Source of the DNA: Modestobacter marinus
GTDB taxonomy: Bacteria > Actinomycetota > Actinomycetes > Mycobacteriales > Geodermatophilaceae
Direction of reading: 5' to 3'
Assembly: GCF_011758655.1 (NCBI RefSeq)
Contig: NZ_JAAMPA010000003.1
Coordinates: 124,001-188,000, forward strand
Length of the DNA stretch: 64,000 nucleotides
Positions within the stretch are counted from its first letter, which is position 1; each line of letters starts with the position of its first letter. The position numbers were made by a program, and so were the translations under genes. The notes beneath the pieces are model-generated. The model did not search any database. It worked only from the letters and a program-made list of their open reading frames with translations, and was not told where the DNA came from. Of the stretch, positions 1 through 64,000 are shown piece by piece.

Positions 1-459
1 GGCCGGCTTCCAGATCCCGGCGTCCTCGACCGAGAGCAGCGCCTCGAACCGGTCGCGGACGCCGGCGCTGGTGAGCAGGCGCTCCGAGACCGCGGTCGAG
101 CCGTTGGTGAGGGTGACCAGGCGCCGGCCCTCGTCCCGGAGGGCACGGATCCCGTCGGGCACGTCAGGATGGACGGGCAGTGACCCGAAGCCCGCCAGCA
201 CGTGGTCGACGGCCTCGTCGAGGTCACGGTCGAGGTCGATCCCCTGCAGCACCGTGCGGAGGGCATCGGCGCCGATCTCGGCGAAGGGCCGGGAGGCGCC
301 GACGGCGGTCAGCGCGAAGCCGTCGCGCAGCAGCGAGGCGAACCACTGCTTCGCGAGGTGGGCGGGTGCGCCCACGTCGGTGAACCGCCCGGCCATCGGG
401 CTCATGTCCGACAGGGTCTCGTTGACGTCGAAGACGATGACGGACGGCGAGGTGGTCAC
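1..459 (-). CDS. Haloacid dehalogenase, type II (HAD superfamily), partial
   Basis: Predicted L-2-haloacid dehalogenase, which hydrolyses the carbon-halogen bond of 2-haloalkanoic acids through an aspartyl-ester intermediate in the cytoplasm. Only the first 153 codons are present; the frame is still open at the left edge of the window. The nucleophile motif D-V-N-E-T-L starts at Asp11, the second HAD motif T-N-G-S is at residues 118-121, and the conserved Lys of the I-W-K-P segment is Lys151. The GTG start at 459 overlaps the TGA of the DehI gene by 4 bases (GTGA), so translation is probably coupled. HAD motifs alone do not prove the substrate; the neighbouring DehI and Asp-nucleophile hydrolase make organohalide turnover the best guess. 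Confidence 0.85.
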   Translation of the reverse strand, partial: MTTSPSVIVFDVNETLSDMSPMAGRFTDVGAPAHLAKQWFASLLRDGFALTAVGASRPFAEIGADALRTVLQGIDLDRDLDEAVDHVLAGFGSLPVHPDVPDGIRALRDEGRRLVTLTNGSTAVSERLLTSAGVRDRFEALLSVEDAGIWKPA

Positions 460-1271
460 GGCGGGCTCCAGGCGGGAGGAGGACGGGTGTGGCGGCGGGT
501 CTGTGCGACGTCGGTGCTCGAGGCCACGAGGACGAGGACCCGCGGCAGGGTCGCGAGGTAGGCGTCCAGCACGGCGGCCATGCCGGGGCGGGCATCGGTC
601 AGGCCGGCCTCTTCCAGGGCGGCCGGCGAGGCGGCGACCCGCCACGGGAGGCCGCGCGCGACCTCGGACGCCGTCGCCTGCAGCTGGTCGGCGGCCCCTC
701 GGGTGGCCGCCACCTGGGGGCCTAGCGCCGCCCAGGCCGGCTCGAGGAGGTCCCGTCCGGCCAGCGAGCGCCAGACGGTGTTGACGATCGGCGTCTCCAG
801 CGCGGCGCAGATCTCGCCGTACAGCCGCGGCGCCGGGGCGTCCGCGGGGGAGGGGGCGGGGTCGGGTGGCTGCACCGGGCGGGGTGCGGGGGCGTTCCCC
901 GGCGCGGACGGCAGGTCGAGGTCGCCGTCCAGCGCGAGGCGCAGCCCGGCGACCAGGAGCAGCATCCGGCTCAGCGGACCGGCGAACTCCGCCAGGGCGC
1001 CGCGGACCTCGGTGTCGGCCGGTGGGGCCGCGACCGCACGCACCGAGGTGACGAGCTGCTGGGCCGCCGACCGGTACTCCTCGCGCGGCAGCACCGGGGC
1101 AGCCTGTTCGTGGGCCAGCACGAGGTACCCCGGGCAGAGGGCCAGGGACTTGAACAGGCTCGGGACGAACGGCATGCCCTCGAGCAGCTCGGCGTAGACG
1201 GCGGCGACGACGCCGGTGGCGTCGGCCTCCTCCACCATGGGGTAGCTCGCCATCACGGCATCAGTGGGCAC
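456..1271 (-). CDS. DehI-family 2-haloacid dehalogenase
   Basis: Resembles the DehI (group I) 2-haloacid dehalogenases, which are unrelated to HAD enzymes and displace the halogen by direct water attack; characterised members act on D- and L-isomers. The 271 residues hold the family's two tandem modules: an N-terminal copy (about 8-125) with A-V-Y-A-E-L, P-F-V-P-S-L-F and L-R-L-A-L-D-G, and a C-terminal copy (about 150-255) with L-Y-G-E-I, I-V-N-T-V-W-R-S-L-A and L-L-E-P-A-W-A-A-L. A Pro/Ala-rich linker (about 120-147) joins them. It overlaps the upstream hydrolase by 11 bases if it starts at ATG 1271; ATG 1253 is an alternative. It overlaps the HAD gene by 4 bases. Assignment rests on motif memory, not a search. 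Confidence 0.75.
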   Translation of the reverse strand: MPTDAVMASYPMVEEADATGVVAAVYAELLEGMPFVPSLFKSLALCPGYLVLAHEQAAPVLPREEYRSAAQQLVTSVRAVAAPPADTEVRGALAEFAGPLSRMLLLVAGLRLALDGDLDLPSAPGNAPAPRPVQPPDPAPSPADAPAPRLYGEICAALETPIVNTVWRSLAGRDLLEPAWAALGPQVAATRGAADQLQATASEVARGLPWRVAASPAALEEAGLTDARPGMAAVLDAYLATLPRVLVLVASSTDVAQTRRHTRPPPAWSPP

Positions 1272-2106
1272 GGTCGTCCTCCGGCGACGGGACGAGCAGG
1301 TCGTTCACGGCAGCCGCGACGACCTCCGGGTGGTCCTCGGGGGTGAAGTGCTTGCCGCCCGGGATCGGCCGCAGGGTCGTGCCGAGGTCGGCGGCGAGGC
1401 GGCGTCCGTACTCGACCTTCTGGAACTGGTCGACGTCACCCCACACTACGCGGGCCGGCAGGCCGAGTGAGGGCAGCCGGTCGGCGACGGCGAGGGTGTC
1501 GGCGACGTCGAGCGCGGCGACCTGGCGCATCAGGCTGCGGGCGGCGCCATGGGAGACGTAGTGCTGCCAGTGCACCCCGATGGACTCCAGCGCCCGGGCG
1601 CGGTCGTCGTGACCGCGGTGGATCAGCTGGACGAAGGAGGGGTAGAGGGCCAGCTCCGGCAGGTACCGCAGGACCGGTGCGCCGCGCTGCATGGCCTTGA
1701 CGCTGGGGATGGGCCAGGAGTCGTAGCAGACGGCGTTGGTGAGCACGATGCCCGAGAACCTGCTGGGCTCCCGGACGGCCGCGATCTGGGCCACCCCGCC
1801 GCCGAGGTCGTGGCCCACGAGGACCGCCGACTCCACGCCCACCAGGTCCAGCCAGCGCAGCAGCCGATCGGCCTGGGCGGCCAGCCCGAGGTCCCGGCCC
1901 TCACCGTCGGGGATGGAGCTGCCGTACCCGGCCAGCTCCAGCGCCAGCGAACGGCCGTCGACCAGCGGCATGACGTGGCGCCACAGCCGCGGCGAGGTCG
2001 GGATCCCGTGGACGAGGACGACGGGCGGTCCGGCACCGTGCTCCAGCCAGCGGATCGGCTCGCCGTCCAGGAGGTCCTCCTGCAGGTGCATGCCCGGCCC
2101 CGTCAC
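1261..2106 (-). CDS. Alpha/beta hydrolase with Asp nucleophile (haloalkane/fluoroacetate dehalogenase or epoxide hydrolase type)
   Basis: Cytoplasmic alpha/beta-hydrolase of 281 residues if translation begins at GTG 2106, which overlaps the VKOR-like stop as GTGA; ATG 2091 (Met6) is the alternative. The oxyanion-hole H-G-I-P is at 33-36. The nucleophile elbow is G-H-D-L-G-G with Asp100 in place of the usual Ser, the acid lies in G-D-V-D near 223-226, and the catalytic His is His253. An Asp nucleophile is the hallmark of haloalkane dehalogenases, fluoroacetate dehalogenases and soluble epoxide hydrolases, which cannot be separated from sequence alone. Its place in an overlapping operon with two further dehalogenase families favours a dehalogenase. 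Confidence 0.75.
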   Translation of the reverse strand: MTGPGMHLQEDLLDGEPIRWLEHGAGPPVVLVHGIPTSPRLWRHVMPLVDGRSLALELAGYGSSIPDGEGRDLGLAAQADRLLRWLDLVGVESAVLVGHDLGGGVAQIAAVREPSRFSGIVLTNAVCYDSWPIPSVKAMQRGAPVLRYLPELALYPSFVQLIHRGHDDRARALESIGVHWQHYVSHGAARSLMRQVAALDVADTLAVADRLPSLGLPARVVWGDVDQFQKVEYGRRLAADLGTTLRPIPGGKHFTPEDHPEVVAAAVNDLLVPSPEDDRAH

Positions 2107-2696
2107 GACCGGCCGCGCAGACGGCGGAGGGCGGCCCGCGCCTCGGGGAGTGCGAACGGCAGGGTGGCGACCTGGGCCACGGCGGCGACGGTGCACCAGG
2201 AGCAGACCTTGCGGTGCTTGGTGACCTGCTCGGCGAAGAGGTAGAGGCCGCCGCCGGCGTCGGCGGCGGTCTTCGCGGCCAGGGCCAGCGGTACCCACGG
2301 CATCGTCCGGGCCCGGTTCCGGTCGCCCATCCCGGCCAGGACCAGAGTGACGCCGGCACTGAGCAGCCCGAGGGCGGCGTCCGGGGTCCGCAGCTCCTGG
2401 TAGGCCTCCCCGGCGGCGTCCACGGCATCGGCGCCCAGGAAGGGCAGGGGCAGCTCCGGGACCCGGCGCAGCACGCCGAACTGGTAGAGCCCCACCACGC
2501 CCAGCGCGGCCGACGCCAGCGAGGTCAGCCCGGCCACCCGGCGACGCTGTTCCAGGAAGTCGCCGGCGCCGCGGCGCAGGTCGTCACTCACGCGCTCCGC
2601 CGCCGGCGAGCTCGAGCGGCCGATGCCTCCCGACCGCGGTCGTACGGAAGCGGCCTCCGGTCCGGCAGGACGGCGTCGTTCCGTCGTCGTTCGCAT
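2103..2696 (-). CDS. Vitamin K epoxide reductase (VKOR)-family membrane protein
   Basis: Small polytopic membrane protein of 197 residues with about four hydrophobic segments (around 55-75, 108-123, 133-150 and 165-185). Near the C-terminus it has C-S-W-C-T (Cys167/Cys170), the position of the quinone-facing CxxC of VKOR enzymes, which reoxidise thiol-disulfide partners. I see no second Cys pair, unlike canonical bacterial VKOR, so a redox partner would have to supply it. The ATG at 2696 is preceded by a strong GGAGGAGGA site. It is the first gene of the operon running into the hydrolase, DehI and HAD genes. Family assignment is moderate; a MauE/DoxX-like role is possible. Confidence 0.65.
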   Translation of the reverse strand: MRTTTERRRPAGPEAASVRPRSGGIGRSSSPAAERVSDDLRRGAGDFLEQRRRVAGLTSLASAALGVVGLYQFGVLRRVPELPLPFLGADAVDAAGEAYQELRTPDAALGLLSAGVTLVLAGMGDRNRARTMPWVPLALAAKTAADAGGGLYLFAEQVTKHRKVCSWCTVAAVAQVATLPFALPEARAALRRLRGRS

Positions 2697-2759
2697 GGGG
2701 TCCTCCTCCGATCGGGTACCCGGGGCATGCCCCCTGACGTGCCGGTGAACCGCGGGCGC

Positions 2760-2789
2760 GGGCAGGCCCTCCTCTCGGAGGACCTGCCC
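2760..2789 (-). terminator. Hairpin between CMD gene and VKOR operon
   Basis: Two 13-base arms (2760-2772 and 2777-2789) pair around a 4-base loop; read on the minus strand the only non-Watson-Crick pair is U-G. It sits 33 bases past the stop of the 2822-3364 gene and 64 bases before the VKOR-like start. It is most likely an intrinsic terminator without a U-tract, as is common in high-GC actinobacteria, or an attenuator for the downstream operon. Confidence 0.65.
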
Positions 2790-2821
2790 ACGCCGTCGTG
2801 CGCGCTGGTGCGCCCGACGGA

Positions 2822-3364
2822 TCAGAGCGCAGGAGCCGGCGGGAGGTCCAGGTCGGTCTGCACCAGGTGGTTGAAGTGGTTGGTGAAGAGGTTGAGCGCG
2901 ATGTGCACGGACACCTCGGTGAGCTCCACGTCGCTCCAGCCGGCGTCCAGCGCCGCCTGCCAGGTCGTGTCCTCGACCGTCCCGACGTTGCCGGTCGACT
3001 CGCGGACCAGCGCGAGCAGCGCGGCGAGCTTCGGGTCCTCGTCATAGGAGCCGGCGCGGATGGCGACCGTCTGTTCGGTGCTCAGCCCTGCCGCCTTCGC
3101 ACCGCCGGTGTGGGCGGCCTGGCAGTAGCGGCACTCGTCGACGTCCGCGACGACCAGCGCGATCGCCTCACGTGTGGCGGCGTCGAAGGTGCCGTGGTCG
3201 GCGATGACGTCCTGCAGCGCCGCATAGCTCTGGAGGACCACCGGCGCGTGGGCCATGGCCCCGTGGATGTTGAGCACCTTCCCGAACCGGGCCTCGAGCG
3301 CCTTGAGCGGGTCGCGGCTGCCCTCGGGCGCGTCGGCGACGGTGTGGACGGGGATGCGGGTCAT
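2822..3364 (-). CDS. Carboxymuconolactone decarboxylase/AhpD-like peroxidase family protein
   Basis: Protein of 180 residues in the AhpD-like fold family. The active-site signature C-R-Y-C-Q-A-A-H puts Cys78, Cys81 and His85 in the CxxC-x3-H arrangement used by alkylhydroperoxidases to reduce peroxides through a redox disulfide. ATG 3364 is preceded by GAGGAG; the leader (CCGATC, then GAGGAG, then CCCC before ATG) closely resembles that of the VKOR-like gene at 2696, suggesting shared ancestry or regulation. A terminator-like hairpin follows. The physiological substrate is unknown; peroxide or organic hydroperoxide detoxification alongside the dehalogenase operon is plausible. Confidence 0.85.
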   Translation of the reverse strand: MTRIPVHTVADAPEGSRDPLKALEARFGKVLNIHGAMAHAPVVLQSYAALQDVIADHGTFDAATREAIALVVADVDECRYCQAAHTGGAKAAGLSTEQTVAIRAGSYDEDPKLAALLALVRESTGNVGTVEDTTWQAALDAGWSDVELTEVSVHIALNLFTNHFNHLVQTDLDLPPAPAL

Positions 3365-3503
3365 GGGGTCTCTCCTCGGATCGGGACGTCGGACACGAGG
3401 AGAAGCCCGGACCGCGGCGTCCGCTGCCCGAATGGTCATCGAACAGACAGACTCGGCGGCTCCTCTGCCGGAACGCCGGAGGTGCTGCCGCCGTTGGACG
3501 GTC

Positions 3504-4322
3504 GTGACCTCCCGGCTCCTGCGACTCGTGCTGGTCCCGGCCGCTGTGGTGACGGTCGTGGCCGGGTGCGCCGACCCGGAGGCTCCCGCGGCTGCCGACC
3601 AGGTCGTCCTCGCGGCGGAGGAGGTCTTCGTCGAGCAGCCGGTCGTGGTGCCCGATCCCTCGGGCACGTCCGCCACGGTGCAGGTCGCCACGAGCCTCGA
3701 CATGGCCTGCGCCGTGGTGTTCGGCCGCGACGAGTCGCTGGGTGACGGGATCGCCACGGACGCCGACATGGCCGGTGGCGCCCATCGCGAGCACGAGGCG
3801 GTCATGCGCGGGCTGGAGCCCGACACCGAGTACTCCTACCGGGTGCAGGGGTCCGGCGCCGACGGTCGCCTGTACCGCAGCGAGCTCATGACCTTCCGGA
3901 CCGCTCCCGCGCCAGACGTCGAGGTCCCGGGTGAGAACGTGGCGCTGGGGGCAGAGGTCGTCGACGTCAGCTCCGAGTTCTCCGAGGGCTTCCCGGCATC
4001 CGCTGCCGTGGACGGCAACCTGGGCACGGAGTGGTCCAGCGCCGGCGACGGGGACGACGCATCGATCACCCTCGACCTCGGCCGGCCGGTCCCGATCGTG
4101 GGCGTGGCACTGCGGAGCCGGTCGATGAGCGACGGGTCGTCGATCGTGGAGACCTTCACCGTGACCGTCGACGACGGCGAGACCTACGGACCCTTCGAGG
4201 CCGGCACCTCCGGCGCGGTCAACGCGACCGACGTCACGGGCCAGGTGCTGAGGATCGACGCCGTGCAGACCACCGGCGGCAACACCGGCGCCGCCGAGAT
4301 CGAGGTCTACGCGGCCCCGTGA
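3504..4322 (+). CDS. Lipoprotein with fibronectin-like and F5/8 type C (discoidin) domains
   Basis: Predicted cell-surface lipoprotein of 272 residues. From GTG 3504 a short basic N-terminus (T-S-R-L-L-R) leads into a hydrophobic stretch ending in the lipobox V-A-G-C, with Cys21 the lipidation site; this geometry decided the start (ATG 3432 would add a long hydrophilic leader). Residues about 35-135 form a beta-sandwich resembling the N-terminal domain of purple acid phosphatases. Residues about 143-270 look like a discoidin/F5-8C module, which normally binds carbohydrate or cell-surface ligands. No catalytic domain is visible, so a binding or adhesion role is likely. It diverges from the CMD-family gene. 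Confidence 0.75.
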   Translation: MTSRLLRLVLVPAAVVTVVAGCADPEAPAAADQVVLAAEEVFVEQPVVVPDPSGTSATVQVATSLDMACAVVFGRDESLGDGIATDADMAGGAHREHEAVMRGLEPDTEYSYRVQGSGADGRLYRSELMTFRTAPAPDVEVPGENVALGAEVVDVSSEFSEGFPASAAVDGNLGTEWSSAGDGDDASITLDLGRPVPIVGVALRSRSMSDGSSIVETFTVTVDDGETYGPFEAGTSGAVNATDVTGQVLRIDAVQTTGGNTGAAEIEVYAAP

Positions 4323-4435
4323 GCGAGGCCGGGTCGCCGGCCCACTGCGGCATGTCCCGGTGTGGGACGGGGGTCCGACGTCGTCCGTAGCCGACCGGAG
4401 GAGACGCCGCGTGGCCGGCTGGGAGGATCCCCGTC

Positions 4436-5167
4436 GTGGACCTCGGGCGGTGGACGGCGCGGCTCCGCGCTGACGCCGCGGAGCTGACCTCGCAGGAGAT
4501 GCAGATCCGGGATGCCGCGTGGATCGCCCGGTGCGTGGGACGGGGCGCGGCAGCCCCGCTGGGCCCCGAGGACGTCGCCGCCCTCGCCGGGCGCATCACC
4601 CCCGCCGAGTTCCGGAGGGGAGAACCGGTCTTCGGTGGCGGGGCCGGTGACCGGCCCGGTGTGTGGATCGTCCGCAGCGGCCACATCGAGCTCGGCGTCG
4701 CGACCCCGCGAGGGAGGGTCGTCGTCGGGGTGCTGCGCCCCGGCGACGTCGAGGGAGACCTCCCGCTGCTGCTCGGCCTCCCGGTGCCGTACTCGGCGCG
4801 TGCGGTGGACGACACGGTGTGCCTCTACCTGTCGCCGGCCGACTTCGAGTCGCTGCTCGGCCGGCACCCGGCCGTGTCCCGGCGTTGGCTGTCCAGCGTG
4901 GCGCAGCGGCTGGCCACCAGCCACGGTCGGCTGATCTCGCTGCTCGGACGACCCCTGGTGGCCCAGGTCGCCGGCCTGCTGCTCGACGAGTCGGACGAGG
5001 GGGTGGTCCGGCTGCCGCAGCGCACACTCGCGGCGATGCTCGGTGTGGCCAGGCCCTCGCTCAACAAGGTGCTCAAGGACCTGGAGCGGCGGGGCCTGGT
5101 CGTCCTCGGCTACGGGGCCATCCAGCTGCTGGACGGCGACGGGCTCCGGCGGGTGTCCGACGCCTGA
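4436..5167 (+). CDS. Crp/Fnr-family transcriptional regulator
   Basis: DNA-binding regulator of 243 residues. A cyclic-nucleotide-binding-like beta-roll covers about 45-150, and a winged helix covers about 170-235 with L-P-Q-R-T-L-A-A-M-L-G-V-A-R-P-S-L-N-K as the helix-turn-helix. No Fe-S cysteine set as in Fnr is present, and the phosphate-binding R-S of true CRP is not evident, so the ligand is unknown. The start is GTG 4436, with GGGAGG nine bases upstream. It converges on the UAG-containing AhpD-like gene, so its targets are not implied by an operon. Confidence 0.85.
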   Translation: MDLGRWTARLRADAAELTSQEMQIRDAAWIARCVGRGAAAPLGPEDVAALAGRITPAEFRRGEPVFGGGAGDRPGVWIVRSGHIELGVATPRGRVVVGVLRPGDVEGDLPLLLGLPVPYSARAVDDTVCLYLSPADFESLLGRHPAVSRRWLSSVAQRLATSHGRLISLLGRPLVAQVAGLLLDESDEGVVRLPQRTLAAMLGVARPSLNKVLKDLERRGLVVLGYGAIQLLDGDGLRRVSDA

Positions 5168-5327
5168 GCCGGGTCCGTGCGCGGTCCCGCGAACGGGTCG
5201 TCGGCAGCGAGGGGCCGGCCGAGGACGTGAGGTCGGGACTCGGACCGAGGCTGATGCGGCGACGGTGCACGGCACGGACGCACTCGTCGACGAGGTCGTC
5301 CAGGTCTGGTCCGGCTGGGCCGTCCGC

Positions 5328-6293
5328 TCAGCGGTGGGCGGGGATCCCGAGCAGGCCGGCCACGAAGTGGAGGCGCTGGGGCACCGGGCACCCGGTGGCA
5401 TCGAGGATGCGGTTCATCATCTCGAAGTTCGCGCACACGCCGACGGCTGCGGCGGTCACCCGAGGGTCGGCCGCGCGGGTCAGTGCCTCGCGGCTCTCGT
5501 CGAGCCGCAGCCCGGTCGCCATCGCGGTGGCGAGGTCGCGGAGCTCGCGTCCCCAGCGGAGCCCGGGATCGATGTCGGTGTCGGTGACCGCACGGAGGTC
5601 CGCGGGCGTCCCGGTCGTCTTCTGCACACTCGCACGGAGCATGTTCGCGTGGGCGATCAGCTAGTAGAAGCAGTCGTTGAGCAGTGACACGCGGGCGGCG
5701 AGCAGCTCCATCTGAGCGCGGGACAGCACGTCCTGGTACGCGAGGTCGGCCATCTGCTCGGTGCTCAGGTAGAGCTGGCTGTGGAGCTGGTCCCGAGCCT
5801 CCTCCTCGGCCGGCACGGAAGAGAGCGCGAAGCGTGCACCGTCCTCGGGGTCGGTGGGCACGAAGGCACTGCGCCACCGGACCTGCTCGTTGCGTCGACC
5901 CGTGGGCTCGCCCGACCCGGGCTCAGGGAGGGGCTCCTCTGTGGAGCCGACTCCCCGCACGTAGGAGTCCACGGCCGCCAGCCGGCTGACCACGCCCACG
6001 ACCTCGACGTACTGCTCGACGGCCATGCCCCGGGCCTGCAGGTCGGCGACCCAGTCCCGCGTGATGAGGTGGGCGGCGGCCGACACCGACTGCGCAGCCT
6101 CGCCCAGCAGGACGGGGAGTCCCGTGTCCCCGTCGCCGAACGTGCGTGCCGCGCGCGCCTCCCGGGCGACGGCCACCCGTTCGGGCCCGGTGAGCCACGA
6201 CCCCGCGGCGGCCAGCCGCGTCCACTCGCGGCGCAGCTCTGCCCGTACCGCATGCGGTAAGGGCAGCACGGCATCGGCCAGTTCGAAGCTCAC
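5328..6293 (-). CDS. AhpD-like peroxidase family protein with in-frame UAG at the active site (candidate UAG-encoded selenoprotein)
   Basis: The frame from GTG 6293 (GGGAAGG eight bases upstream; GTG 6302 is an alternative) encodes 210 residues to N-D-C-F-Y. A TAG codon at 5661-5663 follows, then 110 further codons in the same frame to TGA at 5328. Across the TAG the protein reads C-F-Y-X-L-I-A-H, exactly the CxxC-x3-H signature of AhpD-type alkylhydroperoxidases: Cys208, X211 and His215, with X at the peroxidatic cysteine. The part after TAG keeps typical family features, including a second helical stretch with V-G-V-C-A-N-F-E-M-M-N-R. Residues 1-140 are a less conserved all-helical domain. 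The simplest reading is selenocysteine inserted at UAG, supported by the hairpin at 5625-5643 and by published UAG-programmed selenoproteins in Geodermatophilus and Blastococcus (recalled, not checked). A nonsense-mutated pseudogene is the alternative. Confidence 0.8.
5625..5663 (-). promoter_or_regulatory. UAG codon with downstream SECIS-like hairpin
   Basis: UAG occupies 5661-5663. Counting downstream on the minus strand, bases 18-24 (5637-5643, CAUGCUC) pair with bases 30-36 (5625-5631, GAGUGUG) in a 7-bp stem with two G-U pairs, capped by the 5-base loop CGUGC, whose second base is G. The loop begins 25 bases after the recoded codon. As I recall the bacterial SECIS model, it needs an apical loop about 16-37 bases after the codon with a G in its first two positions, and this fits. 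The hairpin lies in coding sequence, as bacterial SECIS elements do. The pairing is by eye. Confidence 0.55.
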
Positions 6294-6365
6294 GGTGGAC
6301 ACCTTCCCGCACCGGGGCCGGTCCCGTCGGTGACCGCGCCTCCTGGCACGGACCGGGAGACGGGA

Positions 6366-6397
6366 GAGGCCCCGGTCAGCGAACTGACCAGGGCCTC
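6366..6397 (-). terminator. Terminator downstream of tRNA-His
   Basis: Fourteen-base arms (6366-6379 and 6384-6397) with one G-U pair close on a UUCG tetraloop when read on the minus strand. It lies four bases past the 3' end of tRNA-His and about 70 bases before the AhpD-like start, so it should end the orn/tRNA-His transcript. Confidence 0.8.
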
Positions 6398-6400
6398 CGG

Positions 6401-6476
6401 TGGGGTGAGTGACGGGACTTGAACCCGCGACATCCAGGATCACAACCTGGCGCTCTACCAGCTGAGCTACACCCAC
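6401..6476 (-). tRNA. tRNA-His (anticodon GUG)
   Basis: A full cloverleaf is visible on the minus strand: acceptor arms 6470-6476 and 6405-6411 (one G-U pair), the D arm, an anticodon stem CCAGG/CCTGG enclosing the loop TTGTGAT with anticodon GTG, and the T arm with GGTTCAAGTCC. The discriminator is C and CCA is encoded (6401-6403). The base at 6477 would give the G-1 typical of tRNA-His. It lies downstream of orn in the same orientation, a common actinobacterial arrangement. Confidence 0.95.
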
Positions 6477-6538
6477 CATGCACACCGGGCGGCTGGCGAG
6501 AGCCGGCCCGGTGGACGAGCACACGATACCGGAGGGGT

Positions 6539-7210
6539 TCAGCCCTCCGACGAGCCCGGGGTCGCCACCGGCTCGGCCTCGGCCGAGAGCAGCGGCGCGA
6601 AGGCGGTCACGACGTCCGTGGCCGCCGCCTGGGCCTGGTCGCTCGTGGGTCCCGGCTCGGGCACGAAGAGGGTCTGCCGGTAGTAGGCGAGCTCCCGGAT
6701 CGACTCCAGGATGTCGGCCAGCGCCCGGTGGGCCAGGCCCTTGGGCGGCTGGGCGAAGTACACCCGCGGGAACCAGCGACGGCCCAGCTCCTTGATCGAG
6801 GAGACGTCGATCATCCGGTAGTGCAGGTGGTCGTCGAGCTCGGGCATGTCCCGGGCGAGGAAGCCGCGGTCGGTGCCGATCGAGTTGCCGCACAACGGGG
6901 CGGTGCGCCGTTCGGGGACGAACCGCTTCACGTAGGCGAGCACCTGCGCCTGGGCCTCCTCGAGGGTGACCGTCGAGGCGCGGACCTCCTCGGTGAGCCC
7001 GGACCGGGCGTGCATCTCGGTGACCACGTCGGCCATGCCGGCCAGGTCGGCGTCCTCGGCGTGGATGATCACGTCCAGGCCCGGGTCGAGCACGTTGAGC
7101 TGGGAGTCGGTGACCACGACCGCGACCTCGATGAGCTTGTCGCTGGTCAGGTCGAGCCCGGTCATCTCACAGTCGATCCAGACCAGGTTGTTCGCTGCAC
7201 TGTCGGCCAC
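6539..7210 (-). CDS. orn: Oligoribonuclease
   Basis: DEDDh-type 3'-to-5' exoribonuclease that degrades oligoribonucleotides of 2-5 bases, the last step of mRNA decay, and the pGpG left from c-di-GMP breakdown. It has 223 residues. The Exo I motif W-I-D-C-E-M-T-G is at about 11-18, Exo II with G-N-S-I-G-T-D-R at about 108-115, and Exo III with the H-R-A-L-A-D-I segment near 161-167. The last 30 residues are an acidic, Pro-rich tail. GTG 7210 starts exactly six bases after a TAGGGT -10 box, so the mRNA is probably leaderless. The window also encodes a c-di-GMP phosphodiesterase (40561-42885). Confidence 0.95.
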
Positions 7211-7216
7211 GGCCGC

Positions 7217-7222
7217 ACCCTA
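7217..7222 (-). promoter_or_regulatory. -10 box of leaderless orn promoter
   Basis: TAGGGT followed by exactly six bases and the GTG start at 7210; transcription starting 6-7 bases after the box would begin at the start codon. No convincing -35 element seen. Confidence 0.5.
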
Positions 7223-7375
7223 CGCACCGCCGCCGCGGGACACCGGCCACACCCGCCGCCACGGACCACCGGCCACACCCGCCTCACGGCTCGCGCTGCG
7301 CCGGTCGGAACGGGTCGTCCGGCCCGCCGGCGCCGCTACATTGCGGGCTCCTGCACCGACCTCGCGGAGCCGCTC

Positions 7376-8587
7376 GTGTCGCCCAGCACCTCCCTCGTAC
7401 CGTCCGCCGGGGCGTCGGTGCCGGCCCCGGCCTCGCCGGGCGACGCGTTCCGGCACCCGGTCGCGTTGCTGCGCTGGCTGTGGCAGGCCTACCTGACCCC
7501 GGGCCGTCCCGGCCGGCCCACCAGCCCCGACGAGCTCCGCTGGATCTACACGGCGTGGCTGGCCGCGTTCGCGCTGAAGATGCTCGGCTCCTCCTGGGAC
7601 GTCTCCTGGCACTTCAGGTGGCTGCGCGACGACCTCGCCCCGCCGCACCTGCTCAACTCGGCCGGCACCGCGCTCGTCGTCGCCCTCGTCGTCTTCCACA
7701 GCCACAGCGGGTACGGCGTCGACCGGCGGGCGCTGCAGCTGATGCAGACCGGCATCGGCACCTTCCTGGTCGCCATCCCGATCGACCTGCTCAACCACCG
7801 GGTCAACGGGCTGGACATCACCAGCTGGAGCCCCAGTCACGCACTGCTCTACCTGGGGACGGCGATCATGCTCGCCGGCGCCATCCGGGGCTGGTGGCTG
7901 TACGCGGCTCCCGGCCGGCTGCGCGACCTGGTGTCGCTGGGGCTGTGGCTGTTCTTCGTGGAGAACGTCCTGTTCCCCAACCAGCATCAGGAGCACGGCG
8001 TGGTCTCGCTGGCCGACTACCGCGCCGGCCGCACCACCGCCGAACCCCAGCTGCTGGACTTCGCCGCCTCGCAGGGGCAGACGCCCACCCAGTTCATGCT
8101 GCCCGTGCCTGCCTGGGTGCACCCCGCCTGGCTGGTCTGCGCCGGGCTGCTGGCCCTCGTGGTCGCCCGGAGGACGGTGGGCCTGCGCTGGACGGCGACG
8201 GTCCTGGCCGGCAGTTACCTCGCCTACCGGGCGGTGACCGGGCTGCTGCTGGACGCGACCGGCTTCCCGCCCTCGGTCCTCCCGCTGATGCTCCTGGCCG
8301 GCGCGGTGCTGGTCGACCTGGCCGTCCTCGCCCGGGTCCCGGGCTGGCTGGCCGGTCTGGCCGTCACCGGGGGAGTGGCCGGCGCGGCGATGGTGCAGTC
8401 GGTGGTCGACGTCATCCCGCCGTGGGACTGGTCCTCCCTGCCGGTGGTGGCCGTCGGTCTCGCCGCGCTGTGGGGGGCGCTGGACGCGCTCACCCGCAGC
8501 TCCTGGTGCGCCCGCTGGCAGGCCCCGGTGGAGCCGGGCCGGGACACGCCGGTCGCGCTCGGGCAGGGCGGCGCGTCCGCGCGGTGA
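7376..8587 (+). CDS. Polytopic membrane protein of unknown function
   Basis: Not recognised as a named family. From GTG 7376 it has 403 residues with about nine or ten hydrophobic helices starting near residue 62. The region around helices 1-4 is rich in aromatic, His and Asp residues that look conserved rather than filler: S-S-W-D-V-S-W-H-F-R-W near 72-82, H-S-H-S-G-Y near 108-113, L-N-H-R-V-N-G-L-D-I-T-S-W-S-P-S-H around 140-156 and N-Q-H-Q-E-H near 201-206. Paired His and Asp at membrane edges suggest metal, haem or quinone binding, or a membrane desaturase-like site, but no known motif matches fully. Transcribed divergently from orn. Confidence 0.7.
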   Translation: MSPSTSLVPSAGASVPAPASPGDAFRHPVALLRWLWQAYLTPGRPGRPTSPDELRWIYTAWLAAFALKMLGSSWDVSWHFRWLRDDLAPPHLLNSAGTALVVALVVFHSHSGYGVDRRALQLMQTGIGTFLVAIPIDLLNHRVNGLDITSWSPSHALLYLGTAIMLAGAIRGWWLYAAPGRLRDLVSLGLWLFFVENVLFPNQHQEHGVVSLADYRAGRTTAEPQLLDFAASQGQTPTQFMLPVPAWVHPAWLVCAGLLALVVARRTVGLRWTATVLAGSYLAYRAVTGLLLDATGFPPSVLPLMLLAGAVLVDLAVLARVPGWLAGLAVTGGVAGAAMVQSVVDVIPPWDWSSLPVVAVGLAALWGALDALTRSSWCARWQAPVEPGRDTPVALGQGGASAR

Positions 8588-8699
8588 GCCCGGGACGGAC
8601 CCCCCGATGACGTAACGTCGGACCGGTCCGCCGCCCAGCCGCCGCGGCGCCCGCCGCGGTCGCTCCCGTCCCGCCGCGCCCCCTGCCCCTGGAGAGTCC

Positions 8700-10478
8700 G
8701 TGCTGATCCTCACGCCGACGCCGCTGCAGTCAGCGGCCGAGCGTGCGTTGTTCGCCGAGCTCGCCGGCTGGGACACCGGCAGCGGCGTGCGTGGTGCCGT
8801 GATGGCCTCGCTGCCCCTCGTCGAGGGCCCGATGCAGCGCCGCCAGTCCGACGCGGTGCTCTTCGTGCCCGAGGGCATCGCGGTCGTCCGGGTGGTCGAG
8901 GTGGAGCGCCAGTCCGGCGTGGTCACGGCCGCACCCGAGGGTGCCTGGACCATCGGTCCCGGCGACGGGCCCGGCGAGGTGCTCCAGCTGGCCGGTGGGG
9001 GCTCCAACCCCCTCGACGGCCTGATGCGGTCGGGCATGCACGCCGCGGTGACGCTGCGGCAGGCCGGGCTGGAGCCCGGGCGGATCGCCCGGCTCACCGT
9101 CCTCACCGGTTCGGTCAGCGGGCTGCTGCCCGCCGACGGCGACCTGGGCGAGGGCGACCAGGTCGCCCTCCTGGACTCGGGCTCGCTGCAGCTCGGCGTC
9201 GCCCGCGCGGCCCGGCACGCGGGCACGGACAACCCGCGACTGTGGACGACGGCCGACGTCCGGGCCGGCATCGAGGCCCTCGGCATGGCCGGCCGGATCC
9301 CCACGGTCGAGGAGCTCAACGGCGAGGGGTTCCCGTACTCGCCCTACGTGCTGCGGCGTCCCGACCTGCTGACCCCGGCTGCGCTGAACGCCGCACCCCA
9401 GCGCACCGCCGGGTACGCGCCGACGGCCGCACCGACGGCGGGCGGGCCGAGGCGCGGCGACGGCGGGGCCGGGCCGCTGGTCGACCCGGCGGCCGCGGCC
9501 CGGATCGCCGCCGCCGCCGTCCAGGCGCAGGAGGCCGCCGAGCGCAGGGACGCCGCGCCGCTGTCCGCCGCCACCCCGCCCGCGGCGGAGGTCCCCGCTC
9601 CCGCGGACCATCGGCCGCCGAGCCGGCCCGGCGACACCATGACGCTGCTCCACGAGCCGGCCGGGCCCCCGGCGGACGACACCGGCGGCCTGGGCGGGCT
9701 CTTCGGTGACCCCGGCACCGCGACGCCGGTCGCGGAGCCCGCACCGCAGCCGCTGCGCGAGCTGCCGCCCGAGCTCCGGCCCCGGCCGCAGGCCCGGCCC
9801 GTTCCGGCGGGCAGCACCGCGACGACCACCTCGGGTGGCTCCTCCGGTCGCCGGCAGGTCGCCCTCGTGCTGGCCGCGTTGGCGGTGGTGGCGCTGCTCG
9901 TGGTCGTGGGCGTCCTGGCACTCAGCGACGACGAGGGCGACGCGGGGACGACGACGGCGGGCGCGACCGCCGGTGCGGCACCCGCCACCCCGTCGGCGCC
10001 CGCGGGCCCGGTCGTCGGCGACACCGCCGTCGTGAACGGCACGACCTTCACGCTGCAGGTGGTGGAGGAGAACTCGACCTGCAACGGGCACGCCTACGAC
10101 GCCGTCGCCGGCTTCTTCGCCAACAACGACTGCACCGACCTGGACCGGGCGCTGTGGTCGGCCGACGTCGAGGGCCTGCCCGTCGTCGTCTCGGTGGCCC
10201 GGGTGACCATGCCCGACCCGGCCAGTGCGCAGGCGCTCCGGTCGCTGGCCGACACCGACGGCAGCGGCAACGTCAGCGACCTGCTGCGCGAGGGTGCGCG
10301 CTACGACGGTGCTCCCGAGCGGCTCTCCGGCGCGCAGTACGCCAGCAGCCAGCAGGGCGCCACGGTCACGATCGTCGAGACGTCGTGGGCCGGCGCCCAG
10401 CGGGGCGCCACGTCCGGGCTGGACGCCGTGGCCAGCGCCGGGCTCTCGCTGCCCGGCGACGGGGTCGACGCGAACTGA
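8700..10478 (+). CDS. Uncharacterised protein with N-terminal alpha/beta domain, disordered linker and C-terminal anchor
   Basis: 592 residues from GTG 8700 (GGAGAG five bases upstream). Residues 1-225 form a compact domain containing Q-R-R-Q-S-D-A-V-L-F-V-P-E-G-I-A-V-V-R-V; the arrangement loosely recalls NERD/nuclease-related domains but no catalytic set is complete. Residues about 235-380 are Pro/Ala-rich and probably disordered. One transmembrane helix lies at about 385-405, followed by an extracytoplasmic domain (about 440-585) with two Cys (C-N-G-H and N-D-C-T-D) that could form a disulfide. This is a signal-anchor topology with an intracellular N-domain. I do not recognise a function. 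Confidence 0.75.
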   Translation: MLILTPTPLQSAAERALFAELAGWDTGSGVRGAVMASLPLVEGPMQRRQSDAVLFVPEGIAVVRVVEVERQSGVVTAAPEGAWTIGPGDGPGEVLQLAGGGSNPLDGLMRSGMHAAVTLRQAGLEPGRIARLTVLTGSVSGLLPADGDLGEGDQVALLDSGSLQLGVARAARHAGTDNPRLWTTADVRAGIEALGMAGRIPTVEELNGEGFPYSPYVLRRPDLLTPAALNAAPQRTAGYAPTAAPTAGGPRRGDGGAGPLVDPAAAARIAAAAVQAQEAAERRDAAPLSAATPPAAEVPAPADHRPPSRPGDTMTLLHEPAGPPADDTGGLGGLFGDPGTATPVAEPAPQPLRELPPELRPRPQARPVPAGSTATTTSGGSSGRRQVALVLAALAVVALLVVVGVLALSDDEGDAGTTTAGATAGAAPATPSAPAGPVVGDTAVVNGTTFTLQVVEENSTCNGHAYDAVAGFFANNDCTDLDRALWSADVEGLPVVVSVARVTMPDPASAQALRSLADTDGSGNVSDLLREGARYDGAPERLSGAQYASSQQGATVTIVETSWAGAQRGATSGLDAVASAGLSLPGDGVDAN

Positions 10479-10505
10479 GCCGGGCCGTCGTCGGCGGCGA
10501 CCAGG

Positions 10506-10808
10506 TCAGGACGCGGTCGGCTCGGCCAGCAGGTCGCTGACCAGCTCCAGGGTCAGCTCGGGGAACCGTTCCGCCACCGACTCCGACATCAACCGCTCTC
10601 CCTCGGGTTCGTCGAAGGCGCAGAGCTCCCTGGTGGCCGCGTCCGGCCAGCGGGCGTAGGCGACCCACGTGCCGTCGGCCGCCCGGTGCAGGCGGGACCC
10701 GTAGCTGCCGCAACGGGTGTGGATCGCGCGGGTGACCCGCTCCCAGCCGTCCCGGAACTGCTCCTCGCTGCCCGGCCGCAGCCGCCACCGGTACACCACC
10801 GCGTACAC
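10506..10808 (-). CDS. Antibiotic biosynthesis monooxygenase (ABM)-like dimeric alpha/beta-barrel protein
   Basis: 100-residue protein beginning V-Y-A-V-V-Y-R-W-R-L, the first strand of a ferredoxin-like ABM/EthD fold, with S-R-L-H-R-A in the second strand and a C-terminal acidic helix. The family includes quinol monooxygenases and haem-degrading proteins, but the residues that would assign a reaction are not distinctive. GTG 10808 is preceded by GAGGAGGA. It follows the TetR gene in the same direction after a 133-base gap. Confidence 0.65.
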   Translation of the reverse strand: MYAVVYRWRLRPGSEEQFRDGWERVTRAIHTRCGSYGSRLHRAADGTWVAYARWPDAATRELCAFDEPEGERLMSESVAERFPELTLELVSDLLAEPTAS

Positions 10809-10941
10809 GTGTCCTCCTCGTCCGGTGACGCGCTGCGCGTCGCCCGGGGGGACCCTCACACAGGCTCGCCACCGCGGCTGTCCGGGATGGACGTCGTGCC
10901 GACCGGCCGTCGTGGCTGCTCCGCGCAGGCCCTGACCGGCC

Positions 10942-11538
10942 TCAGCTGGTGGCGGCGGCCATCGCCATCTCGGCCAGCAGGGCGGCCATCGCCGGGCGGG
11001 CGACCCGGCCTGCACTGTGCGGGGTGGAGTTGATCAGCCCGAAGAGCGCGTGTGCCCGGGCGCGGCAGGCCGCGGTGGAGGCTCCGGGGTGGACCCGGGC
11101 CAGCACGGTGACCCACTCCTCGACGTAGCGCCGCTGCAGCTGCCGCACCTGACGGGCGTCCCGGTCGGTCAGTGCACCCAGGTCGCGGTCCTGCACCGTG
11201 ATGAGCGCGGGGTTGTCCAGCGCGAAGTCGACCTGGAACTCCACCAGGGCGCGCAGCTGGTCGACCGGGACCGCGCCCGCCGCGGCCACCCGCTGGGTGC
11301 CGCCGGCCAGCAGCCGCTCGCTGATCCGCAGCAGCATCTCGGCCAGCATCGCGTCCTTGCTGGCGAAGTGCCGGTAGATCGCCGGGCCGGTGACGCCCAC
11401 GGCGGCGCCCACGTCGTCGACCCCGACCGCCCGGGAGCCCCGCTCGGCGAACAGCTGGGCGGCGGCGCGCAGGATCTGCTCCCGGCGGGAGGGGTTCGCC
11501 GCGTCGCTGTGCAGGGCGCTGTCCTGCTGGGACGTCAC
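10942..11538 (-). CDS. TetR-family repressor of acyl-CoA carboxylase (leucine catabolism) operon
   Basis: TetR/AcrR regulator of 198 residues. The helix-turn-helix spans about 17-63, with the typical segment V-G-V-T-G-P-A-I-Y-R-H-F-A-S-K-D. The C-terminal all-helical ligand domain follows. It is divergent from accD1, with a 62-base spacer containing a large dyad (11546-11593) that covers the accD1 -10 box, strongly suggesting repression of accD1. The equivalent layout in Mycobacterium (TetR beside accD1-accA1-fadE19) supports a branched-chain acyl-CoA effector. The effector is inference. Confidence 0.9.
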   Translation of the reverse strand: MTSQQDSALHSDAANPSRREQILRAAAQLFAERGSRAVGVDDVGAAVGVTGPAIYRHFASKDAMLAEMLLRISERLLAGGTQRVAAAGAVPVDQLRALVEFQVDFALDNPALITVQDRDLGALTDRDARQVRQLQRRYVEEWVTVLARVHPGASTAACRARAHALFGLINSTPHSAGRVARPAMAALLAEMAMAAATS

Positions 11539-11545
11539 GGCCTCA

Positions 11546-11593
11546 GGTTAATGGCCGTTCACACTGGACCGGCACTGTGAACCGTGGTTAACC
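11546..11593. promoter_or_regulatory. TetR operator overlapping the accD1 promoter
   Basis: Nested inverted repeats share one centre at 11569.5: outer arms GGTTAA (11546-11551) and TTAACC (11588-11593), inner arms GTTCACA (11557-11563) and TGTGAAC (11576-11582). The right outer arm overlaps TAACCT (11589-11594), the accD1 -10 box, so bound repressor would block RNA polymerase. The dyad also begins only 8 bases from the TetR start, suggesting autoregulation. Confidence 0.7.
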
Positions 11594-11594
11594 T
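11589..11594 (+). promoter_or_regulatory. -10 box of leaderless accD1 promoter
   Basis: TAACCT, six bases, then GTG at 11601. The same TAACCTCAC sequence precedes the microprotein gene at 13872. No Shine-Dalgarno sequence precedes accD1. Confidence 0.5.
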
Positions 11595-11600
11595 CACTCC

Positions 11601-13196
11601 GTGGACGCACCGGTGCTGCCCAGTGCCCCGTCGGGCGACCCTGCGCGCAACGCCGCGCACCACGCCGGGCTGGCCGCCGAGCTGGCCGACCAGCTGGCCC
11701 GGGTGGCCCTGGGTGGGGGTGAACGAGCCCGGCAGCGGCACACCGACCGCGGCAAGCTGCTGCCCCGCGAGCGGGTCGACGCGCTGCTGGACCCGGGCAG
11801 CCCGTTCCTGGAGCTGTCGCCGCTGGCCGCGCACGGCCTCTACGACGACGAGGCGCCGGCCGCCGGGATCATCACCGGCGTCGGGCGGGTCTCCGGACGC
11901 GAGGTCGTCGTCGTCGCCAACGACGCCACCGTCAAGGGCGGCACCTACTACCCGATGACGGTGAAGAAACACCTGCGCGCCCAGGAGGTCGCGGCCCAGA
12001 ACCGGCTGCCCTGCGTCTATCTGGTCGACTCCGGCGGGGCGTTCCTGCCGCTGCAGGACGAGGTCTTCCCCGACCGCGACCACTTCGGCCGGATCTTCTT
12101 CAACCAGGCCAACCTGTCCAAGGCCGGCATCCCGCAGATCGCCGCCGTCCTCGGCTCGTGCACCGCCGGCGGTGCCTACGTGCCGGCGATGAGCGACGAG
12201 GCGGTGATCGTCCGAGACCAGGGCACGATCTTCCTGGGCGGCCCGCCGCTGGTGAAGGCCGCCACGGGGGAGGAGGTGAGCGCCGAGGACCTGGGCGGCG
12301 GTGACCTGCACTCCCGGGTCAGCGGGGTCACCGACCACCTCGCCGAGGACGACGCGCACGCGCTGCAGATCGTCCGGCAGATCATCGGCACCCTCGGCCC
12401 GCGCGAGCCCCGGCCCTGGGACGTCGAGCCCGTCGAGGAGCCGGCGTACCCGGCGGAGAGCCTGTACGACGTCGTCCCGGTCGACACCCGCACGCCCTAC
12501 GACGTCCGCGAGGTCATCGCCCGGCTGGTCGACGGCAGCCGGTTCGCCGAGTTCAAGCCGCTGTACGGGTCGACGCTGGTCACCGGCTTCGCCCGGCTGC
12601 ACGGGCACCCGGTGGGGATCATCGCCAACAACGGCGTGCTGTTCGCCGAGTCCGCGCTCAAGGGCGCCCACTTCATCGAGCTCTGCGACCGGCGGAAGAT
12701 CCCGCTGCTGTTCCTGCAGAACATCTCCGGGTTCATGGTCGGCCGCGACTACGAGGCCGGCGGCATCGCCAAGCACGGCGCGAAGATGGTCACCGCCGTG
12801 GCCTGCGCCCGGGTGCCGAAGCTGACCGTCGTCATCGGCGGCTCGTTCGGTGCCGGCAACTACTCGATGTGCGGCCGGGCGTACTCGCCCCGCTTCCTGT
12901 TCACCTGGCCCAACGCCCGCATCTCGGTGATGGGCGGGGAGCAGGCGGCCAGCGTGCTGGCGCAGGTGCGCCGCGACCGGCTCGGCGACGGCTGGAGCGC
13001 GGAGGACGAGGAGGCGTTCAAGGCGCCGATCCGCGCCCGGTACGAGGAGCAGGGCCACCCGTACCACGCCACGGCCCGGCTCTGGGACGACGGCGTCATC
13101 GACCCCGCCCAGACCCGCACCGTGCTCGGGCTCGCGCTCTCCGCGTGCGCCAACGCACCCCTCGAGGAGGTCGGCTATGGCGTCTTCCGGATGTGA
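11601..13196 (+). CDS. accD1: Acyl-CoA carboxylase beta subunit (3-methylcrotonyl-CoA carboxylase type)
   Basis: Carboxyltransferase subunit of a biotin-dependent acyl-CoA carboxylase, 531 residues, the normal length for MccB/AccD1. Two crotonase-like halves are visible: an N-half with [11 protein letters not shown] (acyl-CoA oxyanion site, about 185-195) and a C-half with [14 protein letters not shown] (about 413-426) and M-G-G-E-Q-A-A. With accA1 and fadE19 it should carboxylate 3-methylcrotonyl-CoA in leucine degradation. GTG 11601 has no Shine-Dalgarno and lies six bases after a -10 box, so is probably leaderless. Separated from accA1 by a convergent ferritin gene and a microprotein gene, unlike the usual adjacency. 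Confidence 0.9.
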
Positions 13197-13206
13197 GCCG
13201 CGTCGC

Positions 13207-13234
13207 GAGGGCAGAAATGGCCATTTCTGCCCTC
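13207..13234. repeat. Perfect 28-bp palindrome, AATGGCCATT-type, copy 1
   Basis: Perfect self-complementary sequence centred on AATGGCCATT with outer arms GAGGGCAG/CTGCCCTC. It lies between the convergent ends of accD1 and the ferritin gene, so can act as a bidirectional terminator. Copy 2 at 14050-14071 shares its central 22 bp. Confidence 0.85.
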
Positions 13235-13242
13235 CCGGGAGA

Positions 13243-13773
13243 TCAGGCGGGGGCGCCGGCGATCGAGGGGGCCATCGGGTCGGTGCCCTCGGGCTTGACC
13301 TCGCGCAGCACGTAGTCCTCGATCTGCTCCACGTCGTGGGCCGAGCGGCGGACGACGGCGAGCAGGTCGCTCATCTTGCTGACCTCCTCGACCTGCTCCT
13401 TGATGAACCACTGCATGAACTGGTCGGAGGCGAAGTCGTTGTGCTGCCGGGCGACCGCGGTGAGCTGGTTGATCTGCTCGGTGACCCGCTTCTCCTGCTC
13501 GAGGGCGAGCGCGACCGGGGCGACCACGTCGGAGAACCCGTTGATCGGGGCGGCGATGCCGGGGATCTGCACGGGTGCGTCGGCGTCCAACAGGTAGCGG
13601 ACCATCATCATCGCGTGGTTCCGCTCCTCGGCGGCCTGGTCGAAGAACAGCTGCGCGGTCTGCGGCATGGTCAGGTCGTCGAAGTAGATGGCGATCGCCA
13701 CGTACTGCTGGTGGGCGGCGAACTCGTGGCCGATCTGGGCGTTGAGCAGGTCGATGAAGGCATCGGCGGCCAT
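13243..13773 (-). CDS. Ferritin
   Basis: Iron-storage ferritin of 176 residues forming a four-helix bundle that oxidises and stores iron. Ferroxidase-centre residues are visible: Glu17 in I-G-H-E-F-A-A-H-Q-Q-Y, Glu50 and His53 in A-A-E-E-R-N-H-A, and E-K-R-V-T-E-Q-I-N-Q near 94-103. No Met for interface haem is evident, so it is nearer to BfrB-type ferritins. ATG 13773 is preceded by CAGGAG. It converges on accD1 and diverges from a Cys-rich microprotein; both sit between two copies of the same palindrome. Confidence 0.93.
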   Translation of the reverse strand: MAADAFIDLLNAQIGHEFAAHQQYVAIAIYFDDLTMPQTAQLFFDQAAEERNHAMMMVRYLLDADAPVQIPGIAAPINGFSDVVAPVALALEQEKRVTEQINQLTAVARQHNDFASDQFMQWFIKEQVEEVSKMSDLLAVVRRSAHDVEQIEDYVLREVKPEGTDPMAPSIAGAPA

Positions 13774-13859
13774 CGGGGCTCCTGTGGGTCGCGGGGGGAC
13801 GTCCCTGGAACGGTAGCGGCCGACACGCCGCAGGCGTGGACGGGTCGGGAAGGCATGGC

Positions 13860-13865
13860 TAACCT
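13860..13865 (+). promoter_or_regulatory. -10 box of leaderless microprotein promoter
   Basis: TAACCT followed by six bases and GTG at 13872, an arrangement virtually identical to that of accD1. Confidence 0.45.
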
Positions 13866-13871
13866 CACCGC

Positions 13872-14036
13872 GTGGGGAAGTCGGCCAAGATGCCCAAGAA
13901 GAAGTGCTGCGTGGACAAGCCGCGGTGCGGTCGCTGTCCGCTGCGGGCGCTCGCCGAGGGGACGCTCCCGCCCGGCTACACGGTCAAGAAGCGCCGGCTG
14001 GTCAAGGTCGACACCGGCGACCGCAAGGCAGCCTGA
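13872..14036 (+). CDS. Cys-rich, Lys-rich microprotein
   Basis: 54-residue basic protein. The N-terminal half carries K-K-K-C-C-V-D-K-P-R-C-G-R-C-P (Cys12, Cys13, Cys19, Cys22), a tetracysteine arrangement able to bind Zn or an Fe-S cluster; the C-terminal half is Lys/Arg-rich (V-K-K-R-R-L-V-K-V). I recall similar short C-C-x-D-x-P-R-C-x-R-C-P proteins as widespread, uncharacterised actinobacterial genes. GTG 13872 follows a -10 box by six bases and has no Shine-Dalgarno. Divergent from ferritin by 98 bases. Nucleic-acid or ribosome association would fit its charge, but function is unknown. Confidence 0.75.
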   Translation: MGKSAKMPKKKCCVDKPRCGRCPLRALAEGTLPPGYTVKKRRLVKVDTGDRKAA

Positions 14037-14049
14037 CCCGACCTCCAGG

Positions 14050-14071
14050 GGCAGAAATGGCCATTTCTGCC
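14050..14071. repeat. Perfect 22-bp palindrome, AATGGCCATT-type, copy 2
   Basis: Identical to the central 22 bp of the palindrome at 13207-13234. It lies 13 bases after the microprotein stop and 20 bases before accA1, so could terminate or attenuate transcription entering accA1. The two copies bracket ferritin and the microprotein. Confidence 0.8.
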
Positions 14072-14091
14072 TCGGCGGGGGGTGCTGAGCC

Positions 14092-16086
14092 GTGTTCGAC
14101 ACCGTCCTGGTCGCCAACCGCGGCGAGATCGCCGTCCGGGTCATCCGGACGCTGCGGGCGATGGGCATCCGCTCGGTCGCGGTGCACAGCGAGGCCGACG
14201 CCGGCGCGCTGCACACCCGGCTGGCCGACGTCGCCGTCCCGATCGGCCCGGCGCCGGCCGCGCTGAGCTACCTGTCGATCGACCGGGTGCTGGACGCCGC
14301 CCGGCGCACCGGCGCGCAGGCCGTGCACCCCGGGTACGGCTTCCTGTCCGAGAACGTGGAGTTCGCGCGGGCCTGCGAGAAGGCCGGGATCGTCTTCATC
14401 GGCCCGCCGGTCGCGGCCATCGAGGCGATGGGCGACAAGATCCGGGCCAAGCGGACCGTCGCCGCGGCCGGGGTGCCGGTCGTGCCGGGCCGCACCGAAC
14501 CGGGCATGGACGACGACGCGGTCGCCCGGGCGGCGGTCGAGGTCGGCTTCCCGGTGCTGCTCAAGCCCAGCGCCGGTGGCGGCGGCAAGGGCATGCGGGT
14601 GGTGCGCGACCCGGCCGAGCTGGCCGAGCAGATCGCCGGCGCCCGCCGCGAGGCCCGCAGCTCCTTCGGCGACGACACGCTGCTGGTCGAGCGCTACCTC
14701 GGCCACTCCCGGCACATCGAGGTGCAGGTCTTCGGCGACGAGCACGGCACCGTGGTGCACCTGGGCGAGCGGGAGTGCAGCCTGCAGCGCCGGCACCAGA
14801 AGGTGGTCGAGGAGGCGCCGTCGCCGCTGCTCTCCCCGGCCCAGCGCGAGGGCATGGGCCGGGCGGCGGTCGAGGCGGCCCGGGCGGTGGGCTACACCGG
14901 GGCCGGGACGGTCGAGTTCATCGTCGACGCCGACTCCCCGCAGGACTTCTTCTTCCTGGAGATGAACACCCGGCTGCAGGTCGAGCACCCGGTCACCGAG
15001 TGCGTCACCGGGCTGGACCTGGTCGAGCTCCAGCTGCGGGTGGCGGCCGGGGAGCCGCTGCCGATCGGGCAGGACGACGTCCGGCTGACCGGGCACGCGA
15101 TCGAGGCCCGGGTCTACGCCGAGGACCCGGCCCGCGGGTTCCTGCCGCAGGCCGGGGACGTCGTCGGTCTGGTCGAGCCGGCCGGCGCCGGGATCCGGGT
15201 GGACAGCTCGCTGCGGGTCGGCGGCGTCGTCGGCACCGACTACGACCCGATGCTGGCCAAGGTGGTCGCCTGGGGCCCGGACCGGGAGACCGCCCGGGCC
15301 CGGCTGGTCACCGCACTCGGCGACACCGCCGTCCTGGGCGTGGCCACGAACACCGGCTTCCTGCGGGACCTGCTGACCGACCCCGACGTCGTCGCCGGCC
15401 GGCTGGACACCGGGCTGATCGAGCGGCGCGGCGAGGCGCTGACCGGCGCCCGCCCGACCCCGCCGCACGTCCACGCGGCGGCGGCCCTGGCGCTGCTGGC
15501 GGAGATCGAGCCCCGAGGGGCCGTGGTCGATCCCTGGGCGGACACCTCGGGCTGGCGGCTGGGTGAGCCGGCCTGGACGGTGCGCCGGCTGCAGGCGCCC
15601 GGCGCGGACCCGGTGACCGTCCGGGTGCGCGGCCGCACGACCGCCGCGCAGGTGCGCGTCGGGGACGGCGAGCCGATGGCCGCCCGGGTCGACCGGGACG
15701 GCGACCGGCTGAGCGTGACCCTGGACGACGTCACCACCCGCTACACGGTGGTGCACGCCGGGGGCACGGTCTGGCTGGCCGGCGACGGGCACACCGTCGG
15801 GCTCCGCGAGCACGAGCGGCTGGCCGCGGCCGGGACGGCGGCCGGGTCCGACGGCGCGGTGTCCGCGCCGATGCCCGGCACGGTCACGGTGGTGCAGGTG
15901 TCCCTCGGGGACCAGGTCGAGGCGGGCACCCCGCTGCTGGTCGTCGAGGCGATGAAGATGGAGCACGTGCTGACCGCCCCCCTCGCGGGGACGGTCACCG
16001 AGCTCCCGGTGACGGCCGGCCAGTCGGTCCGGCTAGACGAGCGGGTGGCCGTGGTGACCCCACCGGCGCCCGGCGAGGAGGAGTGA
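14092..16086 (+). CDS. accA1: Acyl-CoA carboxylase alpha subunit (biotin carboxylase plus biotin carrier)
   Basis: Biotin-dependent subunit of 664 residues, the usual length for MccA/AccA1. The biotin carboxylase domain covers about 1-450: N-R-G-E-I-A-V-R at 6-13, the Gly-rich ATP loop [11 protein letters not shown] near 155-165, and [14 protein letters not shown] at about 288-301. The carrier domain at the C-terminus has E-A-M-K-M-E-H with biotinyl Lys622. It works with accD1 to carboxylate branched enoyl-CoA. Its TGA overlaps the GTG of the acyl-CoA dehydrogenase gene by 4 bases. Biotin could be supplied by the BioYMN transporter at 52.4-54.4 kb. Confidence 0.93.
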
Positions 16087-17243
16087 CCGTGCTGGACTAC
16101 CGGCTCGACGAGGAGACCGAGGCGCTGCGGAAGGTGGTCCGCGAGTTCGCCGTGGAGGTCATCGCCCCGCAGATCGGCGGGTTCTACGAACGCGACGAGT
16201 TCCCCACCGACATCGTGCGGCAGATGGGCGAGCTGGGGCTGTTCGGCCTGCCGTTCCCCGAGGAGTACGGCGGCTCGGGTGGTGACTACTTCACCCTCTG
16301 CGTCGCGCTGGAGGAACTCGCCCGGGTCGACAGCTCGGTGGCGATCACCCTGGAGGCCGGGGTGTCGCTGGGCGCGATGCCGATCTTCCGGTTCGGCACC
16401 GAGGAGCAGAAGAAGCAGTGGCTGCCCCGGCTGTGCGCCGGTGAGGCGCTGGGCGCCTTCGGGCTCACCGAGCCCGGTGGCGGCTCGGACGCCGGCGCCA
16501 CGAGGACCACGGCCCGGCTCGAGGACGGCGAGTGGGTGATCAACGGCTCCAAGGCGTTCATCACCAACTCCGGCACCGACCTCACCGACCTGGTCACGGT
16601 CACCGCGGTCACCGGCACGAAGGCCGACGGCAGCAAGGAGATCTCCACGATCGTCGTGCCGTCGGGCACCCCGGGGTTCGCCGTGGGGCAGCGCTACGCG
16701 AAGGTCGGCTGGAACGCCTCGGACACCCGCGAGCTGTCCTTCAGCGACTGCCGGGTGCCCGCGGAGAACCTGGTGGGGGAGCGGGGCCGGGGGTACGCCC
16801 AGTTCCTGTCGATCCTGGACGAGGGCCGGATCGCGATCTCCGCGCTGGCCGTGGGGCTGGCCCAGGGGTGCGTCGACGAGTCGGTGAAGTACGCCGCGGA
16901 GCGGGAGGCGTTCGGGCAGCCGATCGGCCGCAACCAGGCGGTGCAGTTCATGATCGCCGACATGGAGGTGCGGGCCTCGACCGCGCGGCTGGCCTACTAC
17001 CGGGCGGCGGAGAAGATGCTGCGCGGGGAGCCGTTCAAGCGGGAGGCGTCGATCGCCAAGCTGTACAGCTCGGAGATGGCGATGGAGAACGCGCGCTACG
17101 CCACCCAGGTGCACGGCGGCTACGGGTTCATGACCGAGTTCCCGGTCGGCCGGTTCTACCGCGACGCCAAGATCCTGGAGATCGGCGAGGGCACCAGCGA
17201 GGTCCAGCGCATGCTCATCGCCCGCTCCCTCGGCGTGGGCTGA
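16083..17243 (+). CDS. fadE19: Acyl-CoA dehydrogenase (isovaleryl-CoA dehydrogenase/FadE19 type)
   Basis: FAD-dependent acyl-CoA dehydrogenase of 386 residues, co-translated with accA1 (GTGA overlap). Family segments are visible: [14 protein letters not shown] near 129-142, W-I-T-N-S-equivalent F-I-T-N-S-G at about 160-165, and the C-terminal [11 protein letters not shown] and I-G-E-G-T-S-E-V-Q. The catalytic base of short/branched-chain members is the Glu of the G-E-G-T-S-E segment. The context of an MccAB-type carboxylase indicates isovaleryl-CoA or a related branched acyl-CoA as substrate, giving the enoyl-CoA that AccA1/AccD1 carboxylates. Confidence 0.9.
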
Positions 17244-17285
17244 GCTGACGGGCCACCGGACCGCCCGTCGCACGAGTCGGCGACG

Positions 17286-18476
17286 TCAGTGCCGGCGCAC
17301 GGACGGTCGGACGAGAGCGAGGAGGAGGGCCGGCACGGCGCAGCAGCACATCACCGCGCCCATCGCCACGGCGTCGTCCCCGGTCGCGCCCAGCGCGGCC
17401 GCGGCGACGCCCGCGATGAGGAACTGGGTCATGCCCTGCAGCGAGGAAGCCGCTCCCGCGGTGGTGCCGTGCTCGGCCAGCGCCATCGACGTCGCGTTGG
17501 TCAGCACCGGCCCGAGCATCGCCACGACCAGGAACAGGAAGACCAGGAGCAGCGGCAGCGGTGCGCCGGCGAGCGCGCACCCCAGCACCCCGGCACTGCC
17601 CAGCACCGCCGTCGCCAGTGCGATGGTCAGCAGCCCGGCTTCGGTCCCGACCCGGCCGACCAGCCAGCCGTTGAGCTGGCTGCAGGCGACGATGCCCAGT
17701 CCGTTGACGGCGAAGACCAGGCTGAACTGCTGCGGGCTGAGCCCGTAGCCGTCCTGCAGGACGAAGGAGGACCCGGAGATGTAGGTGAAGACGGCGGCGA
17801 ACATCAGGCCGGCGGCCAGGATGAGCCGGACGAAGCGACGGTCGGCTGCGAGCCGGGCGAAGGTGCGCGCCAGGGCTCGCGGGTGCGCCGACTGGCGGCG
17901 CTCGGGAGGGACGGTCTCGGGCAGCGTGAGGGCCACCGCGGACAGCAGCAGGACACCGATGCCGGCGAGCAGCACGAACAGCGCCCGCCAGGTGGTGACG
18001 GCCAGCAGCTGGCCACCGACCACCGGCGCCAGGATCGGGGCCAGGCCGTTGACGAGCATGAGGGTGGACAGGAAGCGGGTCATGGCCACGCCGCTGAACA
18101 GGTCCCGGGCGATGGCGCGGGCGAGCACCGTCCCGGCTGCCGCGCCCAGGGACTGCAGCACCCGGGCGGCGATGAGCCAGCCGACGTCAGGGGCCAGGGC
18201 ACAGGCCAGGGAGGCGACGGCGTACAGCGCCAGGCCGATCAACAGCGGGCGGCGGCGTCCCCACGCGTCGGACAGCGGCCCGACCAGCACCTGCCCGACG
18301 GCCAGCCCGACGACGAACACGGTCAGGGTGGCCTGCACCGACGCGGTGGAGGCATCCAGGTGGGTGGCCATCCTGGGCATGGCAGGCAGGTACAGGTCGA
18401 TCGTCAGGGCACCGAAGGCGCTGAGCGAGCCGAGCACCAGGACCAGCTGCCGGCGACGCGACCACGACGCCTGCAC
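17286..18476 (-). CDS. Bcr/CflA-type MFS drug efflux transporter
   Basis: Twelve-helix major facilitator of the drug:H+ antiporter-1 group. The sequence A-L-T-I-D-L-Y-L-P-A-M-P (TM1), G-P-L-S-D-A-W-G-R-R-R-P loop A motif, and R-V-L-Q-S-L-G-A-A-A-G motif C region match Bcr/CflA exporters. From GTG 18476 it has 396 residues; GTG 18515 and ATG 18548 are in frame but lie inside or beyond the operator, so I prefer the shorter form. It diverges from a MarR gene with two dyads between them, the classic arrangement of a drug pump and its repressor. Confidence 0.88.
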   Translation of the reverse strand: MQASWSRRRQLVLVLGSLSAFGALTIDLYLPAMPRMATHLDASTASVQATLTVFVVGLAVGQVLVGPLSDAWGRRRPLLIGLALYAVASLACALAPDVGWLIAARVLQSLGAAAGTVLARAIARDLFSGVAMTRFLSTLMLVNGLAPILAPVVGGQLLAVTTWRALFVLLAGIGVLLLSAVALTLPETVPPERRQSAHPRALARTFARLAADRRFVRLILAAGLMFAAVFTYISGSSFVLQDGYGLSPQQFSLVFAVNGLGIVACSQLNGWLVGRVGTEAGLLTIALATAVLGSAGVLGCALAGAPLPLLLVFLFLVVAMLGPVLTNATSMALAEHGTTAGAASSLQGMTQFLIAGVAAAALGATGDDAVAMGAVMCCCAVPALLLALVRPSVRRH

Positions 18477-18504
18477 CGTGTCCGGTGACCGCTCGGCACG
18501 TCGG

Positions 18505-18532
18505 GTTATCTGCACATAACTATGGTGCCATA
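18505..18532. promoter_or_regulatory. Tandem MarR operators
   Basis: Two abutting dyads: GTTAT-N6-ATAAC at 18505-18520 and TATGG-TG-CCATA at 18521-18532, in an AT-rich island of an otherwise GC-rich region. They lie just upstream of the marR -10 box (18543-18548) and upstream of the preferred start of the Bcr/CflA gene, so one bound regulator could control both directions. Confidence 0.65.
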
Positions 18533-18542
18533 ACTCCAGCGT

Positions 18543-18548
18543 TACCAT
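18543..18548 (+). promoter_or_regulatory. -10 box of leaderless marR promoter
   Basis: TACCAT, six bases, then GTG at 18555. No Shine-Dalgarno sequence is present. Confidence 0.45.
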
Positions 18549-18554
18549 CCGGAC

Positions 18555-19007
18555 GTGACTCCTGCACGTGTCGACCCTGCCGACGACCCTCTCGCCGAGC
18601 TGGCCGATCTCCTGCTGAACGTCGCCCGGCTGGTGCGGGCGCGCACACCGTCCGGGCCCGAGGTGGTGGCGCTCACCGAGACCGAGCGGACGGTGATGCG
18701 GGTGGTCGACCTGCACCCCGGATCCGCACCCAGCGAGATCGCCCGGCGAGCGCGGCTGCAGCGCACCAACGTCAGCGCCGCGCTGCAGACCCTGGAGGGC
18801 AAGGGCATGGTCTCCCGCACATCGGGCTCGGGCCGCGGGGTCACCGTGGTCCCCACCGACCTGGCCAGGGCCAACCTCCGGTCCCTGCGCGCATCGTGGT
18901 CGCAGGAGCTGGCCGGCGTCGTCGACGACCTCGACGCCGTCCGGCGGTGCAACGAGGTCCTCGCCACGCTGGAGCACCACCTCACCAGCGAGGCCGGCGA
19001 CGGATGA
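18555..19007 (+). CDS. MarR-family transcriptional regulator
   Basis: 150-residue winged-helix regulator. The helix-turn-helix region is about 55-90 (P-S-E-I-A-R-R-A-R-L-Q-R-T-N-V-S-A-A-L), followed by the wing with R-T-S-G-S-G-R-G-V-T-V. Flanking helices at about 12-35 and 105-140 form the dimer interface. GTG 18555 follows a -10 box by six bases. The TGA overlaps the next short frame as ATGA. It likely represses the divergent efflux gene and itself through the dyads at 18505-18532; the inducer is unknown. Confidence 0.9.
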   Translation: MTPARVDPADDPLAELADLLLNVARLVRARTPSGPEVVALTETERTVMRVVDLHPGSAPSEIARRARLQRTNVSAALQTLEGKGMVSRTSGSGRGVTVVPTDLARANLRSLRASWSQELAGVVDDLDAVRRCNEVLATLEHHLTSEAGDG

Positions 19008-19144
19008 CCGTCGGCCAGGACGGCGTGTGGCGGGCCGACCTCGGCACGCTGCGCCCCGGCACCCACGAGCTGGTGGCGCAACAGTCGATGGGCACCCGGG
19101 CCGCCGAGCCGGTGAGCGTCACCTCCACCGTCCGCGGGCGGTGA
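19004..19144 (+). CDS. Short reading frame resembling the end of an Ig-like domain
   Basis: 46 codons starting with ATG inside the marR stop (ATGA overlap). The sequence G-V-W-R-A-D-L-G-T-L-R-P-G-T-H-E-L-V-A-Q resembles the last strands of bacterial Ig-like (Big) repeats from surface proteins, ending V-S-V-T-S-T-V. With no upstream part or signal peptide it may be a relic of a surface-protein gene that gained expression through the MarR overlap, or a chance frame. Confidence 0.35.
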   Translation: MTVGQDGVWRADLGTLRPGTHELVAQQSMGTRAAEPVSVTSTVRGR

Positions 19145-19189
19145 CCTCCCGGCCGGCCCGGTCCCGGGTCGCCCGCTGTCGTCCCAGGC

Positions 19190-20482
19190 TCAGCCGACGG
19201 TGGCCGGGCGCCGACCGCGCTGCACGAGCAGCACCCCGAGCACGGCCACCAGCACGCCGATCACCGGCGGGATGCCCCAGCCCGCCTCGTTGCTCGCCCA
19301 GGCGGCGAGCGAGGCGACCAGGTAGACCGCGACGTTGCGCCACTCGATGCCGGGCAGCAGCGCGGTGTCCCCGGTCATCCCACCCCGCCACCGGGCGAGG
19401 AAGTCCCCGATCACCACGCCGCCGAGCGGCGGGATGAGGATGCCCAGCCACACCAGGTAGTCGATGAGGTTGTCGTAGATGCCGGTGACCGCGAGCAGCG
19501 TGCCCAGGACGACACCGCCGACCACGAAGGGCTTCTTGGACCGGGAGTCGGCGATCTCGGCGCCGGCGACGCCGAAGTTGTAGGCGGTGTTGTCGTTGGT
19601 GGTCCAGAGGTTGGCCACCAGGAACACCAGCCCCCAGCCGACCAGGCCCAGCTGGTACAGCACCAGCACGAAGTCACCCTCGCCGAAGGCGACGGCGCCG
19701 ACCGCGCCGAAGCCGAGCATCAGCAGCTCGCCGATCAGGAAGGCGACCAGGCAGGCCCAGAAGCCGGCCGACGGCGTGCGGGCGAACCGGGTCCAGTTGG
19801 GTGCCTGGGTGCCGCCGGAGGCGAAGGTGCCGACCACGATCGTCACCGCGACGGCGACGGTCATGGTCTCGCTGGGCACGATCGCGCCCAGCCCGCTCCA
19901 GCCGCCCACCTCCTCCAGCGACCGCCAGGTCACCCACCCGGCCAGCGCGAGCAGCAGCGGGACCGAGACCAGCGACAGGGCGTACATCCCCTTGTAGCCG
20001 AAGTACGCCGTCGCCCCCATGACGGCGCCGCCGACCACCATCAGCGCCACCTCCGGCCCGCGTCCCTCCCAGCCCAGCGCGCTGGCGGTCAGCTGGGCGA
20101 GGGTGGCGACGGTGACGCCGTACCAGCCGACCTGGGTGCCGCCGAGCAGCAGCGAGGCGAGCTTCGCCCCCCGCGTGCCCAGCGTGTAGCGGCACATCAT
20201 CACCGTGGTCAGCCCGGTGCGGGCGCCGATGCCGCCGATCGTCCCGACGTAGACGCCGAGGACGGCGCTCCCCAGCAGCAGCACCCAGATCAGGCTGCTC
20301 GCCGGGAAGGCGGCCCCGATCTGCGCACCGGCCAGCATCGTCGGGGTGAAGAAGGTGAAGCCGAGCAGCACGATCGACAGCGAGAAGAGCGACCGCCGGG
20401 CAGTGGCGGGCACCGGGTCGATCGGGTAGTCCGGGTCGACGACGGCGGGGGAGTCCGCCCGGCTGCCGGCGCTGGTGCTCAA
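19190..20482 (-). CDS. codB: Cytosine permease (NCS1 family)
   Basis: Nucleobase:cation symporter of about 430 residues with 12 hydrophobic helices, importing cytosine or a similar base. Recognisable family stretches include T-F-F-T-P-T-M-L-A-G-A-Q-I-G in TM1, W-Y-G-V-T-V near TM3-4, and G-G-T-Q-A-P-N-W-T-R-F-A-R in the central loop. The start is TTG 20482, whose TTGA overlaps the deaminase stop by 4 bases; the coupling justifies this rare start. With the upstream deaminase it forms a two-gene uptake and deamination unit, divergent from a PucR-type regulator. Confidence 0.88.
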   Translation of the reverse strand: MSTSAGSRADSPAVVDPDYPIDPVPATARRSLFSLSIVLLGFTFFTPTMLAGAQIGAAFPASSLIWVLLLGSAVLGVYVGTIGGIGARTGLTTVMMCRYTLGTRGAKLASLLLGGTQVGWYGVTVATLAQLTASALGWEGRGPEVALMVVGGAVMGATAYFGYKGMYALSLVSVPLLLALAGWVTWRSLEEVGGWSGLGAIVPSETMTVAVAVTIVVGTFASGGTQAPNWTRFARTPSAGFWACLVAFLIGELLMLGFGAVGAVAFGEGDFVLVLYQLGLVGWGLVFLVANLWTTNDNTAYNFGVAGAEIADSRSKKPFVVGGVVLGTLLAVTGIYDNLIDYLVWLGILIPPLGGVVIGDFLARWRGGMTGDTALLPGIEWRNVAVYLVASLAAWASNEAGWGIPPVIGVLVAVLGVLLVQRGRRPATVG

Positions 20483-21000
20483 CGGACCGTCTCCCCAGCG
20501 GTCTGCGGACCGGCGGCCGGCTGCTCGCCGTCCTCGCCGATGTCCTCGTTCCACAACGCGGGCTGAGCGGCGATGAAGTCGGTCATCAGCTCGACGCACC
20601 GCGGGTCGTCGAGGACGACGACCTCCACGCCGTGCTCGGCGAGCCAGTCGTGCCCGCCGGAGAAGGTGCGGGCCTCGCCGACGACGAGCCGGGTGATGTC
20701 GAACTGGCGCACCAGCCCGCTGCAGTACCAGCAGGGCGACAGCGTGGTCACCATCGTGGTGCCGCGGTAGGAGGGCCGGCGGCCGGCCGCCCGGAACGCC
20801 GCCGTCTCGGCGTGCACCGACGGGTCGCCGTCCTGCACCCGCCGGTTGTGGCCGCGGCCCCAGACCGTGCCGTCCGGGCCGATCAGCGCCGCGCCGATGG
20901 GCACCCCGCCGGTGGCCAGCCCGGCCCGGGCCTCCTGCAGTGCCACCTCCAGCCAGGCCCGGTCCTGCGCTGGGTCCTGCGGGGCGGGGTGCTCGGTCAT
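20479..21000 (-). CDS. Cytosine deaminase, yeast FCY1-like (CDA superfamily)
   Basis: Zinc-dependent nucleobase deaminase of 173 residues. H-A-E at 63-65 (His zinc ligand, Glu proton shuttle) and P-C-W-Y-C at 89-93 (Cys90, Cys93 zinc ligands) make the CDA-fold active site. The S-P-C-x-x-C spacing and length resemble fungal cytosine deaminase rather than the amidohydrolase-type bacterial CodA. Isocytosine or guanine deamination is possible. ATG 21000 has GAGGAG upstream. Translationally coupled to the permease, so imported base is probably deaminated to uracil for salvage. Confidence 0.85.
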   Translation of the reverse strand: MTEHPAPQDPAQDRAWLEVALQEARAGLATGGVPIGAALIGPDGTVWGRGHNRRVQDGDPSVHAETAAFRAAGRRPSYRGTTMVTTLSPCWYCSGLVRQFDITRLVVGEARTFSGGHDWLAEHGVEVVVLDDPRCVELMTDFIAAQPALWNEDIGEDGEQPAAGPQTAGETVR

Positions 21001-21137
21001 GCGGGTCTCCTCGGAGTGCGGGCGCCTCGGCGGGCGAGCTCGCACCGAGGTTCGCCGAGGCCGGCCGGGTGGGCAATGGTCACCGCGTCAGGCATCATCG
21101 CCCCGATCGATGACACTCTGTCGGGAGGGCGGCGTGC

Positions 21138-22670
21138 ATGGCCCTGACCCTGGCCGAGTTCCTGCTGCTGCCCTCGGTCCAGCAGGCGAAGCCGGAGGTC
21201 GCCGTCGCCCCCGACCAGCTCGGGCGTGCCGTCCGCTGGGTGCACTCCAGCGAGATCTACGAGATCGGTCCGCTGCTCTCCGCCGGTGACCTGCTGCTGA
21301 CCACCGGCCTCGGGCTCGCCGGGGCCGACGCCGGTGCCCGCCGGCACTGGGTGCGCGAGCTGGCCGCCCAGCGGGTCGCCGCAGTCGCGATGGAGCTGGG
21401 CCGGTCGTTGCCCGACCTGCCTGGCGAGATCCTCGACGAGGCGAGCCGGCTCGGCCTGCCGCTCTACGTGCTGCGCCAGGTCGTCCCGTTCATCCGCATC
21501 TCCGAGGAGGCCAACGGGGCGATCCTGCACGCCGACGCACCCCGGCTGCGGCTGGCCGACCGGGTGGTCCACGAGGTGCACGCGGAGCTGGCCGCCGGTG
21601 GCGGGACGCCCGCGGTGGTCTCGCGTGCCGCGCTCGCCACCGGGGGGCCGGCCGCGCTGGTCACCCGCTCCGGGCAGGTGGTCGCCGCAGCGGGGCTCCG
21701 CGACCAGCGGGCGACCGAGCGGCTGCTCCGCCGGCCGGCGGCCAGCTCCCCGGTCCGGATCTGGGACGTCGACTGGGGAGCGGTCGTGCTGGGCGCCGGG
21801 CCGGGGGTCGACCTGCCCGGGCTGCGCGTGCTCGCCGCCCGGCTGGCCAGCGTGGCCGCGGTGGCGGTCGGGCAGTCGGGCACCGGGTCGCCCGGGGACC
21901 TCGCCGCCCCGCTGCTGGCCGACCTGCTGGCCGACGCGGTGCCGGGTGTGCGGGAGCTGCTGGTCCGCGCGGGCCTGGCCCGGTTCCACCCCTCCCCGGA
22001 CGCGCGGGTGCTCGGCATCGCCGCGTCCGCCGCCGACCCCCGGCAGGTGCTGTCCGCCTGGGCCCACGTGGCGCGGACCCACGACCTGGAGCTCCTCGCC
22101 GACCGGGTCCGTGGCGAGGCGGTCGGGCTGATCGCGGTGCCCGGGGCGCTGGCGCAGTCCGACCCGGCCGGCTGGCTGGCGGCCACCGTGCCCTCCGACG
22201 GCGCCGTCACCACGGTCGGGCCGGTCGTCCCGGTCGCCGACGCGGGCCGGTCGCTGCGGGAGGCGCACGACGCCCTGCCGGTCGCCGCGCTGCTCGGCCG
22301 CGGCACGGCGGTCACCCGGGACCTGGCCCTGGTGCGGCTGCTGGGCCGGCTCGACGACCGGGCGCTCACCCTGCTGGTCGACGACGCACTCGCCCCGTTG
22401 CTGGCCTGGGACGCCGCGCACGGCAGCGACCTGGCGCAGACCCTCGCTGTCCACCTGCGGCACGGCGGCAGCAAGACCCGGACCGCGGAGGCGATGCACG
22501 TGCAACGGCAGTCGCTGTACCAGCGACTGACCCGCATCGAGACGCTGCTGGGCCGCCCGGTGGACGACCCGACCTCGCACGAGCACCTGGTCCTCGCCAC
22601 CTGCGCGCGCTCACTGCTCGACGCCCGCCAGGCCCAGCAGCGCCCCCGCCGGCGCCGGCCGGGCGGCTGA
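21138..22670 (+). CDS. PucR-family transcriptional regulator
   Basis: Regulator of 510 residues with an N-terminal PucR domain (about 5-125, purine/pyrimidine catabolism regulator type), a central ligand-like region, and a C-terminal PucR/CdaR helix-turn-helix (about 435-490; G-S-K-T-R-T-A-E-A-M-H-V-Q-R-Q-S-L-Y-Q-R-L-T-R-I-E). ATG 21138 follows GGGAGGGCGG. Divergent from the deaminase-permease pair with 137 bases between starts, so it probably controls nucleobase uptake and deamination in response to nitrogen or nucleobase supply. Confidence 0.9.
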   Translation: MALTLAEFLLLPSVQQAKPEVAVAPDQLGRAVRWVHSSEIYEIGPLLSAGDLLLTTGLGLAGADAGARRHWVRELAAQRVAAVAMELGRSLPDLPGEILDEASRLGLPLYVLRQVVPFIRISEEANGAILHADAPRLRLADRVVHEVHAELAAGGGTPAVVSRAALATGGPAALVTRSGQVVAAAGLRDQRATERLLRRPAASSPVRIWDVDWGAVVLGAGPGVDLPGLRVLAARLASVAAVAVGQSGTGSPGDLAAPLLADLLADAVPGVRELLVRAGLARFHPSPDARVLGIAASAADPRQVLSAWAHVARTHDLELLADRVRGEAVGLIAVPGALAQSDPAGWLAATVPSDGAVTTVGPVVPVADAGRSLREAHDALPVAALLGRGTAVTRDLALVRLLGRLDDRALTLLVDDALAPLLAWDAAHGSDLAQTLAVHLRHGGSKTRTAEAMHVQRQSLYQRLTRIETLLGRPVDDPTSHEHLVLATCARSLLDARQAQQRPRRRRPGG

Positions 22671-22698
22671 CGGCGGGGTTCCTGCGCCCGGCCGGAGG

Positions 22699-23712
22699 TC
22701 AGCTGGTGACGTCGATGAGCACCTTGCCGACCGCGCCGTCCTGCACCGCCTGGTGGGCGGCCGCGGTCTCGGCCAGCGGGTGGACGTGCAGCGGGAGGCC
22801 GGCGTCGGCGCCGACCCGGACGGCGCCGTCCAGCACCGCGGCGTTGACGTCCTCGACGGCGATGTCCTTGGCCCGGGCGGGCTCGGTGTAGACGAGCACG
22901 AACTGCCAGCGGGCGTTGGGCACCATCTGGGCGCGCACCGGGATGGTCACCTCGGCGCCGCCGTCGTCGGCGTACATGGCGACCGCCCCGTGCATCGCGA
23001 TCACCTGCGCGTCGGTGGCCGCGTTCTGCGCGGCCGAGACCTCGACGATCGAGTCGACGCCCTTCGGCGCGATCTTGCGCACCTCGGCGACGACGTCCTG
23101 CTGCGTGTAGTCGACGACGTGGTCGGCGCCGGCCTTGGCGGCCAGCTGCGCCTTCGCCGGGGAGCTGACCGTGGCGATGACGGTGGCCTCGGCCCAGCGG
23201 GCCAGCTGGATCGCCGCGTTGCCGACCGCGCCGGCACCGCCCTGGACCAGCACGGTGCGGCCGTTCAGCGAGCCGGGGGCGAGCCGGTCGGGGAGCGACT
23301 CCGCGACGGTGAGACAGCGGTGCGCGGTGAGGAACGGGATGCCGAGGGCGGCACCCAGCTCGAAGGACGGGTCGGCACCCAGGAGCACGGTCTGCCGCGC
23401 CGGGACGACGGTGTACTCCGCTGCCGTGCCGTGCGGTCGCTGCCACGCGGCCTCCCAGACCCACACGCGCTCGCCGACGAGCACGGGGGCGACGCCCTCG
23501 CCGACCGCGTCGATCGTGCCGGCGCCGTCCTGGTTGGGCACCTGACCGCCGGGGCCGGGCTCTGCGGTGCTGCGGGTCTTCCAGTCGGTCGGGTTCACGC
23601 CGGAGAAGGCCAGGCGCACCCGCACCTCACCGGGACCGGGGTCGGGGGTGGGGCGGTCGACGAGCTGCAGGACGTCGGGGCCGCCGGGCTGGGTGTAGGT
23701 GATGGCTCGCAC
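22699..23712 (-). CDS. NADPH:quinone reductase-like zinc-independent MDR oxidoreductase
   Basis: Medium-chain dehydrogenase/reductase of 337 residues. It has an N-terminal GroES-like catalytic domain (about 28-115, with G-V-N-P-T-D-W-K-T-R) and a Rossmann domain with V-Q-G-G-A-G-A-V-G-N-A-A near 153-164, the NADPH loop of quinone oxidoreductases. No structural or catalytic zinc Cys cluster is present. Starts at GTG 23712, preceded by TAGGGG-N6, possibly leaderless. Substrate is likely quinones or reactive enones. Confidence 0.87.
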   Translation of the reverse strand: MRAITYTQPGGPDVLQLVDRPTPDPGPGEVRVRLAFSGVNPTDWKTRSTAEPGPGGQVPNQDGAGTIDAVGEGVAPVLVGERVWVWEAAWQRPHGTAAEYTVVPARQTVLLGADPSFELGAALGIPFLTAHRCLTVAESLPDRLAPGSLNGRTVLVQGGAGAVGNAAIQLARWAEATVIATVSSPAKAQLAAKAGADHVVDYTQQDVVAEVRKIAPKGVDSIVEVSAAQNAATDAQVIAMHGAVAMYADDGGAEVTIPVRAQMVPNARWQFVLVYTEPARAKDIAVEDVNAAVLDGAVRVGADAGLPLHVHPLAETAAAHQAVQDGAVGKVLIDVTS

Positions 23713-23794
23713 GGAGCACCCCTACCCACGGTTCGCCGCCCCGATCATCGGCCCCCTCCCGAGCCTCAGAGGGGCAGGGGGACGAGCTCCGCCG

Positions 23795-24136
23795 TCAGCT
23801 GGCGCGGCGGCGGAGGCGGCGACGCTCGCGCTCGGAGAGCCCGCCCCAGATGCCGAAGCGCTCGTCCATGGTCAGGGCGTACTCGAGGCACTCGGCGCGG
23901 ACCTCGCAGCCGGTGCAGATCTTCTTCGCCTCGCGGGTCGAGCCGCCCTTCTCCGGGAAGAAGGCCTCGGGGTCGGTCTCGGCGCAGAGGGCGCGCTCCT
24001 GCCAGCTCTGGTCCTCGGTGCCCGGGAAGTCGGCGTCGAAGACGTCGGCCAGGCCGAGCACGTCCTGTCCGTAGGTGACCGGCGCCGCCTCGGCAGCAGC
24101 AGTCCGGTAGTCGCTCATCCACGTCACGTCGGCCAT
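23795..24136 (-). CDS. WhiB2/WhmD-like Fe-S transcription factor
   Basis: WhiB-like protein of 113 residues that binds a [4Fe-4S] cluster through Cys51, Cys74, Cys77 and Cys83 (C-x22-C-x2-C-x5-C). F-G-I-W-G-G-L-S is the turn contacting sigma factor, followed by the basic E-R-R-R-L-R-R-R DNA-binding tail. The segment E-A-F-F-P-E-K-G-G-S-T-R-E-A-K is characteristic of the WhiB2/WhmD group, which controls cell division and septation. ATG 24136 is preferred over the adjacent GTG. A 17-bp dyad (24192-24208) lies just upstream. Confidence 0.92.
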   Translation of the reverse strand: MADVTWMSDYRTAAAEAAPVTYGQDVLGLADVFDADFPGTEDQSWQERALCAETDPEAFFPEKGGSTREAKKICTGCEVRAECLEYALTMDERFGIWGGLSERERRRLRRRAS

Positions 24137-24191
24137 CACGATGCGTCCCCCTGCGTCTCGGTCCGGCCCACCGCCGGTGCGGTTGCCGTTT

Positions 24192-24208
24192 CGTCACCGT
24201 CGGTGACG
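24192..24208. promoter_or_regulatory. BldD-like dyad in the whiB2 leader
   Basis: Perfect 8-bp arms CGTCACCG/CGGTGACG around one base. The half-sites TCAC and GTGA, five bases apart, match the outer positions of the BldD box. It lies 56-72 bases upstream of the whiB2 start and just downstream of the candidate -10. A close relative occurs upstream of the c-di-GMP gene at 42932-42950. Confidence 0.5.
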
Positions 24209-24364
24209 TCGAGGGGAATTACACGGGGGTGGTTCCCGAGGCGTCAAATGTCCGGCAGATGACGCCGGGACCCACGAGTCACACCCGCCCCGTCGACCTC
24301 ACGAGCATGTGGAGATCGGCCCGACACGCCGTGTCCAGGGTCAGGTTCTGCCCAGGGAGACCGA

Positions 24365-24416
24365 TCGGTTCGTCCAGATCGAGATCGGCCCCCACGGCCA
24401 GATCTGGACGAACCGA
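24365..24416. repeat. Long inverted repeat (16-bp arms)
   Basis: Arms 24365-24380 and 24401-24416 (TCGGTTCGTCCAGATC and its exact complement) enclose 20 bases that contain a smaller GGCC/GGCC pairing. It lies 32 bases from the next inverted repeat. Function unknown: a terminator for whichever transcript enters, or a small palindromic mobile repeat. Confidence 0.7.
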
Positions 24417-24448
24417 CCCGTGACCGTCCATCGGCGCGAGGACGTCGT

Positions 24449-24505
24449 CGAGTGACAGCTGAGCGGGGCTCCTGGCCGCCGGACGCCCCGCTCAGCTGTC
24501 ACTCG
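24449..24505 (-). terminator. Terminator of the DUF885 gene (21-bp stem)
   Basis: Perfect 21-bp arms (24449-24469 and 24485-24505) with a 15-base loop, starting 10 bases past the DUF885 stop. One of the longest stems in the window. There is no U-tract. Confidence 0.75.
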
Positions 24506-24514
24506 GTGCGCGGG

Positions 24515-26194
24515 TCAGAAGCGGGCGAGCTCGGCGGCGAGCGGACCCAGGCCCAGCGGGCCCAGGTCCAGCACGGAGCGGTGCCAGGCCTTGAGGTCGA
24601 ACTCCGCGCCGGCGCGCTGCTCGGCCTGCGCCCGGCAGGTCAGGAACACCCGCTCGCCGACCTTGTAGGACGGCGCCTGGCCCGGCCAGCCCAGGTAGCG
24701 GTGCAGCTCGTCGACCCGCATCGCGTCCTCCATGTCCACGTGCTCGCGGAGGAAGGCGAGCGCGACGTCGTAGGTCCAGCGGTCGCCGGTGGCCCGGCCG
24801 GGCGGGATGGGCAGGTCCAGGTGGACGCCGATGTCCAGGACGACCCGGGCGGCCCGGAGCTCCTGCGCGTCCAGCATGCCCAGCCGGTCGCCGGGGTCGT
24901 CCAGGAAGCCCAGCTCGCCCATCAGCCGCTCGGAGTACAGCGCCCAGCCCTCGCCGTGCCCGGAGCACCAGCAGAGCAGCCGCTGCCAGCGGTTGAGCAG
25001 GGCGGCGTTGTAGACGGTCTGCCCGATCTGCAGGTGGTGGCCGGGGACGCCCTCGTGGAAGACGGTCGTCGTCTCCCGCCAGGTGGTCATGTCGGTGACG
25101 CCGTCGGGCAGCGACCACCACATCCGGCCGGGGCGGCTGAAGTCCTCGGTCGGGCCGGTGTAGTAGACGCCCTCGCCGGAGGTCGGGGTGAGCCGGCCCT
25201 CGACCCGCTTCACCGGGCCGGGGATGTCGAAGTGCACGCCGTCCAGCGCTCTCATGGCCCGGTCGGCGGTGTCCTGCAGCCAGGCCTGCAGCGCGTCGCG
25301 CCCGCGGACCTGCCGGGCCGGGTCGGCGTCCAGCGCGGCCACCGCGCCCGCGACGCCCTGCCCGGGGGCGATCTGCTCGGCGACCGCCTGCTTCTCGGCG
25401 ACGACCCGGGCCAGCTCGGCCCAGCCCCAGGCGTAGGTCTCCTCCAGGTCGAGGTCCATGCCGGTGAACAGCCGGGACTCCAGCGCGTACCGCTCGCGGC
25501 CGACGCCGTCGGCCTGCGGCGCGCGGGGGAGCAGCTCGCGCTCGACCGTGTCGGCGAAGTCGAGCAGCGCCGTCTGCACCCCCTCCACCGCCCGGTCCAG
25601 GTCGGCGCGCAACGCCTGGCCCACCGGCGCCGGGCCGGTGAGCCCCGCGTAGAAGCCGGGCTGCCCGCCGGCACCTGCCCAGCGGCGGGCGATGCCGGCG
25701 GCCAGCCGCACCTGCCGGACGGCGGAGACCCGGCCCCGGCCCGCGGCGTCGGTCAGCCCGGCCACGTAGCCACCGAGCGCCTCGGGGATCCCGGCGACCC
25801 GCCGGGCGACGACCGCCCAGTCCTCCTCGGTGTCGGTGGGCATGAGGTCGAAGGTGGTGCGGAAGTCCTGCAGCGGGCTCTCCATGCTGTTGAGCGCCGC
25901 CTGCGTCCAGCCGGCGTCGTGCAGCGCCAGCTCGGCGCCCAGCCGCTCGAGCATCGCGCTGCGGGCGACGTCGTCCCGCCGGTCGACCGGCTCGACCCGC
26001 TCGACCTCGGCGACGGTGCGGCGGAGCAGGTCGGCGCTCGCCGCGTGCCCGTCGGGGGTGAGGTCGGGCCAGCGGTCGTCGTGCCCGGGCACGCCGATGT
26101 AGGTCGCCACGGTGGGCTGGTCGGCGGCGTGGGCGTCGACGAAGCGGTCGGCCAGCTGGTCGAGAGGGGACGGGGGACGCGCGGGCTCACTCAC
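24515..26194 (-). CDS. DUF885 family protein (predicted zinc carboxypeptidase-like)
   Basis: 559 residues from GTG 26194. The mostly helical sequence carries F-H-E-G-V-P-G-H-H-L-Q (about 380-390), the HExxPGHH zinc-binding motif typical of DUF885 proteins, with S-G-H-G-E-G-W-A-L-Y-S-E about 30 residues later providing the third ligand. The family is annotated as metallopeptidases on fold grounds; few members are characterised. No signal peptide is seen, so it is cytoplasmic. GTG 26194 lies seven bases after TAGCGT, near-leaderless. A long hairpin follows the stop. Confidence 0.85.
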   Translation of the reverse strand: MSEPARPPSPLDQLADRFVDAHAADQPTVATYIGVPGHDDRWPDLTPDGHAASADLLRRTVAEVERVEPVDRRDDVARSAMLERLGAELALHDAGWTQAALNSMESPLQDFRTTFDLMPTDTEEDWAVVARRVAGIPEALGGYVAGLTDAAGRGRVSAVRQVRLAAGIARRWAGAGGQPGFYAGLTGPAPVGQALRADLDRAVEGVQTALLDFADTVERELLPRAPQADGVGRERYALESRLFTGMDLDLEETYAWGWAELARVVAEKQAVAEQIAPGQGVAGAVAALDADPARQVRGRDALQAWLQDTADRAMRALDGVHFDIPGPVKRVEGRLTPTSGEGVYYTGPTEDFSRPGRMWWSLPDGVTDMTTWRETTTVFHEGVPGHHLQIGQTVYNAALLNRWQRLLCWCSGHGEGWALYSERLMGELGFLDDPGDRLGMLDAQELRAARVVLDIGVHLDLPIPPGRATGDRWTYDVALAFLREHVDMEDAMRVDELHRYLGWPGQAPSYKVGERVFLTCRAQAEQRAGAEFDLKAWHRSVLDLGPLGLGPLAAELARF

Positions 26195-26236
26195 CCCGCG
26201 GACGCTAGCCGCGGGTGGCGACGCCCGCACCGGAGA

Positions 26237-26686
26237 TCAGTCGTCGGCGCCGTCCCCCTGCGGCAGCAGCGAGGGCAGGTTGACCACGATCGCCTCCTGG
26301 CTGCTGCGGGCGATGAGCACCACCGCCTCCTCGCCGCTGAGGTTCTCCTCGCGGTGCGGTGTGTACGGCGGCACGAAGACGTAGTCGCCCGGGCCGGTCT
26401 CCAGCCGCACCTCCTCACCGTGGGCGGCGAAGACGAACACCGGGTGGCCGCGCAGCACGTGGATCGCGGTCTCGGAGTCGCCGTGGTGGTGGTCGCCGGA
26501 GCCGGTGTGCGGGGGGACCCGCGTCTCGCCCATCCAGAGCCGCTGCGCGCCGACCGTGCCGGCCGAGATCGCCGCGTGCCGGGTCATGCCCGAGGTCTGC
26601 GCCGTCTCCGCGGACAGCTCACCGGCTCGTACGTGCCGGAGCGGCTGGTGCCAGTCGTCGGGGAAGTCCTGCTGCGGTGGGGTCAC
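26237..26686 (-). CDS. Cupin domain protein
   Basis: Single-cupin protein of 149 residues. The two cupin motifs are visible: G-S-G-D-H-H-H-G-D-S-E-T-A-I near 62-75 (His-His-His-Glu metal site) and P-G-D-Y-V-F-V-P-P-Y-T-P-H-R-E near 99-113. GTG 26686 is preceded by GGAGGAA, six bases away. It diverges from the SRPBCC gene and lies 42 bases upstream of the DUF885 start in the same direction. The active metal site is complete, but the substrate cannot be deduced. Confidence 0.85.
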   Translation of the reverse strand: MTPPQQDFPDDWHQPLRHVRAGELSAETAQTSGMTRHAAISAGTVGAQRLWMGETRVPPHTGSGDHHHGDSETAIHVLRGHPVFVFAAHGEEVRLETGPGDYVFVPPYTPHREENLSGEEAVVLIARSSQEAIVVNLPSLLPQGDGADD

Positions 26687-26830
26687 GGTGTTCCTCCAGG
26701 ATCGGGACGTCGCCGACATCCTCGCCGACCGGGCGGGTGCACGTGGGGTCCTGGTCGACGGTGCGTGCATCGACCGCACGACGGGGTAGGGAGTGAGCCA
26801 GGACACGTCCCACCACGAGGAGGAACGGCG

Positions 26831-27787
26831 ATGAGCACGAAGGTCGAAGAGTCGATCCAGGTCGACGTCCCGGTACGGACCGCCTACGACCAGTGGACCC
26901 AGTTCGAGGACTTCCCCCACTTCATGGGCGGGGTCACGGAGGTCTCCCAGCACGGTGACCAGCGGCTGCACTGGGTGGCCGAGATCGCCGGGGTGAAGCG
27001 GGAGTGGGACGCCGCGATCCTGGAGCAGATCCCGGACCAGAAGATCGCCTGGGCCGCCACGGACGGCGCGACGAACGCCGGCGCCGTCCGGTTCGAGCCC
27101 GCCGGTCCCGCCGCCACGATCGTCCACCTGACCCTGGAGTACGAGCCCGAGGGCCTCGTGGAGCAGGCCGGCGACAAGCTCGGCCTCGTGGGCCGGCAGG
27201 TGAGGTCGGACCTGGAGAAGTTCAAGTCCCTGATCGAGGACGAGGGCTACGCGAGCGGTGCGTGGCGCGGGTCGGTCCGCCCGGGGATGGGCGCCGGTAC
27301 GCCCGGCGTCGAGGACGCGGCGTCCTCGCGCGGGGACAGCGGCAAGGCCGGCCTCTCGGCGAAGGCGGTGGTCGCCGGCGCAGCGGCGGTCGCCGGGGTG
27401 GCCGCCGCCGGTGCGGCCGTGGCCGGGTCGAAGAGCAGCTCGGAGTCCGGGGAGCAGCAGTCCGGGCAGCCGCGTGAGGTGCCCACCTCGCCCCCGGTGA
27501 CGGCCTCGCAGCCGATGGCCCCGGCCCAGCCGGTGACTGCTGCCGAGCAGCCGCCCGCGGACGACGAGCGCGCCGAGGTGCTGGTCGAGGAGCCCGTGGC
27601 CGCACCCCGCGCCACCCCGGCTGCCGATCGTGGTGCGACGAACGGGAGCGACGAGGGTGCGGAGCCGATGGTCGAGGGTGGTCGCCCGGCCGACGCACCC
27701 CGCGGGACCCCGGCTCCCGAGGGCGGCGCGCGGACCGGAGGGGACGACGGCGAGGAGCCGATGGTCCGGGGCGGCCACCCCCGCTGA
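26831..27787 (+). CDS. SRPBCC (START-like) protein with long disordered tail
   Basis: 318 residues. Residues 1-145 are a polyketide-cyclase/dehydrase-type SRPBCC domain (E-S-I-Q-V-D-V-P-V-R-T-A-Y-D-Q-W, F-P-H-F-M-G-G-V), a hydrophobic-ligand-binding fold. Residues about 180-203 are an Ala/Val/Gly-rich stretch that might be a membrane anchor. The remaining 110 residues are Pro/Ala/Glu-rich with repeated elements: E-P-M-V-E-G-G and E-P-M-V-R-G-G, each preceded by A-P-R-x-T-P-A and an acidic run. ATG 26831 has GAGGAGGA upstream. Possibly a membrane-stress or envelope protein; function unknown. Confidence 0.8.
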   Translation: MSTKVEESIQVDVPVRTAYDQWTQFEDFPHFMGGVTEVSQHGDQRLHWVAEIAGVKREWDAAILEQIPDQKIAWAATDGATNAGAVRFEPAGPAATIVHLTLEYEPEGLVEQAGDKLGLVGRQVRSDLEKFKSLIEDEGYASGAWRGSVRPGMGAGTPGVEDAASSRGDSGKAGLSAKAVVAGAAAVAGVAAAGAAVAGSKSSSESGEQQSGQPREVPTSPPVTASQPMAPAQPVTAAEQPPADDERAEVLVEEPVAAPRATPAADRGATNGSDEGAEPMVEGGRPADAPRGTPAPEGGARTGGDDGEEPMVRGGHPR

Positions 27788-27863
27788 CCCCGGAGGTGGG
27801 GGAGGGGCCGGGCGGCCCCTCCCTCACCCGGCGCGCCGGGCGGACCGGCGCGCCGAGCGACCC

Positions 27864-27923
27864 TTGACAGGGCTGTGCGGCTCCTCGACCCTCGCGGTGA
27901 CCGAGTCACGTGACACGTGTCAC
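27864..27923 (+). promoter_or_regulatory. Promoter and overlapping palindromic operators of the beta-helix gene
   Basis: TTGACA at 27864-27869 is the best -35 match noticed in the window, with a weak GACCCT -10 at 27887-27892. Two overlapping perfect palindromes follow: GTCACGTGAC (27905-27914) and GTGACACGTGTCAC (27910-27923), both with central CG as in LacI-family sites. Being downstream of the predicted start of transcription, they would act as a repressor roadblock. The LacI-family gene directly downstream (29888-30859) is the natural candidate. Confidence 0.6.
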
Positions 27924-27945
27924 CACTCAACGACGAGGACTCCGC

Positions 27946-29844
27946 ATGGCATCTCGCAGCGTCCCTGCCCGCCCACCGGCCCCACCCCGCCGGCGACGAC
28001 GTCGCCTCGGCGGCCTCCTGGCCCTGACCCTGGCGCTCGCCGCCGCCCCGGCGACCGCGAGCGCCGCGCCGCCCGGGAACGGGCCGGGCGGGGGTGCCGT
28101 CGACCTCGGCCCGAACGTCACCGTCTTCGACCCGAGCACCCCGGTGGACCAGATCCAGGCCACCCTCGACGCCACCCACGCCCAGCAGGTCGACAACGAG
28201 ATGGGCACCGAGCGGTACGCCTATCTCTTCAAGCCCGGCACCTACGGCACCGACAGCGACCCGCTGCAGATCAAGGTCGGCTACAACACCGAGATCAGCG
28301 GGCTGGGCGCCTCGCCGTCCGACGTGGTGATCAACGGCAAGGTCGAGACGTACAACCGCTGTCTCGCCCCGGACAACTGCATCGCGCTGAACAACTTCTG
28401 GCGCACCGTCTCGAACCTGACCATCCAGGTCAACGGCACCGGGCAGGACGGCTGCCGTGCGACGGCCAACTTCTGGGCCGTCTCCCAGGCGGTGTCCCTG
28501 CGCCGGGTGCAGGTGCAGGGCGGCGACCTGTCGCTGATGGACTACTGCACCGCCGGTCCGCAGTACGCCAGCGGCGGGTTCATCGCCGACTCGACCGCCG
28601 GGACCGTCATCAACGGCTCGCAGCAGCAGTGGATCACCCGCAACAGCGTGATCGGCAGCTGGTCCAACGGCGTCTGGAACCAGGTCTTCTCCGGGGTCGA
28701 GGGCGCGCCGTCCGACGCCACCTTCCCCGACCCGCCGTACACCACGCTGGAGACCACCCCGCTCAGCCGGGAGAAGCCGTTCCTGTTCGTCGACGAGCGT
28801 GGCCGGTACGCCGTCCGGGTGCCCGACGCGCAGCGCGACACCCGCGGGGTCAGCTGGGACGAGGGGATGACGGCGGGGCGCACCATCCCGCTGAGCGACT
28901 TCCTCGTGGTCACCCCGGACACCGGGTTCGGCCGGATCAACTCCCAGCTCGCCCGGGGCGGGCACCTGCTGTTCACCCCCGGCGTCTACGACGTGGCGCA
29001 CAGCCTGAAGGTCAAGCGGGCGGGCACCGTCGTCCTGGGCATCGGGCAGGCGACCCTCACGGCCACCCGCGGGGTCACCCCGCTGCAGGTCGAGGACGTG
29101 CCCGGCGTGGTCGTCGCCGGGCTCACCATCGACGCCGGGACCCAGCTGTCCCCGGTGCTGCTCCAGGTGGGTGACGGCAAGGGCCGCGCCACGTCCGACC
29201 CGGCGAACCCCACGACGCTGTCCGACGTCTACTTCCGGGTCGGCGGACCGCACATCGGCAAGGCCGGCACCGCCCTGGAGGTCAACAGCGACCACGTGCT
29301 CATCGACCACACCTGGGTGTGGCGGGCCGACCACGGCGTCGAGGGCTTCACCGCCGGCGTCAACGGCGACACCGACCGCTGGCGGACCAACACCGGGCGC
29401 AACGGCGTGGTCGTCAACGGCGACGACGTCACCGCCACCGGCCTGTTCGTCGAGCACTTCCAGCAGCACAACACCATCTGGAACGGCGAGCGCGGTCGCG
29501 TGGTGCTCTACCAGAACGAGATCCCCTACGACCCGCCGTCGCAGGCCGACTGGCAGGAGCCGGACGGCACGCTCGGCTGGGCCGCGTACAAGGTCGGGGA
29601 CCACGTCCGGGAGCACCGGCTGGACGGCGGTGGCGTCTACGGCTACCAGCGCAACGCCGAGCCCGGCATCACCACCGAGACCGGGTTCGAGGTGCCGGTC
29701 CGTCCCGGCGTGCAGCTGCACCACGTCATGACCGTCCACCTGGACGGGATCGGCGTGATCGAGAACGTGGTCAACGACGTGGGTGGCCGGTCGGACCCGA
29801 CCACCCAGGGCACCCCGCAGTACGTCGTGGACTACCCGGGCTGA
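27946..29844 (+). CDS. Secreted right-handed beta-helix protein (pectate-lyase-3/GH55-like)
   Basis: 632 residues with an Arg-rich N-terminus (P-P-R-R-R-R-R-R-L) and a hydrophobic segment ending A-T-A-S-A-A, a Sec signal peptide. The mature protein is almost all beta, with repeated short turns rich in Gly, Asn and Val (V-V-I-N-G-K-V, F-W-R-T-V-S-N-L-T-I, V-L-I-D-H-T-W-V-W-R-A-D-H-G-V) typical of parallel beta-helices such as pectate lyases and GH55 glucanases. Similar Streptomyces proteins carry the misleading label adenylyl cyclase. Probably an extracellular polysaccharide-active enzyme. ATG 27946 follows GAGGA. Likely repressed by the downstream LacI-family regulator. Confidence 0.8.
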   Translation: MASRSVPARPPAPPRRRRRRLGGLLALTLALAAAPATASAAPPGNGPGGGAVDLGPNVTVFDPSTPVDQIQATLDATHAQQVDNEMGTERYAYLFKPGTYGTDSDPLQIKVGYNTEISGLGASPSDVVINGKVETYNRCLAPDNCIALNNFWRTVSNLTIQVNGTGQDGCRATANFWAVSQAVSLRRVQVQGGDLSLMDYCTAGPQYASGGFIADSTAGTVINGSQQQWITRNSVIGSWSNGVWNQVFSGVEGAPSDATFPDPPYTTLETTPLSREKPFLFVDERGRYAVRVPDAQRDTRGVSWDEGMTAGRTIPLSDFLVVTPDTGFGRINSQLARGGHLLFTPGVYDVAHSLKVKRAGTVVLGIGQATLTATRGVTPLQVEDVPGVVVAGLTIDAGTQLSPVLLQVGDGKGRATSDPANPTTLSDVYFRVGGPHIGKAGTALEVNSDHVLIDHTWVWRADHGVEGFTAGVNGDTDRWRTNTGRNGVVVNGDDVTATGLFVEHFQQHNTIWNGERGRVVLYQNEIPYDPPSQADWQEPDGTLGWAAYKVGDHVREHRLDGGGVYGYQRNAEPGITTETGFEVPVRPGVQLHHVMTVHLDGIGVIENVVNDVGGRSDPTTQGTPQYVVDYPG

Positions 29845-29887
29845 CCGGTCGCGGGCGGGCCGGGGCACCGCGCCCCCGGCCCGCCCG

Positions 29888-30859
29888 TCACGCCGAGTCC
29901 CGGACCACCAGCCGCAGCACCTCGGCCGGGTCGGGGGCGGGCGGCGGGCTGCCGTCCAGGGCCGCCGCGACGGCGGTGGCGATCGCCCGGGCCTGGACGG
30001 CCGCGTCCTGCGCCACGGTGGTCAGCGCCGGGTCGCTCAGCCGCCCGGCCGGGACGTCGTCCACGCCGACCACCGCGACGTCGCCCGGCACCGACAGGCC
30101 GCAGGCCCGCACGCCGGCGAGCACCGCGAGCGCCACCTCGTCGTTGTAGGCGGCCACCGCGGTGACCCCCGCGCTGCGCCAGGCACGGACCGCGTCGGCG
30201 GCCGAGTCGGCGTCCAGGTCGACGTCCCGCACCACCGGTGCGGCCAGCCCGCGGCGCGCGCACTCGGTGTGCACCCCGGTCAGCCGGCGCACGGCGAAGT
30301 CGGCCAGCCGGGGCTCGGCCGGGCCGGCCCAGCCCAGCCGGGTGTGCCCGGTGTCGGCCAGGTGCCGGGCCTGCAGCTGCCCGACCCGGGACTGCGCGAC
30401 GGCGAACACCGCACGCGGGTCGTCGTCCAGGGAGGTGCTGAGCACCTGGATGCCGGCCCGGCGCATGGCGTCGGCGTCCTCCGCGCCGAACTCGGTGAAG
30501 CCGACGACGGCGCGCGGGGTCACCGCCCGCCACAGCTCCGCCAGGGGGCTCCGGCCGTGGTGCACGAGCACCGACAGCTGCCGTTCGGCCAGCTCCCGGG
30601 TCAGCTCGTCCAGCACGGTGTCCAGGACCGGGCCCACCGGCCAGTTCGGCAGCACGCAGAGCACCAGGTCGCTGCGGCCGCTGCGCAGCGTCCGGGCAGC
30701 GGCCGAGGGGGAGTAGCCCAGCCGGGCCGCCGCCGCCTGCACCCGCTGCCGGGTGTCCTCGGAGATCATCGCGCCGTGCTTGTCGTTGAGCACGTAGCTC
30801 ACCGTCGTCCGGGAGACCCCGCTCTCCCGAGCGACGTCCGCGCTGGTGACCCGTGGCAC
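29888..30859 (-). CDS. LacI-family transcriptional regulator
   Basis: 323 residues from GTG 30859 (GGGAGGAGAG upstream). The LacI helix-turn-helix is at about 4-30 (T-S-A-D-V-A-R-E-S-G-V-S-R-T-T-V-S-Y-V-L-N), with the hinge helix A-A-A-R-L-G-Y-S-P-S-A-A-A-R near 42-55. A periplasmic-binding-protein-like sugar domain follows. It converges on the secreted beta-helix protein gene (43-base gap). The most likely targets are the palindromes at 27905-27923, making a sugar-responsive pair; the effector is unknown. Confidence 0.9.
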   Translation of the reverse strand: MPRVTSADVARESGVSRTTVSYVLNDKHGAMISEDTRQRVQAAAARLGYSPSAAARTLRSGRSDLVLCVLPNWPVGPVLDTVLDELTRELAERQLSVLVHHGRSPLAELWRAVTPRAVVGFTEFGAEDADAMRRAGIQVLSTSLDDDPRAVFAVAQSRVGQLQARHLADTGHTRLGWAGPAEPRLADFAVRRLTGVHTECARRGLAAPVVRDVDLDADSAADAVRAWRSAGVTAVAAYNDEVALAVLAGVRACGLSVPGDVAVVGVDDVPAGRLSDPALTTVAQDAAVQARAIATAVAAALDGSPPPAPDPAEVLRLVVRDSA

Positions 30860-30935
30860 GTCTCTCCTCCCGCCCGGTGGTGCGGTGATCGTGCCGTACC
30901 GGTGCCTGACAGGGGACACGCTGGTGTGCCGGCCG

Positions 30936-31592
30936 TCAGTCGGGGGCGACGGTCGAGATCGGGGGCCCCGTGACCGTGGCGGTCGAGCCGTCCCGGAGCC
31001 GGAACACCGGCAGCATGCTGTGCATCAGCGGCCCGATCGCGGCGGCGTACAGCACTGTCCCGACCCCGACGGTGCCGCCGAGCAGCCAGCCGCCGCCCAG
31101 CACCACCAGCTCGATCGTCGTCCGCACGACCCGCACGGAGTGGCCGCGGGCGGCGATGCCGGTGGTCAGCCCGTCGCGCGGCCCGGCACCGAGCCCCGCG
31201 CCGATGTAGGCGCAGGTGGCCACCGCGTTGAGCAGCACGCCGGCCAGCAGCAGCGGGACGCGGGCGCCGAGCGCCTCCGGCGCCGGCAGCAGCACCAGCG
31301 TCGCGTTGATGGCCAACCCGATGAGGACGACGTTGCACAGCGTGCCGAGCCCGGGCCGCCGGTGCAGCGGCACCCACAGCAGCAGGACGACCGCACCGAC
31401 CATGATCGAGCCGGTGCCGACCTCGACGCCGAGCACGCCAGCGAACCCCTGGTCCAGCACGCCCCAGGGCATCTGCCCCAGGTCCGCCCGCAGCATCATC
31501 GCGACGCTGACGCCGTAGAGGGCCAGGCCGCCGAGCAGCAACCCCAGCCGGGCGGGACGGCGGTCGACGGGCACCGGGTCGATCAGTCGCAT
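30936..31592 (-). CDS. yczE: YczE-type membrane protein (YitT/DUF161 relative)
   Basis: 218 residues with five or six hydrophobic helices. G-L-G-A-G-P-R-D-G-L-T-T-G and R-A-D-L-G-Q-M-P-W-G are the conserved loops of YczE proteins, a family of unknown transport activity genetically linked to MocR/YczR regulators in Firmicutes and Actinobacteria. ATG 31592 lies six bases after CATCGT, so may be leaderless. Divergent from the mocR gene; the 61 bases between the starts contain a large dyad. Confidence 0.85.
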   Translation of the reverse strand: MRLIDPVPVDRRPARLGLLLGGLALYGVSVAMMLRADLGQMPWGVLDQGFAGVLGVEVGTGSIMVGAVVLLLWVPLHRRPGLGTLCNVVLIGLAINATLVLLPAPEALGARVPLLLAGVLLNAVATCAYIGAGLGAGPRDGLTTGIAARGHSVRVVRTTIELVVLGGGWLLGGTVGVGTVLYAAAIGPLMHSMLPVFRLRDGSTATVTGPPISTVAPD

Positions 31593-31607
31593 GAGGCAAC
31601 GATGAAC

Positions 31608-31637
31608 GACTTGGCCCTGCCCGAACAGGGCCAAGTC
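31608..31637. promoter_or_regulatory. MocR/YczR operator candidate
   Basis: Perfect 12-bp arms GACTTGGCCCTG (31608-31619) and its complement (31626-31637) with a 6-base spacer, centred between the divergent yczE and mocR starts (16 and 15 bases from each). Confidence 0.65.
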
Positions 31638-31640
31638 GCG

Positions 31641-31646
31641 CACAAT
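31641..31646 (+). promoter_or_regulatory. -10 box of leaderless mocR promoter
   Basis: CACAAT, six bases, then GTG at 31653. The 15-base block from CACAAT to GTG differs by one base from that of the flavoprotein gene at 36367-36381. Confidence 0.4.
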
Positions 31647-31652
31647 GGCCCG

Positions 31653-33035
31653 GTGCGCACCGACCGGCTGGCCGACCTCCTGGGACCCTGGCTGGACGGC
31701 GGCCGGGCCTATGCCGGCGTGGCCGCCGGGATCCGCGGCCTCGCGCTCGACGGCCGGCTGTCGGTGGGCGCCCGGGTGCCCTCGGAGCGGCAGCTGGCCC
31801 AGGCGTTGGGCCTGAGCCGCACCACCGTCACCGCCGCCTACGACGTGCTGCGTGGCGAGGGCTACCTGCACAGCGCGGCAGGTGCCGGGAGCCGGGTGAC
31901 CCTCCCGTCGGCGGCGCCGGTCCGCCCGGACGCCGACCCGGGCGAGCCTGCCGTCGTCCGGGACCTGACCATCGCGGCCGCCCCGGCACCCGCCCAGCTC
32001 CTCGACGCCGTCGCCGGGGCCACCGCCGACCTGCGTCCGCTGCTGGCCGGCCACGGCCTGCACCCCTACGGCCTGCCGGCGTTGCGCACCGCCATCGCCG
32101 GGCACCTGACCCGCCGCGGGCTGACCACGGACCCGGAGCAGGTGCTGGTCACCAACGGTGCGCTGGCGGGCTGGGACCTGCTGCTGCGCACCGTCGCCCG
32201 GCCCGGGCAGCGGGCACTGGTCGAGCAGCCCACCTACCCGGCGGCGCTGGACTGCCTCGCGGCCCACCACCTGCGGCCGGTCGCGCTGCCGGTGGGCGCC
32301 GACGGCTGGGAGCTGCCGGGCGCCGCGGCCGACGTGGCGCTGGTGACCCCCGACGGGCAGAACCCCACCGGCCTGCTCGCCGACGACGGCCAGCGCCGGG
32401 CGCTGCTGGCGGCCCTCGACGCGCCGGTGGTCGCCACGGACGAGACGTTCGCGGAGCTGGTGCTCGACGGCGCGCGGCCCACCGCGCTCGCCGCGCTCGA
32501 CCGCCGGGTCGTGACGCTCGGCTCGATGAGCAAGGCGTACTGGTCGGGCCTGCGGGTGGGCTGGGTGCGGGCGGACCCGGCACTGCTGGCCAGGCTCGCG
32601 CAGGCGCGCGGCACGGTCGACCTCAGCAGCCCGGTGCTGGAGCAGCTGGTCGCTGCCCGGCTGCTCGCCGTCGCCGACGAGGTGCTCGCCGACCGGGTCG
32701 CCTGGCTGACCGCCGCCCGGGACGGGCTGCTGGCCGCGCTCGCCGCCCGGCTGCCGGACTGGCGCGTCGTGCGGCCGCGGGCCGGCTCGGTGCTCTGGGC
32801 GCAGCTGCCGGGGGAGAGCTCCACCCGGCTCGCCGCGCACGCCCTCGACCTGGGCCTGCGGGTGACCCCGGGGCCGCGGTTCACCGTCGACGGCACCGCC
32901 GACCGGTGGCTGCGGCTGCCGCTGAGCGTGCCACCGGAGCAGGCCGACGAGGTGGCCGCCGTGCTGGAGGCGGCCTGGGCGCGCACGGCGAGCGGGGCGG
33001 ACAGCCGCCGCACGCCGTCCCGCTGGACCGCTTGA
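31653..33035 (+). CDS. MocR-family (GntR plus aminotransferase fold) regulator, YczR-like
   Basis: 460 residues. A GntR winged helix at about 8-75 (V-P-S-E-R-Q-L-A-Q-A-L-G-L-S-R-T-T-V) is fused to a class I aminotransferase-like domain. The PLP Lys lies in G-S-M-S-K-A-Y-W-S-G near 291-300, with N-P-T-G in the G-Q-N-P-T-G-L segment. Such regulators sense pyridoxal phosphate or amino compounds. Linkage to yczE, and the dyad between them, identify the YczR subgroup. GTG 31653 is six bases after CACAAT. Confidence 0.9.
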   Translation: MRTDRLADLLGPWLDGGRAYAGVAAGIRGLALDGRLSVGARVPSERQLAQALGLSRTTVTAAYDVLRGEGYLHSAAGAGSRVTLPSAAPVRPDADPGEPAVVRDLTIAAAPAPAQLLDAVAGATADLRPLLAGHGLHPYGLPALRTAIAGHLTRRGLTTDPEQVLVTNGALAGWDLLLRTVARPGQRALVEQPTYPAALDCLAAHHLRPVALPVGADGWELPGAAADVALVTPDGQNPTGLLADDGQRRALLAALDAPVVATDETFAELVLDGARPTALAALDRRVVTLGSMSKAYWSGLRVGWVRADPALLARLAQARGTVDLSSPVLEQLVAARLLAVADEVLADRVAWLTAARDGLLAALAARLPDWRVVRPRAGSVLWAQLPGESSTRLAAHALDLGLRVTPGPRFTVDGTADRWLRLPLSVPPEQADEVAAVLEAAWARTASGADSRRTPSRWTA

Positions 33036-33073
33036 CCCCCGGAGCAGCGTGGATCAGGTGCCCTGATCACCCG

Positions 33074-33127
33074 CTGTCCGCCCGCAGCAACGCTGGTGCG
33101 GGGGGACAGACAGTGGTGCGGGGGGAC
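33074..33127. terminator. Hairpin and direct repeat between convergent mocR and fbiC
   Basis: CTGTCCGCCCGCA (33074-33086) pairs with TGCGGGGGGACAG (33097-33109), 12 of 13 positions, as a terminator for the + strand. The 14-mer TGGTGCGGGGGGAC is then repeated at 33094-33107 and 33114-33127 (20-base period). Confidence 0.5.
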
Positions 33128-33136
33128 GGCGGCGGC

Positions 33137-35737
33137 TCAGAGCAGCTTGAGGGTGAGCGCCTGGCGGCCCTCCTCTGAGCGGGCGGTGGCCATCCGCTCG
33201 GCGCTCGGGGTGCCGTACTCGGTGGTGCGCTGGCGGGCCGGGCGGCCGATCGCCGCGGCCATCGCCTCGAGCTCGGCGATCGTCTTCAGCGACCCGTTGC
33301 CGGAACCCGCCATCCGGCTGATCGTCTCCTCCATCAGCGTCCCGCCCAGGTCGTTGGCGCCGCCGTCGAGCATCGCCTGGGTGCCGGTGTCACCGAGCTT
33401 CACCCACGAGGTCTGGATGTTGTCGATCCGCCCGTGCAGCAGCAGCCGGGCGACCGCGTGCACGGCCCGGTTCTCCCGGTTGGTCGGCCCCGGCCGGGCG
33501 ACCCCGGCCAGGTAGATGGGCGCGTTGTGGTGCACGAAGGGCAGCAGCACGAACTCGCGGAAGCCGCCGGTCTCGTCCTGCAGGGCGGCCAGGGTGCGCA
33601 GGTGGGCGACCCAGTGCGCCGGGGTGTCGACGTGGCCGTACATCATCGTCGACGTCGTCGGCAGGCCCACGGTGTGCGCCGTCCGCACGATCTCCAGCCA
33701 GGTCGCGGCCGGCAGCTTGCCCTTGGTCAGCACCCAGCGGACGTCGTCGTCCAGGATCTCCGCGGCCGTGCCGGGGAGGGAGTCGACGCCGGCCTCCTTC
33801 GCCGCGATCAGGAAGTCGGTGAACGACAGCCCGGTGCGCGCGGCGCCGTTGACCACCTCCATCGGGGAGAACGCGTGCAGGTGGATGTCGGGACGGCGGG
33901 ACTTCACCTCCCGGGCCAGGTCGAAGTAGGCGGTGCCGGGGAGGTCGGGGTGGATGCCGCCCTGCATGCAGATCTCGGTCGCCCCGCCGGCCCAGGCCTC
34001 GTCGACCCGGTCACCGACCTGCCGCATCGACAGGGTGAACGCGTCGGCGTCGGTGCGCCGCTGGGCGAACGCGCAGAACCGGCAGCCGGTGTAGCAGACG
34101 TTGGTGAAGTTGATGTTCCGGTTCACCACGTAGGTGACGTCGTCGCCGTTGACGTCCCGGCGGACGGCGTCGGCCAGCGCGCACAGGTGCTCGAGGTCGG
34201 TGCCGTCGGCGCCCAGCAGGGTCAGGTACTCGGCGTCGGAGAGCCCGGCCGGGTCCTGCTCGGCGTGCAGCAGCGCGGCCAGCACCTCCCGGTCGCCGAC
34301 GGTCAGGGCGGTGGAGGAGCCGTCCCGGGCGGCGACGGTCGCCTCGCGCAGCTGGGCCCAGTCGCCGTAGACGGCGTCGAAGTCGCTGCGCCGGTCGCCG
34401 GTGCGCCCCACGGTGTCGACCTCGACGTGCAGGTCGACCCGGCCGGAGGAGGTCCAGGCCTCGTCCGGCTCCTGCCAGGGCAGGCCGACCGGGATCCGGC
34501 CCTCCACGGCCAGCCCGTCGGGGCCGGCGAGGGCGGAGACGTGCGGGCGCACCCGCGGGTCCAGCCACGGCTCGGGGGAGGTGACGTAGCCGGGCTGGGC
34601 GGCCAGCCGCTCGCGCAGGGTGAACCCGGCCTCGGCGGTGAGCGCGGCGAGCTTGTCGATGTTCGGCCACGGCCGCTCGGGGTTGACGTGGTCGGGGGTG
34701 AGCGGGGAGACCCCGCCCCAGTCGTCGACCCCGGCCCGGAGCAGCAGCCCCAGCTCGGTGGAGTCGCTCAGGTTCGGCGGCGCCTGCACCCGGGCCGACG
34801 GGCCCAGCATCAGCCGGCTGACCGCCACCGCGGCCACGTACTCCTGCAGGTCCAGGTCGTCGTGCGCGGCCATCGCGGTGCGCGGCTTGGCCCGGAAGTT
34901 CTGCACGATGACCTCTTGCACGTGCTGGTGCCGCCGCGCCGAGGCCCGGATCTCGGCGATCGCGTCGACCCGCTCGGCGTAGGTCTCGCCGATGCCCAGC
35001 AGCACGCCCGTGGTGAACGGGACGGCGGAGCGGCCGGCGTCCTCCAGCACGCGCAGCCGGACGGCGGGCTCCTTGTCCGGGCTGCCGAAGTGCGGGCCGC
35101 CCTTCTCCGACCAGAGCCGGGTCGCCGTCGTCTCCAGCATCATGCCCATCGAGGCGGCGACCGGCTTGAGCCGCTGGACCTCCTCCCAGGACAGCACGCC
35201 GGGGTTGAGGTGGGGGAGCAGCCCGGTCTCCTCCAGCACCCGGATCGCCATCGCCCGCAGGTAGCCCAGCGTCGAGTCGAACCCGTGCGCCTCCAGCCAC
35301 TCGGCGGCGACCGGCCAGCGCTCCTCCGGGCGGTCGCCCAGGGTGAACAGCGCCTCCTTGCAGCCCAGCGCGGCGCCGGCCCGGGCGATGTCCAGCACCT
35401 CGTCCGGGGACAGGTACGGCGCCTTGCCCTCCGCGCGCAGCTGTCCCGGCGTCGTCACGAAGGTGCAGTAGTGGCACCGGTCGCGGCACAGGTGGGTCAG
35501 CGGGATGAACACCTTGCGGCTGTAGGTGACCACCCCCGGCCGGCCGGCCGACGCCAGCCCGGCGTCCCGCACCCGGGAGGCGGCGGACAGCAGCCGGTCC
35601 AGCGGTTCACCCGCACCCAGCCCGCGGGCGTGCAGCAGGGTCTCGGCCTCGGTGGCGTCCAGCGTCACCCCGCGCTCGGCGCGCACCAGGGCGCGGCGGA
35701 GGGCGGAGTCGGACGGGGCGGGCAGGGCGATGTCCAT
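33137..35737 (-). CDS. fbiC: FO synthase, bifunctional CofG-CofH (F420 biosynthesis)
   Basis: Two radical-SAM domains fused in 866 residues, the usual actinobacterial FbiC. The N-terminal CofG half has C-R-D-R-C-H-Y-C (Cys84, Cys88, Cys91); the CofH half has C-Y-T-G-C-R-F-C (Cys548, Cys552, Cys555). Together they join tyrosine to 5-amino-6-ribitylaminouracil to make FO, the deazaflavin chromophore of F420. CofG and CofH are separated by a roughly 100-residue linker. ATG 35737 lies close to TAGCGT. The window also holds a luciferase-like oxidoreductase (43943-44986), whose family includes F420 users. Confidence 0.96.
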
Positions 35738-35800
35738 CGGCGACGACGCTAACCCCGCGGTGCGACCCCCGCCGTCCCCAGCCCCGCCCCCCTCCCCCCG

Positions 35801-35830
35801 TGACCACCAGAATGGCCATTGTGGTGGTCA
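35801..35830. repeat. Inverted repeat, AATGGCCATT-type, copy 3 (variant arms)
   Basis: The same 10-bp core AATGGCCATT (35811-35820) as at 13207 and 14050, here with outer arms TGACCACCA/TGGTGGTCA and one mispair beside the core. It lies 13 bases before the flavin reductase stop on the minus strand and 63 bases upstream of fbiC, so probably ends the flavin reductase transcript... read from the minus strand it is upstream of neither start. Confidence 0.75.
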
Positions 35831-35842
35831 GGGCCGGGCGTC

Positions 35843-36352
35843 TCAGGGACGGCGGAGGGGCTGGCCGGCGCCGTCGGTCCAGCGGCCGCGCAGGCGCACC
35901 AGCGGGTCGCCGTCGCCGAGGACCGGCACGCCCTCCACCTGCAGCAGCACCAGCGCGTGGCTGCCGGCCTCGACGACCGAGTGCACCGTGCAGTCCAGCG
36001 CCGCCGGCGCGCCGTCCAGCACGATCGCGTCGCTGACCGGGGCGCGGTGCCAGGGCACCGACTCCAGCAGGTGCCGCGCGCTGGGCCGGCCGGCGGAGGC
36101 GAACCGGCTGGCGAGGATCGCCTGGTCGGCCCCGAGCACGTTCACCACGCAGCTGCCGATCGACTGCAGGACCTCGGCGGGGTAGCCCTCGGCGGCCAGC
36201 CCGAGGGCGATCAGCGGCGGGTCGGCCGAGACGCTCATCAGCGAGGTCACCGTCGTCCCGACGTCGTCGATGTCGTCGCGGACGGTGAGCAGCACGACCC
36301 CGGCGGCGTACTGGCGGAGGGCGGCGGAGTACTCCGCGGCGTCGACAGGCAC
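35843..36352 (-). CDS. Flavin reductase family protein (FMN-binding split barrel)
   Basis: 169 residues with the flavin-reductase-like split barrel. Segments A-A-G-V-V-L-L-T-V-R, T-T-V-T-S-L-M-S-V-S-A-D-P-P-L-I-A-L-G-L and V-V-N-V-L-G-A-D-Q are the FMN-contacting strands of two-component monooxygenase reductases (HpaC/SnaC type). It supplies reduced flavin to a monooxygenase partner that is not identified here. GTG 36352 is only 26 bases from the divergent flavoprotein gene, so their promoters overlap. Confidence 0.88.
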   Translation of the reverse strand: MPVDAAEYSAALRQYAAGVVLLTVRDDIDDVGTTVTSLMSVSADPPLIALGLAAEGYPAEVLQSIGSCVVNVLGADQAILASRFASAGRPSARHLLESVPWHRAPVSDAIVLDGAPAALDCTVHSVVEAGSHALVLLQVEGVPVLGDGDPLVRLRGRWTDGAGQPLRRP

Positions 36353-36366
36353 GGGGGTCAGTCGAC

Positions 36367-36372
36367 CACAAT
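36367..36372 (+). promoter_or_regulatory. -10 box of leaderless flavoprotein promoter
   Basis: CACAAT, six bases, then GTG at 36379. Located in the 26-base space between two divergent genes. Confidence 0.4.
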
Positions 36373-36378
36373 GGCGCG

Positions 36379-37803
36379 GTGACCACTGCGGAGCAGGAGT
36401 ACGACGTCATCGTCCTGGGTGCCGGCTCGACGGGGGAGAACGTCGCCGACATCGCCGCCCGCGGCGGGCTGAGCACCGTGCTCGTGGAGAGCGAGCTGGT
36501 GGGCGGTGAGTGCTCGTACTGGGCGTGCATGCCCAGCAAGGCCCTGCTGCGCGGCAGCGAGGTGCTCGCCGAGGCGCGGGCCGTGCAGGGCGCCGCGGCG
36601 GCGGTGACCGGCGAGCAGGACGCCGCCGCCACCCTCGACCGCCGCGACGGCTTCACCCACCACTGGGACGACGCGAGCCAGGCGGAGTGGGTCGAGAGCT
36701 CCGGCATCGCCCTGGTGCGCGGGCAGGGCCGGCTGGCGGGGGAGAAGCGGGTCGCCGTCACCCGGGACGACGGCACCGAGCTGGTGCTGCTCGCCCGCCA
36801 CGCGGTCGCCGTCTGCACCGGGTCGCGGGCCGCCGTCCCGCCGGTCGAGGGCCTGGCCGACGTGCAGCCGTGGACCCCGCGGGAGGCGACCAGCGCGAAG
36901 GAGGCGCCGGGCCGGCTGCTGGTGCTCGGCGGCGGCTACGTGGGCAGCGAGATGGCCACCGCCTGGCAGCAGCTGGGCTCCTCGGTGACCCTGCTGCAGC
37001 GCGGGCCGCGGCTGCTGCCGAACGTGGAGCCGGCCGCCGGCGAGGCGGTGGCGGAGTCGCTGCGCGGCCTGGGCGTCGACGTCCGGCTCGGCAGCGAGGT
37101 GCGGGCGGCCCGGCGGGAGGACGGCGGCGACGTGGTGCTCACCACCGCCGACGGGGAGTTCCGCGGCGACGAGGTGCTGGTCGCCGTCGGCCGTGCCGCC
37201 AACACCGACGAGATCGGGCTGGACACCGTCGGCCTCGAGCCGGGGCGGTACCTGGACGTCGACGAGTCGCTGCAGGTGCCCGGCGTCCCGTGGCTCTACG
37301 GCGTCGGTGACGTCAACGGCCGCCAGCAGCTCACGCACATGGGCAAGTACCAGGCCCGCCAGGCCGGAGCCGCGATCGTCGCCCGGGCGCGCGGCGAGCA
37401 GGTCGACCTCGCCGACTGGTCGCCGTTCGTCGCCACCGCCGACCGCCGGGCCACGCCGAGCGTGGTCTTCACCGACCCGCAGGTCGCCTCGGTCGGGATG
37501 ACCACCGCCCAGGCGGCCGACGCCGGCGTCCCGCACCGGGTCGTGGAGTACCCGATCGGCAGCGTCGCCGGGGCGTCGCTGTTCGCCGACGGCTACTCGG
37601 GGACGGCGATCGCCGTGGTGGACACCGAGCGCGAGGTGCTGCTCGGCGTCACGTTCGTCGGCTCCGGGGTGGCCGAGCTGCTGCACTCCGCGACGATCGC
37701 GGTGGTCGGCGAGGTGCCGATCAGCCGGCTGTGGCACGCCGTCCCGTCCTACCCGACGATCAGCGAGATCTGGCTGCGCCTGCTCGAGACCTACCGGGGC
37801 TGA
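36379..37803 (+). CDS. Pyridine nucleotide-disulfide oxidoreductase (dihydrolipoamide dehydrogenase-like)
   Basis: 474-residue FAD flavoprotein. G-A-G-S-T-G-E-N (FAD loop) is at 14-21. The redox motif G-G-E-C-S-Y-W-A-C-M-P-S-K has Cys46 and Cys51 in CxxxxC spacing. The second nucleotide loop G-G-G-Y-V-G-S-E is at about 191-198, G-V-G-D-V-N at about 311-316, and the dimerisation domain ends H-A-V-P-S-Y-P-T-I-S-E, where His replaces the usual catalytic His-Pro context. The C-S-Y-W-A-C motif differs from lipoamide dehydrogenase (C-L-N-V-G-C), so the disulfide substrate may differ, e.g. a low-molecular-weight thiol. Cotranscribed with the NAD kinase (3-base gap). Confidence 0.88.
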   Translation: MTTAEQEYDVIVLGAGSTGENVADIAARGGLSTVLVESELVGGECSYWACMPSKALLRGSEVLAEARAVQGAAAAVTGEQDAAATLDRRDGFTHHWDDASQAEWVESSGIALVRGQGRLAGEKRVAVTRDDGTELVLLARHAVAVCTGSRAAVPPVEGLADVQPWTPREATSAKEAPGRLLVLGGGYVGSEMATAWQQLGSSVTLLQRGPRLLPNVEPAAGEAVAESLRGLGVDVRLGSEVRAARREDGGDVVLTTADGEFRGDEVLVAVGRAANTDEIGLDTVGLEPGRYLDVDESLQVPGVPWLYGVGDVNGRQQLTHMGKYQARQAGAAIVARARGEQVDLADWSPFVATADRRATPSVVFTDPQVASVGMTTAQAADAGVPHRVVEYPIGSVAGASLFADGYSGTAIAVVDTEREVLLGVTFVGSGVAELLHSATIAVVGEVPISRLWHAVPSYPTISEIWLRLLETYRG

Positions 37804-37806
37804 CGG

Positions 37807-38793
37807 GTGCACGACGGCAGCCGGATCGGCCTGGTGCTGCACCCGCACCGGGACTGCGTGGGTGCGGTGGCCCAGGTGCTCGCCTGGACCACGACGCACG
37901 AGGTGGAGCTGGTCGCGGCGGCGGCGGACGTCGAACGGCTGCACCTGCAGGGCGTGACCCCGGTGGACGTCGCCGAGCTGGCCAGCAGCTGCGACGGGAT
38001 CATCGCCCTCGGCGGCGACGGGACCCTGCTCGGCGCCATGCGGCTCGTGGTCGCCGACCCCGTGCCGGTGCTGGGCGTCAACTTCGGCCGGCTGGGCTTC
38101 CTCACCGAGGTCGAGGGCCGCGAGCTGGACGGGGCGCTGGCGGCGCTGGCCGAGGGGCGCTCGACGCTGGAGTCGCGCAGCTGCCTGGTGGTGCGTGGGC
38201 CGGGCTGGGAGACCGTCGCCTTCAACGACGTCGTCCTGGCCCGGGTGCCGGGGGAGGGCATGGTCGACGCCACCCTCTCGGTGGCCGGCCGCCGCTACGG
38301 CCACTACCGCAGCGACGCGCTGATCATCGCCACCCCGATGGGGTCCACGGCCTACAACTTCGCCGCCGGCGGCCCGGTGATGTCGCCGGGGGCCGCGGGC
38401 GTGCTCGTCACCCCGTCGGCGCCGCTGAACGGCATCGACCGCACCGTGGTGCTCGGCCCGCACGAGCCGCTGCACCTGGCGCTGCCGGAGACCGCCGGCC
38501 ACCCGGCCGTGGAGGTGGACGGGCTGGTGGTCGGTCGCCTGGGACCGGGGGACGAGCTGCACGTCGAGGCCCGGGCGGACGCCGGGCTGCTGGTGCGGCT
38601 GGACGACTGGCTGGCCGCCGACCGCAGCCGGGTCAAGCTCTCGCTGCTGGACCTGCCGCTGCTGCCGGAGGAGCTCATGGAGCTGGTGCCCGAGGAGCTG
38701 CGCCGCCGGACACCGGGCGGGGTGCCGGCTCCGGGCACCGGCCCGGCGCGGGCTCCGCAGGGCAGCCGCGGGCCCGGCGAGGCCGTCAGCTGA
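37807..38793 (+). CDS. nadK: NAD kinase
   Basis: ATP-NAD kinase of 328 residues making NADP+. The catalytic G-G-D-G-T-L-L motif is at about 74-80, with N-F-G-R-L-G-F-L near 98-105, F-N-D-V-V-L near 139-144, the P-M-G-S-T-A-Y-N-F-A-A-G-G-P motif near 178-191, and a 30-residue Pro-rich C-terminal tail. It follows a disulfide reductase gene, so could supply that enzyme's NADPH. Since NAD kinase is usually encoded elsewhere with recN/tlyA in actinobacteria, this may be a second paralogue; that is inference. Confidence 0.92.
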   Translation: MHDGSRIGLVLHPHRDCVGAVAQVLAWTTTHEVELVAAAADVERLHLQGVTPVDVAELASSCDGIIALGGDGTLLGAMRLVVADPVPVLGVNFGRLGFLTEVEGRELDGALAALAEGRSTLESRSCLVVRGPGWETVAFNDVVLARVPGEGMVDATLSVAGRRYGHYRSDALIIATPMGSTAYNFAAGGPVMSPGAAGVLVTPSAPLNGIDRTVVLGPHEPLHLALPETAGHPAVEVDGLVVGRLGPGDELHVEARADAGLLVRLDDWLAADRSRVKLSLLDLPLLPEELMELVPEELRRRTPGGVPAPGTGPARAPQGSRGPGEAVS

Positions 38794-38805
38794 GCCGGGC
38801 CGCTC

Positions 38806-39591
38806 TCACGGCAGCGGGAACGGCTCGTCGGACGGTGCGGGGAGGTCGCCGTCCACGGTGGCGGTGACCGTCATGCCCTGGAAGGCCGCCTGCCCGCCGA
38901 ACAGCGAGAGGAAGGCGGTGTCCGCCGCGTCGCGACCGGTGCAGATCCGGACCAGCGCCGACGTGGGGGCCAGCCGGGTGGCGTCGACGGTCTGCCACAC
39001 CCCGTCGACGTCGGCCTCGACGACCGCGTGGAAGTCCATCGGCGACAGCCCCGGGGCGTAGACGGCGACCAGCCGGGCGGGCACCTCCAGTGCCCGCAGC
39101 AGGGTGATCGTCAGGTGCGCGTAGTCCCGGCAGACGCCCTGCCCGAGCAGCAGGGTGTCGACCGCGGTGTCCACCGGGCGGCTGGCCCCGGCGGTGTAGA
39201 CCAGCCGCCGGCCCACCCAGGCCGCGACGGCGGCGACCAGCTCGGCGCGGGGCGTCGACCGGTCGAACTCGGTGCCGGCGTAGCCCTCCAGCTGGTCGGC
39301 GGGGCAGTATCGGCTGGGCCGGACGAACTCGGCCCAGTCCGCCGGGGTCACCGGCCGGGGGGCGCCGCCGGAGGAGACCTGCGCGCGGTAGCTGACCGTC
39401 GTCTCGCCGGCGGGGAGCTGCAGCCGGTGCACCCGGGCCCCGGGGACGGCGATCTCCTCGGCGTCCACCGGCCGGCCGTCGGTCAGCACGGTCAGCTGCT
39501 CGTCGGCGGGTGCGGCGACGGCGACCTGCAGCAGCGCGGTCGCCGGCGCGGGGGAGGAGACGGTGAGGGAGCAGGCCACGTCGGTGCGCAT
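38806..39591 (-). CDS. Transglutaminase-like cysteine protease-fold protein
   Basis: 261 residues. N-terminal beta-sandwich (about 1-110), then a transglutaminase-like core with the triad visible: Cys in Q-G-V-C-R-D-Y-A-H-L (about 156), His in M-D-F-H-A-V-V-E-A (about 190) and Asp in T-V-D-A-T-R (about 204). ATG 39591 is preceded by GAGGAT. No signal peptide. Such bacterial proteins are usually proteases or peptide-modifying enzymes and are often near circularly permuted ATP-grasp genes, absent here. Confidence 0.87.
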   Translation of the reverse strand: MRTDVACSLTVSSPAPATALLQVAVAAPADEQLTVLTDGRPVDAEEIAVPGARVHRLQLPAGETTVSYRAQVSSGGAPRPVTPADWAEFVRPSRYCPADQLEGYAGTEFDRSTPRAELVAAVAAWVGRRLVYTAGASRPVDTAVDTLLLGQGVCRDYAHLTITLLRALEVPARLVAVYAPGLSPMDFHAVVEADVDGVWQTVDATRLAPTSALVRICTGRDAADTAFLSLFGGQAAFQGMTVTATVDGDLPAPSDEPFPLP

Positions 39592-39690
39592 GCGCAGATC
39601 CTCACCCGCCCGTGTTACCGGCAGGAGACGCCGCACGTCCGGCCCGACCCCCTCATCGCCGCGGCCGCGGGTCGTGGTGCAGTAGGGGAC

Positions 39691-40521
39691 GTGCAACCGG
39701 GCAGTGATCGTCGGACGTGGCAGCGGTACATCGCGCTGGGGGACTCCTTCACCGAGGGGCTCAGCGACCCCGAGCCGGGGACGCCGGACTCCTTCCGGGG
39801 CTGGGCCGACCGGCTCGCCGAGCACCTGGCTGCGGCCTCGCCGTCGGGCACCGTCGAGTACGCGAACCTCGCCGTCCGTGGCCGGCTGCTGGCCCAGGTG
39901 CTGACCGAGCAGGTGCCGGCCGCGCTCGCCTCCCGGCCGGACCTGGTGAGCCTGGTCGCCGGGGGCAACGACCTGCTGCGCCCGGGCGCCGACCCCGACC
40001 AGCTGGCCGCGGACCTGGAGGGTGCCGTCGTCGCCCTCCGCGCGGCCGGCGCCGACGTGCTGCTGGCCACCGGCGTGGACCCCCGGCAGACGCCGATCAT
40101 CCGCCGCACCCGGGGCCGGGTCGCGGTGTTCAACACCCACCTGTGGTCGATCGCCGCCCGGCAGGGCGCCGTCGTGCTCGACCAGTGGGGCGCCGCCTGG
40201 CTCCAGGACGCCCGGATGTGGGACCCGGGCGACCGGATCCACCTGACCGCCGAAGGACACCGCCGGACGGCGTTGGCCGCGGCGGCCGCGCTCGGCGTCC
40301 CGGTGGCCGGCGACGACACGGACTGGCGCACCCCGCTGGACCCGGCGCCGCCGCTGCCGGTGCGCGAGGTGGTCGGCCAAGAGCTCGCCTGGGTCCGCGG
40401 CTTCGTGCTGCCCTGGATCGGCCGCCGGTTGCGCGGGGAGTCCTCGGGCGACGGGCGGGCGGCGAAGCGACCCGACGCGCTCCCGGTGCGCACCGGCTCC
40501 GTCTCCGTGCCGGACGCCTGA
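39691..40521 (+). CDS. SGNH/GDSL hydrolase
   Basis: 276-residue esterase of the SGNH fold. Block I is A-L-G-D-S-F-T-E-G (Ser19 nucleophile), block III is A-G-G-N-D-L-L, and block V is D-R-I-H-L-T-A-E-G-H with the catalytic Asp and His. The start GTG 39691 has no strong Shine-Dalgarno. No signal peptide, so probably a cytoplasmic carbohydrate or acyl esterase. The C-terminal 50 residues are basic. It ends within a shared terminator hairpin that also contains the stop of the convergent c-di-GMP gene. Confidence 0.9.
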   Translation: MQPGSDRRTWQRYIALGDSFTEGLSDPEPGTPDSFRGWADRLAEHLAAASPSGTVEYANLAVRGRLLAQVLTEQVPAALASRPDLVSLVAGGNDLLRPGADPDQLAADLEGAVVALRAAGADVLLATGVDPRQTPIIRRTRGRVAVFNTHLWSIAARQGAVVLDQWGAAWLQDARMWDPGDRIHLTAEGHRRTALAAAAALGVPVAGDDTDWRTPLDPAPPLPVREVVGQELAWVRGFVLPWIGRRLRGESSGDGRAAKRPDALPVRTGSVSVPDA

Positions 40522-40563
40522 CCCCTCGGGGACGGACCGGGCGGTCCGTCCCCGGAGGGGTCA
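40519..40563. terminator. Bidirectional terminator spanning both stop codons
   Basis: A hairpin whose two ends are the TGA stop codons of the convergent genes: the SGNH gene TGA at 40519-40521 pairs with the complement of the c-di-GMP gene stop at 40561-40563. Inside, GGGGACGGACCG (40528-40539) pairs perfectly with 40542-40553 around a 2-base gap, with a single bulged G near the outer arm. Confidence 0.85.
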
Positions 40564-42885
40564 GCTGCGGCCCACCTCCGGCAGGTCGCCGGTGTCCAGC
40601 GGGCCCAGCCGCTGCTGGAAGCCCTCCAGCCAGGGGCGCAGCCCGGAGAGGTCGGTCGGGTCCGCGGTCAGCCCCCGCAGGTCGCCCAGCTCCGCCGGCT
40701 CCCGCGGACCGGGCACGCCCGGGGTGTCCGGTGCACCGTTGGCGGCCAGCAGGGCGCGCAGCTCCAGGAACGCGCTGGAGGCCCGGAAGACCCCGGGGTC
40801 GAAGGAGTCGTCCGGCTGCGTCCCGTCCTCGGCCCCGGCCGGTGCCTCGGCCGGCCGCGGGACGGGGGTGTCCGAGGTGGTCGCGGGCAGCTGGAACGAG
40901 TCGAGCTGGGGGACGGCGGCACTGCCCACGACCGGGCCGGGCCCCTCGAGGTCCTGCTCGGCGAGTGCGGCACCCAGGTCGAACCCGGTCCCCGGCTCGT
41001 CGTCCTCGCGCCCGGACCACCCGTGCTCGGGCGCGCCGGCGTCGGCACCGGCTGCGTGCTCCGGCGCGGGCGCGGGGTCCGTGGCCGGGTCGTCGAGGTC
41101 GCCGAGCCCCGCGGGCGGCGGGTACTGGTCGAGCTCGCGCGCCGGCAGCGGGGCGGGCCGGCCGAAGGCGTAGCCCTGGGCCATCGCGCAGCCGTGCTCG
41201 CGGAGCCAGCGGGCCTGCTCGCCGTCCTCGATGCCCTCGGCGATCACCTGCAGGCCCATGCCCTGGCCGAGCTGGAGCAGGCCCTGCACCAGCGCGGCGG
41301 TGGCCGGCTGGGCGACGATGTCGGCGACGAAGGAGCGGTCGATCTTCAGCGTGTGGATGGGCAGCCGGTGCAGCGCGGTGATCGCGGAGTAGCCGGTGCC
41401 GAAGTCGTCCAGCGCCAGGGTCACGCCGGTCTCGGTCACCGTGTCGACGGCGTGCAGCGTCGCGTCCGCGGCGAACAGCGCGGTCGACTCGGTGATCTCC
41501 AGCTCCAGCCGCTGCGGCTCCAGCCCCGACTCGGCCAGCGCGTCGGCGACGAGCTCGCTGAAGCCCGGCTCGGCCAGGTGCCGGGCGGAGATGTTGACGT
41601 GCACCCGGAGTGCGGGGTCCCAGCCGGCGGCGTCCCAGCAGGCCTGGTGCAGCACCCAGGCGCCCAGCCGGGAGGTGAGCCGGTTGTCCTCGGCGGCGGA
41701 CAGGAACGCGCCGGGGGGCAGCAGGCCGCGGGTCGGGTGCTGCCAGCGGATGAGCGCCTCGTAGCCCAGCAGGTGCTCGTCGGACAGCGCGACGATCGGT
41801 TGGTAGAACAGCCGCAGCTCGCCGGCCTCCAGCGCGTGCCGCAGGTCGGTCTCCAGCTGCAGCTGGTCGACGTAGCCCTCGCCGAGCGCCTCGTCGTGCA
41901 CCTCGATCCGGCCCCGGCCACCACTGGCCTTGGCCCGGGCGAGCGCGCTGTGCGCCTGGCGCAGCAGCGCCTCCGGGGCGAGGTCGGAACCCAGGGTCAT
42001 GCCGACGCTGGCCGACAGGGTGATCTCCCGGTCCAGCACGTGGAAGGGCTCGTCGAGCACGCCGAGCAGGCGGTCGGCCAGGGTGTGCAGCCCCTCGATG
42101 TCCTCGACGTCCTCGGCCAGCACGAGGAACTCGTCGGCCCCGAAGCGGACGGCGGTGTCCTCCACCCGGGTGCTCCAGCGCAGCCGGTCGGCGACCTGGC
42201 AGAGGAGCTGGTCGCCGCCCTCGTGGCCCAGCGAGTCGTTCACGGCGGTGAAGCGGTCCAGGTCCAGGTGCAGCAGCCCGACCAGCGTCCCGCGCCGGCC
42301 GGACGCGGCCAGGGCACGCTGCAGCCGCTCGGTGAGGGCCCGCCGGTTGGGCAGCCCGGTCAGCGGGTCGGTGAAGGTGCGGCGGACCAGGTCGTCCTCG
42401 ACCCGGCGGCGGTCGGTCACGTCGACCAGGGTCAGCAGCACGAACTGCGGGTCGCCGTTGCTGTGGTGGACGAGCTCCTGGGTCTGCAGCGCCCAGATGC
42501 TGCTGCCGTCCGCGCGGCGCAACCGGCGCTCACCGACCACCTGCAGCTGGGGGTCCAGCAGCGGGGTGCCGGGCAGGTGCTCGACGGCGCGGTCCTCCAG
42601 GGGGACGTCGTCGGGGTGGGTGAGCAGGTCCAGGTGCCGGCCGACGAGCTCGCCGGAGGTCCGGCCGGTCAGCTCGCACATCGCCGCGTTGACGACGAGC
42701 AGCCGGCCGTCCGGGTCGACGACGGCCTTGGCGACGGGCGCGGACAGGAAGAGCGCGCGGAACAGCTGGCCGCGGTCGGCCAGCAGCACGTCGGCCGCGC
42801 TCAGTCGTCGCCCGGCGGTGCCGGCGGGCACGGGAGCGCCCGGCGGCACGGGGGCGGAGGAGGTCACCGCGACAGGGTCGCGCAT
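40561..42885 (-). CDS. c-di-GMP signalling protein: PAS-GGDEF-EAL
   Basis: 774 residues. A PAS domain lies at about 40-155 (V-V-N-A-A-M-C-E-L-T-G-R), a GGDEF domain at about 168-325, and an EAL domain at about 345-590. The diguanylate cyclase signature reads R-F-G-A-D-E-F, so the first half is G-A-D-E-F instead of G-G-D-E-F, which may reduce or abolish synthase activity. The EAL domain is intact: Y-E-A-L-I-R-W, D-D-F-G-T-G-Y, K-I-D-R-S-F and A-E-G-I-E. Hence it is probably a c-di-GMP phosphodiesterase whose GGDEF acts as a GTP sensor. The last 180 residues are acidic and Pro-rich. A dyad at 42932-42950 lies upstream. Orn (6539-7210) would finish pGpG breakdown. Confidence 0.92.
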   Translation of the reverse strand: MRDPVAVTSSAPVPPGAPVPAGTAGRRLSAADVLLADRGQLFRALFLSAPVAKAVVDPDGRLLVVNAAMCELTGRTSGELVGRHLDLLTHPDDVPLEDRAVEHLPGTPLLDPQLQVVGERRLRRADGSSIWALQTQELVHHSNGDPQFVLLTLVDVTDRRRVEDDLVRRTFTDPLTGLPNRRALTERLQRALAASGRRGTLVGLLHLDLDRFTAVNDSLGHEGGDQLLCQVADRLRWSTRVEDTAVRFGADEFLVLAEDVEDIEGLHTLADRLLGVLDEPFHVLDREITLSASVGMTLGSDLAPEALLRQAHSALARAKASGGRGRIEVHDEALGEGYVDQLQLETDLRHALEAGELRLFYQPIVALSDEHLLGYEALIRWQHPTRGLLPPGAFLSAAEDNRLTSRLGAWVLHQACWDAAGWDPALRVHVNISARHLAEPGFSELVADALAESGLEPQRLELEITESTALFAADATLHAVDTVTETGVTLALDDFGTGYSAITALHRLPIHTLKIDRSFVADIVAQPATAALVQGLLQLGQGMGLQVIAEGIEDGEQARWLREHGCAMAQGYAFGRPAPLPARELDQYPPPAGLGDLDDPATDPAPAPEHAAGADAGAPEHGWSGREDDEPGTGFDLGAALAEQDLEGPGPVVGSAAVPQLDSFQLPATTSDTPVPRPAEAPAGAEDGTQPDDSFDPGVFRASSAFLELRALLAANGAPDTPGVPGPREPAELGDLRGLTADPTDLSGLRPWLEGFQQRLGPLDTGDLPEVGRS

Positions 42886-42931
42886 CGAGCACGATCATCC
42901 GGGGAACCCGGCCGATCGAGATGTGTTCGTG

Positions 42932-42950
42932 CCGTCACGTTCGGTGACGG
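42932..42950. promoter_or_regulatory. BldD-like dyad upstream of the c-di-GMP gene
   Basis: Arms CCGTCAC and GTGACGG around GTTCG, 47 bases upstream of the c-di-GMP gene start. The central 15-mer (42934-42948) differs at two positions from the one upstream of whiB2 (24193-24207). A further GTCAC half-site begins at 42951. Confidence 0.5.
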
Positions 42951-42951
42951 G

Positions 42952-43377
42952 TCACCTCTCTGGTCCCACCGCCCGCGATGTGTCACATGTGAGGTCCGGG
43001 AGCGGCGCGCGCGCCCGTCGTGCGGTGTCGGCGATCGACCGGTCCAGACCGCTCAGCCGGAGGAGCCGGTCGACGCAGCGGCTGCGCCCGGTGAGCCGCA
43101 GTTGCCGGCCCGAGTGCACGGCCAGCGCGTGCGCTGCGGCCAGGCTCCGGAGCCCGCCGGCGTCACACCAGGTCACCCCGCTCGTGTCGATCACCCAGCA
43201 GGCGTGGCCGGTGGTGGCCAGGGCTGCGAGTGCGTCGGTCACGTGGTGGGCCGAGTCGCGGTCCAGCTCGCCGCGCAGCACGACGGTGGCGTGCACCCGG
43301 TCGACGGAGACGGCGAGCCCCTCGAACGGGGCCGGCCCGGTGGTCGGGAGTGGGTCGGTGGTCAGCAGCAGCGACAT
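42952..43377 (-). CDS. STAS-domain protein (anti-sigma-factor-antagonist-like)
   Basis: 141 residues with a STAS fold (about 20-115). The usual phosphoacceptor in D-S-S/D-S-T-G-L is replaced: the sequence is T-S-G-V-T-W-C-D-A-G-G-L-R-S-L, with Ala where Ser/Thr is normally phosphorylated by an anti-sigma kinase. It may therefore act constitutively, bind a non-kinase partner or sense a ligand. ATG 43377. It lies upstream of the c-di-GMP gene in the same direction, 66 bases apart. Confidence 0.82.
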   Translation of the reverse strand: MSLLLTTDPLPTTGPAPFEGLAVSVDRVHATVVLRGELDRDSAHHVTDALAALATTGHACWVIDTSGVTWCDAGGLRSLAAAHALAVHSGRQLRLTGRSRCVDRLLRLSGLDRSIADTARRARAPLPDLTCDTSRAVGPER

Positions 43378-43488
43378 GGCCAGTCCCTATGGGGGCCCGG
43401 GGGTCGAGGTGCCGACCCGCACAGCCCCGCGAGCGGGCGATACGGCCGGAGGTTCGACCAGGCACCGACCGTACGCCCGCACCGCCGG

Positions 43489-43791
43489 TCACGCCGTCAC
43501 GGTGATCCCCGGTGAGAAGGCGACGTAGCCGGCGAAGTCGTGGCCGACGCGCTCGACCGCCGAGGGCTTGAGGTCGGGGTAGCTCCAGGCGCCGTCCTTG
43601 CGGGTGCCCTCCGGGGTGACCACGTCGAAGTACTGGGCCGGGCCCTTCCACGGGCAGGTGTAGGCCGTCGGGCTCTCGGTGAGCGCGCCGGGTGCGACGG
43701 CCGACGGCGGGAAGTACCAGTTGCCCTCGATGCGGACGAGCTCGGACTCGGGTGCCTCGGCGATGACGGTGCCCTCGACTGTCGCGCGCAT
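43489..43791 (-). CDS. DUF427 domain protein
   Basis: 100-residue DUF427 protein, a small beta-rich family of unknown role. The conserved features W-Y-F-P-P-S-A-V, T-A-Y-T-C-P-W-K-G-P-A-Q-Y-F-D-V and the C-terminal F-A-G-Y-V-A-F-S-P are all present. ATG 43791 is preceded by AAGGAG. Divergent from the luciferase-like oxidoreductase gene. The Cys-Pro-Trp-Lys-Gly loop is the best candidate for an active or binding site. Confidence 0.88.
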   Translation of the reverse strand: MRATVEGTVIAEAPESELVRIEGNWYFPPSAVAPGALTESPTAYTCPWKGPAQYFDVVTPEGTRKDGAWSYPDLKPSAVERVGHDFAGYVAFSPGITVTA

Positions 43792-43942
43792 GTGACTGCT
43801 CCTTGGTTGACTGTGGTGCTCGACACGTCCGGCAACGCCCATCCGCCGCCGTGTCATCCCACTGCGTCATCCCACCGGGCACCGGGAACACGCCCGGGTC
43901 CACCGGTGCTCGCAGACGTGCAGACGACGAGAGGTGAGTGCA

Positions 43943-44986
43943 GTGGACAAGCAGATCGGCTTCCTGTCCTTCGGGCACTGGCAGCCCATCCCGGGCTCCC
44001 AGGTGCGGACCGGGCGCGATGCCCTGGTGCAGAGCGTGGAGCTGGCGGTGGCCGCCGAGGAGCTGGGCCTCGACGGCGCCTACGTGCGGGTCCACCACTT
44101 CGCCCGGCAGCTGGCCTCGCCGTTCCCGCTGCTGACCGCGATGGCGATGCGGACCAGCCGGATCGAGCTGGGCACCGGCGTCATCGACATGCGCTACGAG
44201 AACCCGCTCTACATGGCCGAGGAGGCCGCGGCCGCCGACCTGCTCAGCGGTGAGCGGCTGCAGCTGGGCATCAGCCGCGGCTCACCGGAGACGGCGCTGC
44301 GCGGCTCGGAGGCGTTCGGCTACGTGCCGGCCGAGGGCGCCGACGACGCCGGGCTGGCCCGGCAGAAGACGGCGCTGTTCCTCGCCGCCGTCAGCGGTGA
44401 GACCGTCGTGGACGCCGACCCCCGGATGACCGGCGGCGCCTCCGCCCGGCTCGCCGTCCAGCCGCAGTCCCCGGGGCTGCGGCAGCGGATCTGGTGGGGG
44501 TCGGGCACCCGGCAGACCGCGGTCTGGACCGCGGAGAAGGGGATGAACCTGATGAGCTCGACGCTGCTGTCGGAGGACACCGGGGTGCCCTTCGACGAGC
44601 TGCAGGCCGAGCAGATCGCCCTGTACCGGGCATCGTGGGCCGACGCCGGCTGGGCACACGAGCCGCGGGTCTCGGTCAGCCGCAGCGTCCTGCCGATCAC
44701 CAGCGACCAGGACCGGCAGTACTTCGGCTCGGGTCAGGGCGGTGCGGACCAGGTCGGCATCCTGGAGGGGGTCCGGGCCCGGTTCGGCAAGAGCTACGTC
44801 GGCGAACCCGACCAGCTGGCCGAGGAACTGGCCAAGGACGCCGCCGTCCGGGACGCCGACACGCTCCTGATCACCGTGCCCAACATGCTCGGCGTCGAGT
44901 ACAACGCCCACCTGCTGGAGACGGTCACCCGGCACGTCGCACCGGCGATCGGCTGGGTGCCGCCGGCGGAGCGGGCCGCGGGCTGA
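43943..44986 (+). CDS. LLM-class (luciferase-like) flavin oxidoreductase
   Basis: 347-residue TIM-barrel oxidoreductase of the bacterial luciferase family. The strand-1 G-F-L-S-F-G-H-W, G-A-Y-V-R-V-H-H-F, I-E-L-G-T-G-V and G-I-S-R-G-S-P-E segments mark the (beta/alpha)8 flavin cleft. Members use FMN or F420; the choice cannot be read here, although fbiC is encoded nearby. GTG 43943 has GAGAGG eight bases upstream; GTG 43934 is an alternative. Convergent with the GAF-ANTAR gene, only 7 bases apart. Confidence 0.88.
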   Translation: MDKQIGFLSFGHWQPIPGSQVRTGRDALVQSVELAVAAEELGLDGAYVRVHHFARQLASPFPLLTAMAMRTSRIELGTGVIDMRYENPLYMAEEAAAADLLSGERLQLGISRGSPETALRGSEAFGYVPAEGADDAGLARQKTALFLAAVSGETVVDADPRMTGGASARLAVQPQSPGLRQRIWWGSGTRQTAVWTAEKGMNLMSSTLLSEDTGVPFDELQAEQIALYRASWADAGWAHEPRVSVSRSVLPITSDQDRQYFGSGQGGADQVGILEGVRARFGKSYVGEPDQLAEELAKDAAVRDADTLLITVPNMLGVEYNAHLLETVTRHVAPAIGWVPPAERAAG

Positions 44987-44993
44987 CCCGCGG

Positions 44994-45731
44994 TCAGTCG
45001 GTCGGCATCGCCCCGGTGCTGGTGAGCTCGTCGGCGATGTCGAACAGCTTGCGGTTGGTGTGCGACGACGCCCGGACCATCAGCTCGAACGCCTGAGGGG
45101 CGGTGAGCCGGTGCCGCTCCATCAGGATGCCCTTGGCCTGCCCGATCATGTCCCGCCGGTCCATCGCGCTGCGCAGGTTCGACTCCTGCCGGGCCGCGGA
45201 CAGCGCGATGGCGGCGTGCGAGGCGAAGATCTGGCCCACGGACTCCGACTCGGCGTCGAAGGAGCCCGGCAGCTCGGCGTAGAGGTTGAGCGCCCCGAGG
45301 TTGTCGCCCTCGGTGAACAGCTGGAAGCTCAGCATGCTGCCGGCCCCGCGCCGGTGGGCCTCGGTGGCGAAGCGGGGCCACCGGGTCTCCGCACCGAGGT
45401 CGGGGACCCGGACGGTCATCTCCTCGCGGAGGGCGTCCAGGCACGGTCCCTGGTCGAACTCCGACTGCAGGGCGTCGATGTCCCGGGCCAGCTGGCTGGT
45501 GGCGGCGTGCGGGTGGACGTGGCGGTGGATCACGAGGCTGACGCTGGCCATGTCGGTGCCGGGGACCGTGGCGACCGCCGCGGCCGTGATCGAGGACAGC
45601 GTGGCCTCGACGTCGCCGTGCTCCTGCTGCAGCGTCCGGGCGATCCGGCCCATCACCTGTCCGAGGTCCTCGGGTGTGTCGTCGTGCCGGCGGGGCTGGC
45701 CGGTCTCTGGAGCCCCTCGGTGCGTGGGCAT
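44994..45731 (-). CDS. GAF-ANTAR RNA-binding antiterminator
   Basis: 245 residues. An N-terminal GAF domain (about 35-175) senses a small molecule, and a C-terminal ANTAR domain (about 183-238; R-R-D-M-I-G-Q-A-K-G-I-L-M-E-R-H, then F-E-L-M-V-R-A-S-S-H-T-N-R-K-L) binds paired RNA hairpins to prevent termination. No kinase, response-regulator receiver or phosphoacceptor domain is present, so the GAF ligand probably controls it. ATG 45731 is six bases after TAGCGT. Targets would be leader hairpins elsewhere. Confidence 0.92.
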   Translation of the reverse strand: MPTHRGAPETGQPRRHDDTPEDLGQVMGRIARTLQQEHGDVEATLSSITAAAVATVPGTDMASVSLVIHRHVHPHAATSQLARDIDALQSEFDQGPCLDALREEMTVRVPDLGAETRWPRFATEAHRRGAGSMLSFQLFTEGDNLGALNLYAELPGSFDAESESVGQIFASHAAIALSAARQESNLRSAMDRRDMIGQAKGILMERHRLTAPQAFELMVRASSHTNRKLFDIADELTSTGAMPTD

Positions 45732-45737
45732 GCCTGC

Positions 45738-45743
45738 ACGCTA
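45738..45743 (-). promoter_or_regulatory. -10 box of leaderless GAF-ANTAR promoter
   Basis: TAGCGT, six bases, then ATG at 45731. Confidence 0.5.
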
Positions 45744-45830
45744 GCCCCCGGGTGAAGTCCCTCGGGGCCTTTCCAGAGCAGGATCGTCCTCAGCCTCGTC
45801 CCAGCGGCCGGGGACACGGGCGGGCCGGGC

Positions 45831-46253
45831 TCACTCCCCGTCCGACGGCTCCTCGCCGGTCAGCTCCTCGGGCACCGGGACGCCGGTGAGCTCGAGCAGG
45901 CGCCGCACGGTCTCCTCGACGAAGAGGTCCTCCGGGTCGTCGTCCTCGTCGTCCGGGGCGAGCAGCGCGGCGACGTCCTGCGGGTCGACCTCCCGCCCGG
46001 TCGCCCGGCGCGCCCAGGAGGCGAGCCCGCGGGCCTCCGCGTCGTTGTCGACCGGGGCGCTGGCCGTCGGGTCCTCGAAGTAGACGCGGGGCTGGAAGCC
46101 GAGGTAGCAGCGACCGCCGCCGTCCCCGGTCGGCCGGTAGTCGACGGTGGCGATGTCGCTGTCGTGGACGTCGACGACCAGGTACGGCTCGCGGGGGGCG
46201 TCCGGGCTGGTCCAGGCGCCGTCGCTGTAGGTGAACGTCCCGAAGAGCCCCAT
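45831..46253 (-). CDS. Acidic hypothetical protein
   Basis: 140 residues, strongly acidic. The N-terminal half is beta-rich (G-L-F-G-T-F-T-Y-S-D-G-A-W, V-D-V-H-D-S-D-I-A-T-V-D-Y) and ends in F-E-D-P. The C-terminal half has a helical stretch followed by D-D-E-D-D-D-P-E-D-L-F-V-E-E-T-V-R-R-L-L-E. No catalytic motif or membrane segment. ATG 46253; TAGCCT lies eight bases upstream. I do not recognise the family. Confidence 0.65.
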   Translation of the reverse strand: MGLFGTFTYSDGAWTSPDAPREPYLVVDVHDSDIATVDYRPTGDGGGRCYLGFQPRVYFEDPTASAPVDNDAEARGLASWARRATGREVDPQDVAALLAPDDEDDDPEDLFVEETVRRLLELTGVPVPEELTGEEPSDGE

Positions 46254-46531
46254 GGCCGGCCAGGCTATCGACTGCTGTGCCGACGGGCGGGGTGCGGACC
46301 GGCCCGGCCGGTGCGGTCAGGGGCTCGCCGGCGGCCGCCTCGCTCGCTCGCGGGCGCGCGCCGCCAGCAGCCGGCTGGTGAACGGTGAGAAGACTCTCCC
46401 GGCCTCCCCGAGCGTTCCTCGCGCCGACCCTGCAGGCTGTGACCGGCCTGTGACATCAGCCGCGGGACAGACGGGTCGGTCAGCCACCCGTCGGCGGGAT
46501 GTCCGAACCCCTCAACGCGCTTGGAGCCCTC

Positions 46532-47650
46532 GTGCGCCCGTTCCGCATCGTGCTGGCAGCGCTGGTCGCGCTGCTCGCCACCGCCACGCCGTCCGTTGCC
46601 GCCCCGACCGGCGGATCAGGCGGCCCGCTCACCGACCGCACGTTCCAGACCTTCACCGGCGCCGGGTACACCGCACAGCACCACCTGTACGCGGGCGGGA
46701 TCGACACGTCCCGACCGGTCGGGCTGCTCGTCTACGCCGACGGCACCGGCGAGTACGGCTTCGAGAACCCGTCGGCCGGCTACGCACTCGGTGGGGTCGA
46801 CGGGGTCGTCGCCGTGGCGAAGCGGAACAACATGGTCCTGCTGGTGCCCTCCAGCCCCAACCGCGCCTGCCAGTGCTGGGAGCGTGGCGACCCGACCGGG
46901 TACGCCGACCACCTGGCCGCGCTGATCGAGTCCGTCCACGGCCGGTACGACATCGACCGGGACCGCGTGTGGCTGAGCGGCTACAGCAGCGGTGCGCAGC
47001 TGACGACCCGGTTCCTGTTCCCCCGGCACCCGGAGCTCCTGACCGGCGGCGGGACCATCGTGATCGGCGGGGGCGGCGCACCTGCGGTCGCCGCGGACGC
47101 GTTCCCCGCGTCGCTCAGGGCCGACGTGCACATGCACTGGGACACCGGTGCGCTGGACACCGACACCAACGGGTCCGCTCCTGGTGGGCTGAACTCGCTG
47201 AGCGGTCCCTACGGGGCCGAGGTCGGTGAGGCCTGGTACGCCGACCGCGGGTTCCAGACGTCGCACGAGCACCCGGCCGGGGTCGGCCACGCCCGCAACG
47301 GTCAGTTCGGCACGATCATCGAGGGCGTCCTCGACCGGCACGCCACCCCGATCGCCGGGTTCGAGCCCGCGGCCGGCCCGCAGCCGTGGGAGCACACCGT
47401 CACCCCTACCCGCGTCGGCGTGACGGTGTCGGTGTCCGTCCCCTCGAACACGACCCGGACCACGCTGCGGGTCTCCGCGTCGCCCTTCGGCTCGCAGACC
47501 GGCTTCTACACCTACCGGACGACCAGCGGCGACGTCGTCCCGCTGTCCCTCACCCGCAGCCTCGCGCCGGACCGGACCTACCACTACCAACTGGAGACCG
47601 GGACGGACCGGACGGTGGTCGCCTCCGGCACCTTCCGGACGCTTCCCTGA
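46532..47650 (+). CDS. Secreted PHB-depolymerase-like esterase
   Basis: 372 residues from GTG 46532 (GGAG upstream); ATG 46499 would extend the N-terminus by 11 residues. The signal peptide (R-P-F-R-I, hydrophobic core, cut after S-V-A-A) directs export. G-Y-S-S-G at 150-154 gives the Ser152 nucleophile. The paired Cys in A-C-Q-C-W resemble substrate-binding cysteines of feruloyl esterase/PHB depolymerase-like enzymes, and H-P-A-G-V-G-H-A-R supplies a candidate catalytic His. The last 85 residues are a fibronectin-III-like or carbohydrate-binding beta domain. Probably acts on an extracellular polyester or ester-linked polysaccharide. Confidence 0.8.
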   Translation: MRPFRIVLAALVALLATATPSVAAPTGGSGGPLTDRTFQTFTGAGYTAQHHLYAGGIDTSRPVGLLVYADGTGEYGFENPSAGYALGGVDGVVAVAKRNNMVLLVPSSPNRACQCWERGDPTGYADHLAALIESVHGRYDIDRDRVWLSGYSSGAQLTTRFLFPRHPELLTGGGTIVIGGGGAPAVAADAFPASLRADVHMHWDTGALDTDTNGSAPGGLNSLSGPYGAEVGEAWYADRGFQTSHEHPAGVGHARNGQFGTIIEGVLDRHATPIAGFEPAAGPQPWEHTVTPTRVGVTVSVSVPSNTTRTTLRVSASPFGSQTGFYTYRTTSGDVVPLSLTRSLAPDRTYHYQLETGTDRTVVASGTFRTLP

Positions 47651-47829
47651 CCCGGGTGCCGAGACGCCCTGCGCACGCTGGCCGTCCGGCCCGGCCCGTG
47701 CCGATTCCCCGGGCCTCACCGCTTCCCTGACGACGGCGGTGACCCGGGGGTTGGCGCCGCGGGACGTCGGGCATGTCGGCCGTGCGTACACCCGACGTCG
47801 GCCCCGGCCGATCGACCACGAGGAGAACG

Positions 47830-48006
47830 ATGACCAGCACCTCCCTCCCCACCCGCCGGAACCGGTGGCGCTCCGCGGCCGCCGGTGTCGCCATCGCCGC
47901 CGCGTCGTTCACCATGACCGCCTGCGGCGACGACGAGGCTGCCGACGAGACCGGCATCCTCGAAGAGGGTGACCTCATGGAAGAGGACGAGGACCCGGAC
48001 GAGTAG
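47830..48006 (+). CDS. Small acidic lipoprotein
   Basis: 58-residue predicted lipoprotein. R-R-N-R-W-R-S precedes a hydrophobic core ending in the lipobox T-A-C-G with Cys32; the mature part is only 27 residues and very acidic (G-D-D-E-A-A-D-E, then E-E-D-E-D-P-D-E). ATG 47830 is preceded by GAGGAGAA. It is the only gene in the window that I find stopping with TAG. An acidic mature peptide could bind metal or interact with an envelope partner. Confidence 0.75.
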   Translation: MTSTSLPTRRNRWRSAAAGVAIAAASFTMTACGDDEAADETGILEEGDLMEEDEDPDE

Positions 48007-48199
48007 GACGCGTCCGGCAGGCCAGGTCGGCGGGGCGCGCGGTCAGCGCCCTGCTGCCTGCGGCTGCCGCACCTGACGTGAGCTGACGCCGGAGCGCGGG
48101 GCCGAGCTGCTGCCGGCCTCGATCGGCGCCCCGTGCCCCCGGCCGGACGGGGCCATCGGCGCAGCAGGCCGGCGGACCGCCCGGCGGTCCCCGGTCAGG

Positions 48200-48275
48200 T
48201 GGCGCGCCCGGCAGGGATCGAACCTGCGGCCAAGTGCTTAGAAGGCACCTGCTCTATCCGCTGAGCTACGGGCGC
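48200..48275 (-). tRNA. tRNA-Arg (anticodon UCU)
   Basis: Complete cloverleaf on the minus strand: acceptor GCGCCCG/CGGGCGC, a D arm with AGCGGATAGAGC, an anticodon loop CTTCTAA with anticodon TCT, and a T arm with GGTTCGATCCC. CCA is encoded at 48200-48202. It reads rare AGA codons. Confidence 0.95.
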
Positions 48276-48482
48276 TCGCCGCCAGATCATCGCATCGGTG
48301 CCGGCGATCGTGCCCGGACCGGGTGGTGTGCCGTAGCGCTGTGTCCCGACAGGACGGCGCCCGTCGTCCACAGCGCGCGTGCGCGTCCACAGTCGGCCGG
48401 GAGTCCTGTCCCGCCGGGTCCGCGCGCTGGACGGTGGTCCCAGCCCGGCAGGTCGCCGGGGGACAGCACCCTGAGGAGCACC

Positions 48483-49001
48483 GTGAACGAGACCGATCTC
48501 GTCGTCGTCGGCAACATCGTCAACTCCCCGCAGCGCACCCGGCTGCCCAGCGGGGACAGCGTCACCAACTTCCGGATGGCCTCCACCTCCCGTCGCTTCG
48601 ACCGGGAGACCCAGGCCTGGACCGACCACCGCACCTTCTTCGTCGACGTCGAGTGCTGGGGCGACCTCGGCGGCAACGTGTCGCACACCCTGAGCAAGGG
48701 CGACCCGGTGGTCGTCACGGGGGAGATCTACACGCACGAGTGGGAGAGCGACCAGGGGCGGCGCAGCCGGCCGCAGATTCGGGCCGCCCACGTCGGGCCG
48801 GACCTGACCCGGGGCGTCGCCGACTTCCGCCGGTCGGCCCGGACGCTCCCGCAGACCGAGCCGGCCGAGGAGCCGACGGACGCGCCGGCGGAGGACCCGT
48901 ACGCCGGCCGGTCCACGGATTACCAGGTGGGGGAGGAGGCGTTGCACGAGGCGGACTCCGAGCTCACCGATGCGCGCACCGCGGTGCCGGCGCTGACGTG
49001 A
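48483..49001 (+). CDS. ssb: Single-stranded DNA-binding protein (paralogue)
   Basis: 172 residues with an OB fold at about 1-115 (V-V-V-G-N-I-V-N-S-P-Q-R, F-F-V-D-V-E-C-W-G-D-L-G-G-N-V, V-V-V-T-G-E-I-Y-T-H-E-W). The C-terminus ends T-A-V-P-A-L-T, lacking the acidic D-D-x-P-F tip through which canonical SSB recruits repair proteins, so this is probably a second SSB, such as the DNA-uptake or sporulation-linked paralogue of actinobacteria. GTG 48483 is preceded by GAGGAG. Confidence 0.9.
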   Translation: MNETDLVVVGNIVNSPQRTRLPSGDSVTNFRMASTSRRFDRETQAWTDHRTFFVDVECWGDLGGNVSHTLSKGDPVVVTGEIYTHEWESDQGRRSRPQIRAAHVGPDLTRGVADFRRSARTLPQTEPAEEPTDAPAEDPYAGRSTDYQVGEEALHEADSELTDARTAVPALT

Positions 49002-49117
49002 GCCTCCCCGACTGGGAGGATCGGAGCTGAGAACGCCGGGGCGGGGCCGGGGACGCCGGCAACGGCTGCCCCGCCCCTGCCCCCGCTCGCGCACCTGACG
49101 GAAGGCTCCAACCCACA

Positions 49118-50788
<1,671 letters not shown>

Positions 50789-50795
50789 GGAAGGA

Positions 50796-50871
50796 CCCCT
50801 CCGCCCCCCACCGCTCGCACGCTCGCGGCGGGCCCCTGCGGAGGGGCCGGCGGGCCCTGCGGAGGGCCCGC
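50796..50871 (+). terminator. Tandem terminator hairpins after ettA
   Basis: CCCCTCCGC (50796-50804) pairs with GCGGAGGGG (50838-50846), with an inner CCGC/GCGG pairing. A second hairpin, GCGGGCCCT/AGGGCCCGC (50850-50871), follows immediately. The stop codon is directly followed by GGAAGG, as it is after the Roadblock gene at 55326. Confidence 0.7.
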
Positions 50872-50970
50872 GGAGTGTGACCGGGCACGGTGACGGCCGG
50901 CTGGAGCTGGGTGCTCCGGCCGGCCGTCGCCGTCTGCGGCCCCTCCGTCCGCCGGCCCGGGGGCCCGCCG

Positions 50971-51402
50971 TCAGGCGCTGAAGCCGGCCACGAAGCGGGC
51001 CTGGCCGCGGGTCTCCACCGCGTGCCTGCCGTAGTGGCCGCGCACGAAGGCGACCGCCCGGGCCGGGGGCAGCCCGTCCAGGACCGCCAGGCAGGCCAGC
51101 GCCGTCCCGGTGCGCCCGGTGCCCCCCGAGCAGGCGACCTCGACCCGCTCGGTGCCCGCGCGCTGCCACAGCTCGCGCAACGCCTCGTGCAGGTCGCCGG
51201 GCGCGGTGGGCAGCCGGAAGTCCGGCCAGCACACCCAGCGGGTGACCCACGGGACGGGGCACGGCGGGCGGCCCAGCAGGTACAGGCCGAAGGCCGGGGG
51301 CGGGCTCCCCTCCGGCAAGGGGCGCCGCAGGCCACGACCGCGGACGCGGCGTCCTGACGGCAGCACCAGCACGCCCGGCTCGGTCTCCGCCCACGGGTCC
51401 AT
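50971..51402 (-). CDS. Protein tyrosine phosphatase-like protein
   Basis: 143 residues ending in the CX5R phosphatase P-loop V-A-C-S-G-G-T-G-R-T-G-T (Cys91, Arg97), the signature of cysteine-dependent protein or phosphoinositide phosphatases. The upstream segment contains several Trp and Cys (W-V-C-W-P-D-F) typical of the DSP-like fold. ATG 51402 is six bases after TACGGT, so probably leaderless. Small DSP-like enzymes of this type are rare among housekeeping genes; substrate unknown. Confidence 0.8.
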   Translation of the reverse strand: MDPWAETEPGVLVLPSGRRVRGRGLRRPLPEGSPPPAFGLYLLGRPPCPVPWVTRWVCWPDFRLPTAPGDLHEALRELWQRAGTERVEVACSGGTGRTGTALACLAVLDGLPPARAVAFVRGHYGRHAVETRGQARFVAGFSA

Positions 51403-51408
51403 CACCGC

Positions 51409-51414
51409 ACCGTA
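51409..51414 (-). promoter_or_regulatory. -10 box of leaderless phosphatase promoter
   Basis: TACGGT, six bases, then ATG at 51402. The same hexamer and spacing precede the prolyl oligopeptidase gene. Confidence 0.5.
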
Positions 51415-51474
51415 GGCCCGCACGGCCCGACGGGGAACAGGGTCGGTGCGGACGTGCGCGGGCCATGAGGCAGG

Positions 51475-51900
51475 GTGACCGACGTGAGGCACACCGTCGC
51501 CGTCCCGATGCGCTGGTCGGACATGGACGCCTACCAGCACATCAACAACGTGGCCTTCCTCGGCTACTTCGAGATGGCTCGGGTGGACCTGTTCTTCGAC
51601 CAGCCCACCCACGACGAGAAGACCGGCCTGCGCCGGGGCATCGTGGTCGCGTCCCACGAGATCGCCTACAAGCGGCCGGTCCTCTATGACGCCGACCCGC
51701 TGCAGGTGCAGATCTGGGTCTCCGGCGTCCGGGCGGCCGCGTTCACCTGCCACTACGAGCTCTTCGACCACGGCCGGCTGGCCGTCACCGGCAGCACCCT
51801 GCTCGTGACGTTCGACTTCGCGCTGGACCGGCCGCGCCGGCTCACCCCGGAGGAGAAGACCTTCCTGAGCTGCTACCACGACGAGCCCGCCGGCGCCTGA
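51475..51900 (+). CDS. Acyl-CoA thioesterase (4HBT hot-dog fold)
   Basis: 141 residues of the 4-hydroxybenzoyl-CoA thioesterase/FcoT-like hot-dog family. R-W-S-D-M-D-A-Y-Q-H-I-N-N-V (about 13-26), with the conserved Asp and His-Asn, is the active-site loop, and G-R-L-A-V-T-G-S-T-L-L-V is the central strand. It hydrolyses acyl-CoA to free acid; substrate range unknown. GTG 51475 is chosen on family N-terminus length. Confidence 0.9.
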   Translation: MTDVRHTVAVPMRWSDMDAYQHINNVAFLGYFEMARVDLFFDQPTHDEKTGLRRGIVVASHEIAYKRPVLYDADPLQVQIWVSGVRAAAFTCHYELFDHGRLAVTGSTLLVTFDFALDRPRRLTPEEKTFLSCYHDEPAGA

Positions 51901-51920
51901 CCCCCGGGGTGGCGGGGAGG

Positions 51921-52454
51921 TCAGTCGGGGAGCGCGACGACGCGGTGCACCGGTCGGTCCGGGCCGACCGGCGCGCCCCGGTCGGCCGCCTCCTCCTCGG
52001 TGACCGCCCGGACGGGGTCGCCCTCGGCGATCTCCGCGCCGCCGAACACCGCGGCGTTGATGCCGCCGCGGTGCACCATCGCCTTGACCAGCCGTGACCC
52101 GGTCAGCCGCTCCAGGTGGGCGCACGGCGGGCAGCGCTTCATGCCGAACAGCAGCGCGTCACCCACGGCGAACCACCGGCCGACCAGCGACGGCAGGTGG
52201 ACCCCGGCGGTCACGAGGTTGCGGCGGGTGTCGCCGGGCGTGAGGGGCACGGCCACCTCGGCGGCGACCGCGGCGACGTCGTCCCGGTCGATGAGCGTCA
52301 GCTGCTTCTCCAGGTCCGGGTACTGCGCCCAGGTGCCACCGCCCAGGGCGTAGCGGTCGCCGTCCAGTCCCCGGCCGGCCAGCAGCCGGGCGGCGGCGAC
52401 CCGCTCCATCGGAGCCGCCGCGGTCGGGGTCCGCCAGATCTCCAGCAGGGTCAT
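51921..52454 (-). CDS. MOSC-domain protein
   Basis: 177 residues with a MOSC domain, the C-terminal sulfur-carrier domain of molybdenum cofactor sulfurases. G-L-D-G-D-R-Y is the N-terminal signature, R-R-N-L-V-T the second, and K-R-C-P-P-C-A-H-L-E holds the conserved Cys used for persulfide transfer. ATG 52454 overlaps the TGA of the biotin-transporter T component by 4 bases, so it shares the bioYMN transcript, a pairing without an obvious functional reason. Confidence 0.85.
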   Translation of the reverse strand: MTLLEIWRTPTAAAPMERVAAARLLAGRGLDGDRYALGGGTWAQYPDLEKQLTLIDRDDVAAVAAEVAVPLTPGDTRRNLVTAGVHLPSLVGRWFAVGDALLFGMKRCPPCAHLERLTGSRLVKAMVHRGGINAAVFGGAEIAEGDPVRAVTEEEAADRGAPVGPDRPVHRVVALPD

Positions 52455-53110
52455 GGGTCCTCCCGTGGTGGGGGTCGTCGGCGCCGCGGGGCCGGCGCGT
52501 CGTCTGCGCCCCGGGCGTCCAGGGCCTCGCTCACGTCGTGCGCCATCTGCAGCACCTGCACCAGCAGCGGTGCGATGGTCGTCCGCAGCGCGAGCAACCC
52601 GCGCGGCGAGCCGCCGCGGGCTGCCTGCGCGGCCCGGATCCGCTCGGCGCGCTCGGTCAGCACCGGGATGAAGCGCAGCGCCATGGTGATCGCCAGGCCC
52701 ACCCGCGCCGGGCGGACGCCGAGCAGCCGCAGCGGTGCGCACAGCCGCTCCACCACCGCCACCATCTCGTTCACCCGGGTCGTCGCGGTGACCACCGCCG
52801 CGGCCAGCACCAGGGCCAGCAGCCGCAGCGCGACGTGCGCGCCGGTGCGCACGTCGGTGGTGAGGGCGTGCACGACCAGCAGCGCGAGGAGCCACCAGCG
52901 CACGGCGCGGGCCTGCCGGGCGAGCACGTCGGCCGGCAGCCGGGCCACCAGGAGCCCCACGCCGAGCACCCCGGCCAGCGCCGCACCCGCCGCGGTCAGC
53001 GTGGGCAGCGCGAACAGCACGACGGCGAGGACGGCGAGGCAGAGCAGCTTGACCCCGGCCGGCAGCCGGTGGACTGGGCTGCGGCGCGGGACGTAGAGGG
53101 CGAGGGTCAC
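52451..53110 (-). CDS. bioN: ECF transporter T component of biotin uptake (BioN)
   Basis: 219-residue membrane protein of the EcfT/CbiQ family with about five helices and a long cytoplasmic coupling helix region. The A-x-x-R-G motifs that contact the ATPase are visible as Q-A-A-R-G-G and E-A-L-D-A-R-G-A. Together with bioM and bioY it forms a vitamin energy-coupling-factor transporter. GTG 53110 overlaps the bioM stop by 4 bases. Confidence 0.9.
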   Translation of the reverse strand: MTLALYVPRRSPVHRLPAGVKLLCLAVLAVVLFALPTLTAAGAALAGVLGVGLLVARLPADVLARQARAVRWWLLALLVVHALTTDVRTGAHVALRLLALVLAAAVVTATTRVNEMVAVVERLCAPLRLLGVRPARVGLAITMALRFIPVLTERAERIRAAQAARGGSPRGLLALRTTIAPLLVQVLQMAHDVSEALDARGADDAPAPRRRRPPPREDP

Positions 53111-53847
53111 CTGCCGGCCATGAGGGCCCGGTACGCGGACACGGCCACCCGCGGGTCGGCGTCCTCGACCACCCGGCCGCCGTCGACCACCAGGACCCGG
53201 TCGAAGCCGTCGAGCAGGTCCAGCTGGTGGGTCACCACGACCACCCGCTGCTCCAGGCCGGCGATCAGCTCGGCGATCCGGCGGGCGTTGACCAGGTCCA
53301 GCAGCGTCGTCGGCTCGTCGAAGACGATCCGGGCCGGCCGCATGACCAGCACACCGGCGATGGCCAGCAGCTGCTTCTGCCCACCGGACAGCAGGTGCGC
53401 GGGGTGGTCGGCGTGCCCGGCCAGTCCGTGGCGGTCCAGCACCTCGGCGACGCGGACGGCGCGCTCCTCGGCCGGCACGCCCTGGTTCTCCAGCCCGTAG
53501 GCGACGTCCTCGGCGACCGTGGGGTGCACGATCTGCGCGTCCGGGTCCTGGAAGACGAAGCCCACCCGGCGGCGCACCGCACGGACCTGGGTGCGGGTGT
53601 CCAGCCCGTCCACCAGCACCCGTCCGGACGTGGGCACGACCAGGCCGTTCAGCAGCCGGGCGAAGGTGCTCTTGCCCGACCCGTTGGCGCCCACCACGCC
53701 GACCCGGCGCTCGGTCAGGGTGAGGTCGATGCCGTCGAGCACGACCCGGTCGCCGTACCGGTGCCCGACCCCCCGCAGCTCGATGCCGCGGTCGGGTTCA
53801 GCAGCGGCGGATGCGGTGTCCACCGCACCCGGACGGCGGAACCTCAC
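53107..53847 (-). CDS. bioM: ECF transporter ATPase of biotin uptake (BioM)
   Basis: ABC ATPase of 246 residues from GTG 53847, chosen because it overlaps the bioY stop as GTGA (GTG 53823 would be shorter). Walker A is G-A-N-G-S-G-K-S-T, the Q-loop F-V-F-Q-D-P-D-A-Q, the signature L-L-S-G-G-Q-K-Q, and Walker B R-I-V-F-D-E-P-T. The Q-loop sequence Q-D-P-D-A-Q is typical of ECF ATPases, which use one ATPase as a homodimer here. Confidence 0.92.
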   Translation of the reverse strand: MRFRRPGAVDTASAAAEPDRGIELRGVGHRYGDRVVLDGIDLTLTERRVGVVGANGSGKSTFARLLNGLVVPTSGRVLVDGLDTRTQVRAVRRRVGFVFQDPDAQIVHPTVAEDVAYGLENQGVPAEERAVRVAEVLDRHGLAGHADHPAHLLSGGQKQLLAIAGVLVMRPARIVFDEPTTLLDLVNARRIAELIAGLEQRVVVVTHQLDLLDGFDRVLVVDGGRVVEDADPRVAVSAYRALMAGR

Positions 53848-54407
53848 CGAGCGCCAGCGGCCCGCCGCGGACGCTCGATCACGGGGTAGCTGCGCCGGAC
53901 GACGTCGGCGATGGCGGCCGCGACGAAGGCCTTGACCAGGTCGCCGGGGACGAAGACGGCGGCGCCGCTCCACAGCGCGGTGTCCCACGGGAGCCCGGCG
54001 ACGGCCTTGAGCACCGGGACGCCGATCGCGTAGACGACCACGATGCCGCCGATGACGTTGGCCACCATGCCGACGGCGACGTTGTAGCGGGACCAGGTCC
54101 GCTCGGTGAGCCAGCCGATGACGGCGGCGGCGAGCGGCCAGCTGTAGAGGTAGCCGGCGGAGGCCCCGGCGAAGGGGGCCAACCCGCCGGCGCCGCTGGC
54201 CAGCAGCGGGAGACCGATCGCCACGAGCACGAGGAACAGCAGGACGGCGAGGAACCCGCGGCGGGCACCCAGGACGCTGCCGGCGAGCATGACGCCCAGC
54301 GTCTGCGCCGTGATCGGCACCGGGCCGATGTTGATCGCGGGCAACGTGCCCAGCACCGCGATGATCGCGGCGAAGAGAGCCACGTACGCGAGGTCACGGG
54401 TCTTCAC
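53844..54407 (-). CDS. bioY: Biotin transporter substrate-binding protein BioY
   Basis: S component of 187 residues with about six helices that binds biotin at the membrane. Hallmarks of BioY are the N-terminal A-L-F-A-A-I-I-A-V-L-G, the P-V-P-I-T-A-Q-T-L-G-V-M-L-A-G loop, Y-L-Y-S-W-P and the C-terminal P-G-D-L-V-K-A. GTG 54407 has GGAGG upstream. Expressed with bioM, bioN and the MOSC gene. It would supply biotin for AccA1 and other carboxylases. TATCTT about 55-60 bases upstream is a possible -10. Confidence 0.93.
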   Translation of the reverse strand: MKTRDLAYVALFAAIIAVLGTLPAINIGPVPITAQTLGVMLAGSVLGARRGFLAVLLFLVLVAIGLPLLASGAGGLAPFAGASAGYLYSWPLAAAVIGWLTERTWSRYNVAVGMVANVIGGIVVVYAIGVPVLKAVAGLPWDTALWSGAAVFVPGDLVKAFVAAAIADVVRRSYPVIERPRRAAGAR

Positions 54408-54957
54408 GACGGTTCCTCCACAGGCAGCGGGAGGGCGGCAGGCCCCCGGCGGAAGATACCGGAGACGGGGTGTCACGCCGGAGTCCGGGCGGCGGGGGAG
54501 CGCCGCTCCCGATCGCGGTGGTGATCGCTCCGGGTGCCTGGCCGCTCACCTGCAGGTACGTCCACCGGTTTGCTGGGCCTCCCCGAGGCGTGTTGTCTGG
54601 GGCCCCTGAGCCCCCTCGGCGAAGGCGGAACAAGGCATGGCAACCGGGTGGTGGGCGTCGCTGTGGTCACGAGGACGCCCGGCGTCGCCGGTCTCCCCAC
54701 CGGAGCCCTCGCGGCGACCGGACGGGGCGGCCGACGACGGCACCCGGTCGACGCGGACGCCTCCGTCCGGTGAGGCCTCCGGCGAGGTGGCTCGGCAGGG
54801 CCCACCAGGAGGTGTCCCCGGTGCCGGTACGGCACCGGGGGCACGACCGAGCCCCGTGCACCACCAGGCGCCCGGCCCGTCCGGCCGACCCCGATCACCT
54901 GACCTGGTGCGCAGCACACCGCTGCGTCCCCCACCGAGAACGACAGGAGCCCCCTCC
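54408..54957. other. Gene-free divergent region between bioY and the Roadblock gene
   Basis: 550 bases without a convincing gene. A long frame entering from 54637 runs into the Roadblock frame, but its composition is unlike a gene and it lacks a proper ribosome site. A 15-bp stem-loop lies at 54812-54844 (loop GTA, one G-U pair), possibly a terminator or leader structure for the Roadblock gene. Near 54600 are several short GGGG/CCCC pairings. No known riboswitch was recognised. Confidence 0.5.
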
Positions 54958-55326
54958 GTGGCACAACTCGACAACGTCATCGCCGACCTGCTCGCGATCG
55001 ACGGCGCCAGCGGCGCCGCGATCGTCGACATCGACAGCGGGATGGCCCTCGCGGCCGGCGGCACCCCGGGGTTCGACCTCAACGTCGCCGCTGCCGGGAA
55101 CTCCAACGTGGTGCGCGCCAAGCTCCGCACCATCGCCGACCTGGAGCTCAAGGACGAGATCGAGGACGTCCTCATCACGCTGCAGGGCCAGTACCACCTG
55201 ATCAACGTGCTCAAGGGCGAGGGCAACTCCGGGCTGTTCATCTACCTGGTCCTCAACCGCGTCACGGCGAACCTGGCGCTCGCCCGGCACAAGCTGCGGG
55301 CCGTCGCCGCCGGCGTCGCCGTCTGA
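54958..55326 (+). CDS. Stand-alone Roadblock/LC7-like protein
   Basis: 122 residues, alpha/beta, resembling Roadblock/LC7 (MglB-like) proteins: G-A-A-I-V-D-I-D-S-G-M-A-L-A-A-G-G near 18-34, L-K-D-E-I-E-D-V-L-I-T-L, and L-I-N-V-L-K-G-E-G-N-S-G-L-F-I-Y-L-V-L near 81-99. These bind small GTPases or act as dimeric scaffolds. No GTPase or DUF742 partner gene is adjacent, unlike the CvnA-D operons of actinobacteria. GTG 54958 has GACAGGAG upstream. Confidence 0.75.
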   Translation: MAQLDNVIADLLAIDGASGAAIVDIDSGMALAAGGTPGFDLNVAAAGNSNVVRAKLRTIADLELKDEIEDVLITLQGQYHLINVLKGEGNSGLFIYLVLNRVTANLALARHKLRAVAAGVAV

Positions 55327-55329
55327 GGA

Positions 55330-55382
55330 AGGGCCCCCGCTCCCTCGTCTCGTGCGTGCGCGGGACGAGGGGACGGGGCCCT
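55330..55382 (+). terminator. Terminator after the Roadblock gene
   Basis: AGGGCCCC (55330-55337) pairs with GGGGCCCT (55375-55382), and an inner CCCTCGTC/GACGAGGG stem (55342-55349/55364-55371) extends it. It follows the stop codon within six bases and shares the leading GGAAGG with the hairpins after ettA. Confidence 0.75.
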
Positions 55383-55470
55383 CCCGTCGACGGTGGACCC
55401 TCGGCGGAACACGGCGCGCGGCGCCGACGCACCGCCCGGACGGGGCGGTAGGCGCCGACGCCGACCGGGC

Positions 55471-57009
55471 TCAGGCCGCGCTGTGGGTGCTGGTGGCCTC
55501 GGCGATCCGTTCGCGGACCGCGGCGACGGGGAGGCCGCTCGTGTCGATCCAGTGTGCGACGCGTCCGCTGGAGACGATGCCGACCCGGTCACAGCACTCG
55601 GCGAGTTCGTCAGGGTCCACGGACACGACGACGACGGACGTCCCCCGTCCGGTCGCCTCGTCCAGCATCCGGCGCACCTGCTCCCGGGCCAGGACGTCCA
55701 GGCCGCGGGTGGGCTCGTGCAGCACGACGACGTCCTCGGTGGAGGTGGCCATCCACCGCGCGAGCGCGAGCTTGTGCTGGTCCCCGCCGGACAGTGCGCC
55801 GAAGACGGTGCGGATGCTGAGGGTCTTCACGTCCATCCGGTGGACGGTCCGGATCACCCCGCGCAGGGTGGCGATCTCCTTCTGCAGGTCCGGCAGTGCG
55901 CCCCGCCGCTCCTGGGTGAGCGTCCGTGCGATGGTCTCGCCGGGGTCGACACCGTAGGCGTCCTCGTCCGGGCGGTACGCGGGCAGCCGCAGGGTGCCGT
56001 CCTCGACCGGTGAGCCGAGCGAGCGGGGCTGACCGTGCAGCAGGAGCTCGTCGGTGACCGCCGGCAGCTCCCCGGACAGTGCCCCGGCGATCTCGCCGAC
56101 GCCGGAGGAACGGTGCCCGGTCAGGCCGACCACCTCGCCCCGGTGCACCAGCAGGTCGACGCCCTGGACGGTGCCGGGCACCCGGAGGTTGCGCACCTCC
56201 AGGGCCACCTCGTCGGCCGGTGCCGCCCGGGACCCGGCCGGCGAGACGGCGACCTCCCGGGTCCGGGGAGGGGCCGGGGCGACCCGGGGCGCGGGCAGCA
56301 CCGGTTCGCCCACCGTCTCGGCGGCGAGCCGCACGGGGTCGAGGGTGTCGGCCGGGCTGTCGAGGGCGATCCGGCCGTCCCGCAGCACCAGCACCCGGTC
56401 GACCACCTCGAGCATCTCCGGCAACCGGTGGCTGATGTACAGCACGCCCCGGCCCTGGCGCACCAGCCGGGCGGTGACGGCGTGCAGGGCGCTGACCTCC
56501 ACGGGCAGCAGCGCCGCCGACACCTCGTCCAGCACCACCAGCCGGGTGTCCTCGGCGAGCACGCGGGCGACCTCCACCACGCCGTGCAGGAAGTGCGGCA
56601 GCTCACCGACCAGGGTGTCCGGGTCGACGTCGAGGGTGACCTCGCTGAGCAGCACCTGCGCCTGCCGGCGCAGCTCGGCCCGCGGTCGCCCGGCCTGCGG
56701 CGTCCCGCGGAAGACCGCCTGGGCGACGGTGAGCGCAGGGTCGATCCGGACGAGCTGCTCGACCACCCCGACGCCCAGCTGGCGGGCGTCCCCGGTCGAC
56801 AGCGGGGCGTAGGGGCGGCGCCGCAGGGTCATGACCCCCGAGTCGGCCGCGGTGATGCCGGCCAGGATGTCCCCGAGGGTCGACTTGCCCGCGCCGTTGG
56901 TGCCGACGAGCCCGACGACCTCACCCTCGGCGAGGCTGAAGGTGACGTCCCGCAGGACCCGACGGGCACCGAACGACTTGGTCAGACCGTCGACCTGCAA
57001 CAGCGTCAT
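55471..57009 (-). CDS. Orphan sugar-type ABC transporter ATPase (double NBD)
   Basis: 512 residues with two NBDs as in RbsA/MglA/XylG sugar importers. NBD1 has Walker A G-T-N-G-A-G-K-S-T and Walker B L-V-V-L-D-E, but its expected L-S-x-G-E-Q signature is replaced by V-G-E-L-P-H-F-L-H. NBD2 has G-H-R-S-S-G-V-G-E and the intact signature A-L-S-G-G-D-Q-H-K-L-A. Only one composite site may be active, as in known sugar ATPases. No permease or binding-protein gene is nearby. ATG 57009 is chosen for family N-terminus; GTG 57045 is also possible. Confidence 0.85.
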   Translation of the reverse strand: MTLLQVDGLTKSFGARRVLRDVTFSLAEGEVVGLVGTNGAGKSTLGDILAGITAADSGVMTLRRRPYAPLSTGDARQLGVGVVEQLVRIDPALTVAQAVFRGTPQAGRPRAELRRQAQVLLSEVTLDVDPDTLVGELPHFLHGVVEVARVLAEDTRLVVLDEVSAALLPVEVSALHAVTARLVRQGRGVLYISHRLPEMLEVVDRVLVLRDGRIALDSPADTLDPVRLAAETVGEPVLPAPRVAPAPPRTREVAVSPAGSRAAPADEVALEVRNLRVPGTVQGVDLLVHRGEVVGLTGHRSSGVGEIAGALSGELPAVTDELLLHGQPRSLGSPVEDGTLRLPAYRPDEDAYGVDPGETIARTLTQERRGALPDLQKEIATLRGVIRTVHRMDVKTLSIRTVFGALSGGDQHKLALARWMATSTEDVVVLHEPTRGLDVLAREQVRRMLDEATGRGTSVVVVSVDPDELAECCDRVGIVSSGRVAHWIDTSGLPVAAVRERIAEATSTHSAA

Positions 57010-57163
57010 GGGCGGGCGAGCCTCCGTCGAGAGGGTCCCCGACACGGGTCGGCGGACGGTGGTCCCAGCGCCCCCCCGCGACGCTGTGCAACCACTCAGA
57101 TGCTACCGGCTGCGGAGCGGGCCGCCTCCCGGGCGGACGGGTGCTGCCCGCCCCCGAGGGGGC

Positions 57164-58750
57164 TCAGGAGCTCAGCCACACCGCCGCGTCGACCGGCACC
57201 GACCCGTCGGCGACCGGGGCGCTGGACAGCAGCACCCGGCCCTCCGGGAGCGGCACCGGCGCGGCCGAGAGGTTGAGCAGGCACACCAGCCCACCGGGTC
57301 GCCGGAACACCAGGCAGCCCTCCGGTGCCGGCAGCCACTCCACGCCGTCGCCCCCGAACTCCGCGGAGCTGCGGCGGAGCGCCAACGCCGTCCGGTACAG
57401 CGACAGCATCGAGTCGGCGTCGGCCGCCTGGGCCTCGGCCGTCAGCGGCGCCCAGCCAGGGGGCATCGGCAGCCAGGTGTCGGCGGTCGTGGAGAAGCCG
57501 TACGGCGGCTGCTCGCCGGACCACGGGACCGGCACCCGGCAGCCGTCCCGGCCGCGCTCGGTCCGTCCGGACCGCTCCCAGATCGGGTCCTGGAGCACCT
57601 CGTCGGGCAGGTCGACGTCGGGCATGCCGAGCTCGTCGCCGTTGTAGACGTAGGCGACGCCGGGCAGGGCCAGCTGGAGTAGTGCGGCTGCCCGGGCCCG
57701 CCGCGTGCCGACCTCGCCGCCGCCGTAGCGGGTGACGTGCCGGGGACGGTCGTGGTTGGACAGCACCCAGCAGGCCGGCGCCGGGGTGGTGGCGACCGTG
57801 GCCAGCGAGTGCTCGATCGCCGAGCGCAGCTCATCGGCGTCCCACTCGGCGGTCAGCAGCCGGAAGTTGAACGCCAGGTGCAGCTCGTCCGGGCGCAGGT
57901 ACTGGGCCAGCCGCTCGTCGTCGAAGACCCAGACCTCGCCCACCGCCATCCGGTCGGGGTACTGGTCCAGCACCGTGCGCACCCGCTGGTGCAGGGCGTG
58001 CACGTGGTCCTGGTCGAACCGCAGGTCGCCGGGGCCGTCGTCGGCGAACAGGCCGGTGTCCTCGGCGGGGACCATGTCCGGCAGCCCGGCGGGCTTGGCC
58101 ATCCCGTGCGCCACGTCGATCCGGAAGCCGTCCACCCCGCGGTCCAGCCAGAAGTGCAGGGTCTCCTCGAGGTCGGCGACGACCTCGGCGTTGGCGTAGT
58201 CCAGGTCGGGCTGCTCGGGGGCGAACAGGTGCAGGTACCACTGGCCGTCGGGCACCCGGGTCCACGCCGGGCCGCCGAAGACCGAGGGCCAGTTGTTCGG
58301 CGGCTGGGCGCCGTCCGGGCCGGACCCGTCGCGGAAGAAGTATCGGTCCCGCGCCGGCGAGCCGGGCGGGGCGGCCAGCGCCTCGGCGAACCACTCGTGG
58401 TCGTGTGAGCTGTGGTTGGGCACCAGGTCGATCGTCACCCGCAGGCCCAGCGCATGGGCGTCGGCCAGCAGCGCGTCGAAGCCGGCCAGGTCGCCGAACA
58501 CCGGCTCCACCCCGCGGGGGTCGGCGACGTCGTACCCGTGGTCGTGCATCGGGGAGGGGTAGAACGGCGTGATCCACAGCGCGTCGACCCCGAGCTCGGC
58601 GAGGTACGGCAGGTGCGCCCGGATGCCGGCCAGGTCGCCGACGCCGTCGCCGGTGGCGTCGGCGAAGCTGCGCACGTAGACCTGGTAGAACACCGCCTCC
58701 CGCCACCAGTCGGCGGTCGCGGGGGAGACGGGCGTCGGGTGCTGGCTCAG
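57164..58750 (-). CDS. GH13 alpha-glucosidase with probable CTG start
   Basis: Family GH13 alpha-glucosidase/oligo-1,6-glucosidase of 528 residues. The triad is Asp212 in F-R-I-D-V-A-H (nucleophile), Glu272 in V-G-E-V-W-V (acid/base) and Asp334 in S-N-H-D-R. The only ATG/GTG/TTG in frame near the N-terminus is GTG 58693, but it would remove the conserved W-W-R-E-A-V-F-Y-Q-V-Y strand start. The sequence upstream is open back to CTG 58750, which has GAGGAG six bases upstream. So CTG is the likely start, with N-terminus S-Q-H-P-T-P-V-S-P. Hydrolyses maltodextrin or trehalose-like oligosaccharides in the cytoplasm. Confidence 0.82.
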   Translation of the reverse strand: MSQHPTPVSPATADWWREAVFYQVYVRSFADATGDGVGDLAGIRAHLPYLAELGVDALWITPFYPSPMHDHGYDVADPRGVEPVFGDLAGFDALLADAHALGLRVTIDLVPNHSSHDHEWFAEALAAPPGSPARDRYFFRDGSGPDGAQPPNNWPSVFGGPAWTRVPDGQWYLHLFAPEQPDLDYANAEVVADLEETLHFWLDRGVDGFRIDVAHGMAKPAGLPDMVPAEDTGLFADDGPGDLRFDQDHVHALHQRVRTVLDQYPDRMAVGEVWVFDDERLAQYLRPDELHLAFNFRLLTAEWDADELRSAIEHSLATVATTPAPACWVLSNHDRPRHVTRYGGGEVGTRRARAAALLQLALPGVAYVYNGDELGMPDVDLPDEVLQDPIWERSGRTERGRDGCRVPVPWSGEQPPYGFSTTADTWLPMPPGWAPLTAEAQAADADSMLSLYRTALALRRSSAEFGGDGVEWLPAPEGCLVFRRPGGLVCLLNLSAAPVPLPEGRVLLSSAPVADGSVPVDAAVWLSS

Positions 58751-58837
58751 CGGGGGCTCCTCGGGTCGTGCGGTCGGATGGCGCTGCTGCCGGGACCGGC
58801 CGCGGGCGCGCAGGAGGTGGGGGGGCGGCGGGCTCCC

Positions 58838-59236
58838 TCAGCGGTTCTGCATGCTGTGCGCCGCCATCTCCAGGTAACCCCACAACGTGGCGTCCTGCTC
58901 GGCGGTGAGCCCCAGCGAGTCGACGGCGGCGCGCATGTGGGTCAGCCACGCGTCCCGGGCCGCGGCGTCGACGGCGAAGGGGGCGTGCCGCATCCGCAGG
59001 CGGGGGTGCCCACGCTCCTCGGAGTAGGTGCGCGGCCCGCCCCAGTACTGCTCCAGGAACATCCGCAGCCGGGTTTCGGCGCCGTCCCAGTCGTCGGCCG
59101 GGTACATCGGGCGCAGGACCGGGTCCTCCCGGACCGCGCCGTAGAAGTGCGCGACGAGGGTGCGGAAGGTCTGCTCGCCGCCGATCTCGTCGTAGAAGCT
59201 GTCCGCCGAGGGCAGCGACCGGCTCGTCTCGCTCAT
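58838..59236 (-). CDS. glbO: Group II truncated haemoglobin (GlbO-like)
   Basis: 132-residue trHbII. The proximal His is in R-M-R-H-A-P-F (His84). F-Y-G at about 31-33 carries the CD1 Tyr (Tyr32), and Trp at L-W-G-Y-L-E is the G8 Trp, both typical of group [13 protein letters not shown] is the EF loop. Binds O2 or NO and probably has oxidative-stress or NO dioxygenase activity. ATG 59236 overlaps the MFS stop by 4 bases. Confidence 0.9.
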
Positions 59237-60636
59237 GACTGCGATGGTCCCCCAGGGACCGGCGCGGGGCTCACGCGGGCAGTGACCTCCGCGGGTCGGC
59301 TGCGCCGCAGGGCGATGAGCGGGACGACGACGACGACCAGGCCGATGCCGCCCGACAGCGCCACCACCGTGCTCGGTGCCAGCGCCTCGGCGCCGAGCCC
59401 GGCCAGCACGACACCGAGCCCCTGGACGCCGGCGAGCCCGGCGGCCGCCACGCCGAACGCCCGCCCGCGGTAGGCGCTGGGGACGGCCTGCACGAAGGCG
59501 ACGTTCAGCGGGATGGAGCAGGCGCCGCCGACCCCGGCGACGAAGAAGAGCGCCACCACGGCGGTGAAGGCGGCGGTGCCGGTGCCCAGCCACACCGGCA
59601 CCAGGCCGGCCAGCAGCACGCCGCCGAGGGACAGGGCCACCAGCGGGGCCAGCAGCCGCTCGCGGACGTGCGGCGGGCAGAACCGGCCCACGACCACGCC
59701 GCCGACGGCGGTGCCGGCCGGCGCGGCGGCCAGCAGGACGCCGGTGGCGGCGGTCGTGCCCTGCAGCTGCAGGCCCAGCGGGGTGGCGATGCCCTCCGGG
59801 GCGTTGACGAACAGCGCCGCCACCCAGAGGACGCCGACGATGGACAGCAGCCGCGGGCTGGCGGCGACGAAGCGCATGCCGCTGGCGGTCTCCCGCCACA
59901 GCGAACCGACCCCTGCCTCCGCGTCGGCAGCGCCCGGTGCCGGGCGGGGCCGGAGGCCCAGGGACAGCCAGCCGGCGGAGACCGCGAACGTGGCGGCGTT
60001 GAGCAGCAGGGCGGCCGACGGGGAGAAGTGCAGCAGCAGGGCACCGCCGAGCAGGAAGCCGATCAGCTGGGCGACCTGGGCGGTGATGCCGGTCAGCGAG
60101 GTGGCCACGGCGTAGCGGTCGTCCTCCAGCACGTCGGCCATCAGCGCCGACCGGGCCGCCTCGAACGGCGGCGAGCACAGCGACACCAGCAGCAGCAGGC
60201 CCAGCAGCAGCGGCAGCGGCATGCCCGGGACGGCCATGCCGGCCACCAGCACCGCGCGGACGACGTCGCTGGTGATGAGCACCCGGTGCCGGGGGAGCCG
60301 GTCGGCCAGTGCGGCCAGCACCGGCCCGCCCAGGATCCACGGCAGGTAGCTGATGCCGAAGGTGATCGCCGACAGCAGCGCCGACTGGGTGCGCTGGTAG
60401 ACGAGCACGGTGAGCGCCACCCGGGCGAGCTCGTCGCCGATGGTGGAGAGCAGGTAGGAGCCGAAGAGCGGCCGGAACTCGGCGACCGCGAAGACCTGCC
60501 CGTAGGTGGCCGGCCGGCTGGTCCCGCGGCCCGCCCGAGGGCGGGGCCGGCTCAGCAGCGTCCCCTGTCGCCGGGGGCGGCGATCACCGCTCGTGCCCGT
60601 TCCATGACGCGGGAGTGTGGCAGGTCGGTGGTGCAC
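59233..60636 (-). CDS. MFS transporter (Bacteroides/actinobacterial efflux type)
   Basis: Twelve-helix major facilitator; 467 residues from GTG 60636, though the 40-residue hydrophilic, Arg-rich leader suggests a later start. [14 protein letters not shown] and [12 protein letters not shown] match MFS TM1-2/loop motifs, and [12 protein letters not shown] the TM4-5 region. Resembles macrolide/multidrug exporters. ATGA overlap with the haemoglobin gene means the two are translated together. Divergent from the binding lipoprotein, 205 bases apart. Confidence 0.82.
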
Positions 60637-60841
60637 CGTCGATCACCGGCGGTGGAGGCGGTCGGCGTGCCGTCCGCGTTCCGGTACCGACAGGCTCGGC
60701 AGCCGTCCGGATGGTGGCTGCCACGAGGCGGAAGGGCCCGTTGACGTGACCTGCCTCACGACCTAGCGTCCGCCGCCACCCGTCCGAACGTCGACCCGCA
60801 GCGCCGTGCGCCGGGGGTGGCGAGACCCCCTGGAGGAACGC

Positions 60842-61840
60842 GTGCGCAGGACGTCGAAGAGCTCGATGGTGCTGGGCTCGATGGTGATCGGCGCCCTGGT
60901 GCTCGCCGGTTGTGGCGGCGGGGACGACGACGCGGCCGAGCCCGCGGCCTCCGGCGCGGGGTCCGCTGAGCTGACCACCGTGCGGGTGGGCGCGATCCCG
61001 ATCGTGGACGTCGCACCCCTGTACCTCGGCCAGGAGGTCGGGATCTTCGCCGACCACGGCCTGGAGGTGGAGCCCTTCCTGGCGCAGGGCGGTGCCGCCA
61101 TCGTCCCGGCGGTGCTCTCCGGGGAGGCCGAGTTCGGCTTCTCCAACATCACCAGCCTGCTGCAGGCCGAGTCGCGGGACGTCCCGCTGGCCCTGGTCGC
61201 ACCGGGCTCGGCCGCCAGCGGTGACCCGGCTGCCGACTTCGCGGCGGTGATCGTGCCGGCCGACAGCCCGGTGCAGGAGCCGGCCGACCTGGCCGGGACG
61301 AGGGTCGCGATCAACTCGATCAACAACATCAGCGACACCGTCGTCCGGGAGACGGTCCGGCAGGACGGTGGCGACCCCTCCTCCATCCAGTTCGTGGAGC
61401 TGGCGTTCCCCAACATGGTCGCCGCGGTCGCCGACGGCTCGGTGGACGCGGCGTTCGCGGTGGAGCCGTTCGCCACCGTCGGGGTCAGCCAGGGCATGCG
61501 GGTGGTCGCCGCGCCCTACACCCTGACCGACGAGGCGCTCACCGTCGCCGGGTACTTCACCTCCGACCAGTACGCCGCGGAGGAGCCGGAGACCGTGCAG
61601 GCGTTCGCCGACGCCATGGCCGAGGCCCAGCAGTACGCCACCGAGCACCCCGACGCGGTGCGCGAGGTGCTCGGCTCCTACACGAACATCGAGCCGGCGA
61701 TCGCCCAGGAGCTCACGCTGCCCAGCTACCAGACCGAGGTCGACCGGGGCTCGGTGGAGCGGTTGCTGGAACTCGGCGTCGAGGACGGGATCATCCCCGA
61801 GGGCGTGGACCTGGACAACGTCTTCGCCGATCTGCAGTGA
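60842..61840 (+). CDS. Orphan ABC transporter substrate-binding lipoprotein (NMT1/THI5/SsuA type)
   Basis: 332 residues. A signal peptide ends in the lipobox L-V-L-A-G-C (Cys23). The mature part is a type-2 periplasmic binding protein: A-P-L-Y-L-G-Q-E-V-G-I-F-A-D-H-G-L-E-V, L-S-G-E-A-E-F-G-F-S-N-I-T-S-L, V-A-I-N-S-I-N-N-I-S-D. It resembles receptors for sulfonates, nitrate, thiamine precursors or pyrimidines. GTG 60842 has GGAGG upstream. No permease or ATPase gene adjoins it. Confidence 0.88.
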   Translation: MRRTSKSSMVLGSMVIGALVLAGCGGGDDDAAEPAASGAGSAELTTVRVGAIPIVDVAPLYLGQEVGIFADHGLEVEPFLAQGGAAIVPAVLSGEAEFGFSNITSLLQAESRDVPLALVAPGSAASGDPAADFAAVIVPADSPVQEPADLAGTRVAINSINNISDTVVRETVRQDGGDPSSIQFVELAFPNMVAAVADGSVDAAFAVEPFATVGVSQGMRVVAAPYTLTDEALTVAGYFTSDQYAAEEPETVQAFADAMAEAQQYATEHPDAVREVLGSYTNIEPAIAQELTLPSYQTEVDRGSVERLLELGVEDGIIPEGVDLDNVFADLQ

Positions 61841-61896
61841 GCCGCCCGGGCTGGTGCCCGCCGCAGGCCCGGGCAGGCACCAGCCGGTTGCCCTCC

Positions 61897-63975
61897 TCAG
61901 GCCCGGTCGGGAACCAGCCCGGTGTGCGCGGCCAGGAAGGCCAGCTGGTCGGCGGCCAGCCCCACCGTGCGGCTGACCGCCCGGGCGCCGTGGCCCACCG
62001 ACAGCTCCCGGCGCAGCACGATCGGCGCCTCCGCCGTCGTCGCGTGCTGCAGGGCGGCGGCGAGCTTGCGGGCGTGCAGCGGGTCGACCCGGGTGTCGGA
62101 CTCGAAGGTCGTGAACAGCACCGCCGGGTACGCGGTGCCCTCGACCACCCGGTGGTACGGCGAGTAGCCCAGCAGCCAGCCCAGCTCCACCGGGTCGGCG
62201 GCGGTGCCGTACTCGTCGTTCCAGGTGCGCCCCAGCCCGAACAGCTCGTACCGCACCATGTCCAGCAGCGGTGCGCTGCAGACCACGGCGGCCACCAGGT
62301 CGGGGTGCTGGGTGGTCATGGCGCCCACCAGCAGCCCGCCGTTCGAGCCGCCCATCACGGCCAGCTGCGCCGGCGTCGTCCAGCCCTCGGCGACCAGGTG
62401 GCCCGCGGCCGCGGCGAAGTCGTCGAACACGTTCTGCTTGTGCTCCCGCATCCCGGCCCGGTGCCACTCCTCGCCGTGCTCGGAGCCGCCGCGCAGGTTC
62501 GCCACCACCCACACCCCGCCGGCGGCCACCCAGGCCAGGGCCTGCGCGCTGTAGGCCGGGGTGAGCGAGACGTTGAAGCCGCCGTAGCCGTAGAGCACGG
62601 TCGGGCGCGGGGTGTCGGGGCTGCCGGTGGCCGACAGCACGAACAGGTGCACCGGCGTCCCGTCCGGGGAGGTCGCGTGGGCCTCGACCACCTGCACGGC
62701 GGGCACGCTGCCGGCCACCGGGGCCTGCTCGTGTGCGGTGAGCGCGGTGGGGTCGGCGGCGTCCCAGCGCAGCACCGACGGTGGGGTCGCGTAGTCGGTG
62801 AAGCCGACCCAGGCGGCCGTGCCGCCCTCCGGCGGTGCGCTGACGCCGGCGACGCTGCCCGGGGGGAGCGCGGTCACCTCGGTGAGCCGGCCGGAACCGT
62901 CGGCGGCCCACACCGAGAGCCGGTCGGTGGCGTCGACCGCGTGGACGGCGAGCACCCGCAGGTCGCCGTCCGGGCCGTCGACCAGGGCGACGTCGCCGAG
63001 CACCCCGTCCTCGGACTGCGGGACCACCTCCTGCCAGGCAGCCGGGGCCCAGCCGGCCGGGTCGGTCGGGTCGGCCACCACCAGCCGCCCGCGGGGAGCG
63101 TCCCGATCGGTGTGCAGCCACAGCCGGCCGTCGCGGGCCACCCACGCCGAGGTCTGCGCGTCCACGCCGACCTGCAGCTCGCGGAGCACCCCGTCCCCGG
63201 CCAGGTCGGCCAGCCAGACGTCGTCCCGCGGCGCGGTGCCGACCGAGGCGGAGACGACCAGCCAGCGGCCGTCGGCGCTGGTGCGGGCGCCGAAGTAGGT
63301 GGAGGGGTCGCTGCCCTCGCCGTGCACCAGGACGTCGTCGGCGGGGTCACTGCCCACCCGGTGGCGCCACACCCGGCGGTGGAACTGCTCCTCGCCGGCC
63401 GGGACGAGCCCGGGGGCCAGCCGGCGCACGTAGAAGAGCTCCTGCCCGCCGGGCAGCCAGCCGACGGGGGAGTAGCGGCAGCGGTCGATCGGGCCCTCGA
63501 CCAGCTCGCCGGTGCCGACGTCCAGGACGAACAGCTGCGACTCCTCGTCGCCGCCGACCGACACCTGGTAGGCGAGCCGGTCGCCCTCCCACGAGGGGGA
63601 CCAGGCGTCCAGCGTGGTGGTGCCGGCCGGGTCCAGCGCCGTCGGGTCGACCAGCACCCGCACGGTGCCGTCGGGCTCGGTGACCCGCAGCACGGCGTGC
63701 TCCTGGCCGGGGTCGCGCCGGGTGGAGAACGCCCGCCCGTTGCGCCACACCGGGATGCCCACCGCACCGGCGTGCACCAGCTCGGCCAGCCGGTCGGCGA
63801 ACGCCGGACGGGCCGGGAGGCCGGCGAGGAGGCCCGCGGCCAGCTCGTCCTGCGCGGCGGCCCAGGCCACGGTGCGCGGGTCCCCGGCGTCCTCCAGCCA
63901 GCGGTAGGGGTCGGCGACCGGGTGACCGTGCAGGTCGTCGACCAGGTCCAGGCGGGGGGCATCGGGGTAGCGCAC
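61897..63975 (-). CDS. Prolyl oligopeptidase family serine peptidase (S9)
   Basis: 692 residues, the usual length for prolyl oligopeptidase/oligopeptidase B. A seven-bladed propeller covers about 70-415 and an alpha/beta-hydrolase domain the rest. The triad is Ser544 in M-G-G-S-N-G-G, Asp627 in E-S-D-T-R-V and His662 in [14 protein letters not shown] near 464-471 is the oxyanion-region sequence. No signal peptide, so cytoplasmic. GTG 63975 is six bases after TACGGT. Cleaves short Pro-containing peptides. Confidence 0.92.
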
Positions 63976-63981
63976 GCGCCG

Positions 63982-63987
63982 ACCGTA
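63982..63987 (-). promoter_or_regulatory. -10 box of leaderless peptidase promoter
   Basis: TACGGT, six bases, then GTG at 63975; the same hexamer as the phosphatase promoter. Confidence 0.5.
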
Positions 63988-64000
63988 GCTGCGGCCACCG

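Follow-up and report, generated by a model that had tools for sequence, protein, structure and literature searches.

Haloacid dehalogenation or another use of dehalogenase folds

The window analysed here, a stretch of 64,000 nucleotides (G000:C3:124001-188000), begins with an operon in which three genes encode proteins of dehalogenase-type folds. The question raised by this locus is whether all three proteins remove halogens, as the original prediction proposed, or whether some of the folds serve another purpose. We tentatively favour a conserved detoxification cassette, probably linked to stress, with one haloacid dehalogenase at its centre; from the observed folds, residues, gene order and conservation we infer its activities, substrate, regulation and order of steps. 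The host is a soil actinobacterium. The genes of the cassette and its surroundings are:

1..459, minus strand: HAD type II protein (HAD), 5' part only in the window; full gene L009:11788-12459 = G000:C3:123788-124459, 223 aa (TIGR01428, group B signature)
456..1271, minus strand: DehI-fold protein, 271 aa, GTG start, without the catalytic Asp and Asn (profile and model matches)
1261..2106, minus strand: Asp-nucleophile alpha/beta hydrolase (ABH), GTG start lying within the stop region of VKOR (PF00561; alignment A8)
2103..2696, minus strand: VKOR-like protein with C165-S-W-C168 only (PF07884)
2697..2821, minus strand: leader upstream of the cassette with the palindromic GGGGCATGCCCC at about 2722-2733 (GGCATG recurrence)
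2822..3364, minus strand: AhpD-like peroxidase-related protein, 125 bases upstream of the cassette, a recurrent neighbour (PF02627)
4436..5167, plus (opposite) strand: Crp-family regulator, a recurrent neighbour and candidate regulator (PF00027 and PF13545)

Gene order and selection

The HAD gene extends 213 bases beyond the window edge. Overlaps of 4 (VKOR/ABH), 11 (ABH/DehI-fold) and 4 bases (DehI-fold/HAD) had been noted before and were correct when re-derived from the gene coordinates. The start codon yielding the 4-base VKOR/ABH overlap was present at 9/9 loci and the 11-base ABH/DehI-fold overlap at 11/11; a 4-base DehI-fold/HAD overlap was possible in only 3 of 12 loci and is therefore not conserved. 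The VKOR-ABH-DehI-fold-HAD block was found in L009, L039, L040, L041, L146, L147, L148 and L151 and, with HAD about 3 kb away, in L043; L042, L150, L038 and L044 carry partial blocks. Median NG86 dN/dS values were 0.33 for HAD, 0.26 for ABH and 0.16 for VKOR. The three dehalogenase-type folds of the original prediction are indeed present; their genes lie together, are conserved as a group and evolve under purifying selection. GGCATG recurred in 10 of the 11 cassette leaders compared (L042, which has no VKOR leader, was omitted), and the leader palindrome may be a functional element.

The HAD type II protein

The full HAD protein scored 175.5 bits on TIGR01428 against a cut-off of 125.4, with 114.6 bits for the part truncated by the window. 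Its nearest solved structures were an (S)-2-haloacid dehalogenase (7arp, E 5e-33) and an L-haloacid dehalogenase (2yml, E 1e-30). The signature of group B L-2-haloacid dehalogenases is given in excerpts of PMC8490876 as DETF(S/T)KYAHD, and its letters were mapped to columns by our own alignment with 7arp and 2yml. They correspond to D11, E14, T15, F40, T118, K151, Y157, A175, H177 and D180, and the signature, as those excerpts word it, was complete in 14/14 HADs, 10 of them family orthologues and 4 from outside the family; the HADs of L065 and L170 (frame shift near the 5' end) were omitted from this count. In every sequence criterion tested, HAD agrees with the characterised group B enzymes, and it is likely a haloacid dehalogenase, the activity being predicted. 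It shares with DehRhb (2yml) and ZgHAD (7arp) the full signature, including the His/Glu pair, and a TIGR01428 score above cut-off, and differs from them in being actinobacterial, distant in sequence, of predicted activity and encoded in an operon with ABH and the DehI-fold protein. Against the favoured reading, HAD resembles its best characterised relatives only distantly in sequence, was present in 22 of 112 family genomes and also occurs alone.

In the proposed reaction, Asp11 would attack the alpha-carbon of an L-2-haloacid or haloacetate-like acid, and water activated by His177/Glu14 would release the hydroxy acid. As the single likely haloacid dehalogenase of the cassette, HAD provides a direct entry point to the search for the substrate.

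Putative redox and regulatory neighbours

The VKOR-like protein scored 39.6 bits on PF07884 (cut-off 27.5). VKOR proteins have an active-site CxxC and a pair of loop cysteines; the VKOR-like protein shares the CxxC and differs from the family in that the loop pair is missing, the two cysteines of the CxxC being the only ones in 6/6 orthologues. The core of AhpD-like peroxidases is Glu-CxxC-His, and the AhpD-like protein (46.1 bits on PF02627) retains it, with E66, C78 and C81 in 8/8 rows and H85 in 7/8; it differs from the peroxidase-related family in its TIGR01926 score of 51.8, below the cut-off of 81.8. A Crp gene lies near the cassette in L041 and L146 and near ABH in L097 and L164. We identified no halide-transporter or haloacid-permease gene next to the block, which also tells against the favoured reading. 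On the basis of gene neighbourhood it is reasonable to propose a redox role for the VKOR-like and AhpD-like proteins, in which they would give thiol/peroxide redox cover, and Crp may regulate the block.

HAD type II proteins can act on other substrates, and the locus might instead be a general stress module, in which HAD cleaves a non-halogenated metabolite, the AhpD-like, VKOR-like, ABH, DUF427 and Crp proteins serve redox or electrophile stress and dehalogenation does not occur naturally. Crp and AhpD-like genes recur, and DUF427 adjoins the block or lies close to it in L040-L042 and L146-L151, which is consistent with such a module, as is the statement in excerpts of PMC8490876 that most HAD-superfamily enzymes have phosphates as substrates. 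The retention of the full group B signature, with its Phe and its His/Glu pair, in all 14 proteins argues against it, and we consider such a module rather unlikely.

The DehI-fold protein

Under our favoured reading of a cassette with one haloacid dehalogenase, the DehI-fold protein would have another function. It scored 17.6 bits on PF10778, below the gathering score of 28.9; DehI-fold proteins elsewhere scored 18.2-25.9 (three orthologues), 30.5 (L062) and 70.8 (L065). Its profile (A1) matched the (R)-2-haloacid dehalogenase 5gzx with E 2e-9, and its AlphaFold model superposed on 5gzy with Z 23.8 (rmsd 2.5, 235 residues; next unrelated row Z 4.5) and on 3bjx with Z 23.0. Because fold and profile agree despite the Pfam score, a spurious DehI match, which had been named as a possible weakness, was rejected, and the DehI two-repeat fold is real. 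The DehI family has a 6_1 knot, and the window protein has a short proline-rich linker.

In HadD AJ1, according to excerpts of PMC8554231, Asp205 is the water-activating catalytic residue and Asn131 assists it. The window protein has V166 in the Asp column and L100 in the Asn column, and in the family orthologues these columns hold Val/Ile (8/8) and Leu (8/8). The two true DehI genes of G003, a genome of the window's genus (L066 and L067), retain D and N. Since the water-activating residues are absent in 8/8 orthologues, the proposed breakdown of both haloacid stereoisomers finds no support. Compared with group I enzymes of the DehI/HadD AJ1 type (3bjx, 5gzy, 4n2x), the protein has the same all-helical two-repeat fold (Z 22-24, about 235 residues) and differs in these substitutions, in its shorter chain and, for the window protein, in falling under the Pfam cut-off.

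Purifying selection acts on the gene (median NG86 dN/dS 0.35, 28 pairs). A decaying pseudogene was ruled out by this value and by frames that are intact in most loci. The exceptions are L044, whose frame is broken at a contig edge, and L045, the second copy of G003, which lacks the DehI-fold gene and in which VKOR carries a stop and the frame of ABH is broken. The substitutions suggest a repurposed DehI-fold protein that probably has a job other than dehalogenation. It would keep the pseudo-dimer fold, give up water activation and bind a related small acid; alternatively, it could be a non-dehalogenating enzyme or a partner protein. A known fold appears repurposed within the cassette. If this is true, the DehI fold would be in selected, non-dehalogenating use inside a dehalogenation operon, of which we know of no described case.

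It could also be argued that the protein still dehalogenates through another water-activating residue, for example the invariant E14, E15, D115, D144 or D226, given its strong conservation under purifying selection and its intact fold. Both known water-activating positions are however hydrophobic in both repeats, with no invariant acid aligned to them, which makes continued dehalogenation improbable.

The alpha/beta hydrolase

ABH scored 74.7 bits on PF00561 (cut-off 25.8). With residues counted from position 2109, its triad consists of the nucleophile D101, the base H254 and the likely acid D227; D101 and H254 were found in 12/12 aligned rows of alignment A8, two of which are annotated haloalkane dehalogenases. 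The halide-binding residues, whose inspection had been suggested with the original prediction, are both absent: ABH has Ile36 at the HG-x-P position and Leu102 after the nucleophile, where haloalkane dehalogenases have Asn/Trp and Trp/Tyr. The orthologues have Ile/Leu and Leu at these positions in 9/9 rows, and N, W or Y in 0/9. Half of the outcome that was named as refuting the original prediction is thereby observed. Excerpts of PMC6920932 give the halide pairs by subfamily as Trp-Trp, Asn-Trp/Tyr or Asn-Trp, subfamily I having a cap Trp; our check covered the positions after the nucleophile and at HG-x-P alone. On NCBIfam NF002938 (haloalkane dehalogenase) ABH scored 92.2 against a cut-off of 241, the annotated Agrobacterium enzyme reaching 386. 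A haloalkane dehalogenase was rejected on these grounds. Fluoroacetate dehalogenases carry an Arg directly after the Asp nucleophile, and this identity was likewise rejected in view of Leu102.

A structure search ended in a tie among haloalkane dehalogenases, epoxide hydrolases, fluoroacetate dehalogenases and esterases. In epoxide hydrolases, cap tyrosines stabilise the substrate oxygen; the candidate cap tyrosines Y129 and Y184 of ABH are invariant in 6 aligned orthologues, in a cap that is modelled with low confidence. ABH shares with haloalkane dehalogenases of the LinB/DmmA/DatA type the fold, the Asp nucleophile, the HG-x-PTS motif and the His base, and differs from them in the Ile/Leu that replaces the Asn/Trp or Asn/Tyr pair, in its likely acid after strand 7 and in scores far under the NCBIfam cut-offs. 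It is probably an Asp-nucleophile hydrolase of non-haloalkane specificity, as predicted from these residues. Asp101-His254-Asp227 would open a substrate whose leaving group is not a halide (an epoxide, lactone or activated ester), perhaps a precursor or by-product of the compound handled by HAD.

Of the three dehalogenases predicted, HAD remains a likely one, and the DehI-fold protein and ABH are not supported for want of their Asp/Asn and halide residues. Because only HAD retains the parts needed for halogen removal, the other two probably have another job, and fold alone would likely misname two of the three, a likely annotation trap that is corrected here. A pathway of three working dehalogenases, taking a haloalkane or haloester and then both haloacid enantiomers, is accordingly very unlikely in the face of these residues and of the ABH score, even though three dehalogenase folds share one conserved operon. 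The excerpted account of Pseudomonas sp. PP3 (PMC12060670) offers a parallel, in that dehII, a HAD-type dehalogenase gene like HAD here, adjoins a gene of the dehI family; that dehI copy is itself called cryptic there and thought silent. The PP3 cluster as excerpted contains a permease, a sigma-54 activator and the degenerate dehI copy, whereas here the DehI-fold gene is conserved and selected and is joined by ABH and VKOR-like genes (PMC12060670).

Distribution of the cassette

In 13 of the 18 wider neighbourhoods examined, no ABH-DehI-fold-HAD block was present. In the class of G408, the DehI-fold protein was found in 2 of 66 genomes, one with just a fragment at a contig edge; across 396 genomes of the phylum 10 gave a match, full length only in G000 and G408. 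A search of genome contigs with the DehI-fold protein returned 2 loci, and 72,556 plasmid records contained no relatives at E 1e-3. Within the family of G265, 9 of 39 genomes carry ABH. Only one of them, G570, had not been counted already; its sequence agrees with that of G265 at 99.5-100% identity over most of HAD and throughout the ABH and DehI-fold matches, and it was excluded from the following count as not independent. Among 14 ABH orthologue loci outside the family, HAD was adjacent in 4 (L065, L088, L092, L098) and a DehI-fold gene lay within about 1 kb in 3 (L062, L065, L092); the link among the three genes is loose there, since ABH stood without either in 9 of the 14, several of them on short contigs.

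In two lineages of actinobacteria beyond the class, ABH has HAD, a DehI-fold gene or both as neighbours. Solitary HAD and ABH genes in many other genomes would fit a chance neighbourhood of unrelated hydrolases, but this was rejected as highly improbable, because the 4- and 11-base overlaps are conserved (9/9, 11/11) and the neighbours come together again in lineages outside the class with a different gene order. It is possible, if somewhat doubtful, that the genes form a conserved three-protein pathway spanning two or more deep lineages of actinobacteria. In it, a DehI-fold protein lacking Asp and Asn would have taken on a new reaction or become a binding partner, and its companions would be a true haloacid dehalogenase and an ABH without a halide site.

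Searches of the open-licence PMC literature gave no paper on this cassette, and the cassette of Geodermatophilaceae-type actinobacteria is apparently undescribed. A related ABH/AhpD/Crp group occurs in Deinococcus, where AhpD-like and Crp genes lie alongside an ABH orthologue; an AhpD-like gene adjoins ABH orthologues in L062 and on a Deinococcus plasmid.

Organization of the cassette

The cassette consists of four consecutive genes on the minus strand, in the order VKOR-like, ABH (an Asp-nucleophile alpha/beta hydrolase), DehI* (a DehI-fold protein without the catalytic Asp and its helper Asn) and HAD (HAD type II). The last runs past the window edge and was completed in L009, the same locus extended.

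2103-2696, minus, VKOR-like gene
1261-2106, minus, ABH gene
456-1271, minus, DehI* gene
459 leftwards beyond the window edge (whole gene: L009:11788-12459), minus, HAD gene
2822-3364, minus (same strand as the cassette), AhpD-like gene, 125 bases upstream
4436-5167, Crp-family regulator gene, beyond the AhpD-like gene

These coordinates bear out the overlaps of 4, 11 and 4 bases claimed in the original prediction. Within the family, the 4-base VKOR/ABH overlap was available in 9/9 loci and the 11-base ABH/DehI* overlap in 11/11; the 4-base DehI*/HAD option occurred in only 3/12.

Both cysteines of the VKOR-like protein, its only two, lie in a CSWC motif (6/6 orthologues). Full VKORs have a loop cysteine pair, which is missing from the VKOR-like protein in the same six orthologues. 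The AhpD-like protein retains Glu66, Cys78, Cys81 and His85. On the plus strand, 3255-4322 encodes an F5/8 type C domain protein, an apparent lipoprotein with a weak match to the purple-acid-phosphatase N-domain.

Ten of the 11 leaders compared carry a GGCATG element 5' of the cassette (window 2697-2821; L038-L041, L043, L147, L148, L150, L151); it is missing in L146, and L042 was excluded as it has no VKOR leader. The element is a possible operator or promoter box, although its recurrence is seen in homologous DNA. The window's leader also holds the palindrome GGGGCATGCCCC.

HAD is the likely dehalogenase

Full-length HAD scored 175.5 bits against TIGR01428 (cut-off 125.4). Its best solved relatives were 7arp (E 5e-33), which we take to be ZgHAD, and 2yml (E 1e-30). 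The latter is DehRhb (PMC8554231), and ZgHAD and DehRhb are described as characterised L-2-haloacid dehalogenases of 'group B', with the signature DETF(S/T)KYAHD (PMC8490876). In the alignment the window's HAD carries the corresponding D11, E14, T15, F40, T118, K151, Y157, A175, H177 and D180, as do 13 further HADs, one with Ser at 118. H177 and E14 align with His183 and Glu21, given as key residues of DehRhb (PMC8554231). HAD is the single credible dehalogenase of the cassette.

DehI* and ABH without known dehalogenase residues

DehI* scored 17.6 against the Pfam DehI model, under the cut-off of 28.9; a profile of eight DehI* orthologues matched 5gzx at E 2e-9. Every DehI-fold structure listed aligned with its predicted model (pLDDT 77, pTM 0.79) at Z 21.8-23.8; the next row was at Z 4.5. 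According to PMC8554231, HadD AJ1 relies on Asp205 together with Asn131, and the structure of its D205N mutant has been determined with bound substrate; the Asp205 place is Asn in 5gzx and Asp in 5gzy. In DehI* the Asp column is Val/Ile and the Asn column Leu in 8/8 family orthologues, and the pseudo-equivalent places in the other repeat (39 and 242) are Leu in 8/8. Outside-lineage DehI-fold proteins (L064, L065; alignment A6) have Tyr and Leu at the Asp and Asn columns. Since both residues are absent in family orthologues and outside-lineage proteins alike, their loss is old and general in the cassette. The genuine DehI genes L066 and L067 of G003, a genome of the window's genus, keep both. 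Median dN/dS of DehI* was 0.35, with 28/28 pairs below 0.47, a rough measure by NG86 on GC-rich genes; such apparent purifying selection speaks against a gene in decay.

Genuine DehI genes that retain the catalytic Asp lie at L066:6990-7892 and L067:3075-3980 (G003) and at L069 (G497), with the DehI* cassette in the same genomes; that of L066 comes after an MFS-transporter-like gene, as read from its translation. The DehI family figures among those with a 6_1 knot (PMC11184937), which DehI* may share; its proline-rich linker (residues about 118-147) is of low confidence in the model.

In A8, the alignment of ABH with two annotated haloalkane dehalogenases, nucleophile Asp101 and base His254 are present in 12/12 rows, and Asp227, after strand 7, in all 10 rows having that position; Asp227 is likely the acid of the triad. 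The halide pair of haloalkane dehalogenases is given as Trp-Trp, Asn-Trp/Tyr or Asn-Trp, depending on subfamily (PMC6920932). The two halide positions compared, that of the HG-x-P motif and the one following the nucleophile, are Asn and Trp or Tyr in the two haloalkane dehalogenases, and Ile/Leu and Leu in nine ABH orthologues; subfamily I has a cap Trp. The fold search gave a tie between hydrolase families. We call ABH a putative Asp-nucleophile hydrolase, with no substrate assigned.

The original prediction of three dehalogenases is partly supported: the conserved cassette combines one likely haloacid dehalogenase with two dehalogenase folds that lack their known dehalogenase residues. It resembles the pairing described for Pseudomonas sp. 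PP3 (PMC12060670), in which dehII and a cryptic gene of the dehI family are neighbours, accompanied by a permease and an activator. Unlike the degenerate PP3 copy, the DehI-fold gene of the cassette is conserved, and the cassette adds the ABH and VKOR-like genes. No description of the cassette was found in open-licence literature.

Distribution within and outside the family

Within the Geodermatophilaceae, the HAD profile matched 22/112 genomes and the VKOR profile 15/112; the DehI* query matched 8/97 relatives.

Table. Cassette gene arrangements at family loci (L147 and L047 are one locus; in L151 the match covers only the later part of HAD)
VKOR-ABH-DehI*-HAD: L009, L039, L040, L041, L146, L147, L148, L151
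VKOR-ABH-DehI*-HAD, HAD about 3 kb off behind an old-yellow-enzyme gene: L043
ABH-DehI*-HAD without VKOR: L042, L150
DehI*-HAD: L038; L044 (contig edge)
HAD without other cassette genes: L149, L152, L153, L154, L157, L158, L159, L162, L163
HAD together with AhpD-like and Crp genes: L160
HAD plus a distant VKOR relative: L161
VKOR plus a distant HAD: L156
Cassette remnants: L155

Decayed copies were seen at L045 (G003:C181; VKOR and ABH broken, HAD intact) and L155 (G537; pieces of AhpD, VKOR and ABH). DUF427 genes often neighbour the cassette or ABH (L040-L042, L146-L151 and, outside the family, near ABH at L094 and L097); a tblastn search around the window's copy (L009) gave none.

Among 396 genomes of the phylum, the ABH profile matched 13 at E 1e-55, the window's included, which gave 14 loci outside the window's genome. 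HAD adjoins ABH in L065, L088, L092 and L098 of these 14, and a DehI-fold gene lies within about 1 kb of ABH in L062, L065 and L092. Neither was found at nine ABH loci (L087, L089, L090, L091, L093-L097), several of them on short contigs. In L064, HAD adjoins a DehI-fold gene and ABH is missing. Plasmid pDEIPE01 of Deinococcus peraridilitoris (L164:7001-8848) carries an ABH orthologue, 52% identical, as part of a block that also encodes a peroxidase-related AhpD protein, a thioredoxin and two Crp/Fnr regulators. The recurring co-location outside the family, together with this plasmid block, makes a functional link between the cassette proteins likely as far as gene neighbourhoods indicate.

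The pDEIPE01 block lies close to metal-transport genes. On the Agrobacterium C58 Ti plasmid (L165:497-2031), a peroxidase-related AhpD-like gene directly precedes an annotated haloalkane dehalogenase, so the pairing of an AhpD-like protein with an Asp-nucleophile hydrolase may extend beyond the cassette.

Follow-up and report, generated by a model that had tools for sequence, protein, structure and literature searches.

The incorporation of selenocysteine (Sec) at UAG codons in Geodermatophilaceae is published (Mukai et al. 2016, cited in PMC5330540), as the earlier note on the DNA studied here had correctly stated; the accessible text of PMC5330540 gives formate dehydrogenase, a UGSC-motif protein and AhpC as its targets. 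The NCBIfam family NF041238 (AhpD_rel_CFYUT, alkylhydroperoxidase-related (seleno)protein) figures as a CxxU selenoprotein family in a 2026 review (PMC13188914), according to which it is the same as “hypothetical protein 1”, a member of the Sargasso Sea selenoproteome (PMC1088965).

Both the UAG-Sec code of this bacterial family and the selenoprotein family NF041238 are already known, but their combination appears to be new: we found no paper joining the two in the open-access literature (the original 2016 article lies outside that scope), and no AhpD-related protein was found among the targets given in the accessible text of PMC5330540. Here, we describe such a combination in Modestobacter marinus, in a stretch of 64,000 nucleotides (contig NZ_JAAMPA010000003.1, positions 124,001 to 188,000), referred to below as the window. 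The host assembly comprises 5.1 Mb in 12 contigs. As far as the system is presented in PMC5330540, the one described here has in common with it a tRNA-Sec with anticodon CUA, UAG as the putative Sec codon, and formate dehydrogenase as a predicted target.

A gene of the NF041238 family with a single in-frame TAG

The gene occupies positions 5328–6293 of the window on the minus strand, running from a GTG start codon (6293–6291) to a TGA stop codon (5330–5328). Its frame consists of 321 sense or recoded codons, and the sole internal stop is a TAG at positions 5663–5661 (residue 211), in the translated context LLNDCFY-UAG-LIAHANM; no further lesion is present. When read through, the protein of 321 residues scores 222.5 bits against NF041238, for which the curated cut-off is 175, and the recoded stop takes the second active-site position of the CxxU motif (CFY-UAG, residues 208–211). 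The complete motif, C208-x-x-U211-x3-H215, is encoded at 5649–5672 (minus strand); none of the aligned homologues deviates at C208, at residue 211 or at H215. The residue following U is Leu, while the UGA-encoded members of NF041238 have Val, Thr or Leu there; the Thr in the name of the family is a naming feature and not a defining one. Under the standard code, the frame yields a stub of 210 aa and, apart from it, an ORF of 104 aa at 5642–5328 (minus strand). The earlier note had described a frame with one stop, a TAG falling on the second Cys of a CxxC-x3-H site, and had foreseen a split into proteins of these very lengths; both observations hold.

Among 149 near genomes searched, we identified five NF041238 genes above the cut-off (that of M. 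marinus included), each of which has exactly one TAG, at CFYU. The four other carriers are Modestobacter sp. DSM 44400, Modestobacter caceresii, Blastococcus sp. DSM 46786 and Geodermatophilus chilensis, all of which also have a tRNA-Sec(CUA). Fourteen homologues from outside the Geodermatophilaceae, mostly from Acidimicrobiia, carry TGA at codon 211. The comparison of residue 211 among homologues, as had been proposed, thus yielded TAG in 5/5 family orthologues, TGA in 14/14 others and a Cys codon in none of the 19 homologues read. Like the members of NF041238, the M. marinus gene scores above the cut-off, has CFYU as its motif with a single Sec at the corresponding position, and features a hairpin downstream (see below); it differs from the UGA members by its Sec codon, UAG.

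An ordinary Cys enzyme turned into a pseudogene by a nonsense mutation or a sequencing error would also feature a stop codon within the frame, and the distribution of the gene is indeed patchy (5 of about 90–115 family genomes), implying that it is dispensable; no relative of the selenoprotein was found in the plasmid records searched. However, the same TAG is kept in five genomes of three genera, at 71–82% protein identity to the window’s copy, and this sharing amongst orthologues already refutes a pseudogene. Furthermore, pN/pS in ten orthologue pairs ranged between 0.25 and 0.41 before the UAG and between 0.31 and 0.44 after it; by this sequence-based measure, purifying selection persists downstream and is equal on both sides of the codon. 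Base composition by codon position is likewise similar on either side. The transition to TAG from a Cys codon, as from TGA, takes two base changes, so that one nonsense mutation of Cys cannot produce it. The conservation of the TAG in five orthologues, the similar pN/pS on both sides and the need for two base changes together argue that the codon did not arise by chance, consistent with the earlier judgement that a random nonsense mutation was unlikely. With Cys absent from this codon in all 19 homologues read and the frame otherwise intact, a pseudogene is extremely improbable.

Selenocysteine machinery and a second predicted UAG selenoprotein

The contig that contains the window also encodes the tRNA-Sec with anticodon CUA (G000:C3:284342-284433, where G000 stands for this genome), which matches the Rfam model over all 91 positions with 65.8 bits (cut-off 47). 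A selD-type gene directly adjoins it, and selA and selB lie some 8 kb further on the same contig; the SelA match scores 319 bits, and both the GTPase and the SelB-wing domains are present in SelB. The tRNA-Sec(CUA), selA, selB and selD, for which a search of the genome had been suggested, have therefore all been found.

A second match above the cut-off of RF01852 (C1:958002) was rejected as a tRNA-Sec because it is a tRNA-Ser, and therefore exceeding this cut-off is by itself no proof of a tRNA-Sec. ARAGORN, in turn, names the CUA tRNA “tRNA-Pyl” from its anticodon. This label and the tRNA-Ser scoring over the Rfam cut-off for tRNA-Sec are both traps for automatic annotation.

Taken at face value, the ARAGORN label would imply that UAG is read as pyrrolysine; reading by a general amber suppressor tRNA would be a variant of the same idea. 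However, by Rfam, the CUA tRNA is a full-length tRNA-Sec, with few differences from the family’s tRNA-Sec(UCA) outside the anticodon loop. Moreover, no PylS above the cut-off occurs in the genome (the best match attains 21.9 versus 178 bits), and in every homologue from outside the family, codon 211 is the Sec position, encoded by UGA. We consider the chance that UAG stands for pyrrolysine or for a suppressor’s amino acid to be negligible, and selenocysteine is the reading retained below.

In addition, we identified a TAG in the gene for the alpha subunit of formate dehydrogenase (G000:C1:884086-886986), in the context ENQARI-U-HSATVPGLG, which we take to be the standard Sec position of this enzyme. 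The codon is followed by a strong hairpin, GGUCCCC-GGUCU-GGGGACC, of which the GGUCU loop, we assume, resembles that of the Escherichia coli formate dehydrogenase SECIS. Formate dehydrogenase, located at G000:C1:886246-886986 within the alpha-subunit locus, is the second predicted UAG selenoprotein of this genome.

A SECIS-type hairpin downstream of the UAG

A SECIS-type apical hairpin, GCUC-CGUGC-GAGU, is located at 5628–5640 (minus strand); its start lies 23 nt from the UAG’s first base. The pattern GCUC-NGNNN-GAGY occurs at that same offset from the codon in 19/19 genes, be they UAG or UGA genes, so that all of them have, shortly 3′ of the codon, a hairpin whose apical loop includes a G, as in bacterial SECIS elements; elsewhere in the 18.6 kb of these 19 genes, the pattern occurs only twice. 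Consensus folding recovers the hairpin, and all cells pair. Since its inner three pairs (out of four) are invariant across the alignment, there is no support from covariation, and the support comes instead from the position and from codon choice and synonymous constraint. Leu219 is specified by CTC and Ser222 by AGY in all 19 genes, while CTC makes up 44% of their Leu codons and AGY 43% of their Ser codons. Over the 15 codons that follow the UAG, the five close orthologues show a synonymous diversity within the lowest ~4–5% of windows, which points to only moderate synonymous constraint. When downstream stretches were folded singly by minimum energy, they had no structure in common; the shared hairpin came to light only once UAG and UGA genes were aligned together. 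Rfam yielded no match at the selenoprotein gene.

The hairpin also bears on a third explanation, in which the UAG simply terminates translation and separate proteins of 210 and 104 aa cooperate, read-through being rare or absent. An ATG seven codons past the UAG starts the 104-aa ORF, and selection on both halves would look identical in such a case. Against this, the split would cut the catalytic motif and one predicted helix (residues 209–227), in NF041238 members from outside the family the two halves are linked through UGA, and the hairpin is located where SelB would require it. We therefore deem termination at the UAG very unlikely.

At the level of the gene, codon 211 almost certainly specifies selenocysteine. 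The family match, the tRNA-Sec(CUA) with its sel genes, the distribution of TAG and TGA amongst orthologues and the hairpin all support the UAG-encoded selenoprotein that the earlier note had put forward, and the full-length Sec protein is presumably produced.

Predicted fold and active site

The structure predicted for the read-through protein has a pLDDT of 90.6 and a pTM of 0.91. AhpD-type structures match its residues 140–313 (Z 10–14), and a Pfam CMD domain (residues 182–221) is found above the cut-off, as is the TIGR00778 domain. Against the classic AhpD subfamily, TIGR00777, the protein scores 17 bits with a cut-off of 191.95, in keeping with a related fold that is not classic AhpD. E196, C208, residue 211 and H215 are invariant in the aligned homologues and are spaced E-x11-C-x2-C-x3-H. 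We take E118, C130, C133 and H137 to be the catalytic residues of Mycobacterium tuberculosis AhpD, and the second Cys of its CxxC, at the position of Sec here, to be the one that attacks the peroxide. As the catalytic spacing is the same, Sec would replace the peroxide-attacking Cys. M. tuberculosis AhpD (1gu9, 1knc) and the M. marinus protein share the AhpD fold (Z ~10) and the E-x11-C-x2-C-x3-H spacing, whereas the latter is set apart by Sec for the second Cys and by an extra N-terminal half of ~140 residues, with 13–15% identity between them. Fold and residues point to an alkylhydroperoxidase, and peroxide reduction is the likeliest guess for the reaction, one we favour somewhat.

Over its whole length, the best structural match of the model is human sestrin 2 (residues 1–302, Z 16.2 over 236 residues, 16% identity). 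This suggests an architecture of two tandem AhpD-like halves, similar to sestrins, with the Sec site in the predicted C-terminal lobe; the match is uninformative about function, and high scores come readily to helical folds.

In the mechanism that we propose, tRNA-Sec(CUA), charged through SerRS, SelA and SelD, would be delivered by SelB, which would bind the hairpin that begins 23 nt from the UAG’s first base, and codon 211 would be decoded as selenocysteine. Sec211, at the position that the second Cys has in the CxxC-x3-H site of AhpD, would most likely attack a hydroperoxide or similar electrophile; C208 would then resolve the intermediate as a selenenylsulfide, which a thiol partner would reduce.

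Genomic neighbourhood

The convergent neighbour of the selenoprotein gene encodes a Crp/FNR-type regulator (4436–5167, plus strand), which has a counterpart of 79% identity close to the M. caceresii orthologue and is a possible regulator of the selenoprotein gene. A cluster at 456–3322 of the window (minus strand) specifies a 271-aa protein, an alpha/beta hydrolase (1261–2298), a VKOR-family protein (2103–2696) and a CMD-domain protein (2822–3322), the last being a second protein of AhpD/CMD fold, with an ordinary CxxC. The cluster, of which the CMD, VKOR and hydrolase genes lie 2–5 kb away from the selenoprotein gene, also occurs near the orthologue in two other genomes, Modestobacter sp. DSM 44400 and Blastococcus. 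These neighbours suggest a redox setting for the selenoprotein gene.

A codon switch within the Geodermatophilaceae

The anticodon of tRNA-Sec is UCA in genera g6, g8 and g10 and CUA in g1, g4, g5, g11 and g12, a division that covers the family tRNA-Sec genes whose anticodon was read (loci L046–L051 and L054 versus L052–L079). Because the genera are split in this way, the codon switch occurred inside this family. The tRNA-Sec genes with either anticodon show little difference outside the anticodon loop, and the formate dehydrogenase of genus g8, with tRNA-Sec(UCA), has TGA at its Sec site. We propose that the anticodon would have changed from UCA to CUA within the family and that the selenoprotein codons would have followed in step, from UGA to UAG. 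In the window, TGA closes 32/33 or 35/36 well-supported ORFs (two rough counts); by passing to the rarer UAG, Sec may have come to compete less with termination.

One genome (G036) of g5, the genus of G. chilensis, harbours a divergent tRNA-Sec(UCA) (81.8 bits) besides a tRNA-Sec(CUA); the loci concerned are L080, L027 and L045 (contig C17:1-12000) and L079 (contig C11). The UCA tRNA gene lies 0.3–0.4 kb from an AhpD-like UGA gene (CFYU-MESHAEF, with the hairpin GCAGA-GUU-UCUGC), in a transposase-rich contig end of 62–72% GC that continues into ordinary sequence of 75–79% GC. The region is either an imported cassette or a misassembly. Only one SelB above the cut-off is present in G036. That this genome reads both UAG and UGA as Sec, with the respective tRNAs served by the one SelB, is conceivable, albeit somewhat doubtful.

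If this were true, the tRNA and its target gene would form a portable Sec-decoding cassette, restoring UGA decoding in a UAG lineage, and, provided that the G036 assembly is right, one cell may employ two stop codons for selenocysteine. Genes such as the one described here are missed by annotation pipelines, and one common tool calls the cognate tRNA “Pyl”. An AhpD-related enzyme would join the few UAG-encoded selenoproteins known from nature, its SECIS-type hairpin being retained while the codon differs, UGA outside and UAG inside the Geodermatophilaceae. With UCA in three and CUA in five of the genera examined, this family allows the switch to be dated on a tree.

Follow-up and report, generated by a model that had tools for sequence, protein, structure and literature searches.

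UAG-encoded selenocysteine and bacterial SECIS elements

The stop codon UAG is reportedly decoded as selenocysteine (Sec) in Geodermatophilaceae, where Mukai et al. are said to have described this in 2016 for formate dehydrogenase (FDH) and for UGSC-motif proteins. In another instance, the AhpC gene of Blastococcus saxobsidens was presented as a UAG-Sec gene with a bacterial SECIS (bSECIS) element (Santesmasses et al., 2017; PMC5330540). According to the bSECIS consensus, the apical loop lies 16–37 nt from the Sec codon, the loop comprises 3–9 nt and the upper stem 4–16 bp, and one of the two leading loop positions is a G, with G or U as the usual next base (PMC13188914). The family NF041238 has itself been counted among the selenoprotein families, as an AhpD-related protein with a CxxU motif from the Sargasso Sea metagenome (PMC13188914).

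The gene considered here, from the soil actinobacterium Modestobacter marinus, shares with the known UAG-Sec genes (FDH, UGSC and AhpC) the family Geodermatophilaceae, a tRNASec with the anticodon CUA, and a UAG followed by a bSECIS hairpin; however, it encodes a member of another protein family, the AhpD-related NF041238, of antioxidant type. UAG-Sec, known in Geodermatophilaceae, is seen here in a further gene, and an AhpD-related enzyme family is added to the UAG-encoded selenoproteome of these bacteria. No paper naming NF041238 proteins with a UAG was found in the literature searched; the family is absent from the list in PMC5330540, and the same holds for the 2016 work in so far as it is represented in that source.

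With the selenoproteins of NF041238 that use UGA, the present gene has in common the family, the Sec site, the distance to the hairpin and the loop types. It differs from them in having UAG instead of UGA and in the residues after Sec, which are mostly T-x-x-H in the UGA proteins and LIAH here. The E. coli fdhF SECIS and the bSECIS consensus model resemble the present element in having an apical stem-loop 16–37 nt downstream of the Sec codon and a small loop with G and then G or U among its first bases; they differ from it in the codon, UAG here, and in the loop, CGUGC here in place of GGUCU. Several UGA homologues and the FDH gene of the same genome do have GGUCU loops. This FDH gene is the second UAG gene found (L092, G000:C1, about 884–887.5 kb; NF041513, 1946 bits), and, as in the AhpD-related gene, its UAG is followed by a hairpin of 7 bp whose loop has 5 nt (GGUCCCC-GGUCU-GGGGACC). 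It differs from the AhpD-related hairpin in its loop, GGUCU, in a first loop base 19 nt after the UAG, and in a far stabler stem.

An AhpD-related gene with an in-frame UAG

The window, which is the whole stretch of 64,000 nucleotides that was analysed, has a GC content of 74.6% and comes from a 5.1-Mb genome in 12 contigs. The AhpD-related (seleno)protein gene lies on its reverse strand at positions 5328–6293, with a GTG start at 6293 and a TGA end at 5328. The gene contains a single in-frame UAG, the putative Sec codon, at 5661–5663 (reverse strand), and the product obtained by reading through it comprises 321 residues, of which residue 211 is Sec. This codon corresponds to the second position of a CxxC redox motif, NDC-F-Y-U-LIAH; in the translation, the Cys of the resulting CxxU motif (residue 208) is encoded at 5670–5672 (reverse strand). 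The product matches the NCBIfam model NF041238, AhpD_rel_CFYUT ("alkylhydroperoxidase-related (seleno)protein"), with 222.5 bits against a cut-off of 175, and is matched by the Pfam family CMD as well. For annotation, the consequence is that standard gene calling would end the gene at residue 210. A tRNA-His gene (6404–6476, reverse strand; detected with Rfam, anticodon GTG according to ARAGORN) is located directly upstream of the selenoprotein gene; the orthologues checked have none beside them.

A hairpin within the bSECIS limits

The initial annotation had reported a 7-bp stem formed by 5637–5643 and 5625–5631, closed by a CGUGC loop that starts 25 bases past the UAG and has G as its second base, and direct reading of the sequence confirms this description. 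The hairpin spans 5625–5643 on the reverse strand (5′ arm 5637–5643, loop 5632–5636, 3′ arm 5625–5631) and reads CAUGCUC-CGUGC-GAGUGUG from 5643 to 5625. Between it and the UAG lies a 17-nt spacer (5644–5660, reverse strand), the length of which is identical in all homologues. All seven pairs form (C-G, A-U, U.G, G.U, C-G, U-A and C-G), two of them as wobbles. Counting from the UAG, the loop starts at base 25, so that 24 nt separate the Sec codon from the apical loop, and this distance, the 5-nt loop and the 7-bp stem all fall inside the bSECIS limits. The loop, C-G-U-G-C, has its G at the second position and then a U, in agreement with the consensus.

As a single sequence, this hairpin carries little information. 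Downstream of 13.9% of all window positions there is a hairpin of at least 7 bp that obeys the bSECIS rules, and the exact geometry is found at 0.15% of the positions; when the codons of the window gene were redrawn synonymously, 7 bp formed 8% of the time. The hairpin alone is therefore weak evidence for recoding and barely beyond chance. The initial annotation had held that it favours decoding over readthrough or mutation, which does not follow from one copy, a GC content this high making such hairpins frequent; the argument holds once conservation is taken into account. The hairpin on its own was accordingly dropped as a proof of recoding, equally good ones being present at 14% of window positions.

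The stem is also weak in energetic terms, at −5.6 to −6.7 kcal/mol with its two wobbles; the isolated 19-nt element has −5.6 kcal/mol and a z-score of −2.3. Minimum-energy folding had been proposed as a check on the stem, with its absence counted as a refutation, and the result depends on where the folded segment begins: a start at +1, taken naively, goes against the stem. For the window copy, the stem is absent from the minimum-energy folds of 42–60 nt taken from +1 (pair probability 0.05), which are dominated by a competing structure of −12.8 kcal/mol for 42 nt. When the first 13 or so bases are left out (start at +14), the stem becomes dominant with a probability of 0.95–0.97, and in the other five orthologues it reaches about 0.95 by a start at +14 or +16. 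While a UAG occupies the A site, about the first dozen bases beyond it sit in the mRNA channel of the ribosome. Folding from +1 is thus the wrong test, since these bases are held in the ribosome, and it was dropped as a decisive criterion; the alternative fold needs bases that would lie inside the ribosome and is unconserved, varying among the six orthologues while the 19-nt hairpin is constant.

Comparative evidence from homologues

A search of 112 Geodermatophilaceae genomes yielded five further full-length orthologues with 72–82% identity, each with a single TAG, giving six genomes in all. The UAG and all seven pairs are kept in 6/6 genes of this UAG clade; the comparison within the family that had been suggested as a check on the stem thus shows it conserved wherever the UAG is. 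Outside the family, NF041238 occurs in 59 of 298 genomes of another order of the phylum, almost always with one TGA, while class-wide sampling returned the own genome only. The UAG stands at the Sec/Cys catalytic site of a selenoprotein family, as the codon aligned to it is TGA in 68 homologues and TGC in three. The 68 TGA homologues, from other families of Actinomycetota, have the hairpin at an identical distance (these counts exclude L112, of a different subfamily with a hairpin that is not alignable, and L141, which was missed by the motif filter). Three distant family hits with a TGA (L027, L029 and L033) were rejected, because the TGA terminates the gene upstream and the CMD proteins of these genomes have CxxC.

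Covariation was assessed with 66 distinct sequences and 500 shuffles as a control. The proportion of paired cells was 92.2%, compared with 84.2% in the shuffles, and the covariation score was 0.283 versus 0.168. Double-sided compensatory cells numbered 21 against 5.3 in the shuffles, none of the 500 reaching the observed value, so that the compensating stem changes which the initial annotation had proposed looking for are indeed seen across the homologues. For four of five measures no shuffle was as high as the observation, and for the fifth 2/500 were. The structure is thus conserved by compensatory change, as in a bSECIS. These changes affect four pairs: the outer pair (G-C/C-G/U-A/A-U), the next (C-G/A-U/U-A), one with G-C/U-A, and the pair at the loop (C-G/U-A). 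When the partner arm was slid, pairing fell to 28–53%, and RNAalifold, unaided, returned the same seven pairs.

In a further comparison, each protein was kept fixed and its codons were redrawn in 3000 simulations. A 5-bp core is intact in 56 of the 68 UGA genes, compared with 3.0 expected and a maximum of 11, and in 6/6 UAG genes compared with 1.0 expected; as related sequences are counted individually, these figures are not probabilities. The outer two pairs are frequently broken in the UGA homologues, and this pattern suggests that the functional core of the hairpin may be 5 bp. A G stands at loop position 1 or 2 in all 74 Sec genes, mostly with U after it, in loops such as CGUGC, GGUCU, CGUGA, AGUUC and similar ones. 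For the Leu codon within the stem, 73 of the 74 use CTC, and in the one with CTT the opposite arm carries an offsetting G-to-A change. Across the homologues, the hairpin signal is far beyond chance.

Translation beyond the UAG was considered separately. For the six UAG genes, dN/dS amounts to 0.21 upstream of the UAG and 0.26 downstream of it, and this resemblance indicates that the tail is translated. Within the downstream part, dS is 0.29 at the hairpin and 0.67 over the rest, as is expected of an overlapping RNA signal.

Two of the three Cys (TGC) homologues (L128 and L130) have lost the hairpin, and the third (L129, G942:C434) retains one, CTGCTC-CGGGC-GAGC, which may perhaps reflect a recent Sec-to-Cys change.

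Selenocysteine machinery and use of UAG

The genome contains one strong tRNA-Sec (C3:284342-284433), which scores 65.8 bits with the covariance model and has the anticodon CUA. It adjoins selD, and selA-selB are located about 8 kb away. With tRNASec(CUA), selA, selB and selD, the genome holds the complete set by which a UAG-Sec system is defined, and it departs from the canonical UGA/tRNASec(UCA) system in both codon (UAG) and anticodon (CUA). A tRNASec(CUA) is likewise present in 6/6 genomes holding the AhpD-related UAG gene. In its geometry, its conservation among orthologues, its covariation among homologues and the machinery that accompanies it, the hairpin agrees with the bSECIS-like reading proposed in the initial annotation. 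RF1 is also present, and the UAG must therefore be contested. Among gene-like open reading frames of at least 200 aa in the window, 33/33 end in TGA and 0/33 in TAG, and elsewhere in the genome 4/48 of those at other loci end in TAG (a heuristic gene set in both cases). The rarity of UAG as a terminator may have eased its reuse.

Proposed recoding and competing explanations

The element at 5625–5643 (reverse strand) is, with high confidence on comparative grounds, a bSECIS that would direct SelB to insert Sec at the UAG of an AhpD-related CxxU protein. While the UAG (5661–5663) occupies the A site, the stretch of mRNA not yet in the entry channel would fold into the 7-bp hairpin, SelB with Sec-tRNASec(CUA) would presumably bind its loop through C-G-U, and Sec would be delivered at the UAG instead of termination by RF1. 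The outcome would be an AhpD-related redox protein of full length whose active site is Cys-x-x-Sec and which presumably serves as a peroxidase or thiol oxidoreductase. The bSECIS reading is convincing because of the comparative evidence, that is, conservation and covariation, and not because of the single hairpin.

It is extremely unlikely that the UAG terminates translation, either as a genuine stop or through a recent nonsense mutation, leaving a pseudogene or a protein truncated to 210 residues, and that the hairpin is a by-product of GC-rich coding. The 14% background of equally good bare hairpins in the window would suit this explanation, as would the sporadic occurrence of the gene, found in 6/112 genomes of the family and reduced to about its first 70 codons in G004. 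Against it stand the UAG at the Sec/Cys site in 6/6 orthologues, the purifying selection downstream (dN/dS 0.26), the conservation and covariation of the hairpin, and the full Sec machinery with a matching anticodon. Other forms of UAG readthrough, through pyrrolysine, a suppressor tRNA or a programmed event without SelB and with the hairpin only as a stimulator, are very improbable as well. ARAGORN labels the CUA tRNA "tRNA-Pyl", although owing only to its anticodon; the covariance model identifies it as tRNA-Sec, its position beside selD and close to selA-selB agrees with this, and UGA and Cys at the aligned site in homologues point to Sec. The PylS profile gave no match above its cut-off of 178 bits in the genome, the sole PylS-like match being a weak one of 21.9 bits.

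There is similarly little probability that the functional element is a longer fold starting right after the UAG, like the extended stem of E. coli fdhF. Such a fold is the minimum-energy structure of the window copy, but it differs between orthologues, and conservation and covariation fall on the 19-nt hairpin.

A probable exchange of the Sec codon

In a tree of 77 proteins rooted at the midpoint, the UAG genes form one clade (support 100/100) nested within the UGA genes, with a support of 90/74 for the sister relation. Of 49 tRNASec genes in Geodermatophilaceae, 41 have the anticodon CUA and eight UCA; among the latter, seven (L035–L040 and L043) are their genome's sole copy, in fragmented assemblies from three genera. 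The occurrence of tRNASec(UCA) in three genera suggests that the anticodon probably changed inside the family. The simplest account of these sequences would be that, following the anticodon change, the Sec codon moved from UGA to UAG while the hairpin stayed as it was. It is likely that the codon at a single Sec site was naturally swapped, with the distance, the core stem and the CGUGC loop unchanged; recognition by SelB and the SECIS would in that case be blind to the identity of the stop codon. If this is true, only the anticodon of tRNASec had to move. The UGA and UAG genes offer a matched pair, with the same site and hairpin, in which the indifference of SECIS and SelB to the stop codon becomes testable.

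Two further genomes of the family deserve mention. In G004, a gene remnant (L020, G004:C48:30518-30721) consists of the first 70 or so codons followed by unrelated sequence, the part with the UAG and the hairpin being missing. G059 has two tRNASec genes, the usual one with CUA near selB and a divergent one with UCA (L034 and L182, G059:C17; L079, G059:C11), together with only one selB that passes the cut-off. The contig with the UCA copy is 69 kb long, and its first 12 kb have 67% GC and contain transposase-like genes; this copy could stem from contamination, or it could be a tRNASec(UCA) that is mobile, in a bacterium with UAG-Sec.
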